Positions 1 to 34,841 of a stretch of DNA of 34,841 nucleotides are shown here, one piece after another. The notes under the pieces were generated by a model, which searched no databases, was not told where the DNA came from, and saw only the letters and a list, made by a program, of their open reading frames with translations. The position numbers and the translations under genes are program-made. How positions within the stretch are numbered: position 1 is the first letter of the stretch; every line of letters begins with the position of its first letter. The DNA comes from Wenyingzhuangia heitensis (GTDB lineage: Bacteria; Bacteroidota; Bacteroidia; Flavobacteriales; Flavobacteriaceae). Location of the stretch: contig NZ_JAASQL010000006.1 in NCBI RefSeq assembly GCF_011762155.1, forward strand, positions 105,831 to 140,671, written 5' to 3'.

Positions 1-313
1 ATTATTTTAATTTTTGAACGATCTCATCACGGTGTTCGAGCGAAGTCGAGAACCCTGTCAGTTCGAGTTTCTTTTGCTGTAGTAAACAGAAGTAAAAGAA
101 GTATTGAGAACAGTAGAGTACTTTTACAATCAGTTAAGATTTCACATCTCGACTTCGCTCGATGACCTTATTGTTTCAATTTTTCAACGATCTAATCACG
201 GTGTTCGAGCGGAGTCGATAACCTTGTCAGTTCGAGTGTCCTGAACTCGTTTCAGGATGTATCGAGAACAGGGTTAACTAGTATAATAATACTTCTCGAT
301 ACTCGTGACTCCA
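1..313. repeat. Two diverged copies of a palindromic repeat unit
   Basis: Copy 1 spans about 1-167 and copy 2 about 168-313. Each holds a GTTCGAGCG-type 20-mer (34-53 and 203-222), then a CAGTTCGAGT motif (59-68 and 228-237), a central hairpin, a GAGAAC end (106-111 and 264-269), and a closing CTCGACTTCGCTCGA-type element (148-162; degenerate at 293-312). The flanks (TCATCACGGT before the 20-mer) also match. The central hairpins differ in sequence: copy 2 has TCCTGAA...TTCAGGA (239-257), copy 1 has TTCTTTT...AAAAGAA. No gene is seen in 1-439. This is the same repeat family as at 5939-7037. Confidence 0.8.
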
Positions 314-439
314 TTACATTTCGTAATTAACTGGAAGTGACAATAAATAACATTTGTTAAAAACTTTACTTGTTTGTGGAAAAGTATGCCTTTCTTTAAT
401 TACTTATTATAGGTAGTTTTACAAAGAAAACAACAGTAA

Positions 440-2035
440 ATGAAAACAACTTTCTTAGGACACGGACTTAGTTCTGATAAAAAAAATAATGTCAGAAAAC
501 AACTTGCTGAATCTTTTGAAAGTAAAAAATACAAAAAAATTTATGGATTTGTTGCTTTTGCAACCCTTTCTGGAATTAAGCCCTTAAAGTCAAAGCTTAA
601 AATAGCCAAATCAAATTTCGAAGAAATCAAATTCTTTATTGGAATTAATGGTAATATTACTAGTGAAGAAGCTCTTGAGTTTTTATTAAATGAGAATATT
701 GAAACATATATTTATTATGATGAATCAATTCCCGAGAAAATTTATCATCCAAAATTATTCTTGTTTGAGGGTAAAGAAGTTTCTAGAATAATCATTGGTT
801 CTACAAATCTTACAAATCGAGCAATTAATTTAAATGTGGAAGCATCAATACAATTAGACCTTGAGTTAGATGACTTAAATACACTTACTGAAATTAAAGA
901 TTATTATTCAAGTCTCCTCGACCTTTCTTCACCAAATTTAAAATTGCTTTCATACGATTATTTAGAAATTTTAAAAAAACGAGGTCTATTATCTAATGGA
1001 AATAATGATGAAGACAATGAAAATGACAAGGACGACCACGAAATTAAAAAGAGATATGAATATGACAAAAAGTTCACAGAAAACGATAAAGAAAAATTTG
1101 ATACGTTATTAGATAGATATATTTTATATAAAAAAGCTAAAAGACCTGATGGAATAGTAAGTAAACACGCAAAGGACAAAGAATTATTCAGATGGTATCA
1201 AAAAATGCACGGTTTATACAATCAAGAGACAAATTCACTGCCTTTTGAATGTTTTGAAAGGTTACTCGAAGCAGAATTTCCTTTCGATGGTATTGGTAGA
1301 GAGAATAAAAGAGTAATCGAATGGGAAAAAAACTTTAATAAATTAGTAGAACATAAAAACAAAGTAAGCCCTGATACTGATTATACTTATATCCCACAAT
1401 TTAAAAATAAATACCATCCTTATTATGAAATTGGTAGATGGTGTGCTTGGCAAAAACAAAGAAGAAAAGGAAATAAAAATTATGGACCATTACTAACTAC
1501 TCACGAAGAAAAGAGGATGAAATCTATAAATTTCATTTGGGATTATGATAGTAAAATGTATGGCCGTGCAAAAGATGATGAATGGAAAGATACTTTGAAA
1601 GAACTTGAAAAATATTACAATATCAAAATAAATAACAAAACCGTTCCTTCACAAAAAACATATATTGGGCATTGGCTAAGTGACCAAATGTCTTTTAAAA
1701 CCAAACAAGATAGAGAGGGTAGAAATGACTTACTAAGTTCAGAAAAAGAAGAAATGCTAGGGAAACTTCTAATTAAAAATGGAGTTGAATGGGAATGGAG
1801 AAAACAAAAAGAAAGAGAGAGTATTGAAAGTAAAATTAAAAGTTGGCAGTTTGTTGAAAAGTTAAAAACTGAAGGCACATACAAAAAATTCAGAGAGGAA
1901 AATCCAAAGGTTATAATTAAATATAACGATGATGTTGCTCAATTAAGAAGTCATACAAAAAGATGGAATAATGAAAAAAATAAATGGAAATTTGAACTTG
2001 TTGACAAAGTTGGATTTCCCTATAGTAAGGAATAA
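440..2035 (+). CDS. Orphan PLD-like nuclease fused to helicase-associated domains
   Basis: The 531-residue product begins with a phospholipase-D-type nuclease half. The HxK motif is at residues 103-105 (HPK), followed by GSTN at 120-123, the usual signature of PLD-fold restriction and repair nucleases (NgoFVII/BfiI-like). Only one HKD-type motif is present, so the active enzyme would have to dimerise. After an acidic linker (about 186-200), the C-terminal half resembles the 'helicase associated' domain found behind superfamily 2 helicases: tryptophan-spaced modules at about 290-367 (W295, W334, W337, W367) and 378-453 (W382, W412, W451), with a basic tail. No DEAD-box helicase core is present. 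The gene is AT-rich and stands alone after a repeat block, suggesting acquisition or decay of a larger PLD-helicase-HA protein. I infer a DNA-binding, possibly defence-related nuclease; the biological role is not known. Confidence 0.75.
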   Translation: MKTTFLGHGLSSDKKNNVRKQLAESFESKKYKKIYGFVAFATLSGIKPLKSKLKIAKSNFEEIKFFIGINGNITSEEALEFLLNENIETYIYYDESIPEKIYHPKLFLFEGKEVSRIIIGSTNLTNRAINLNVEASIQLDLELDDLNTLTEIKDYYSSLLDLSSPNLKLLSYDYLEILKKRGLLSNGNNDEDNENDKDDHEIKKRYEYDKKFTENDKEKFDTLLDRYILYKKAKRPDGIVSKHAKDKELFRWYQKMHGLYNQETNSLPFECFERLLEAEFPFDGIGRENKRVIEWEKNFNKLVEHKNKVSPDTDYTYIPQFKNKYHPYYEIGRWCAWQKQRRKGNKNYGPLLTTHEEKRMKSINFIWDYDSKMYGRAKDDEWKDTLKELEKYYNIKINNKTVPSQKTYIGHWLSDQMSFKTKQDREGRNDLLSSEKEEMLGKLLIKNGVEWEWRKQKERESIESKIKSWQFVEKLKTEGTYKKFREENPKVIIKYNDDVAQLRSHTKRWNNEKNKWKFELVDKVGFPYSKE

Positions 2036-2117
2036 ATGTCTGCACCAAAAACCATATATAATTAATTATTTTATTAGCTAAACTACGCAATAAACTATAT
2101 TCATCAACCGTAATCCA

Positions 2118-2603
2118 TCATATAGGCACAGCATAATTGTGTTTTATCACCCCAATAACAAAGGTACTGTGTGCACTACCAATATTTTTTACAGAACCTA
2201 ACTCGTTAATTACAAAAGATTGATAATCTTTCATATCCTTGACCATAATTTTTAATAAAAAATCGTAGTCTCCAGAAATATTGTAACACTCAACCACTTC
2301 TTTTAGTGAAACAATATCTCTAACAAACCTATTCCCTATTTCTTTGGTATGTTCCTTTAACGTGATATTGCAAAATACCGTTAAATTTTTACCTGCTTTT
2401 TCTGCATTTACAATCGCCGTGTATTTTTCTATCAAACCTTCTTTTTCAAACCGTTTGATTCTCTCATAAACAGGAGTTGGAGATAAATTTACACGGGCTG
2501 CTATTTCTTTAGTTGTCAATTTCGCATCTTTTTGAAGCACTCTTAGCAACTCCAAGTCAATTAAATCTAAGCTTTCTACAGAAAAATTATCTGTTTTTTT
2601 CAT
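2118..2603 (-). CDS. Lrp/AsnC family transcriptional regulator
   Basis: The 161-residue protein has the Lrp/AsnC layout: an N-terminal winged helix-turn-helix (about residues 13-65, with LTTKEIAARVNLSPTPVYER as the recognition region) and a C-terminal RAM/ligand-binding domain (about 75-155). Such proteins form dimers to octamers and sense amino acids. It is divergent from the mesX-mesD methionine genes, and the shared 135-bp intergenic region contains three 30-bp-phased repeats, so I infer that it controls the methionine module and itself, perhaps in response to methionine or a related amino acid. The length is normal for the family. The effector cannot be read from sequence. Confidence 0.93.
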   Translation of the reverse strand: MKKTDNFSVESLDLIDLELLRVLQKDAKLTTKEIAARVNLSPTPVYERIKRFEKEGLIEKYTAIVNAEKAGKNLTVFCNITLKEHTKEIGNRFVRDIVSLKEVVECYNISGDYDFLLKIMVKDMKDYQSFVINELGSVKNIGSAHSTFVIGVIKHNYAVPI

Positions 2604-2610
2604 TTCTACA

Positions 2611-2700
2611 CTCTATAAAAGATTAATTATCTGTAAAAATACACCAAATAGATTAATTATCTGATTTTATACACAAATTAAATTAATTCATCTTTTATAT
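2611..2700. promoter_or_regulatory. Three 30-bp-phased operator-like repeats
   Basis: AGATTAATTATCTG occurs at 2620-2633 and identically at 2650-2663; a degenerate copy (AAATTAATTCATCT) is at 2680-2693. All are in exact 30-bp register, close to three helical turns. The core AGATtAATtATCT is a near-palindrome. A further ACACCAAATAGA element occurs at 2641-2652 and again at 2719-2730, just before the mesX start. Cooperative binding to evenly spaced sites is typical of Lrp-family proteins, so this is the probable operator of the divergent regulator. That assignment is an inference. Confidence 0.6.
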
Positions 2701-2738
2701 TCAATTTTACAGAATGAAACACCAAATAGAATCATCAA

Positions 2739-3752
2739 ATGAAAACAACATTATTAGAAAACGCTAAAACAAACAAACAGGAGAATATTGCATTCACACT
2801 AAAGAGTATTTGTTTTAACGAAAACTATACTCCAGCCAACAGCACACGTACAACCACCAATTTTGCAAACTTGGCAAGAGGAGCAAATCGTAAAGAAAAC
2901 TTACGCAATACTATTTGTATGATGAACAATCGTTTTAATGATTTGGCTACTTGGGACAATCCTAATAACAATCGTTATTCGGTGGAGCTAGAAATTGTTT
3001 CTGTAGATTTAGATATTGAGGGGAATGGCACAACATTCCCATCTATTGAGGTTTTAAAAACATCTATTATTGATCATAAAACAGGCAAACGTATAGATGG
3101 TGTTGTTGGGAACAACTTTTCTTCTTATGTGCGTGATTATGATTTTAGTGTGTTGCTTTTAGAACACAACGAGAATAAGGATAACTTTAGCATCCCTCCT
3201 AATTTTGGGGAATTACATGGCAATCTATTTAAGTTTTTTGTGAATTCTGAGAGTTACAAAAAAAACTTTGCCAAATTACCGGTGATCTGTTTAAGTGTGT
3301 CACACAATAAAATTTATCATCGTACAGGAAACCAACATCCTATATTAGGTTTTGAATACCACGTTAACGAATCCTCTTTAACCGAAGAATACTTTAAAAA
3401 AATGGGCTTACAAGTTCGTTATTTTATGCCCCAAAATAGTGTTGCTCCTTTAGCTTTTTATTTTTTTGGTGATTTATTAGCGGATTATACCAACTTTGAA
3501 TTGATAAGTACGATTAGTACCATGGAAACCTTTCAAAAAATTTATAGACCCGAAATTTACAATGCTAATTCTGTAGCCGGACAGTGTTACAAGCCTAGTT
3601 TAAAAAATCAGGATCATTCTTTAACAAAAATTGTTTACAACCGAGAAGAGCGTAGTCAGTTGGCTATTGAACAAGGTAAGTTTGCAGAAAAGCATTTTAT
3701 AAAGCCTTACAAAAGTATTCTAGAACAGTGGTCTGCAAATAGCTCTCTTTAA
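2739..3752 (+). CDS. mesX: MesX, DUF1852 partner of methionine synthase MesD
   Basis: The 337-residue protein matches the DUF1852 family by its conserved stretches TTNFANLARG near residue 40, RFNDLATWDNP near 65-75, and VGNNFSSYVRDYDFSVLL near 122-140. It has no signal peptide or membrane segment and should be cytoplasmic. DUF1852 genes accompany the MesD class of folate-independent methionine synthases, where the partner has been named MesX and is needed for activity; its chemistry and the methyl source are, to my knowledge, unsettled. The mesD gene follows 27 bp downstream on the same strand, supporting co-transcription. The ATG lies 8 bp after a second copy of an ACACCAAATAGA element in the putative Lrp operator region. 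Confidence 0.88.
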   Translation: MKTTLLENAKTNKQENIAFTLKSICFNENYTPANSTRTTTNFANLARGANRKENLRNTICMMNNRFNDLATWDNPNNNRYSVELEIVSVDLDIEGNGTTFPSIEVLKTSIIDHKTGKRIDGVVGNNFSSYVRDYDFSVLLLEHNENKDNFSIPPNFGELHGNLFKFFVNSESYKKNFAKLPVICLSVSHNKIYHRTGNQHPILGFEYHVNESSLTEEYFKKMGLQVRYFMPQNSVAPLAFYFFGDLLADYTNFELISTISTMETFQKIYRPEIYNANSVAGQCYKPSLKNQDHSLTKIVYNREERSQLAIEQGKFAEKHFIKPYKSILEQWSANSSL

Positions 3753-3779
3753 TTAAAAAAAACACCTTATTATTTTATT

Positions 3780-4808
3780 ATGAAAAAATTATTACCCACA
3801 TCAACAGTCGGAAGTTTACCCAAACCTACTTGGCTTGCACCCCCAGAAAAACTATGGTCTCCATGGAAATTAGAAGGAAATCAATTGCTTGAAGGAAAAC
3901 AAGATGCTTTACGTGTTTCTTTGCAAGAACAACAATTGGCAGGGCTAGATATTATTAGTGATGGTGAACAAACACGTCAACATTTTGTGACTACTTTTAT
4001 TGAATATTTAAGTGGTGTCGATTTTAAAAATCGTAAAACCGTAAAAATTCGTAACCGTTATGAGGCTAGTGTTCCTGTTGTTGTAGATAAAATTGCACGT
4101 AAAAAAGCCGTTTTTGTTGAGGATGCTAAATTTTTACGCAAACAGACAAATCAACTTATCAAATGGGCATTACCTGGACCTATGACTATGGTAGATACTT
4201 TGTATGATGATCATTACAAAAGCCAAGAAAAATTGGCTTGGGAATTTGCCAAAGTACTGAATGAAGAAGCAAGAGAATTACAAGATGCAGGAGTAGATAT
4301 TATTCAGTTTGATGAACCTGCTTTTAATGTGTTTTTTGACGATGTAAACGATTGGGGAATGCAAGTATTGGAAAGAGCCATTGAAGGTTTGCACTGCCAA
4401 ACGGCTATACATATTTGTTATGGTTATGGAATAAAAGCAAACAACGATTGGAAAAAGACATTGGGTTCTGAGTGGCGACAATACGAAGAAATTTTTCCTA
4501 AAATTCAAAAATCTAACATAGATATTGTCTCCTTAGAGTGTCATAACTCACATGTACCCTTTAATTTATTAGAACTTATTCGTGGTAAAAAAGTAATGGT
4601 TGGTGCTATTGATGTAGCTACTAACACCATAGAAACACCCGAAGAAGTAGCTGCTACGCTACGCAAAGCATTAGAGTTTGTAGATATAAAAAACCTTTAC
4701 CCTTGTACAAATTGTGGTATGGCTCCTTTGCCTAGAAACATCGCAAATGCTAAGTTGAGTGCTTTAAGTGCAGGAGCAGAAATTATCCGTAAAGAACTTG
4801 CGTTATAA
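3780..4808 (+). CDS. mesD: MesD, folate-independent methionine synthase (core MetE)
   Basis: At 342 residues this is only the C-terminal catalytic barrel of cobalamin-independent methionine synthase (full MetE is about 750 residues); the N-terminal folate-binding half is absent. The start TSTVGSLPKP and the zinc-site motifs are visible: HIC near residue 213, ECHNSH near 255, and CTNCGMAPLP near 312-321. The reaction is S-methylation of homocysteine to methionine from a donor other than methyl-tetrahydrofolate. Placement directly after the DUF1852 gene mesX identifies the MesD subclass rather than MesA, MesB or MesC. No methionine gene of another kind is nearby. The start ATG follows mesX by 27 bp, in an A/T-rich leader without a Shine-Dalgarno sequence. 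Confidence 0.87.
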   Translation: MKKLLPTSTVGSLPKPTWLAPPEKLWSPWKLEGNQLLEGKQDALRVSLQEQQLAGLDIISDGEQTRQHFVTTFIEYLSGVDFKNRKTVKIRNRYEASVPVVVDKIARKKAVFVEDAKFLRKQTNQLIKWALPGPMTMVDTLYDDHYKSQEKLAWEFAKVLNEEARELQDAGVDIIQFDEPAFNVFFDDVNDWGMQVLERAIEGLHCQTAIHICYGYGIKANNDWKKTLGSEWRQYEEIFPKIQKSNIDIVSLECHNSHVPFNLLELIRGKKVMVGAIDVATNTIETPEEVAATLRKALEFVDIKNLYPCTNCGMAPLPRNIANAKLSALSAGAEIIRKELAL

Positions 4809-4831
4809 TCTTATTTTAAAAATCATCATAA

Positions 4832-4885
4832 GGGTTTCTTTTATTAAGATGCTAATCAAAATTTTAGAACATTCATTAGAAACCC
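4832..4885 (+). other. Inverted repeat between mesD and the permease gene
   Basis: GGGTTTCT (4832-4839) is complementary to AGAAACCC (4878-4885), with a 38-base loop, in the 104-bp gap after mesD. There is no clear T-run after the second arm, so it may be a processing or attenuation structure rather than a simple terminator. It may also be chance. Confidence 0.3.
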
Positions 4886-4912
4886 ATCAACAATAAAAAA
4901 TACAATTTACTT

Positions 4913-5749
4913 ATGGATATATTTATTCTTTACTATCTAATTACTGGTGCTTTTGCTGGCTTATTGGCAGGTTTGTTTGGAATTGGTGGAGGTATGATTA
5001 TTGTACCCGCATTAATTTACATTTTTACAACACAAGGAATTCCTCAAGCTGCACTTACTCATATGGGTATTGGTACCTCTTTAGCCACTATTATTGTAAC
5101 TTCTATTAGTTCTTTAAGAGCGCACAATAGCAAAGGTGCGGTTAACTGGAATGTCTGGAAACGCATGGCACCAGGATTGGTGATTGGTTCTTTAATTGGT
5201 GCCGGTATTGCCTCTATGATTAACGGTAATTCGCTTCAAGCAGTTATTGGAGTAGGTGCTTTTTTAATAGGATTAAAAATGTTGTTTGTAAAAAATAAAG
5301 GCCTAGAAGAAGATGATTTAAGCAAACTCCCTTCACCTGTTGGACAAACTAGTTTAGGAGGTTTTGTGGGAATGGTTTCTGCAATTTTTGGTATTGGTGG
5401 AGGTACTTTAACGGTTCCGATATTGAGCAATTATGGATTAAAAATTCAGAATGCAGTAGGTACATCGGCTGCCTGTGGCTTGCCTATTGCGACTGCGGGT
5501 GCTATTGGATTTTTGTACTTTGGACAATTTGTAGATGCCAATATAAAAGACTCTTTGCCTAATGGGGTGTTTGGTTTTGTACACATGTACGCATTTATTT
5601 GTTTGAGTTTTGCTAGCTTTTTTACCGCTCGTGTTGGTGCAAAATTGGCACATAAATTACCTGCAGCAACCTTAAAAAAAGGATTTGCAGTATTGTTATT
5701 AATTGTAGGTATTAAATTAGTATTGAATTCTGATGTTTTTACAATTTAA
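4913..5749 (+). CDS. TauE/SafE family membrane permease
   Basis: The 278-residue protein is strongly hydrophobic with about eight membrane segments. It shows the internal duplication of the TauE/SafE family: GLFGIGGGMIIVPAL near residues 22-36 is echoed by AIFGIGGGTLTVPIL near 157-171. Family members export or import sulfite, sulfoacetate or other small anions across the inner membrane. It lies 104 bp downstream of mesD on the same strand, so a link to sulfur or methyl-donor metabolism is plausible: it could move a sulfur anion released or used by the methionine module. The substrate cannot be assigned from sequence. Its length fits the family. Confidence 0.9.
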   Translation: MDIFILYYLITGAFAGLLAGLFGIGGGMIIVPALIYIFTTQGIPQAALTHMGIGTSLATIIVTSISSLRAHNSKGAVNWNVWKRMAPGLVIGSLIGAGIASMINGNSLQAVIGVGAFLIGLKMLFVKNKGLEEDDLSKLPSPVGQTSLGGFVGMVSAIFGIGGGTLTVPILSNYGLKIQNAVGTSAACGLPIATAGAIGFLYFGQFVDANIKDSLPNGVFGFVHMYAFICLSFASFFTARVGAKLAHKLPAATLKKGFAVLLLIVGIKLVLNSDVFTI

Positions 5750-5803
5750 CTCCTCTTTATTATTTACTTAAACAACTTTTGTGTTCGTAAAAACAATTTT
5801 ATC

Positions 5804-5923
5804 ATGACAAACCTAAACTATTTTTTAATAGACCTTGTGAATGTATCTTGTGTTGATACTGTATGCCTTTTCCCGATTGAAACACAAGGGTTAGAAACAG
5901 AAGTATGCCTTATTAGTATCTAA
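5804..5923 (+). CDS. Possible 39-residue small ORF
   Basis: An ATG-initiated frame of 39 codons begins MTNLNYFLIDLVNV and ends ICLISI-like (the last residues are CLISI), with three cysteines at residues 16, 21 and 35. Upstream, AACTTTTG (about 5775-5782) is one mismatch from TAnnTTTG. I do not recognise the product. It lies 54 bp after the permease gene, just before the repeat block, and may be non-coding. Confidence 0.2.
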   Translation: MTNLNYFLIDLVNVSCVDTVCLFPIETQGLETEVCLISI

Positions 5924-5938
5924 TACTTTTTATACGGT

Positions 5939-6061
5939 GTTTGAGTGGAGTAGAGAACTTGTCATTTTATTGTAAAGGGTGTTCGAGTGAAGTCGAGAAC
6001 TAACATGTTTTCTTGGTTTAAATGCCCATACATTTTGCTTCTCGACTTCGCTCGTAAGACC
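5939..6061. repeat. Palindromic repeat elements, copy C
   Basis: A degenerate 20-mer lies at 5939-5958 (GTTTGAGTGGAGTAGAGAAC) and a closer copy at 5981-6000 (GTTCGAGTGAAGTCGAGAAC). The latter is followed by a 37-bp spacer and the inverse element CTTCTCGACTTCGCTCG at 6038-6054. The 80-bp unit 5981-6061 closely matches 6339-6417, including the spacer (TTGGTTTAAATGCCCATACA). The open frame that crosses 5987-6181 is built from this repeat sequence and is not supported as a gene. Confidence 0.8.
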
Positions 6062-6136
6062 TTAACGTTTAGCACTGGTAGTTTGATGAACTTTTTATGT
6101 GTGTACTTAAAAACTCAACATATTATAACACACGGT

Positions 6137-6156
6137 GTTCGAGCGCAGTCGAGAAC
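6137..6156. repeat. Consensus palindromic 20-mer
   Basis: This is GTTCGAGCGCAGTCGAGAAC, identical to the copies at 6339-6358 and 6914-6933. The inverse element follows at 6198-6210 and is interrupted by extra bases. Confidence 0.8.
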
Positions 6157-6195
6157 TCAATATATTGCTATAGATTTATGAATTTACTAGAATTC

Positions 6196-6417
6196 TACTT
6201 CTCGACTCTACTTCGTCTCCGCTCAGCGCGGGCTGCTCGAAGACCATAATATTTTGAGAATATGTTTGTACAAACTACTCAGAGACTTTGAAAATATATA
6301 ACACGTAATCTAGTATGTATGAGTCATCATATTATAGGGTTCGAGCGCAGTCGAGAACTAATATGTTTCCTTGGTTTAAATGCCCATACATTTTGTTTCT
6401 CGACTTCGCTTGAAGAC
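6196..6417. repeat. Left direct repeat flanking the GIY-YIG gene
   Basis: The segment 6235-6384 (about 150 bp) aligns nearly base for base with 6808-6959 on the other side of the nuclease gene; I count only about ten differences by eye. It starts in a CTTCTCGACTC...GCTCGAAGACC element that here carries about 25 extra bases (about 6211-6235) relative to the right copy. It then runs through a shared AATATTTTGAGAATATG stretch, the consensus 20-mer (6339-6358) and a closing inverse element (6397-6417). Confidence 0.85.
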
Positions 6418-6444
6418 TATTATGGTTGGACTCTCAATGCTTCC

Positions 6445-6750
6445 CTAATTTTTATTTTTAAAATGTGTGTTATTCTTACATTCTGAAAGCACAGGTAAGA
6501 GTTCCCAATTGTTTTCAATCATTGCTTTCTTTTTAGCATGTGACCATTTTTGAATCTTCTTTTCATAATAAAAAGCATCAGCTACTTTTAAAAAATATTC
6601 TTGAAATACTAAGGTCACTGGCAATCTAGTTTTTGTGTAATTAGCTCCTTTTTTTGATTGATGTTCTGCTAATCTTTTTTCTAAATCCCTAGTGCTTCCG
6701 GTGTAGTATGTTCCATCAGAACATTGCAATATGTATACGTATCCAGCCAT
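6445..6750 (-). CDS. GIY-YIG nuclease domain protein (YhbQ/UPF0213-like)
   Basis: This 101-residue protein is a minimal GIY-YIG endonuclease domain. The GIY element appears as VYI (residues 5-7) and the YIG element as YTG (16-18). The catalytic arginine is likely R26 in DLEKRLAEHQ, and the metal-binding glutamate E63 in FYYEKKIQKW. Helix and strand order match COG2827/YhbQ, whose members nick DNA with loose specificity. It has no added DNA-binding domain. The gene has no operon partner and lies between two direct repeats of about 150 bp made of the palindromic repeat family, suggesting that gene and repeats travel or are maintained together. I infer either a mobile cassette or a nuclease that acts on the repeats; neither is shown. 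Alternatively it is an ordinary housekeeping YhbQ-like protein in a repeat-rich spot. Confidence 0.92.
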   Translation of the reverse strand: MAGYVYILQCSDGTYYTGSTRDLEKRLAEHQSKKGANYTKTRLPVTLVFQEYFLKVADAFYYEKKIQKWSHAKKKAMIENNWELLPVLSECKNNTHFKNKN

Positions 6751-6795
6751 CTTTTACCCTAAGATAAGAATTATTTTATCTTTTTAAGCATTCTA

Positions 6796-7037
6796 CTTCT
6801 CGACTCCGCTCGAAGACCATAATATTTTGAGAATATGTTTGTACAAACTACTCAGAGACCTTGAAAATATATAACACGTAATATAGTATGTATAAGTTAT
6901 TATATTAAAGGGTGTTCGAGCGCAGTCGAGAACTAATATGTTTCCTTGGTTCGAATGCCGATTCCCTGTACTTCTCGACTCCGCTCGAAGACCGTAATAT
7001 TTTGGGAGTATTTTATTACAAATTGCTCAGACACCTA
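6796..7037. repeat. Right direct repeat flanking the GIY-YIG gene, plus partial third copy
   Basis: The element CTTCTCGACTCCGCTCGAAG (6796-6815) opens the copy that matches the left repeat up to 6959, including the consensus 20-mer at 6914-6933. The same element recurs at 6971-6990 and begins a partial third copy to about 7037 (AATATTTTGGGAGTAT, then CTCAGACACCT), which ends against the stop codon of the ABC permease gene. Confidence 0.85.
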
Positions 7038-7041
7038 TAGC

Positions 7042-8262
7042 TTACTCATAACGCAAAGCCGTGATAGGATCTAAAGCTGCTGCTTTTCTTGCAGGATACC
7101 ATCCAAAAAAGATACCCGTTACAGCACAGACGGCAAAAGAAATGACAATTGAATACATGGCAACACTTGTAGGCCAATGTAAAAATTGCTCTATCAAAAA
7201 GGTAGCACTTAAACCTAATAACACTCCTAAAACTCCACCCGTAATACTAATTAAAATAGCCTCTATTAAAAACTGCATTAAAATATCAGAGCCTTTCCCT
7301 CCTACGGCCATTCTTAGTCCAATCTCTTTGGTACGTTCTTTTACGGATACATACATAATATTCATAATTCCAATTCCACCAATCAACAAAGAAATACTGG
7401 CAACGGCTACTAATAATACTGTTAACATTTCACTGGTAGAACTAAAGGTTGATATTAATTCTTCCATTGAACGGACACTAAAATCATCATCCTCATGATC
7501 CATCAATTTATGTTGCGTACGTAAAATTTCAGTGACTTGTGTTACTGCTTCTGGAGCATCCTCTTCACTTATTGCCGATGCCATTACTTGATTTAAATAA
7601 TCTATAGCTAGAATACGTTTTTGTACTGTTGTAAAAGGAGCAATCACCACATCATCTTGATCTTGTCCAAATGTATTTTCTCCTTTTTCTTCTAAAACTC
7701 CAATCACTTTAAAAGGAATGTTATCAAAACGAATCATTTTTCCTACAGGTTCTTCTCCATCAGGAAAGACATTGTCAACTACGGTTTGACCAATCAACAC
7801 TACTTTAGAAGCTTTTTGTACATCAATATCCGTAAACATACTTCCGCTTTGTAACCCCACTACTTTAATACTTAAATACTCTGGATTGACACCATAAATA
7901 GTACTTGGCCAGTTGTTGGCTCCATTAATTACTTGGCCACCACCATTCACAACCGGAGTGATATAACTTAATAGATTAGATTGTTCTTTAATCGCTTCAT
8001 AATCTTTAAGCGTTAACGTTTGTACATCTCCTCCACTTCCTCTTGCAGGTCCTCTAGTATCTGCTCCAGGCTGAATGGTAATCATATTAGATCCCATGGC
8101 AGAAATGGTGGTGCGAATACTTTCTTTAGAACCTTCTCCAATAGCCAACATGGCAATTACAGAAGCTACACCAATAATAATTCCCAACATGGTTAGCAAA
8201 GTTCTTACTTTGTTCAGCACAATGGCTTTAAAGGCTATTTTTAATAGGTTTAATATTCTCAT
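7042..8262 (-). CDS. MacB-type ABC exporter permease (FtsX family)
   Basis: The 406-residue protein has the MacB permease layout. A first membrane helix lies near residues 18-42. A large periplasmic MacB_PCD domain (about 45-250) follows. Three C-terminal helices in the FtsX domain (about 280-400) end in the family motif WYPARKAAALDPITALRYE. In E. coli MacB the ATPase is fused to this module; here it is a separate gene ending 2 bp upstream in the operon. MacB works as a mechanotransmission pump passing substrates from the periplasm through MacA and TolC. The gene is last in a four-gene minus-strand operon (TolC, MacA-like, ATPase, permease). The substrate is unknown; macrolides, peptides or lipids are possible. 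Confidence 0.93.
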   Translation of the reverse strand: MRILNLLKIAFKAIVLNKVRTLLTMLGIIIGVASVIAMLAIGEGSKESIRTTISAMGSNMITIQPGADTRGPARGSGGDVQTLTLKDYEAIKEQSNLLSYITPVVNGGGQVINGANNWPSTIYGVNPEYLSIKVVGLQSGSMFTDIDVQKASKVVLIGQTVVDNVFPDGEEPVGKMIRFDNIPFKVIGVLEEKGENTFGQDQDDVVIAPFTTVQKRILAIDYLNQVMASAISEEDAPEAVTQVTEILRTQHKLMDHEDDDFSVRSMEELISTFSSTSEMLTVLLVAVASISLLIGGIGIMNIMYVSVKERTKEIGLRMAVGGKGSDILMQFLIEAILISITGGVLGVLLGLSATFLIEQFLHWPTSVAMYSIVISFAVCAVTGIFFGWYPARKAAALDPITALRYE

Positions 8263-8264
8263 AA

Positions 8265-9008
8265 TTAATGATTTTCTTTAGGAAGTTTGGCTAATTCTGC
8301 CGCTGCCGATTGTATGTTGTTATTCTTAGCATCTTTTATCACAGCTCCATCTTTTAAGACCACCGTTCTACTGCTAAACATAGCAATGTCAGGTTCGTGT
8401 GTGACAAAAGTAATGGTGATTCCTTGTCTGTTTAATTCTTGAAACAAGGTCATAATCTCATACGATGTTCGGGTATCTAAATTCCCTGTAGCTTCATCGG
8501 CTAAAATCATTACAGGATTGTTTACCAAAGCTCTAGCAATAGCCACACGTTGTTGTTGACCTCCAGAAAGTTGAGAAGGTGTGTGATGTAATCTTTCTCC
8601 TAAACCAACCATTTCTAATGCCTTTAAAGCTCTTGCTCTGCGTTCTTCTGTAGAGACTTTACTGTTGTACAAAAGCGGTAATTCCACATTTTCTATGGCT
8701 GATGTTCTTGCTAGTAAATTATAAGATTGAAAAATAAACCCAATCTTTTCGTTACGGATGGTTGCCAATTCATTTTTAGTTAAATCTTTGACTTTTACCC
8801 CATCAATTTCATAAATTCCAGAAGTAGGCTGATCCAAACAACCTAAAATATTTAGCATGGTACTTTTTCCCGAACCACTAGATCCCATAATGGTGACAAA
8901 CTCTCCTTCTTTTATAGAAAAAGAAACACCTTTTAAGGCATGAACCACTTCTGTTCCCATGGTAAACTCACGCTTTAAATCTTCTATTTTTATAATTTCT
9001 TTTGTCAT
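8265..9008 (-). CDS. MacB/LolD-type ABC transporter ATP-binding protein
   Basis: This 247-residue ATPase has all core motifs: Walker A GSSGSGKST (residues 42-50), Q-loop Q94 in FQSYN, signature LSGGQ (147-151), Walker B VMILADE (166-172) and the switch histidine H204 in VTHEP. Sequence style and length match the MacB/LolD branch that powers extracytoplasmic-domain exporters. It is translated between the MacA-like adaptor (9-bp gap upstream) and the FtsX-type permease (2-bp gap downstream), so the two proteins together replace a fused MacB. It should sit on the cytoplasmic face of the inner membrane as a dimer. The C-terminal 25 residues after the ABC fold are polar and not recognised. Confidence 0.95.
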   Translation of the reverse strand: MTKEIIKIEDLKREFTMGTEVVHALKGVSFSIKEGEFVTIMGSSGSGKSTMLNILGCLDQPTSGIYEIDGVKVKDLTKNELATIRNEKIGFIFQSYNLLARTSAIENVELPLLYNSKVSTEERRARALKALEMVGLGERLHHTPSQLSGGQQQRVAIARALVNNPVMILADEATGNLDTRTSYEIMTLFQELNRQGITITFVTHEPDIAMFSSRTVVLKDGAVIKDAKNNNIQSAAAELAKLPKENH

Positions 9009-9017
9009 GATAGTTTA

Positions 9018-10238
9018 TTATTTTTTACCTCCTGGTCTTTGTGGCATAAATGGACTTTCTTCTTTTCCTCCTTGTGATTTTGCATCAGCAGGATTCACAC
9101 TTTTTAAACTATAGACTAGTTTATCTCCTTCAGAAATTCCGTCTACTATTTGTACGTTTACACCATCGCTTGCTCCTAAGGTTACTTTTTGGGATTTAAT
9201 TTCTCCATTGCTATTGTACACCCAAACTGAACTTCCTGATTTTTTTGGAGTTCTCACCGCTGGTCTTTCTTTTGTAGATGATGCAATATTTTGTTGTTCG
9301 TTATACGTTGCTAACTCCGCAGGTGTTGGTTTAAAATTGATGGCTTTGGCCTCTACAGATAATACATCATTTAATTCTAAAGTATAAATAGATGTAGTTG
9401 CTGTTAATCCTGGTTTTAATTTTAAATCGGGATTGTCTGCTTTGATTACGACTGTATAAGTAACTACGTTAGAGGTAATGGTAGGATCTAAACGAACTTG
9501 TGTTACCACACCATTAAAAGTATGTCCTTGATAAGCATCTACCGTAAACGTTACACGTTGTCCTTCTTTTACCTCTCCTATATCTGCTTCATCCACATCT
9601 GCCTCTACCTGCATTTCTTTTAAATCTTGTGCAATGGTAAAAAGTGTTGGGGTGCTATAACTAGCTGCAACGGTTTGTCCTTCATCTATGTCTCTAGACA
9701 ATACCACTCCATCAATAGGAGAATAAATATTGGCATAACTTAAATTGGTTTTTGCTTTTTCTAAATCTGACAAACGTTGAATAGCGGTTCCTTTTGCGGT
9801 TTCATAATTGTACAAAGCCTCATCATAATCAGACTTGCTAATTACCTTGTTGTCATACAATGTTTTCTGCCTGCTGTAAATAATTTCTTGATAGTTTTTT
9901 TGACTTATCGCATTGTCATAAGCAGCCTGTGCTTGTATGGTTGCTTGGTTTAAATTGGTTTTATCCAACTCGGCAATTAACTGCCCTTCTTTTACAATAC
10001 TGTTGTAGTCAACGTATATTTTTTCTACCACTCCAGATACCTGTGTCCCTACTTCTACCTGCGTAATAGGCTCTATAGTTCCTGTAGCTGTAACCATGGT
10101 AGTTACGTTTTCTTTTTTTGCTTTGATGGTTTTTACCTCTATAGGAGCAGGTTTGTTTCCTGTTAATAAACTAAATCCAACAGCAGCAACTACAATTAGT
10201 ACTATGCTCCCTATAAGTATGTTTTTTTTATTTTTCAT
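9018..10238 (-). CDS. MacA-like periplasmic adaptor (membrane fusion protein)
   Basis: The 406-residue adaptor has one N-terminal membrane anchor (about residues 6-26) and a biotinyl-lipoyl-like half-motif (VTATGTIEPITQVEVGTQVS near 49-68). An alpha-helical hairpin follows (about 100-165, rich in A, Q and K), then the second lipoyl half (YSPIDGVVLSRDIDEGQTV near 173-191), a beta-barrel and a membrane-proximal domain. It bridges the inner-membrane MacB-type pump and the TolC-like channel. The tail (QRPGGKK) is proline- and glycine-rich. It follows the TolC gene by 5 bp and precedes the ATPase by 9 bp, so all four are translated as one operon. Confidence 0.95.
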   Translation of the reverse strand: MKNKKNILIGSIVLIVVAAVGFSLLTGNKPAPIEVKTIKAKKENVTTMVTATGTIEPITQVEVGTQVSGVVEKIYVDYNSIVKEGQLIAELDKTNLNQATIQAQAAYDNAISQKNYQEIIYSRQKTLYDNKVISKSDYDEALYNYETAKGTAIQRLSDLEKAKTNLSYANIYSPIDGVVLSRDIDEGQTVAASYSTPTLFTIAQDLKEMQVEADVDEADIGEVKEGQRVTFTVDAYQGHTFNGVVTQVRLDPTITSNVVTYTVVIKADNPDLKLKPGLTATTSIYTLELNDVLSVEAKAINFKPTPAELATYNEQQNIASSTKERPAVRTPKKSGSSVWVYNSNGEIKSQKVTLGASDGVNVQIVDGISEGDKLVYSLKSVNPADAKSQGGKEESPFMPQRPGGKK

Positions 10239-10243
10239 TTTGA

Positions 10244-11569
10244 TTATAATTTAATGTCGTTTCCTTGATAAAATTGAAGTAATTGATGGTATAAAATATT
10301 TAGGTATTTGGCCTGTAAGTAATTCTGTTCTGCATTGGTATAGGTGTTTTGAGCAATAACCAAGTCTACGGTGCTTAATGCATTTAACTCGTGTTTTTTC
10401 TGAGCTAGTTTGTAAGATTCCTTAGCCGCAACCCTAGCAGATTCTGCCGCTACTAATTGTTCTTGTGATGCTTGTGAATTTTGCCAAGCGGTTTCTATTT
10501 TTTGAAACAATTCTTTTTTAGTAGTCTGGTACGCTAATTCAGATTTTTCAATTGTAATTTTAGCATTCTTTACTTTTGTTTTGGTCTGATTTTTATTAAA
10601 GATGGGAATACTTAACGTCAATCCTATTTTTTGGTTAAAGTTGACATCTATTTGATCAAAAAACTGAGAATCATTATTACTAGAATAACCAGAACCTATA
10701 CTCCCCGATAAACTTAAAGAAGGTAAATATGCACCTTTGGCAATGTCTAAATCCTTTTTATCTATAGCTACTTGCATTAAACTTGCGTTTAATTCTGGCA
10801 AAGTTTCTAAAGCCGTATTAAAAACAGATACTTTGCTCACTAACAATTCCGTATGTATTTCATCGTTTTTAATTTCTTTAATTTGTAAAGTATCTAAAGG
10901 TGTTAATTCTAACAATTGTTTTAAAACTAACAACTGTTGTTCGTAATTGTTTTTAGCATTAATTAAATTGTATTGTTGTGTAGCTGCTTGCGATTGTGCG
11001 TTTGTATAATCGCTTAACGGAATGGTTCCTGCCTCATAAGTAGACTTTGTTCTTTCTACTTCTTTTAAAGAAGCATCCAAATTGTTTTCTGCAATGTAAA
11101 TTCCTTCTTTAGCGTATAGAGTTTGTACATAAGCTTCTAACACACTCAATTCAATATTATTTTTAGCAGCCTCTACAAAAAACGAATTTTGTTGTACCAA
11201 TAATTTACTTTGATCTACTTGGTTGCGAATTTGATTTCCTTGATATAAAGTCATAGAAGCATTAATTCCGGCATTGGTTGCATGAATTTGCTCTGTTACA
11301 AAATCACTCGTAATAGGATCAATGGAGTTTCCGTTGGCTAAATTTTGCGAAACACTACCACTTACACTTGGCAACCAAAGTGATTTGGATTGTGAGTAAT
11401 TGTTTTCCGCTGTATTTTTAGTCAATTTGGCATTTTTAATAGTAATGTTATGCTCCAATGCATACTCTATACAGTCTTGCAAAGACCATACTTTTAGCTC
11501 CTCTTTTACCGTTTGTGCCGATAACAGCAACGAGGAAAACAATGCGATAAGGATAAGTTGTTTTTTCAT
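10244..11569 (-). CDS. TolC family outer-membrane efflux channel (ABC exporter)
   Basis: I place the start at MKKQLILIALFSSLLLSAQ (ATG at 11569), which begins a clean signal peptide; the frame is open 24 bases further to 11593, but that would bury the signal. The mature protein (about 420 residues) carries two outer-membrane efflux protein repeats: WSLQDCIEYALEHN at the start of the first, with long Q-, A- and N-rich coiled-coil helices (about 60-110, 150-220, 300-350, 360-430). As a trimer it forms the exit duct for the adjacent MacA/MacB-like pump. It is first in the minus-strand operon. A TAGGTTTG -7 box lies about 33 bp upstream. Unlike the second TolC homologue in this window (16726-18144) it has no lipobox. 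Confidence 0.94.
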   Translation of the reverse strand: MKKQLILIALFSSLLLSAQTVKEELKVWSLQDCIEYALEHNITIKNAKLTKNTAENNYSQSKSLWLPSVSGSVSQNLANGNSIDPITSDFVTEQIHATNAGINASMTLYQGNQIRNQVDQSKLLVQQNSFFVEAAKNNIELSVLEAYVQTLYAKEGIYIAENNLDASLKEVERTKSTYEAGTIPLSDYTNAQSQAATQQYNLINAKNNYEQQLLVLKQLLELTPLDTLQIKEIKNDEIHTELLVSKVSVFNTALETLPELNASLMQVAIDKKDLDIAKGAYLPSLSLSGSIGSGYSSNNDSQFFDQIDVNFNQKIGLTLSIPIFNKNQTKTKVKNAKITIEKSELAYQTTKKELFQKIETAWQNSQASQEQLVAAESARVAAKESYKLAQKKHELNALSTVDLVIAQNTYTNAEQNYLQAKYLNILYHQLLQFYQGNDIKL

Positions 11570-11601
11570 TTCTAAATCTATTTGATGATTCAAAATTGCA
11601 A

Positions 11602-11625
11602 CAAACCTATATTGTGCCCTAGCAC
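11602..11625 (-). promoter_or_regulatory. Candidate promoter of the MacAB-TolC-like operon with a dyad
   Basis: On the minus strand TAGGTTTG (11602-11609) matches the Bacteroidota -7 box TAnnTTTG. Immediately upstream is the dyad GTGC-CCTA-GCAC (11614-11625), which could be a regulator site covering the spacer. The start codon at 11569 is 33 bp downstream of the box. No clear -33 TTG element is seen. The rest of the 373-bp intergenic stretch (11570-11942) shows no gene. Confidence 0.4.
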
Positions 11626-11882
11626 TCTAGACACTCCCTTATATTAAATCTACGGAACCCCCTATTCTATCGATAAAGCATTTTATAGTACTAAGTTGTC
11701 TTTTAGCTCAACCTCTTTGCCTAGTTTAAGCTCTAAAGGACATGACATCTTTTAGCTCTCTAGCATGTTTTAAAGTGTGTAATAGATAAACAAGGATATT
11801 GTATAGACACAAAGCAGTTTTTTTTGGACAAGCATAAACAAATGTTACAATATATTTACAAACTAAATTTTCATGTTCTTTT

Positions 11883-11902
11883 AGTTCGGTTTTATCCGAA
11901 CT
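11883..11902. promoter_or_regulatory. Palindromic operator upstream of the GbsR-like regulator
   Basis: AGTTCGG (11883-11889) and CCGAACT (11896-11902) form a perfect 7-bp inverted repeat with a 6-bp spacer (TTTTAT). It lies 5 bp upstream of the -7 box at 11908, where -33 contacts are expected. Its position fits autorepression by the downstream regulator and co-control of the RND pump. Confidence 0.65.
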
Positions 11903-11907
11903 TAATA

Positions 11908-11915
11908 TATATTTG
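11908..11915 (+). promoter_or_regulatory. TAnnTTTG -7 box of the RND efflux operon
   Basis: TATATTTG matches the Bacteroidota -7 consensus exactly. The regulator's ATG is 28 bp downstream. The palindrome at 11883-11902 occupies the spacer and -33 region. Confidence 0.6.
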
Positions 11916-11942
11916 CAAACAAAAGAACTTAAAAAATAAGAT

Positions 11943-12428
11943 ATGATAGAAGATAAAAAGCGATGTCAACTTATAGAAAAGCTAGGAGTACATTTTGAAC
12001 AAAAAGAAAAAATAGCTCCAGTAGCTGCAAGAATAAAGAGTTATATCATCTTAAATGGTAAAAAGGGAACTACGTTTGAGGAATTAATTGAAAAGTTATG
12101 TGCTAGTAAAAGTACCATCTCTACACATTTAACCCATTTACAAGGATCTAATAAAATAACGTATTTCACAAAAATAGGAGATCGTAAAAAGTATTTTATC
12201 CTAAATCCAGACAGTATCATTCAAAGTATTGACGAAATGATTTCTACATGGACCCATCAAAGAGATTTACACTCAGAAGTGAAACAATTTAAAGAAGACA
12301 TGAACCATGACTTAGAAGAAATAGAAAAATTTGATTTGGACTTTCATAGTGACTACGTAGAATTTTTAAATCAAACAATAACATCCGTTTTAATATTAAA
12401 AGAAAAATTAATCAACAAAAATAATTAA
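11943..12428 (+). CDS. GbsR/MarR-like transcriptional regulator
   Basis: The 161-residue protein has a winged helix-turn-helix (about residues 30-95), with FEELIEKLCASKSTISTHLT as the helix-turn-helix and KIGDRKKYFILNP as the wing. A C-terminal coiled-coil dimerisation part (about 105-158) follows. The layout is that of GbsR-type regulators, common as local repressors of RND pumps in Bacteroidota. The adaptor gene starts 2 bp after its stop, so it is the first gene of the operon it probably represses. A perfect palindrome and a -7 box lie just upstream, supporting autoregulation. The inducing compound is not readable. Divergent orientation to the ABC exporter operon would let it affect both pumps, but only one obvious palindrome copy was found. 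Confidence 0.88.
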   Translation: MIEDKKRCQLIEKLGVHFEQKEKIAPVAARIKSYIILNGKKGTTFEELIEKLCASKSTISTHLTHLQGSNKITYFTKIGDRKKYFILNPDSIIQSIDEMISTWTHQRDLHSEVKQFKEDMNHDLEEIEKFDLDFHSDYVEFLNQTITSVLILKEKLINKNN

Positions 12429-12430
12429 AA

Positions 12431-13558
12431 ATGAATTCAGTTTATAAAGCAGCAGCACTACTATTAGTCTCTGCAACCTTGTTTAGTTGTGGAAATAGCA
12501 AAGCAGCACAAACAGCCCCAGTAGCACCTCCCCCGGCAATACCTGTAGCACAATTACAACAAAAAACAGTTACCGGTTATACAGAATATCCTACCACTAT
12601 AGAAGGTATTGTGAACAGTGATGTGAGAGCAAAAGTATCAGGATACGTTCAAAAAGTATTGGTAGATGAAGGTGAAAAAGTAAAAAAAGGACAAGTTTTA
12701 TTTCAATTAGAAACAGAATCTTTAAGTCAGGATGCAAGTGCTGCCAAAGCACGTATTAACGTGGCACAAGTAGAAGTAAATAAATTAATTCCGTTAGTAG
12801 AAAAGAAAATTATTAGTCCGGTACAATTAGAAACCGCAAAAGCGAACTTAGAACAAGCAAAAGCAAATTACAGCAGTGTATCTGCTAACATTAGTTATGC
12901 GACTATTAAAAGCCCTATTAATGGTTATGTAGGAGCAATCAACTTTAGAGAAGGAGCTTTAATTAGTCCAGCTGATGCAACTCCATTAACAAAAGTAAGT
13001 GAAATAAGTAAAGTATACGCATTCTTTAGTTTTAATGAAGCTCAATACCTTAATCATTTACAACGTTACGAAGGAACAACAAAAGCAGAGCGTATTAAAA
13101 ATGCACCAGATTTAAGTTTGGTATTGGCAAATGGAAAAGTATACTCAGAAAAAGGACGTATACAAACTAGTACAGGACAAATAAATCAAAGCACAGGAAC
13201 TATTACTATTAGAGCTACTTTTGACAATCCAAACGAATTGTTGACCAATGGAAACAGTGGAAAAATTAGATTCCCTATAGCATATAAAGATGCAATAGTA
13301 GTGCCTCAATCTGCAACTTTTGAACAACAAAAAGATATTGTTATATACACGTTAGATAAAGACAATAAAACAAAAGCAACCTTGATAAAAATAGCAGGTG
13401 TTGTAAACAATTTATATGTAGTAGAATCAGGTCTAAAAGTAGGTGATAAAATTATTACAACAGGAGTTAATAAATTAAGAAACGGAATGACAATCACTCC
13501 ACAAGACACTCCATTTGAAGAAGCAATACAACCTATTGCAACGTTGTTTAAAAATTAA
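12431..13558 (+). CDS. RND efflux periplasmic adaptor lipoprotein (AcrA-like)
   Basis: The 375-residue protein starts with a lipoprotein signal; the lipobox LFSC puts the acylated cysteine at residue 20. It then shows a proline-rich linker, a lipoyl half-motif (SDVRAKVSGYVQKVLVDEGEKV near 60-81), a helical hairpin (about 95-150), the second lipoyl half (IKSPINGYVGAINFREG near 159-175), and beta-barrel and membrane-proximal domains. It links the RND pump to the outer-membrane channel in a tripartite drug/toxin exporter. It is second in the operon, between the GbsR-like regulator (2-bp gap) and the pump (23-bp gap). Confidence 0.95.
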   Translation: MNSVYKAAALLLVSATLFSCGNSKAAQTAPVAPPPAIPVAQLQQKTVTGYTEYPTTIEGIVNSDVRAKVSGYVQKVLVDEGEKVKKGQVLFQLETESLSQDASAAKARINVAQVEVNKLIPLVEKKIISPVQLETAKANLEQAKANYSSVSANISYATIKSPINGYVGAINFREGALISPADATPLTKVSEISKVYAFFSFNEAQYLNHLQRYEGTTKAERIKNAPDLSLVLANGKVYSEKGRIQTSTGQINQSTGTITIRATFDNPNELLTNGNSGKIRFPIAYKDAIVVPQSATFEQQKDIVIYTLDKDNKTKATLIKIAGVVNNLYVVESGLKVGDKIITTGVNKLRNGMTITPQDTPFEEAIQPIATLFKN

Positions 13559-13581
13559 TATAACCCCGAAACTTTACAATC

Positions 13582-16500
13582 ATGTTAAAAACATTTATTG
13601 AAAGACCCGTTCTTTCAACTGTAATCTCTATTATAATAGTTTTATTAGGGGTTATCAGTATCACAAGTTTACCTATAGAGGAATATCCCGATATAGCACC
13701 TCCAACCATTAAGGTAACAGCAAATTATACAGGAGCAAACGCAGAAACCGTATTAGAAAGCGTTATTATTCCTATAGAGGAACAAATAAACGGTGTAGAA
13801 GGTATGACATACATTACCTCTACAGCATCTAACACAGGAACCGCAGAAATCACGGTTTATTTTGATCAAGAAATGGATGCAGATATTGCAGCGGTAAACG
13901 TACAGAACCGTGTAGCAAGAGCTTCTGCTTTATTGCCTCAAGAGGTAAACCAAACAGGTGTAATTACACAAAAACAAGAAACAAGTGCGTTGATGTTTAT
14001 TTCTATGTATTCTGAAAGTGATGATTACGATGCCACTTTTATTCAGAATTACTTAAAAATTAACGTAATACCTGCAATGCAACGTATTAGCGGTGTTGGA
14101 GATGTAAGTGTTTTCTCTCAACAAGATTATGCAATGCGTATCTGGTTAAAACCGGAAAAATTAGCCGCTTATAATTTGATTCCTGCTGATGTTACTGCTG
14201 CACTAAAAGAGCAAAACTTAGAGGCTGCAGCAGGTTCTTTAGGACAAAATAATGGAAATTCTTTTTCTTATTCTTTAACCTATAGCGGACGTTTTAAAAA
14301 AGAAAATCAATACAGTGACATTGTTATTAAAGCTTTAGGAAACGGACAATTTTTACGTTTAAAAGATGTGGCAACTATAGAATTAGATGCACAGTCTTAC
14401 GCTTCTAACGCAATGAGTTTAGGAAATCCTGCAGTATTTATGGGTATTTTCCAAACCAAAGGATCTAACGCTCAGGAAATTATAGAAAATATAAAATCAA
14501 CTTTAGAGACTATAAAGAAAGATCTTCCTGATGGTTTAGATGTTTTTGTACCTTATGATACCAGTTTATTTTTAGGAGCATCTATAGAAAAAGTAATTCA
14601 TACTTTATTAGAGGCTTTTTTATTAGTATTCTTAGTAGTATTTATCTTTTTACAAGATTTAAGATCTACATTAATACCTGCTATTGCAGTACCTGTATCT
14701 ATTATTGGTACGTTCTTTTTCTTAAATGTTTTTGGGTATTCTATCAACCTATTAACCTTATTTGCCTTAGTACTAGCTATTGGTATTGTGGTAGATGATG
14801 CCATTGTAGTGGTAGAAGCTGTTCACGCTAAAATGGATGATGGTGAAAAGAATCCTAAAACAGCTACTTTGGTTGCTATGAATGAGATTTCTGGAGCTAT
14901 TATTTCTATTACTTTAGTAATGGCAGCCGTATTTATTCCGGTTACGTTTATTACAGGACCAACAGGAGTATTTTATGAGCAATTTGGAGTTACATTAATT
15001 ATTGCTATTTTAATTTCAGCTGTAAATGCTTTAACCTTAAGCCCTGCTTTGTGTGCATTGTTATTAAAAGAGCACAAACACGATGAGGAATTAAAAAGTA
15101 AAAGTCCGTTACAACGTTTTTATACCTTATTTAACCGTGGATTTAATGCAACCATTCATAAGTACGGAAATTCACTTCAGTTTTTATACAAAAACAAGTT
15201 TGTATCTGTTATACTTTTAATTATTGCTGGATTGGGAATTTACTGGGCAGCAAGCACAACCCCAACAGGTTTTGTACCAAATGAAGATAGAGGTATTATT
15301 TTTGCCAATGTAGAATTACCAGCTGGAGCATCTTTAGATAGAACAGATGCTGTGACTAGAAAACTATATGATAAAATTCAAGGAATTGAGGGTATTGTAG
15401 CTGTAAACTTTATCAAAGGTAGAAGTTTAATTAATGGATCTGGTTCTAATTTTGGAATGGGAATTATTAAGTTAAAAGATTGGAGCGAACGTGAAGACCC
15501 TTCTCTTTCTGCACAAGCCATTACAGGAAAACTATTTGGTGTGGCTGCTGGAGTACCAGATGCGAAGATTATTTTCTTCTCACCTCCTAGTATTCGTGGT
15601 TTTGGTAACTCTGCTGGTTTTGAAGTAAATTTATTAGATAAATTTGGAGGAGAATTCAAAGATTTAGACAAAGCAAATCAAGAATTCACAATGGCTTTAA
15701 TGAGTCATCCTGAAATTAAATATGCGCAATCTGCTTTTAACACCAACTATCCACAGTACGAAATGGAAATAAATGTTCCTTTAGCTAAAGAAAAAGGAGT
15801 AGATGTTTCTAGTATATTCTCAACATTACAGGGTTATATTGGTGGAATTTATGCTTCCGATTTTTCTAGATTTGGAAAACAATTTAGAGTATATATTCAG
15901 GCATTACCAGAAGACAGAGCCGATGTAAATGCTTTAAACAGTATGTTTGTAAGAACAAATGCTGGTAAAATGGCACCTATTACAGAATTTGTAACCTTAG
16001 AAAGAGTTTATGGACCTCAAGCGGTAACACGTTTTAACCTATTAAATTCAGCAAGTATATCTGGAGCTACCAACGATGGATATAGTACTGGTGATGCTAT
16101 TAGAGTTATTGAAGAAGAACTAGCCAAATTACCTAGTAACTATACGGTTGCCTATTCTGGATTAACTCGTGAAGAGGTTAATGCAGGAAGCCAAACAACC
16201 TTTATATTTATCTTAAGTATTTTGTTTGTGTATTTCTTATTAAGTGCACAATATGAAAGTTACTTATTGCCTTTTGCTGTTGTATTATCTTTACCTTTTG
16301 GAGTATTTGGAGCTTATATAAGTACCAAGTTCTTAGGGTTAGAAAACAATATCTACTTTCAAATTGCTTTGATCATGTTGATTGGTTTGTTAGCCAAAAA
16401 TGCCATTCTTATTGTAGAAGTTGCATTGCTAAGACGAAAAAATGGAGAAAGTATTGTAGATGCAGCCATTGGTGGAGCAAAATCACGTTTACGTCCAATT

Positions 16501-16722
16501 TTAATGACATCTTTTGCTTTTATTTTAGGATTAATGCCATTGGTATTAGCAACAGGTGTTGGTTCTGAAGGAAACAAATCTATTGGTACAGGTGCCGTTG
16601 GAGGATTGTTAATTGGTACTATTTTAGGAGTTTTTGTAATTCCTATTCTATTTATATTATTCCAATGGTTACAAGAAAAAGTATCTAAAACTGCGATAGA
16701 GTTAAACAACGAAATTGATTAA
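13582..16722 (+). CDS. RND family multidrug efflux permease (AcrB/HAE1-like)
   Basis: The 1046-residue protein has the full HAE1 length and the usual 12-helix, two-fold repeated layout: helix 1 near residues 10-30, a first porter/docking domain to about 335, helices 2-6 to about 500, helix 7 near 540-560, a second periplasmic domain to about 870, and helices 8-12. The proton-relay aspartates are D405 and D406 in GIVVDDAIVVVEA, and the partner lysine is in GLLAKNAILIVEVALL near the C-terminal half. The start MLKTFIERPVLSTVISI is typical. It takes substrates from the periplasm or outer leaflet and drives them out through the adaptor and TolC. It is flanked by its adaptor (23-bp gap) and channel (3-bp gap). 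No truncation is seen. Confidence 0.97.
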   Translation: MLKTFIERPVLSTVISIIIVLLGVISITSLPIEEYPDIAPPTIKVTANYTGANAETVLESVIIPIEEQINGVEGMTYITSTASNTGTAEITVYFDQEMDADIAAVNVQNRVARASALLPQEVNQTGVITQKQETSALMFISMYSESDDYDATFIQNYLKINVIPAMQRISGVGDVSVFSQQDYAMRIWLKPEKLAAYNLIPADVTAALKEQNLEAAAGSLGQNNGNSFSYSLTYSGRFKKENQYSDIVIKALGNGQFLRLKDVATIELDAQSYASNAMSLGNPAVFMGIFQTKGSNAQEIIENIKSTLETIKKDLPDGLDVFVPYDTSLFLGASIEKVIHTLLEAFLLVFLVVFIFLQDLRSTLIPAIAVPVSIIGTFFFLNVFGYSINLLTLFALVLAIGIVVDDAIVVVEAVHAKMDDGEKNPKTATLVAMNEISGAIISITLVMAAVFIPVTFITGPTGVFYEQFGVTLIIAILISAVNALTLSPALCALLLKEHKHDEELKSKSPLQRFYTLFNRGFNATIHKYGNSLQFLYKNKFVSVILLIIAGLGIYWAASTTPTGFVPNEDRGIIFANVELPAGASLDRTDAVTRKLYDKIQGIEGIVAVNFIKGRSLINGSGSNFGMGIIKLKDWSEREDPSLSAQAITGKLFGVAAGVPDAKIIFFSPPSIRGFGNSAGFEVNLLDKFGGEFKDLDKANQEFTMALMSHPEIKYAQSAFNTNYPQYEMEINVPLAKEKGVDVSSIFSTLQGYIGGIYASDFSRFGKQFRVYIQALPEDRADVNALNSMFVRTNAGKMAPITEFVTLERVYGPQAVTRFNLLNSASISGATNDGYSTGDAIRVIEEELAKLPSNYTVAYSGLTREEVNAGSQTTFIFILSILFVYFLLSAQYESYLLPFAVVLSLPFGVFGAYISTKFLGLENNIYFQIALIMLIGLLAKNAILIVEVALLRRKNGESIVDAAIGGAKSRLRPILMTSFAFILGLMPLVLATGVGSEGNKSIGTGAVGGLLIGTILGVFVIPILFILFQWLQEKVSKTAIELNNEID

Positions 16723-16725
16723 ATC

Positions 16726-18144
16726 ATGAAAAGAAACAATAAATATACAACTGTCTTGATGTTAGGAGCCATTACGCTCCTAACCTCTTGCCTAGCTGTT
16801 AAAGATTATAAACAACCCGAAGTAAAAGAAACTTCGAAAGAAATATTTAGGGTTGATGAAACAACAGCACAAGAAATGGATACTGTGTCTATGGCAGATG
16901 TATCTTGGAAAACAATGTTTACGGATACTTATTTACAAGAATATGTAAACCAAGGATTGCAAAATAATTTTGATTTGCAAATTGCTATCAAACAAATGAA
17001 TTCTGCAGAATCTTATTTAAAACAAGGAAAAGCAGGGTATTTGCCAACGTTTAGCCTTGGAGCTAATGTAACAGACCAAGGAATCTCTAAAAATAGTAGG
17101 TTTGGAGGTTTGTCATCTGATAGAAATATTCAGACATATAGCTTAGCTGGAAACTTATCTTGGGAAGCAGATGTTTGGGGTAAAATACGCAGTAGCAAAA
17201 GAGCTAGTTACGCTAGTTATTTAAAATCTACTACCGCACAACAAGCTGTTAGAACAGAGCTAATTTCTAGAATTGTAACAACTTACTATCAACTATTAGC
17301 TTTAGATTCACAACTAGAAATTACCGATCAAACTATTGAGGTTCGTAAAAAGGGAGTGGAAACTATTAAAGCTTTAATGGAAGCTGGACAAGTTACACAA
17401 GTAGCTGTAGACCAAAATGTAGCACAGTATAACAGTGCAGAAGCGTTGAAAGTAGATTTACAAACAGCTATTTTTAAACTAGAAAACAGTTTGAGTATAT
17501 TGTTGGGAACATCCCCTAAAAAATTTAAAAGAAGTGTTTTAAACAAACAAGCTATAGATACCGATATGGAAATTGGAGTTCCTGCTTTATTATTAAGCAA
17601 TAGACCTGATGTAAAATCTGCTCAATATAGTTTGATGGAAACATTTGAATTGAAGAATGTAGCTAGAACAAATTTATATCCTTCTCTAACTTTAACTGCT
17701 TCTGGTGGTTTTGAAAGTTTAGCAGTTGATAATTGGTTAAGTGCAAACTCTATATTTACGAATGTAATTGGAGGAATTACACAGCCTATTTTTAATCAAA
17801 GAAAATTAAAAACTCAGGTAGAAGTAGCCAAAAACAATGAAGAACAAGCGTTATTAAATTATCGAAAAGCTTTATTAGTTGCAGGTAGTGAAGTTTCTAA
17901 TGCTTTATTTGCTTATGAAGCTGAAACCACTAAGTTTAAATTTAGAGTAAATGAAGCAGAAGCGTTGAGCAATGCCGAAGTAAATTCTGAAGAATTGCTA
18001 AACAACGGATACGCTACTTATTTAGATTTATTAACAGCAAGACAAAGTTCTTTAAGTGCTAAATTAAATTTGGTAGATAGTAAATTACAGCAATTATTAA
18101 CGGTAGTAGATTTGTACAAAGCCTTAGGTGGTGGATGGAAATAA
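16726..18144 (+). CDS. TolC/OprM-type outer-membrane efflux lipoprotein (RND pump)
   Basis: The 472-residue protein begins with a lipoprotein signal ending LLTSC (acylated cysteine at residue 22), as in the OprM/NodT branch. It then has two outer-membrane efflux protein repeats with long coiled coils and the motifs WKTMFTDTYLQEYVNQGLQNN near 60 and LSWEADVWGKIRSSKRA near 145-162, which are characteristic of NodT-type channels. The end (VDLYKALGGGWK) is also typical of the branch. It forms the exit duct for the RND pump and follows it by 3 bp. It is the last gene of the operon; a strong hairpin terminator lies 18 bp after the stop. Confidence 0.96.
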   Translation: MKRNNKYTTVLMLGAITLLTSCLAVKDYKQPEVKETSKEIFRVDETTAQEMDTVSMADVSWKTMFTDTYLQEYVNQGLQNNFDLQIAIKQMNSAESYLKQGKAGYLPTFSLGANVTDQGISKNSRFGGLSSDRNIQTYSLAGNLSWEADVWGKIRSSKRASYASYLKSTTAQQAVRTELISRIVTTYYQLLALDSQLEITDQTIEVRKKGVETIKALMEAGQVTQVAVDQNVAQYNSAEALKVDLQTAIFKLENSLSILLGTSPKKFKRSVLNKQAIDTDMEIGVPALLLSNRPDVKSAQYSLMETFELKNVARTNLYPSLTLTASGGFESLAVDNWLSANSIFTNVIGGITQPIFNQRKLKTQVEVAKNNEEQALLNYRKALLVAGSEVSNALFAYEAETTKFKFRVNEAEALSNAEVNSEELLNNGYATYLDLLTARQSSLSAKLNLVDSKLQQLLTVVDLYKALGGGWK

Positions 18145-18162
18145 ACCCTATTAAATAGACAT

Positions 18163-18199
18163 AAAAAAGCTCCAACTTTAATTAGTTGGAGCTTTTTTT
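18163..18199. terminator. Bidirectional hairpin terminator
   Basis: AAAAAAGCTCCAACT (18163-18177) pairs with AGTTGGAGCTTTTTT (18184-18198), with a 6-base loop. An A-run on the left and T-run on the right let it end the RND operon and also the convergent minus-strand transcript from 18271. Confidence 0.9.
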
Positions 18200-18270
18200 A
18201 TGATTGTATTTACATTTATTTTTCTGTTAGCTCTAGTGCAAAGCGTATAGAGAACAAAGTTTATTTATAT

Positions 18271-18750
18271 TTACTGTGCTGGCCATAATGCATTGTCATC
18301 ATCATCCCATTTTACCCCCAATTGAATTTCTTGTAAAATTTCATTGGTAAACCAAAAGAACATATTTGCTTCATCTACATCAATCAATTCATGATTTGGA
18401 TTTTCTGGAGTGGAATAATCTTCAAATTCCATCTCACCTAACTCATGTTTTTCTATAAAGTCTTGAACTTCTTTGATCCCTTTTCCTACAAGCCCCACTC
18501 CATTTAACTCAAAATAACTTGAATTTATTGTAATGGTTTCTAATTTCCAATTTTCTTCTTCATCAAAAGAAAACGCAATTCCACAGTTATCATAATCCCA
18601 AGTTTCTACAGCATCACCTGTTTCAAAATCTTTTTCTACTTCTTTATCTGTAGGCATTCCTAAAATGCTTAAAACATCTGCTTTTAACATTCCAAATTTT
18701 ACAGCACCAACTCCTGTACCTATTTCAATATTTTTTATTTGTTCAATCAT
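18271..18750 (-). CDS. Uncharacterised acidic protein, possibly BamE/SmpA-like fold
   Basis: I do not recognise a named family. The 159-residue product is acidic, without a signal peptide or membrane segment, so it is probably cytoplasmic. The first half (GTGVGAVKFGMLKADVLSILGMP, then TWDYDNCGIAFSFDEEENWKLETITI) resembles the helix-helix-beta pattern of BamE/SmpA-like domains, in which a 'GMxxxdVxxxLGxP' segment is followed by strands. The tail has a run of four aspartates (WDDDDN). Such domains also occur in small cytoplasmic or immunity-type proteins. It lies 39 bp after the response-regulator gene on the same strand and may be the last gene of that operon. Confidence 0.75.
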   Translation of the reverse strand: MIEQIKNIEIGTGVGAVKFGMLKADVLSILGMPTDKEVEKDFETGDAVETWDYDNCGIAFSFDEEENWKLETITINSSYFELNGVGLVGKGIKEVQDFIEKHELGEMEFEDYSTPENPNHELIDVDEANMFFWFTNEILQEIQLGVKWDDDDNALWPAQ

Positions 18751-18789
18751 TGTATATATGCTTATTGCCTTTGTTTAATGGTTTATTAT

Positions 18790-19953
18790 TTATTTGCTTG
18801 CAAACATTTCTACATCTGTTGCACTAATTTCTTGTTCACCTAAAATCAACAAGCGTTCTACTACATTTCTTAATTCACGAATGTTTCCTGTCCAATTGTA
18901 ATCTTGTAGTTTTATGATGGCTTCTTTAGAAAAAGACTTAGGTGTAATTCCTTGCTCTTTGGCAATGATATTGATAAAATGCTGAATTAGCACTGGAACA
19001 TCGTCTCTACGGTTGTTTAAAGATGGAACTTCTATTAAAATAACTGCCAAACGGTGGTATAAATCTTCTCTAAAACGACCTTCTGCTATTTCTTTACGTA
19101 AATCTTTATTGGTTGCAGCTAAAACTCTAACATCTACTTTAATGTCTTTATCAGAACCTACTCTGCTAATTTTACTTTCTTGCAAAGCTCTTAATACTTT
19201 AGCCTGGGCAGACAAACTCATGTCACCTATTTCATCTAAAAAAATAGTTCCCGCATTGGCCGCTTCAAACTTACCCGCTCTGTCTTTATTGGCACCTGTA
19301 AAGGATCCTTTTACGTGTCCAAACAACTCGCTTTCTATCAATTCTGATGGAATGGCAGCACAGTTTACTTCTACCATAGGAGCTTTAGAGCGTTCACTTA
19401 AATCGTGCAATCTATGAGCAACTAATTCTTTACCAGTTCCGTTGGGACCAGTAATTAAAACCCTAGCATCTGTTGGTGCTACTTTGTCTATCATTTGTTT
19501 GATGTGAGCAATAGGTTTACTCTCACCAATCATTTCATATTTTTTACTAACTTTTTTCTTTAACTGTCTGTTTTCTACAATTAGTTGCTTTTGATCTAAA
19601 GCGTTTCTAACTGTGTTTAGCAATCTGTTTAAATCTGGTGGCTTAGAAATATAGTCATAGGCTCCCATTCTCATGGTTTGTACGGCAGTATCTAAATCTC
19701 CGTGACCTGAAATCATAATAACAGGAATTTCTGGTTTTAGTATTTTTAATTTTTCCAACACCTCTACTCCATCCATTTTAGGCATTTTAATGTCACACAA
19801 AATCAAATCATAATCATTGTTTTGCACCAACTCTAATCCTTTAATTCCATCTTCTACATCTTCTACTAAATAAGCTTTATTTTCATCTGCAATAATTCGT
19901 TTTAAAACTCTTCTAATTGCATCTTCATCTTCAATAATTAATATTTTACTCAT
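18790..19953 (-). CDS. Sigma-54-type response regulator lacking the Fis DNA-binding domain
   Basis: The 387-residue protein has an N-terminal receiver (phosphoacceptor D54, K104 in SKPP) and a linker (120-140). A sigma-54-interacting AAA+ domain follows: Walker A GPNGTGKE (169-176), GSFTGA (216-221, the sigma-54-contacting loop, normally GAFTGA), Walker B TIFLDEIGD (236-244), and the sensor II segment GNIRELRNVVER (356-367). It ends about 20 residues later at EMFASK, so the Fis-type helix-turn-helix present in classical NtrC proteins (about 450-470 residues) is absent. The stop is genuine in this sequence. It may act from solution on sigma-54 holoenzyme or through a partner. It follows the ABC-2 permease gene by 7 bp; no histidine kinase is nearby. 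Confidence 0.93.
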   Translation of the reverse strand: MSKILIIEDEDAIRRVLKRIIADENKAYLVEDVEDGIKGLELVQNNDYDLILCDIKMPKMDGVEVLEKLKILKPEIPVIMISGHGDLDTAVQTMRMGAYDYISKPPDLNRLLNTVRNALDQKQLIVENRQLKKKVSKKYEMIGESKPIAHIKQMIDKVAPTDARVLITGPNGTGKELVAHRLHDLSERSKAPMVEVNCAAIPSELIESELFGHVKGSFTGANKDRAGKFEAANAGTIFLDEIGDMSLSAQAKVLRALQESKISRVGSDKDIKVDVRVLAATNKDLRKEIAEGRFREDLYHRLAVILIEVPSLNNRRDDVPVLIQHFINIIAKEQGITPKSFSKEAIIKLQDYNWTGNIRELRNVVERLLILGEQEISATDVEMFASK

Positions 19954-19960
19954 AAGTTTT

Positions 19961-21208
19961 TTATTGTTTTTGAAACATCCATTTAATCAATTGCTTTATT
20001 TTAGGCTTATTTCCATAGCTTAAAATTCCTATTCTATATATTCTGCTTGCTAAATAAACGGTTGTAATAAAACTAACCAATAATAATGCCAAGGACAAAA
20101 TTATTTGCCAGGTAGGAACCCCGTACGGAATACGCATTAACATAACAATTGGAGACGTAAAAGGAATAAAAGAAAACAAAGTAGCTGTGCTTCCATTTGG
20201 ATTGCCATTTACCACAGTAACAATACCAATATATACAGCAAACATAAGGGGCAACAATATAGGATGTACAAATTGTTGGGTATCTGTTTCGCTATTTACA
20301 GCAGCTCCTACCGATGCATAAAAACTACTATATAATAAATATCCGCTTAAAAAGAAAAAGGCAAAACTAATCCCTATTTGCACGTAATTAATATCCCAAA
20401 TAACGGTAAAAATTTGTGCTATTTTTTCTGCTTCTCCCCCTGTTGATGGAAAACTAGATTCTATTAAAAACAAACCTATTAGCAGTAAAAATCCCCAAAT
20501 AAAGAATTGTAACAATCCTGCCAAAGCATTCCCTATAATTTTACCTAATAAGAGTTGAAAAGGTTTTACGGTGCAGATCATAATCTCTATAACTCGACTG
20601 TTTTTTTCTTCTATTATACTTCTCATTACTGAGTTTCCGTAAATAATAACAAACATCATTACCAAATAACCCGCTCCCACAGCAACTGTACCTTTCACCC
20701 ATTTTTTAATTTCATTTTCTGATTCCTTTTTGTGTGTAATCTTTACAGGAGTCATATTTGATAGTTGAGTAATAACCGCTTCATCAATCTTATTTTGATG
20801 TAACAAATAGTTTCTTTTATGTTTTTCTAAAATAGATTTTAAAGATAGAAACGGAATATTTTTATCTCCATAAATTTCCATAATCTTTAATGCAGGGTTT
20901 GCATAAATCAATCCATTATAACTAGTATCATCTACCAATTGTATGGCTTGTTTAAAAGAAACGGCACTACCTTTTTCAATATAAATAGCAGGGTGTTGTT
21001 TGTAAATATCCTGATTGATTTCTGGAGTCGTGATCGTTAATAACGTTATCTGATTGTCTTTTGCTTTTTCCTCTTTACTAGCAAAGTAAAAAATAGCTGC
21101 AAACATACCTAACATTAACAAAGGACTTAAGAAAATTAACACCAAATAAGCTTTACTTCTTACTTTGGTTAAAAACTCTCTTTTTATAATTAATAATAGC
21201 TTATGCAT
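19961..21208 (-). CDS. ABC-2 type exporter permease (NatB-like)
   Basis: The 415-residue inner-membrane protein has one N-terminal helix (about residues 18-45), a large extracytoplasmic loop (about 50-175), and five further helices (from about 178 to 400). This is the layout of NatB/YhaP-like ABC-2 permeases. The segment SVMRSIIEEKNSRVIEIMICTVKPFQLLLGK near 192-222 is the family hallmark coupling helix. Its first 8 bases overlap the end of the ATPase gene, showing translational coupling. The substrate is unknown; NatAB-type pumps are reported to move sodium or antimicrobial compounds. The response regulator follows 7 bp downstream. Confidence 0.93.
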   Translation of the reverse strand: MHKLLLIIKREFLTKVRSKAYLVLIFLSPLLMLGMFAAIFYFASKEEKAKDNQITLLTITTPEINQDIYKQHPAIYIEKGSAVSFKQAIQLVDDTSYNGLIYANPALKIMEIYGDKNIPFLSLKSILEKHKRNYLLHQNKIDEAVITQLSNMTPVKITHKKESENEIKKWVKGTVAVGAGYLVMMFVIIYGNSVMRSIIEEKNSRVIEIMICTVKPFQLLLGKIIGNALAGLLQFFIWGFLLLIGLFLIESSFPSTGGEAEKIAQIFTVIWDINYVQIGISFAFFFLSGYLLYSSFYASVGAAVNSETDTQQFVHPILLPLMFAVYIGIVTVVNGNPNGSTATLFSFIPFTSPIVMLMRIPYGVPTWQIILSLALLLVSFITTVYLASRIYRIGILSYGNKPKIKQLIKWMFQKQ

Positions 21209-22121
21209 TTTCTATTGTTTTTATAAAAATTTCTTGAAGACTAGGAATGTATTGTTTGTATAATTTTAACTCTCCAAGTTTTAAAATATCTTGCAATAAG
21301 TTCCTTTCTGTGGTCACTTTAGTAACTTCTAATTTTAACTCTTGCTTATTATCTTCTACTATTAGTGTACTATATGCGTTATTGTTTAAAAAAGTAGCAA
21401 GTTGTTCTTTATGGGTATTTACCAAATGAATTTCATAAATTTCTTTGGCATATTTCTTCTGAATTTCTGAAATAGAACCTTGTAATATAATTTCTCCGTT
21501 ATGAATTAAACTTAAAGCATCACACATGTCCGCCACAGACTCCATTCTGTGTGATGAAAAAATTACGGTAGTTCCTTGTTGGGCTAAATTCTTAATTTCA
21601 TCTGCTATTAATTGAGCGTTAAGAGGGTCAAACCCGCTAAAAGGTTCATCTAAAATTAACAAATTAGGTTGGTTTAGTACAGTAATAATAAACTGTACTT
21701 TTTGAGCCATTCCTTTTGATAAATCTTGAATTTTTTTATTTTTCCAAGTGGTAATATCAAAACGATCTAACCAATAATTCAATTGGTTTTTAGCCTCCAT
21801 TTTTGTCATTCCTTTTAACTGACCAAAATAAAGAGCTTGTTCTTCAATGGTCATGTTTTTATACAAACCTCTTTCTTCGGGTAAATAACCAAGAGTTTTA
21901 ATATCTCTAGCAGTCAAGGGTTTTCCGTTAAAAAAAACGTTTCCACGATCTGCTTCTATAATCTGATTTAAGATTCTAATAAGTGTTGTTTTACCCGCTC
22001 CATTTTGACCTATTAATCCATAAATAGTTCCTTTATTTATTTGTAGAGAAACTCCTTTTAGAGCCATTTTAGAACCATAGGATTTATGTAAGTTCTGTAT
22101 ATCCAGAATTATTTCTTGCAT
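21201..22121 (-). CDS. ABC-2 exporter ATP-binding protein (NatA-like)
   Basis: The 306-residue ATPase has Walker A GQNGAGKT (residues 38-45), signature LSKGM (134-138, the variant usual in NatA-type and DrrA-like subunits), Walker B LLILDEP (154-160), and the switch histidine in SSHRMES near 191. About 75 C-terminal residues beyond the ABC fold form the domain found in this exporter class. Its last 8 bases overlap the permease start. It is first in a minus-strand operon that continues through the permease and the NtrC-type regulator. A TATCTTTG -7-like box lies about 27 bp upstream. Confidence 0.95.
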   Translation of the reverse strand: MQEIILDIQNLHKSYGSKMALKGVSLQINKGTIYGLIGQNGAGKTTLIRILNQIIEADRGNVFFNGKPLTARDIKTLGYLPEERGLYKNMTIEEQALYFGQLKGMTKMEAKNQLNYWLDRFDITTWKNKKIQDLSKGMAQKVQFIITVLNQPNLLILDEPFSGFDPLNAQLIADEIKNLAQQGTTVIFSSHRMESVADMCDALSLIHNGEIILQGSISEIQKKYAKEIYEIHLVNTHKEQLATFLNNNAYSTLIVEDNKQELKLEVTKVTTERNLLQDILKLGELKLYKQYIPSLQEIFIKTIENA

Positions 22122-22147
22122 TACTGCTTTTCTTTAATTTGCAGTTT

Positions 22148-22155
22148 CAAAGATA
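22148..22155 (-). promoter_or_regulatory. Candidate -7 box of the ABC-2 exporter operon
   Basis: On the minus strand TATCTTTG matches TAnnTTTG; the ATG at 22121 is 27 bp downstream. No clear -33 TTG element is seen. The rest of 22122-22404 holds no supported gene. Confidence 0.4.
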
Positions 22156-22312
22156 TTATAATGTTAGGTATATATACGGATATGTTGATTGGAATATTTA
22201 AAAATAAAATAATACTGCCTAGTATCTTTTTTACTTTTCTCTATCAAAAAAACTATAAAATTCATTTCACAAAACAAACTAAATCATTGATTTTACTGTT
22301 ATAAATAAGAAT

Positions 22313-22342
22313 TTGTTAATTAAAACGTTAATTACTTAACAA
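22313..22342. promoter_or_regulatory. Repeated GTTAATTA half-sites upstream of the MarR gene
   Basis: GTTAATTA occurs at 22315-22322 and 22327-22334 (12-bp step), followed by the inverted TTAAC (22336-22340). TTGTTAA (22313-22319) and TTAACAA (22336-22342) form an outer palindrome. It lies about 65 bp before the MarR start and is a plausible operator for the beta-oxidation operon. Confidence 0.4.
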
Positions 22343-22404
22343 TTTAATTATTTTTTAACTACATATTGTGCATGCATAACTTATTTTTTAATATATTTAA
22401 GTCT

Positions 22405-22836
22405 ATGAAAACAACACCCTTTGATTATTTATTTAGAAGTACATGGCAATCCATTAATAAAATGTACAACGAAGAAGCCTTAAAACGAAATAGTGTAATG
22501 ACTATTGGCTTTGTATTGATATGTATAGACTATAAAGACGGAACTCCCTCTACCCTTTTAGGTCCTAAAATGGGAATTGAAGCTACTAGCCTTTCTAGAA
22601 CTTTAAAAAGAATGGAAGAACTAGCGTTAATTTACCGGGAAAAAAATCCAGAAGACGGAAGAAGTGTACTCATAAAACTTACTGATAAAGGAAAAGAACA
22701 AAGAGAAATTTCCAAACAACTAGTCGTTAAATTCAATAAAACTGTTGAAGAAAATTTGACAGCAAAACAAATAGAAACCTTTAAAGTAATTACAGAAACA
22801 ATTCATGAGTTAATTGATAAAAAGTTAATTTTTTAA
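22405..22836 (+). CDS. MarR family regulator of the beta-oxidation operon
   Basis: I choose the ATG at 22405 (MKTTPFDYLFRSTWQSINKM), giving 143 residues; the open frame extends upstream to a TTG at 22366, but those residues are not family-like. The winged helix-turn-helix spans about residues 30-100. LLGPKMGIEATSLSRTLKRM is the recognition region, and REKNPEDGRSVLIKLTDKGK the wing with the DGR motif typical of MarR. A C-terminal helix supports dimerisation. The hydroxyacyl-CoA dehydrogenase gene begins 2 bp after its stop, so it heads the fatty-acid degradation operon and probably represses it until acyl-CoA or a fatty acid binds. The ligand is inferred from context only. Confidence 0.9.
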   Translation: MKTTPFDYLFRSTWQSINKMYNEEALKRNSVMTIGFVLICIDYKDGTPSTLLGPKMGIEATSLSRTLKRMEELALIYREKNPEDGRSVLIKLTDKGKEQREISKQLVVKFNKTVEENLTAKQIETFKVITETIHELIDKKLIF

Positions 22837-22838
22837 AT

Positions 22839-25241
22839 ATGAAAAGAAACATTAATAAAATAGCAGTTATTGGTTCTGGAATTATGGGATCTAGTATTGC
22901 ATGTCATTTTGCAAACATAGGAGTAGAAGTTTTACTGCTAGACATTGCCCCAAAAGAATTAAATGCAGCAGAAACTGCCAAAGGTTTAGAATTAAACAAT
23001 CCTTTGGTAAAAAACCGAATTGTAAATACCAATTTACAAAAGACCCTAAAATCCAACCCTGCACCATTATACAATCTAAAGTTTTCAGATAGAATTACTA
23101 CTGGAAATTTAGAAGATGATATTTCTAAAATTAAAGAAGTAGATTGGATTATAGAAGTAGTTGTAGAACGACTAGACGTTAAGCAAAAAGTATTTGAAGA
23201 AATTGAAAAGCATAGAAAACTCGGAACACTTATCACAAGTAACACATCGGGTATTCCAATTCAATATATGAACCAAGGTCGTTCTCAAGATTTTAAAGAA
23301 CATTTTGCAGTAAGTCACTTTTTTAATCCTCCTAGGTATTTAAAATTATTCGAAATAATTCCTGGTCCGGATTGTAAACCTGAAGTTGTAGATTTTTTAA
23401 TGAATTTTGGTTCTAAATTTTTAGGAAAAACAACCGTTTTAGCTAAAGATACTCCTGCTTTTATAGGAAACAGAATTGGAATTTTTGGGATTATGAGCAT
23501 GTTACATATTGTAAAAGATTTAGACATGTCTGTAGAAGAAGTAGACAAATTAACAGGACCTATTATTGGTAGACCTAAATCTGCCACTTTTAGAACAGTA
23601 GATGTTGTAGGTTTAGATACTTTGATACACGTAGCCAAAGGTTTGTATGACAATTGTAAATACGATGAAGCTGTGGAGTTATTTAAACTCCCCTCTTTTA
23701 TGCAAACCATGTTAGACAACAACTGCTTAGGGAGCAAAAGTGGACAAGGTTTTTATAAAAAACATGTAGATGAAAAAGGAAATAAATCGATACTAGCTTT
23801 AGATTTAAACACTTTGGAGTATCATCCTTCAAAAAAAGCAAGTTTTACCAGTTTAAATGCAACCAAAACAATAGACAATGTAATTGACAGATTTAAAGTA
23901 CTAATAACAGGACAAGACAAAGCAGGTACTTTTTACAGAAAAACCTTTGCAGCTTTGTTTGCGTATGTAAGTAATAGAATTCCAGAAATATCTGATGAAT
24001 TATACAGAATAGATGATGCCATGAAAGCTGGTTTTGGATGGCAACACGGACCTTTTGAAATTTGGGATGCGATAGGTATAGACAAAGGAATTGAATTGAT
24101 TAAAGCAGAGAACTTGTCTTACGCTACTTGGGTTGATGACTTAAACACTTCTAAAAACTCATCCTTTTACATTGTTAAAGAAGGTAAAAAATATTTTCAC
24201 AATATTCCTTCAAAAGAAATTACGAAGATACCTGGTCAAGACAGCTTTATTATTCTAAACAATATTAGAGAAACCAAAACAATTTGGTCTAATTCAGAAG
24301 CTTCTATACAACATTTAGGAAATGGAGTGTTAAATGTAGAATTTCAATCTAAAATGAACACATTAGGTAGTGGCGTATTACAAGCAATTAACAAAGGGAT
24401 TGATTTGGCAGAATCGGAATACGATGCTGTGATTTTAGGAAACCAAGCCACTAATTTTTCTGTTGGTGCAAACTTAGCCATGGTCTTTATGTTAGCCATA
24501 GAACAAGAGTATGATGAACTAAATTTTGCTATTCAATACTTTCAAAACACCGTGATGAGAATGCGTTATTCCTCTTGCCCTACTCTAATCACACCAAGAG
24601 GATTAACTTTAGGAGGAGGATGTGAATTAAGTTTACATGCCGATAAAGTAATAGCTGCTGCAGAAACTTACACAGGTTTAGTAGAGTTTGGTGTAGGAGT
24701 AATTCCTGGTGGTGGTGGTACCAAAGAAATGGCCAAAAGAGTTTCTGATGCCGTTTTAAAAGATGATGTGAAGTTAAATAGAATGCGTGATGCTTTTATA
24801 AATATTGCCATGGCAAAAGTAGCTACATCAGCACACGAAGCTTTTGATTTAGGTTATTATACACCACATAAAGATTTGGTTGTAGTTAATGAGCATCAAC
24901 AAATAGCAACAGCAAAAAAACATGCCATTCAGTTATTAGATGATGGATACTTAAAGCCAACACCTCAAAAAGTTAGAGTGTTAGGACAACAAGTATTAGG
25001 AATGTTTCAAGTAGGTGCCGATAGTTTGGTAGCAGGAAAATACGCATCAGAACACGATAGACTAATAGCCAATAAGTTAGGGTATGTAATGGCCGGTGGA
25101 GATTTATCTGAACCCACAGATGTTTCTGAACAGTATTTATTGAATTTAGAACGTGATGCCTTTTTATCGCTATTAGGAGAAAAGAAAACATTGGAAAGGA
25201 TTCAGCATATGCTTAAAACAGGAAAACCGTTAAGAAACTAA
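22839..25241 (+). CDS. Bifunctional 3-hydroxyacyl-CoA dehydrogenase / enoyl-CoA hydratase
   Basis: The 800-residue protein catalyses hydration of enoyl-CoA and oxidation of 3-hydroxyacyl-CoA in beta-oxidation. The dehydrogenase comes first: NAD-binding GSGIMG (residues 12-17), catalytic H160 followed by FNPP (162-165), and C-terminal dehydrogenase repeats to about 430. The crotonase-like hydratase follows (about 500-720): GANL oxyanion loop, GGGCEL with the first catalytic glutamate, and VEFGVGVIPGGGGT with the second. This order is the reverse of E. coli FadB (hydratase first). The protein is cytoplasmic and should work with the thiolase at 25657. It is second in the operon, 2 bp after the MarR gene. 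All key residues are present. Confidence 0.95.
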   Translation: MKRNINKIAVIGSGIMGSSIACHFANIGVEVLLLDIAPKELNAAETAKGLELNNPLVKNRIVNTNLQKTLKSNPAPLYNLKFSDRITTGNLEDDISKIKEVDWIIEVVVERLDVKQKVFEEIEKHRKLGTLITSNTSGIPIQYMNQGRSQDFKEHFAVSHFFNPPRYLKLFEIIPGPDCKPEVVDFLMNFGSKFLGKTTVLAKDTPAFIGNRIGIFGIMSMLHIVKDLDMSVEEVDKLTGPIIGRPKSATFRTVDVVGLDTLIHVAKGLYDNCKYDEAVELFKLPSFMQTMLDNNCLGSKSGQGFYKKHVDEKGNKSILALDLNTLEYHPSKKASFTSLNATKTIDNVIDRFKVLITGQDKAGTFYRKTFAALFAYVSNRIPEISDELYRIDDAMKAGFGWQHGPFEIWDAIGIDKGIELIKAENLSYATWVDDLNTSKNSSFYIVKEGKKYFHNIPSKEITKIPGQDSFIILNNIRETKTIWSNSEASIQHLGNGVLNVEFQSKMNTLGSGVLQAINKGIDLAESEYDAVILGNQATNFSVGANLAMVFMLAIEQEYDELNFAIQYFQNTVMRMRYSSCPTLITPRGLTLGGGCELSLHADKVIAAAETYTGLVEFGVGVIPGGGGTKEMAKRVSDAVLKDDVKLNRMRDAFINIAMAKVATSAHEAFDLGYYTPHKDLVVVNEHQQIATAKKHAIQLLDDGYLKPTPQKVRVLGQQVLGMFQVGADSLVAGKYASEHDRLIANKLGYVMAGGDLSEPTDVSEQYLLNLERDAFLSLLGEKKTLERIQHMLKTGKPLRN

Positions 25242-25283
25242 AGGTTTCTGTTAATGAGATAATAGATATTAGATTTTGAGAAA

Positions 25284-25643
25284 ATGCATAAAATAGAGAA
25301 TTTAAAAATTTGGCAAAAATCTATAGAACTTAGTAAAAGAGTTTACAAGATAACTGAAAACCTTCCACAGGATGAAAAATATGGTTTAATCAGTCAAATA
25401 AAAAGAAGTTCTGTATCAGTAGCATCAAATATAGCTGAAGGAGCTGGAAGAAATTCTAACAATGAATTCTTATACTTTCTAGGCATTGCCAATGGTTCTG
25501 TTTATGAGCTACAAACTCAATTAATATTATGTCATGAATTAAATTTTATCAAACAAAATAAGTTAACAGATATTATAGGATTATGTACTGAAATCCAAAA
25601 AATGATTTACAGCTTTCAAAGTTCACTAAAATCTCGAATCTAA
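25284..25643 (+). CDS. Four-helix-bundle protein of the 23S rRNA intervening-sequence family
   Basis: The 119-residue protein is a clear member of the four-helix bundle family first seen in intervening sequences of 23S rRNA genes. It shows ENLKIWQKSIELSKRVYKIT (helix 1), GLISQIKRSSVSVASNIAEG (helix 2, the most conserved stretch), a GRN turn, the helix FLYFLGIANGSVYELQTQL and a final helix. The function is unknown; it is proposed to act as a ring-forming scaffold or nucleic-acid-associated protein. Unusually it sits inside the beta-oxidation operon, 42 bp after the dehydrogenase gene and 13 bp before the thiolase gene, on the same strand. It may be a late insertion, since the flanking genes are co-functional. 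Confidence 0.92.
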   Translation: MHKIENLKIWQKSIELSKRVYKITENLPQDEKYGLISQIKRSSVSVASNIAEGAGRNSNNEFLYFLGIANGSVYELQTQLILCHELNFIKQNKLTDIIGLCTEIQKMIYSFQSSLKSRI

Positions 25644-25656
25644 AAACTCAATACTA

Positions 25657-26844
25657 ATGAATAAAACAGCATATATAATTAAAGGATACAGAACCGCAGT
25701 AGGAAAAGCACCTAAAGGTATCTTTCGTTTTAAAAGACCCGATGAGCTAGCCGCTGAAACTATAGAATATTTATTAGAAAAAACTCCAGAGCTAGATAAA
25801 ACTAGAATTGATGATGTAATTGTTGGGAATGCAATGCCAGAAGCTGAACAAGGTTTAAATATGGGACGTTTAATCTCTTTAATGGGCTTAAAAATTGACG
25901 ATGTTGCAGGAATGACTGTAAACCGTTATTGTGCTTCTGGAATAGAAACCATTGCAATAGCTGCTGCCAAAATACAATCAGGAATGGCAGATTGTATTAT
26001 TGCAGGTGGTGTAGAAAGCATGTCTTATATTCCTATGGGAGGATACAAACCCTCCCCTAACTACAAAGAAACCAAAGCAGGTAACGAAGACTATTATTGG
26101 GGAATGGGATTGACTGCAGAAGCTGTAGCAGAACAATTTAAAATATCTAGAAAAGACCAAGATGCCTTTGCTTTTAACTCACATCAAAAAGCTTTAAAAG
26201 CACAAGTAAATAATTTATTTGAAGATGATATTGTTCCCATCAACATAGAAGAAATTTTTATAGACAATGAGGGTAAAAAACAAACTAAAAATTATTCTAT
26301 CACTCAAGATGAAGGCCCTAGAAAAGATACTTCTTTAGAAGTTTTAGCAAAACTAAGACCCGTTTTTGCTAATAAAGGGTCTGTTACTGCTGGAAATTCA
26401 TCGCAAATGAGTGATGGTGCAGCGTTTGTAATTGTAATGAGCGAAGAAATGGTTAAAGAATTAAATTTAGAACCTGTAGCCAGAATGGTTTCTTTTGCTG
26501 CTGTGGGTGTAGAGCCTAGAATTATGGGAATTGGTCCTGTTAGAGCTGTACCAAAAGTACTAAAAAGAGCAGGAATGAGTTTAAAAGACATTGACTTAAT
26601 GGAATTAAACGAAGCTTTTGCATCACAATCTTTAGCCGTTATTAACGAACTTGGTGTTAATCCAGATATTGTAAACGTAAATGGTGGAGCCATTGCTTTA
26701 GGACATCCTTTGGGTTGTACAGGTGCAAAATTATCAGTTCAGCTTATTAACGAAATGAGAAGACGGAAAAATAAATATGGTATTGTGACTATGTGTGTAG
26801 GAACAGGACAAGGGGCAGCAGGAATTTATGAATTTTTAAAATAA
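25657..26844 (+). CDS. Acetyl-CoA C-acyltransferase (3-ketoacyl-CoA thiolase)
   Basis: The 395-residue thiolase cleaves 3-ketoacyl-CoA to acetyl-CoA and a shortened acyl-CoA. The catalytic residues are visible: nucleophile C92 in NRYCASG, H350 in GGAIALGHPLGCTG, and C380 in MCVGTGQG. The length is standard. The sequence style (RTAVGKAPKG at the start, DEGPRKDTSLEVLAKLRPVF near the middle) fits the FadA/degradative branch rather than the biosynthetic acetoacetyl-CoA thiolases. It is downstream of the bifunctional dehydrogenase/hydratase and 51 bp upstream of the acyl-CoA dehydrogenase, so the operon encodes a full beta-oxidation turn. Confidence 0.95.
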   Translation: MNKTAYIIKGYRTAVGKAPKGIFRFKRPDELAAETIEYLLEKTPELDKTRIDDVIVGNAMPEAEQGLNMGRLISLMGLKIDDVAGMTVNRYCASGIETIAIAAAKIQSGMADCIIAGGVESMSYIPMGGYKPSPNYKETKAGNEDYYWGMGLTAEAVAEQFKISRKDQDAFAFNSHQKALKAQVNNLFEDDIVPINIEEIFIDNEGKKQTKNYSITQDEGPRKDTSLEVLAKLRPVFANKGSVTAGNSSQMSDGAAFVIVMSEEMVKELNLEPVARMVSFAAVGVEPRIMGIGPVRAVPKVLKRAGMSLKDIDLMELNEAFASQSLAVINELGVNPDIVNVNGGAIALGHPLGCTGAKLSVQLINEMRRRKNKYGIVTMCVGTGQGAAGIYEFLK

Positions 26845-26895
26845 TCTTTTTTAAACAGATAAAAATAAGTTTAAAATTAAAAAGAAATAAAGAGC

Positions 26896-28692
26896 ATGAA
26901 AAATACAATCAAAGGAGGAGAATTTATAGTTAAAGAAACAAACGCTAACAATGTTTTTATTGTAGAAGATTTTACAGAAGAGCAATCTATGATGAAAGAA
27001 TCTGTAATTGAATTTATTGATAGAGAAGTTTGGCCACATAAAGAACGTTTTGAGAAAAAAGATTATGCTTTTACCGAAGAGTTAATGGTAAAGGCTGGAG
27101 AAATGGGGTTTTTAAGTATTGCTGTTCCCGAAAATTATGGAGGAATGGGAATGTCTTTTATGTCTACAATTCTAGTTTGTGACTATATATCTGGAGCTAC
27201 CGGTTCTTTTGCTACAGCATTTGGTGCACATACAGGTATTGGAACCATGCCTATTGTATTGTATGGAACCGAAGAACAAAAACAAAAATACGTTCCTAAA
27301 TTAACTACAGGAGAATGGTTTGGATCTTATTGTTTAACAGAACCAGGTGCAGGATCTGATGCCAATTCTGGAAAAACAAAAGCAGTATTGTCTGATGATG
27401 GAACACACTATAAAATTTCTGGTCAAAAAATGTGGATTTCTAACGCAGGCTTCTGTAGTTTGATGATTGTATTTGCTAGAATTGAAAATGATAAAAACTT
27501 AACGGCTTTTATTGTTGAATATGACAAAGAGAATCCGAATGGAATTACCATGGGAGAAGAAGAAAAAAAATTAGGAATTAGAGCTTCTTCTACCCGACAA
27601 GTTTTTTATAATGAAACAGTTGTTCCTGTAGAGAACATGTTGTCAGAAAGACAAAACGGATTTAAAATAGCTTTAAATATTTTAAATATTGGTAGAATTA
27701 AATTGGCTGCAGCTTGTTTAGATGCTAGTAGAAGAATTATAAACAACGCAGTAAATTATGCAAATGAACGTAAACAATTTGGAACATCTATTGCTAATTT
27801 TGGAGCTATTCAAGAAAAAATAGCCTTAATGTGTACCAAAACTTTTGTAACAGAAAGTGGTGTATACAGAGCAGCCGGAGATATTCAAAACAAAATTGAT
27901 GCTTTAATTTCTAAAGGAATGCCTCATGCAAATGCAGAATTAAAAGGGGTGGAAGATTTTGCATTGGAATGTGCCATTTTAAAAGTTTATGGATCTGAAG
28001 TAGGTCAATTTAATGCCGATGAAGGTTTGCAAATTTATGGAGGAATGGGATTCTCTGAAGATACACCAATGGAAGGTGCGTGGAGAGATGCTCGTATTTC
28101 TAGAATTTACGAAGGTACCAACGAAATAAACAGACTACTATCCATTGGTATGCTAATGAAAAAGGCTTTAAAAGGTGAAATAGACTTAATGACTCCTGCA
28201 ATGTCTGTAGCAAATGATTTAATGGCAATTCCTTCTTTTGAAACTCCTGATTACAGTATTTTATTTTCTGAGGAAAAGGAAGTTTTAAATAAGCTAAAGA
28301 AAACATTTTTAATGATTGCTGGTAAAGCTGTAGAAAAATTTGGAATGGACTTAGAAAAGCAACAAGAAATTGTGTTGTGTGCTGCAGAAATTCTAATAGA
28401 AATTTACATGGCTGAATCTACTTTGTTAAAAACTGAAAAATTAGCGGCCAAAACATCAGAAAAAGAAACGAGTTTGCAAATAGCTATGACGCAATTAAAT
28501 TTATTTAATGCGGTAGAAACTATTAACAGAAAAGGAAAAGAAGCTATTATTTCTTTTACAGAAGGTGATGAACAAAGAATGTTATTAATGGGATTAAAAC
28601 GTTTTACCAAATATCAAAACTATCCTAATATTGTAGCTCTTAAAAAAGAAATAGCTGCTGTAGCTATTGCTAAAAATGAATATCCTTGCTAA
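26896..28692 (+). CDS. Acyl-CoA dehydrogenase (VLCAD/ACAD9-like, FAD)
   Basis: The 598-residue flavoprotein carries out the first, FAD-dependent step of beta-oxidation. The acyl-CoA dehydrogenase core spans about residues 25-420: CLTEPGAGSDA near 145-155 and the WIS segment (KMWISNAG) for substrate and flavin binding, then the C-terminal helical domain with RKQFGTSI near 292-299. The catalytic base is the glutamate of RIYEGTNEINRLL near 412. About 170 extra C-terminal residues make it longer than classical 380-residue enzymes and like the very-long-chain type. It has no signal peptide; electrons would pass to electron-transfer flavoprotein, which is not encoded here. It is the last gene of the operon and is followed by a hairpin terminator. 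Confidence 0.95.
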   Translation: MKNTIKGGEFIVKETNANNVFIVEDFTEEQSMMKESVIEFIDREVWPHKERFEKKDYAFTEELMVKAGEMGFLSIAVPENYGGMGMSFMSTILVCDYISGATGSFATAFGAHTGIGTMPIVLYGTEEQKQKYVPKLTTGEWFGSYCLTEPGAGSDANSGKTKAVLSDDGTHYKISGQKMWISNAGFCSLMIVFARIENDKNLTAFIVEYDKENPNGITMGEEEKKLGIRASSTRQVFYNETVVPVENMLSERQNGFKIALNILNIGRIKLAAACLDASRRIINNAVNYANERKQFGTSIANFGAIQEKIALMCTKTFVTESGVYRAAGDIQNKIDALISKGMPHANAELKGVEDFALECAILKVYGSEVGQFNADEGLQIYGGMGFSEDTPMEGAWRDARISRIYEGTNEINRLLSIGMLMKKALKGEIDLMTPAMSVANDLMAIPSFETPDYSILFSEEKEVLNKLKKTFLMIAGKAVEKFGMDLEKQQEIVLCAAEILIEIYMAESTLLKTEKLAAKTSEKETSLQIAMTQLNLFNAVETINRKGKEAIISFTEGDEQRMLLMGLKRFTKYQNYPNIVALKKEIAAVAIAKNEYPC

Positions 28693-28694
28693 AA

Positions 28695-28726
28695 AAATAA
28701 AAACTGTTTTTTGTCAGTTTTTATTT
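28695..28726 (+). terminator. Terminator of the beta-oxidation operon
   Basis: AAATAAAAACTG (28695-28706) pairs with CAGTTTTTATTT (28715-28726) around an 8-base loop, 2 bp after the acyl-CoA dehydrogenase stop. Confidence 0.75.
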
Positions 28727-28777
28727 GAAAAACTATATCTTAGCAAAGTAAATTTAGGTTGAATGAAATTTACCAAG

Positions 28778-28826
28778 AAATCAGAAATTAGAGTTTATTG
28801 CACACTCTGTTTCTGATTTTTTTATT
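28778..28826 (+). terminator. Second hairpin with a T-run
   Basis: AAATCAGAAA (28778-28787) pairs with TTTCTGATTT (28810-28819), and AGAGT (28790-28794) with ACTCT (28804-28808). It is followed by a T-run (to 28823), so it ends plus-strand transcription. It may back up the first terminator or end a small RNA starting after 28727. It also lies just beyond the stop of the minus-strand small gene. Confidence 0.65.
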
Positions 28827-28971
28827 GTTTAGACTTTATCTGCTCTTTTAAAGCTTTAAGTCTGTCTTTGTGAGCTTGTTCCTTTTCACGTATTTTATTT
28901 TTCTTTCGATCCATAAGTTTACTGTGTTTAGATTTATTTTTAGTGTTTTTATCACTTCCTGTCTGTGCCAT
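28822..28971 (-). CDS. Small basic hypothetical protein (49 residues)
   Basis: I choose the ATG at 28971 (MAQTGSDKNTKNKSKHSKLM), because upstream in-frame residues look unlike a protein start. The product is almost entirely polar and lysine-rich (NKIREKEQAHKDRLKALKEQ), predicted as one long helix with no membrane segment. I recognise similar short lysine-rich proteins in Flavobacteriia but no function; nucleic-acid or ribosome binding is possible from charge alone. It starts 11 bp after the YchJ-like gene ends, so it is probably co-transcribed with it. Confidence 0.65.
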   Translation of the reverse strand: MAQTGSDKNTKNKSKHSKLMDRKKNKIREKEQAHKDRLKALKEQIKSKQ

Positions 28972-28982
28972 AATATTCAGTT

Positions 28983-29468
28983 TTAAGAGTGTTGACCAAC
29001 AATATAAACCCAATGTTCATTTTCTTTTACAAACCTAGAGTTTTCGGTAATGTTGTTTTTAATTCCGTTTTCTAAAAAATGAGCTTTAAAAGTTACAAAT
29101 CCTTCCTTATTTGTAGGTTTAGGAGCAGCTACTATTTCTAAGCCTAACCATGTAATAGACCTTGTCCATTGTAAAATTTCATCAGCTTCTTTTATAGGTC
29201 TAGTTGATGAATGATGACTTTTTAACAAATAATCAATATCCGCTAAAACATAAGCTGTGTATCTAGACTTCATCAACTCTAGTGGCGTTTGTACTTTTAA
29301 AATATCTTGATGAAATACACCACAACAAACTTTGTAAGATTTATTAGAGCCGCAAGAACACAGCACCACTTCCCTATTCGCGTTGGTTCTGGCTTCTAAA
29401 TTAAACCGATGTTTTTTAGAAGATTGATTTTCTTTTTGTTTTTGTACTAGTTTAGAAAATTTAGACAC
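28983..29468 (-). CDS. YchJ family SEC-C zinc protein
   Basis: The 161-residue protein carries the SEC-C zinc knuckle LCSCGSNKSYKVCCGVFH (cysteines at about 37, 39, 48 and 49), followed by the NTF2-like YchJ domain (about 60-158: TPLELMKSRYTAYVLADIDYL and TWLGLEIV, then a C-terminal FVKENEHWVYIVG). YchJ proteins have no settled role; SEC-C is known as a zinc motif in SecA. The basic N-terminal extension of about 33 residues before the cysteine motif is longer than in E. coli YchJ, where the motif is near the start. Its last bases precede the small basic gene by 11 bp. Cytoplasmic. Confidence 0.92.
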   Translation of the reverse strand: MSKFSKLVQKQKENQSSKKHRFNLEARTNANREVVLCSCGSNKSYKVCCGVFHQDILKVQTPLELMKSRYTAYVLADIDYLLKSHHSSTRPIKEADEILQWTRSITWLGLEIVAAPKPTNKEGFVTFKAHFLENGIKNNITENSRFVKENEHWVYIVGQHS

Positions 29469-29496
29469 ATTAAATGGTTTAGACTACAAAAATACA

Positions 29497-30363
29497 TTAA
29501 TCTGGTAAAGTAAGCAGAAACAACTTTTGTTTGTGTTTGTAGTTTTTTCCTTTCAGCTTTTTTTTAGAAGCCTCTCTAGTTACAAATACTTGATGGTTAT
29601 TTTTCCACGCAATAGCTTCTACTTGATTTGCATAATTTAATAACGGAGTTAATTTAATTTTTAAAAAAGAGGACTGCTCTAAATTAAAGTCTTTAAAAAG
29701 AACTAGATAAGACTGATAATCTTTGTTGTACGCTGTACCTATTAACGCATTTTTTTGGGGATTATAATCTAATGAAGTCAACAAACAGTTAATATTGATA
29801 GATTGTACTTTTTTAGCAATGTAAGTTCCTTTATCAGTCGGAACTGTATAAATATTAGTCTTAAAATCTTTCCAGTTTTTGGTAAAAACTAACAATTGAT
29901 TTTGATAAATTGTTATGGATTCAGAATCAAAATTATGAGCGTGATCTGCTGCTTTAAAATTACGCTGATCTTCATAAGCATAATAAATCTTATCTGCTTT
30001 TACTTTATTTTTATTCTTTACATCAGCCTTATTTACTTTATAAACAACCAGGTTTTTTCTATTTCCAGCATTGTTTCCAGTATCTCCAATATAAATGTAA
30101 TTTTCATCTTGAGTAATCGATTCCCAATCTAAATTGGTTGCATTGGTAATTTTAATGGTTCTTTTTATTTTTCCTGATTTTGAATTCAAAACATACAATT
30201 CTGGTTTCCCTCCAGAATCATTAAACGTTAACAGTTCGTTGTCCACGAAAACAATACCAGAAGTTTCTTCTACTTTTTTAGATAATTTTACTTTATTTTC
30301 AATTTTGATAACCTGACTTGCAGCTAATTGAAACACTAATAATAAAGAAAGTAATAATCTCAT
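29497..30363 (-). CDS. Secreted propeller-like hypothetical protein
   Basis: The 288-residue product begins with a signal peptide (MRLLLSLLLVFQLAAS) and should be exported; no lipobox or sorting domain is seen. The body shows repeated beta-rich segments such as LTFNDSGGKPELYVLNSKSG, LDWESITQDENYIYIGDTGNN and ITIYQNQLLVFTKNW. The DSGG, DWE-IT and GDxGNN motifs at matching spacing suggest a beta-propeller of the SdiA-regulated or esterase-like type. I recognise the style but not a characterised family. The end (LFLLTLPD) completes the fold without an anchor. It is 28 bp before the YchJ-like gene on the same strand. Confidence 0.8.
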   Translation of the reverse strand: MRLLLSLLLVFQLAASQVIKIENKVKLSKKVEETSGIVFVDNELLTFNDSGGKPELYVLNSKSGKIKRTIKITNATNLDWESITQDENYIYIGDTGNNAGNRKNLVVYKVNKADVKNKNKVKADKIYYAYEDQRNFKAADHAHNFDSESITIYQNQLLVFTKNWKDFKTNIYTVPTDKGTYIAKKVQSININCLLTSLDYNPQKNALIGTAYNKDYQSYLVLFKDFNLEQSSFLKIKLTPLLNYANQVEAIAWKNNHQVFVTREASKKKLKGKNYKHKQKLFLLTLPD

Positions 30364-30397
30364 TTATAAATATATTTGTTTAAACGAATGTATAAAA

Positions 30398-30425
30398 AAA
30401 CTCCTTCAATTACTTGAAGGAGTTT
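30398..30425 (-). terminator. Terminator of typA
   Basis: AAACTCCTTCAA (30398-30409) pairs with TTGAAGGAGTTT (30414-30425), with a 4-base loop. Read on the minus strand it is followed by a T-run (A-run at 30394-30400 on plus), 24 bp after the typA stop. Confidence 0.88.
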
Positions 30426-30448
30426 GTATGTATTATGATTAAGGAAAA

Positions 30449-32221
30449 TTAAGCTTTAAAATTAATTTTTCTCATTCTTAAGCTTTCTGGAGTTACTTCT
30501 AAGTACTCATCAGCTTTGATATATTCCATATTTTCTTCTAAAGAAAAATCTACTTTTGGAGCAATTTTCATCGCTTCATCTGTACCAGATTTACGCATGT
30601 TAGTTAATTGCTTACCTTTAATTAAGTTTACAGACATATCATCTGACTTACTGTTTTCTCCAATTACCTGACCAATGTAAATTTCTTGATTAATATCAAT
30701 AAAAAACTTACCTCTATCTTGTAAACGGTTTAACGCATAAGCAGTTGCTTTACCTGCTGCAGAAGAAATGATTGCTCCTTTTATCTCTTCAGTAAAATCT
30801 CCTTTATAAGGACCATACTCACTAAATCTATGGTTGATAATTGCTGTACCTGCAGTTGCAGTTAAGATTTTATTTCTTAAACCAATCAATCCACGGGATG
30901 GAATGTTAAATTCTAAGTGTTGTAAATCTCCTTTAGGTTCCATTATCATTAAGTCTCCTTTACGCAAAGAAACTAAGTTTACTGCTTTAGAAGCAGCTTC
31001 TTCTGGTACATCAATAGACAATGTTTCCATTGGTTCATGTTTCTTACCATCAATCATTTTAATAATTACCTGTGGTCTACCTACTTGTAATTCATATCCT
31101 TCTCTACGCATTGTTTCAATCAATACAGATAAGTGTAAAACTCCACGTCCAAAAACGTTAAATTTATCTTCACTATCAGTCGTTTCAACTTTTAATGCTA
31201 AGTTTTTTTCTAATTCTTTAAACAGACGATCACGAATATGACGAGAGGTAACAAATTTACCTTCTTTACCAAAGAAAGGAGAGTTGTTAATAGTAAACAA
31301 CATACTCATAGTAGGTTGGTCAATTTCAGTTCTTGGTAATGCTTCTGGATTTTCTAAATCAGCAATTGTATCACCAATTTCAAATCCTTCAACACCAGTA
31401 ATAGCACAAATATCTCCACAACGTACAGTCTCAACTTGTACTTTACCCATTCCTTCAAAAACGTGTAATTCTTTAATTCTCACTTTTTTAGTAGAACCAT
31501 CAGCTTTACACAACATGTAGTCTTTACCAGCAGTTAAATCTCCACGGAAAATACGTCCAATAGCAATTCTACCCGTAAAAGCAGAAAAGTCTAAAGAAGT
31601 AATTTGCATTTGTGGAGTTCCTTCATTGTATTTTGTTGCAGGAATAGACTCTAATACTGCATCTAATAAAGGTACAATATCTTCAGTTTGGTTTTTCCAA
31701 TCTGTACTCATCCAGTTGTTCTTTGCAGAACCATAAACCGTAGTAAAATCTAATTGCTCTTCTGTTGCTTCTAAAGCAAACATTAGGTCAAATACTTTTT
31801 CGTGAACGATATCTGGAGTACAGTTTTCTTTATCAACTTTGTTTACAACAACAATAGGAGTTAATCCTAAAGAAAGTGCTTTTCCTAATACAAAACGAGT
31901 TTGTGGCATAGGTCCTTCAAAAGCATCAACCAATAATAAAACACCATCAGCCATTTTTAATACACGTTCTACCTCACCACCAAAATCGGCATGGCCAGGA
32001 GTATCAATTACGTTGATTTTTGTTCCTTTATATTGAACAGATACGTTTTTAGAAAGAATTGTAATTCCTCTTTCACGCTCTAAATCATTGTTATCTAATA
32101 ATAGGTCTGTACGTTCTTTACGTTCGTCTAAAACTTTAGCTTGATCAATAATTTTATCTACCAAAGTAGTCTTACCGTGGTCAACGTGGGCTATAATAGC
32201 AATGTTTCTTATTTCTTGCAT
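30449..32221 (-). CDS. typA: Ribosome-associated GTPase TypA/BipA
   Basis: The 590-residue translational GTPase has the G motifs AHVDHGKTT (residues 11-19), RGITI switch I (51-55), DTPGH (73-77) and NKVD (127-130). EF-Tu-like domain II, two alpha/beta domains like EF-G III and V, and the BipA-specific C-terminal domain (about 480-590) with basic residues that contact the ribosome follow. TypA helps assemble the large ribosomal subunit and supports growth at low temperature or under stress. The length is near the usual 600. It is monocistronic, with a CAAAAGTA/TACTTTTG -7 box 24 bp upstream and a hairpin terminator downstream. All GTPase motifs are intact. Confidence 0.98.
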
Positions 32222-32244
32222 GGTTGCACTTTAAATTTAAAGCG

Positions 32245-32252
32245 CAAAAGTA
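32245..32252 (-). promoter_or_regulatory. Candidate -7 box of typA
   Basis: On the minus strand TACTTTTG matches TAnnTTTG, with the typA ATG 24 bp downstream. A second TTTTG lies close upstream but at the wrong spacing for a -33 element. Confidence 0.45.
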
Positions 32253-32339
32253 ATCAAAAGAAGTTAGAAAATATGAATTAAAATTGTTTATTAATTCTTT
32301 TAACCCTATTGTTAATGTAGTCTTTATAATAAGTTGATT

Positions 32340-32852
32340 TTAGTTGGCACTAAAAAAGTCTTCTGGAGATGGTTCGCCTAATTCATTTGGTGTTAGTTTT
32401 CTTCCCATTTCAAAAGCATTTTCTATGGCTATTTCTTCTGTCCATTTACCAACAACTATATCTGATGTTAAAAATTCATAAGCAACAATTCCATTATACA
32501 ATTCTCTATCAGACATATAACTAAAATGGATGATTAATGTGTTATTAAACACAAAACCATAGCCTGTTTGGTGTTGTTCTCCTTCTATTAACCAACTTGC
32601 TTCTATTTGGTTGCTCATTAAATCTATATGAAGTAAACCTGTGTAGTAGCTATCTTTAATCTCTGGGTTTCCCCCAACTATTTCATAAACACCACAAACA
32701 TTAATCATATTTATGTTAAAATCTGGATTTTTTTCTGAATGCTCTAACAAATGATATCTTTTTAAGAGCTCTTTTTCCTTAAACTTTCTTCCTTTTAAGG
32801 CTAATTTAGATTTTTGATACCAATGTTTTACCCTTTGATGAAATACATCCAT
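32340..32852 (-). CDS. Uncharacterised conserved-looking protein downstream of the phosphoesterase
   Basis: I do not recognise the family. The 170-residue product has a basic N-terminus (HQRVKHWYQKSKLALKGRKF). A beta-rich body follows (VCGVYEIVGGNPEIKDSYYTGLLHIDL, then IEASWLIEGEQHQTGYGFVF, then NTLIIHFSYM), resembling a small beta-barrel or lipocalin-like sheet, and it has an acidic C-terminus (LGEPSPEDFFSAN). No signal or membrane segment is visible. It starts 1 bp after the metallophosphoesterase stop, so the two are translationally linked and probably work together. The 118 bp between it and typA hold nothing else. Confidence 0.75.
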   Translation of the reverse strand: MDVFHQRVKHWYQKSKLALKGRKFKEKELLKRYHLLEHSEKNPDFNINMINVCGVYEIVGGNPEIKDSYYTGLLHIDLMSNQIEASWLIEGEQHQTGYGFVFNNTLIIHFSYMSDRELYNGIVAYEFLTSDIVVGKWTEEIAIENAFEMGRKLTPNELGEPSPEDFFSAN

Positions 32853-32853
32853 A

Positions 32854-34101
32854 TTAACTTTCTTGATGTAATGTAATTATGGTAATTTCTGGCCAAATAC
32901 CAACTCTACCCGGAAAACCTAAAAATCCAAAACCTCTATTTACATATAAATGTTGTTTATTATTGGTATACAATCCTGCCCACCTTTTGTATATATATTT
33001 TGATGGACTCCATTTAAAACCTGGAATTTCTACTCCAAACTGCATTCCGTGCGTATGGCCAGATAAGGTTAAATCTATATGTTGTTTGTGTGGAATTACT
33101 TTTTCATCCCAATGTGTAGGATCATGAGAAAGCAATATTTTAAAGTTTTCTGGATTGGTTCCTTCTAAAGCTTTGCTTAAATCTCCTATTTGTGGAAAAG
33201 GAGGTTTCCCCCAATTTTCTACTCCAACTATATCTAACTCTTCTCCATTTTTTGTAATTGTATGGGTTCTGTTGTTTAACAAATCAAACCCCATATCTTT
33301 TTGATGTTGAAAAAGATTCAATAAATTTTGTTTCTTTTCATCAGCATTGTTCCATCTTTTATGTGTTCCATAATCATGATTTCCTAAACTAGAAAACACT
33401 CCTAATGGAGCTGTCATTTCTTTAAACATTTCTTTGTAAGGAACAATTTCTACAGCATCATTATTCACCAAATCACCTGTAAACAAAATTAAATCTGCTT
33501 CTTGTTGTTTGATTAAATCTACTCCGTGCTTTACTTCATCTATATCATCAAAACTACCTGAATGTATATCTGATATATGAACTATTTTTAAACCATTAAA
33601 AGAAGCCGGTAAGTTTTTAAATGACAAAGCAATATTTTTTACTTTGTAATTGTATTTTCCTTTTGTAATTCCGTATAACATGGATAAGAAAGGAATACTA
33701 GCCAGACCTAATCCTACTTGACCAATAAATTTTCTTCTATCACTGAATTTCACTTCGGTATTAGAGCTAAGAAAAACTCTCCAAATTGATTTTCCTACAA
33801 ATTCAATAACTCTTACAACATCATCAAAAGCTGCCGTTAAAAACATTCCTATCTTTAATGCTATAAATGCAAAAGTGTATCCAAACCATAAATTAATTAA
33901 AATATTTCCTTGCGTTGGTCTGTCATCAAATCTTAATAAAATTAAAGTAAAACAGCCGTAGCTTATTAGCATACTTAAAACATAAAACCATTTAAAACCT
34001 AGCTTAATGGTATTATTTGTAAAATAATTCCTGAAGCTTGTAAGCAAATACAGGTCTAAAACTAATAATAAGGTAACAAAAATTAATATTCTCTGGATCA
34101 T
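32854..34101 (-). CDS. Membrane-anchored metallophosphoesterase
   Basis: The 415-residue protein has three N-terminal membrane helices (about residues 3-22, 36-57, 69-92). A fourth hydrophobic segment follows a DRRKF sequence (about 121-144) and resembles a twin-arginine-like start. The calcineurin-type metal-binding motifs come next: DIH (178-180), GDLVNN (209-214), GNHDYG (240-245), a later SHDPTHWD and GHTHG near the C-terminus. This layout matches YaeI/YkuE-like phosphoesterases; YkuE relatives are Tat-exported, and YaeI-type enzymes act on lipids such as UDP-diacylglucosamine. I infer an extracytoplasmic or membrane-surface phosphodiesterase. It is preceded by the type IX secreted protein (7-bp gap) and followed by the unknown protein (1-bp gap). 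Confidence 0.93.
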   Translation of the reverse strand: MIQRILIFVTLLLVLDLYLLTSFRNYFTNNTIKLGFKWFYVLSMLISYGCFTLILLRFDDRPTQGNILINLWFGYTFAFIALKIGMFLTAAFDDVVRVIEFVGKSIWRVFLSSNTEVKFSDRRKFIGQVGLGLASIPFLSMLYGITKGKYNYKVKNIALSFKNLPASFNGLKIVHISDIHSGSFDDIDEVKHGVDLIKQQEADLILFTGDLVNNDAVEIVPYKEMFKEMTAPLGVFSSLGNHDYGTHKRWNNADEKKQNLLNLFQHQKDMGFDLLNNRTHTITKNGEELDIVGVENWGKPPFPQIGDLSKALEGTNPENFKILLSHDPTHWDEKVIPHKQHIDLTLSGHTHGMQFGVEIPGFKWSPSKYIYKRWAGLYTNNKQHLYVNRGFGFLGFPGRVGIWPEITIITLHQES

Positions 34102-34108
34102 TCTATTT

Positions 34109-34841
34109 TTATTCTAAAACTATTTTCTGTGTAAAACTACCACTACCTGTAACTATTTTAACTACATACAATTGTTCTGCCAAACTTTCTAAACTGATAG
34201 TCGAATTATTGGTGATTATTGTACTTGTTTTAGTTATTATTTTTTGTCCCGCTAAATTATATAAATCTATTTGCTGAATATTTCCTTGTTCCACAACAAC
34301 ATTCATCACTTTATCTTGAATATAAATCACTGATTTTGTTGTGTTGTCTATATAATCCGTATCTAAATTTTTACTCTCCTTAAAAACCAAACTAAATCTG
34401 TCTTGGTGCTCTCCTGAACTTACCATGGTTGTGTAACTTTCAGTGGTACTGATCTTGTTTACCGTAGCTTCTTGCTTGTCTAATAAATATACATCGTTAT
34501 ACAAATCTTGTACATCGTCTATTTTAAAAGTAACCTCTCTTTCACTCTCTAATACAACTCCTATGGGTAATTCTAAACTCTCACTTACATAAGGAACACT
34601 GGTAATGATAAATCGATCGATATCATCTTCTACGATCCAATATGCATCATTGTTGTAATAGTCAAACATAAAAGCATCTTTTCCTAGTTCTTTAGCCAAC
34701 GTATTTCCTTCTAATGCAGTTACCAATTGTCTGTGGTACACTTTTGCATCTTCTGTTTTGTACTCAAACCCTAAACGAACCATAGGCTTGATGTTATTTA
34801 ATGTTTTAGTCTCTTGCGTTTTAAAGAATTTTCTACTTTCA
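34109..34841 (-). CDS. Type IX secretion sorting-domain protein, 5' end outside the window
   Basis: The frame is open to the window edge: 19 codons upstream of the first internal ATG (34783) have no stop and read as protein (residues ending TLNNIKP), so this is the C-terminal part of a larger gene; 243 residues are visible. The end matches the Por secretion-system C-terminal domain (about 75 residues): IQQIDLYNLAGQKI, then LAEQLYVVKIVTGSGSFTQKIVLE. This directs export through the type IX system and attachment to the surface or release. The visible remainder contains beta-rich segments of an extracellular protein whose N-terminal part is not seen. It lies 7 bp before the metallophosphoesterase gene on the same strand. 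Confidence 0.88.
   Translation of the reverse strand, partial: ESRKFFKTQETKTLNNIKPMVRLGFEYKTEDAKVYHRQLVTALEGNTLAKELGKDAFMFDYYNNDAYWIVEDDIDRFIITSVPYVSESLELPIGVVLESEREVTFKIDDVQDLYNDVYLLDKQEATVNKISTTESYTTMVSSGEHQDRFSLVFKESKNLDTDYIDNTTKSVIYIQDKVMNVVVEQGNIQQIDLYNLAGQKIITKTSTIITNNSTISLESLAEQLYVVKIVTGSGSFTQKIVLE

Follow-up and report, generated by a model that had tools for sequence, protein, structure and literature searches.

A small GIY-YIG nuclease gene of Wenyingzhuangia lies inside its own family of hairpin repeats and relatives often lie in matching ones, which suggests recognition of the repeats by the enzymes and a possible part in their spread

The window, by which we mean the whole stretch of 34,841 nucleotides analysed here, is part of contig 6 of genome G000, of the genus Wenyingzhuangia (Flavobacteriaceae). 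The gene that concerns us is embedded in a cluster of hairpin elements in both orientations that extends from about 5940 to 6990, and a second cluster of the same hairpins at the left edge runs on leftward past the end of the window (stretch L250). The features of both clusters are as follows.

35-221, both strands: right end of the second cluster, same hairpins, with cores at 35-52 (+), 146-163 (-) and 204-221 (+) (core scan)
5940-5957, + strand: weak hairpin core, three mismatches (core scan)
5982-5999, + strand: hairpin core, two mismatches to TTCGAGCGSAGTCGAGAA (core scan)
6039-6056, - strand: hairpin core, two mismatches (core scan)
6138-6155, + strand: hairpin core, exact (core scan)
6198-6242, - strand: degenerate hairpin element, its middle split by an insertion (direct reading of the sequence)
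6235-6384, no strand assigned: left copy of the direct repeat, similarity continuing to 6417 (alignment)
6340-6357, + strand: hairpin core, exact (core scan)
6397-6414, - strand: hairpin core, two mismatches, just beyond the 3' end of the gene (core scan)
6445-6750, - strand: GIY-YIG nuclease gene, 101 aa, single UPF0213-like domain (ORF list, Pfam, structure model)
6797-6814, - strand: hairpin core, exact, just beyond the 5' end of the gene (core scan)
6808-6959, no strand assigned: right copy of the direct repeat, similarity continuing to 6992 (alignment)
6915-6932, + strand: hairpin core, exact (core scan)
6972-6989, - strand: hairpin core, exact (core scan)

Two other genes of the window deserve mention. 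Directly after the left-edge hairpin cluster there is an ORF with PLD-like and helicase-associated domains (440-2035, + strand), not seen at the corresponding place in the four other genomes compared. At 25284-25643 (+ strand), between two metabolic genes and not in an rRNA gene, lies a gene for a protein of the 23S rRNA-intervening-sequence type (PF05635, 140 bits).

The 101-aa product scores 60.1 bits with the Pfam GIY-YIG model PF01541, above the curated cut-off of 22.6. The conserved active-site residues of GIY-YIG enzymes are a Tyr, a Tyr-x-Gly, an Arg and a Glu, and the set is complete in the window protein, in which Y6, Y16, G18, R26 and E63 are unchanged in all 20 aligned GIY-YIG sequences; judged by its sequence, the protein is a predicted GIY-YIG nuclease. 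The structure model is confident (mean pLDDT 88.7), and the closest solved structures, in sequence and in fold, are the two UPF0213/YhbQ-type proteins 1zg2 and 1ywl, followed among the folds by Slx1. The three nearest GIY-YIG relatives are Wenyingzhuangia records with 86-92% identity, and the genome of the window carries a second short GIY-YIG gene, that of locus L002.

A sequence-only reading of this DNA had placed the gene between near-identical 150-bp direct repeats, each with a 20-mer and an inverse element. The repeats are there, identical in 142 of 152 columns (93%), so that "near-identical" is slightly generous, and their similarity extends to 6417 and 6992 (166 of 185 columns). The 20-mer GTTCGAGCGCAGTCGAGAAC occurs in each of them, at 6339 and 6914, with a third copy at 6137, and the inverse elements were found at 6397-6414, 6797-6814 and 6972-6989. 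The 18-mer core of these elements gives 12 matches in the window with up to three mismatches, against 0.01 expected from shuffles. When up to two mismatches are allowed, the genome as a whole has 38 matches, and the reversed pattern has none.

From the window and the related loci we read the element as REP-like, with an unpaired 5' tag, a 4-bp stem that covaries, and the core GAGC-N(2-3)-GTCGA. Of 103 copies of GAGCGNAGTCGA picked by the core alone in Flavobacteriaceae stretches, 101, 100, 99 and 93 were Watson-Crick paired at the four positions just outside the core, where shuffling gave means of 56, 58, 28 and 39; the fifth pair outward was at chance level. The letters change and the pairing stays, so that the hairpin is supported by covariation. 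The folding energy of single hairpins was dropped as a line of support, since none of the four hairpins folded was better than its shuffles. GGT is the tag of 26 hairpins in the window's genome and of 69 at other loci of the genus; in the other Flavobacteriaceae stretches the commonest tag letters are TGTC (132 hairpins, 58-66% per position).

When the 256 possible four-letter tags were ranked near the GIY-YIG genes of the family, using hairpins of any sequence, TGTC came first (32 observed, 6.0 expected) and CGTC fourth (17 observed, 4.3 expected), and GTAG was not outstanding (7 observed, 4.7 expected). The rule did not carry over outside Flavobacteriaceae. Enrichment of TGTC- or CGTC-tagged hairpins near GIY-YIG genes had been predicted in advance for Alphaproteobacteria, and loci of mixed phyla were used in their place: such hairpins numbered 4 with 2.9 expected at 25 loci, and 6 with 4.3 expected at 17 further loci, which does not confirm the prediction. 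Hairpins preceded by AGAC were over-represented near GIY-YIG genes outside the family in two separate sets of loci (10 against 1.6, and 6 against 0.4), an excess noticed post hoc. A universal stem-GA-N-GA-stem architecture was also tried and rejected, as its approximately threefold enrichment near GIY-YIG genes was equalled by the control motif TC..TC.

We then asked how general the association is. PF01541 matches were present in all 149 Flavobacteriaceae genomes searched, up to 26 in each, counts that take in UvrC-sized frames; two genomes, G134 and G147, with 26 and 25 matches, are suited to following the expansion of gene and repeats. The sample comprised 100 stretches, each no longer than 20 kb, from around the best-scoring PF01541 places, a selection from all matches, and 99 of them held a GIY-YIG gene (115 genes in total; L169 was mis-centred and held none). 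The sequence-only reading had suggested testing whether such genes are flanked by repeats more often than random genes, and the outcome was clear: a repeat common to the left and right 400-bp flanks was found in 61 of 112 short GIY-YIG genes and in 14 of 977 control genes (Fisher p about 1e-54), three of the 115 genes being left out for a flank that was too short. Excluding genes with another GIY-YIG gene within 1 kb left the proportion at 51 of 95; at the threshold used, 51 of the 112 genes had no repeat common to both flanks.

The hairpin of the window class lies within 500 bp of 33 of the 115 genes, the remaining genes being without that class. Its density is 0.98 per kb (106 hairpins) beside GIY-YIG genes and falls to 0.020 per kb (26 hairpins) at distances above 2.5 kb, a ratio of about 50 that is partly post hoc, as some of the refinement of the core motif used the same stretches. 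In a more independent check with loci outside Wenyingzhuangia, three loci of the genus being omitted, the 38.9 kb close to the gene held 35 hairpins and the 260.6 kb at a distance held 7 (about 33-fold denser near the gene). Among those outside loci, 11 of 35 carry the hairpin, and 8 of the 11 belong outside Flavobacteriales (Brevinematales, Nitrosomonas, Thiothrix, Chloroherpetonaceae, two Chloroflexi, Ignavibacteria and Sphingomonadales); no window-class hairpin was found nearby at the Bacillota GIY-YIG loci examined. Ten UvrC control loci (approximately 54 kb) held two hairpins.

In some of the loci the layout of a unit can be seen directly. Window-class hairpins stand within 300 bp on both sides of 23 of the 115 genes, and on one side only of nine. 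The nearest two hairpins face outward in 15 of the 23 bracketed genes, units that measure 347-427 bp in 14 of the 15 cases; the other eight bracketed genes show some other orientation. The window copy departs from this typical layout, as the nearest hairpins of its gene are both on the minus strand. Single hairpins and pairs also occur in unrelated flanks elsewhere in the genome of the window. In a set of 122 dispersed cores, taken from those listed in the count over genomes, 19 of 24 pairs within 120 bp share the outward layout. The pairs L182, L185, L186 and L201 of the same genome combine two stems, GTTC.. and CATC...

Each clade of GIY-YIG proteins is matched to its own hairpin class, and both this matching and the association of gene and hairpin are strong. 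On a tree of 151 GIY-YIG proteins the window-class label changes 11 times, against 40.4 times on average when shuffled, and none of 500 shuffles was as low; the tree rests on few columns, and near-copies favour clustering, yet the label groups span genera and phyla. Four sequences of the first alignment attempt are absent from alignment A1 (L018, L021, L023 and L038, with stop codons in L018 and L038). The L002 gene is flanked by a different repeat element, first noticed in L002, L103 and L097, which lies near all seven members of the L002 protein clade, five of which played no part in defining it; overall 10 of 150 loci have it close by, and approximately 1.3 Mb of more distant sequence holds it at 8 places. 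Class matching across genera, together with two paralogues and two repeat classes in one genome, offers a natural series for the study of how GIY-YIG enzymes choose their targets.

It had also been expected that repeat number would follow gene presence, and this stood in part. Across the 149 genomes the core count correlates with the PF01541 count (Spearman 0.50, and 0.43 given genome size and Y1 count, both values being uncorrected for host kinship). At least eight cores are reached in 59 genomes, none of which has two or fewer PF01541 matches; among genomes of at least 3 Mb, eight cores are reached in none of seven with two or fewer matches and in 56 of 114 with more. The part that failed concerns G152, of the same genus, which has 29 cores and a single UvrC-sized GIY-YIG match and no short GIY-YIG gene: it is a counter-example to the idea that the repeats need a resident gene, and the gene may have been lost, may lie in an assembly gap, or may not be needed. 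G151 has 29 cores and short GIY-YIG genes, with no DNA match to the window gene, and zero cores were found in G154 (85% complete), which does have short GIY-type matches. In G152 there is also a hairpin array of 1.1 kb (L246, 6799-7934), which may be a relic or the sign of an assembly gap, or may speak against the repeats depending on the gene.

The position of the gene varies within the genus. In all five genus genomes examined, hairpin clusters occur in the interval bounded by an iron-type alcohol dehydrogenase gene (Pfam Fe-ADH) and an ORF like that at 11943-12428 of the window; for ORF 11943-12428, a proposed identity as a MarR-type regulator was withdrawn, as the ORF has no Pfam match. 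G149 has a GIY-YIG gene inside the interval, and in G000 the window gene lies in an expanded version of it. Empty sites, which the sequence-only reading had suggested looking for, were found to the extent that the interval clusters occur without the gene in G150, G152 and G153; a clean site with precise edges was not among them. The gene content of the interval (window 35-11943; L243, L246, L249, L250 and L252) differs across the five genomes, and it looks like a hot spot of gene exchange.

At two other sites of the genus, those of the G150 gene and of the second G149 gene, the neighbours on the right are present in five and six other genus genomes, respectively, with no GIY-YIG gene beside them, and these are not clean empty sites, because the left-hand neighbours are not adjacent there. 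Window-type genes stand beside different neighbours in the genus, which does not fit a free-standing homing endonuclease that inserts at a fixed site of a conserved target. From presence and absence across the genus sites we conclude that the gene comes and goes; neither a precise edge nor a target duplication was found at the genus loci compared. The mobility proposed for the cassette receives only indirect support, from the variable position of the gene.

We favour the explanation, which we hold to be somewhat more probable than its negation, that gene and repeats form a selfish pair like a REPtron, with a GIY-YIG nuclease in place of the tyrosine transposase. The pairing itself is well supported, and a REP/RAYT-like pairing built on a GIY-YIG enzyme, as the sequence-only reading had imagined, agrees with the flank repeats, the match of class and clade, and the correlation of counts; binding, cleavage of a single strand, cutting at the tag and mobilisation are what we infer from it, and the enzyme may, as that reading also suggested, spread, maintain or cut the repeats. 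In such a cycle the hairpins would fold when the DNA is single-stranded, on the lagging strand, in repair or in transformation; the enzyme would recognise stem and core and nick at or near the tag; and the hairpin pair, either alone or together with the gene, would be copied elsewhere by repair or replication, or would be multiplied in tandem into arrays like those of the window. The basic unit would be the one often seen in related loci, a plus-strand hairpin, the gene and a minus-strand hairpin with the tags outward, and the many dispersed copies without a gene would be the same hairpin pair minus the gene. That the enzyme recognises the hairpin is likely, and we would be surprised if it did not; that it cuts a single strand is less certain, though more probable than not; for its mobilising the repeats the chances are about equal either way.

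A repeat-specific single-strand nuclease could also have hairpins as targets for a function of the cell, for instance limiting DNA uptake or recombination or repairing folded DNA, without any mobilisation, the copies near the gene being retained as targets or for regulation. We regard this as unlikely. In its favour, class matching requires recognition and not mobility, Slx1, a nuclease of branched DNA, is the nearest solved fold after UPF0213, and there is a precedent in Neisseria Ssn, a single-domain GIY-YIG enzyme that is said to cut single strands site-specifically at a repeat of the genome. What it leaves unexplained is the dense clustering of hairpins at the gene, the dispersed pairs in unrelated flanks, and the changes of place of the gene. 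We give a lower probability still to ordinary hypervariable DNA, in which arrays arise by slippage or recombination and genes are swapped by homologous recombination, the enzyme having no special role. The tandem arrays are typical of slippage, and the differing gene sets of the interval in five genomes would suit such a region; control genes, however, are not enriched for flank repeats, and slippage yields neither singles and pairs in unrelated flanks nor a matching of clade and class.

Slightly less probable again, in our judgement, is that another enzyme, such as a Y1/RAYT transposase, spreads the repeats and that GIY-YIG genes merely insert or survive beside them. The genome of the window does have one Y1 gene, a Y1 match occurs in 59 of the 149 genomes, repeats exist in G152 without a short GIY-YIG gene, and Y1 and repeat counts are weakly correlated (0.24). 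That correlation drops to 0.07 (p 0.40) once genome size and GIY-YIG count are taken into account, however, and 30 of the 59 genomes with at least eight cores have no Y1 match; the hairpin was found at none of 11 Y1 loci examined, against 33 of the 115 GIY-YIG genes (p 0.065), and a Y1 enzyme would not produce the class matching. Y1 transposases were accordingly set aside as the partner of these repeats, as counts, correlations and loci were unsupportive.

Returning to the selfish pair, it can be compared with the known REP families. REPs are widespread in bacteria. Most of them are GTAG repeats, linked to RAYTs, or CGTC repeats, with the variants TGTC and CCTC, according to Di Nocera et al. 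(2013, PMC3733652), who report the CGTC repeats from several phyla, Bacteroidetes and Spirochaetes included, and write that they "apparently lack a dedicated transposase". Set against the CGTC repeats described there, the present repeats are alike in the CGTC/TGTC 5' tag of Flavobacteriaceae as a whole and in forming pairs of opposite orientation whose partner stems are different, and the unexplained "heterodimers" described there resemble the two-stem pairs L182, L185, L186 and L201. They are unlike in that the window's genome and genus carry the tag GGT, and the CGTC stem is given there as 8-9 bp beginning from A-T with a loop of 4-5, whereas here four covarying pairs lie outside GAGC..GTCGA. 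A literature search gave no link of GIY-YIG enzymes with REPs among the matches listed, preprints and most subscription papers being outside its scope.

We put forward, tentatively and at a little below even chances, that many bacterial hairpin repeats, including the TGTC/CGTC-tagged REPs, have short GIY-YIG nucleases as their dedicated partners. Enzyme and repeats would then make up a second kind of REPtron, not homologous to the first and present in several phyla, with a GIY-YIG enzyme instead of a transposase copying hairpin pairs around genomes. The clade-matched small nuclease would then be a candidate enzyme for CGTC-tagged REPs that can be tested with oligonucleotides.

Among single-domain GIY-YIG proteins, the UPF0213/YhbQ group is nearest to the window enzyme, yet the Bacillota relatives examined lack such hairpins, and Neisseria Ssn is alike as a single-domain GIY-YIG enzyme acting on a genomic repeat, as the window enzyme would. 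Differences from the REP/RAYT REPtrons are that the enzyme belongs to PF01541 and not to the Y1/HUH group, and that the tag is GGT in the genus and TGTC in the family instead of GTAG. The only Y1 match of the genome is on another contig, with no window-class hairpin in the 3.8 kb examined around it; Y1 subclasses with atypical flanking structures are described for Bacteroidetes in PMC6006769, a reminder that Y1 partners do occur there. The likeness is nonetheless close at the level of organisation: in PMC3733652, REPtrons consist of short tagged hairpins, often in pairs of opposite orientation, that are dispersed and flank a small nuclease-type gene, with several classes per genome each having its own enzyme, and here too REP hairpins stand on both sides of the enzyme gene and recur at scattered places of the genome.
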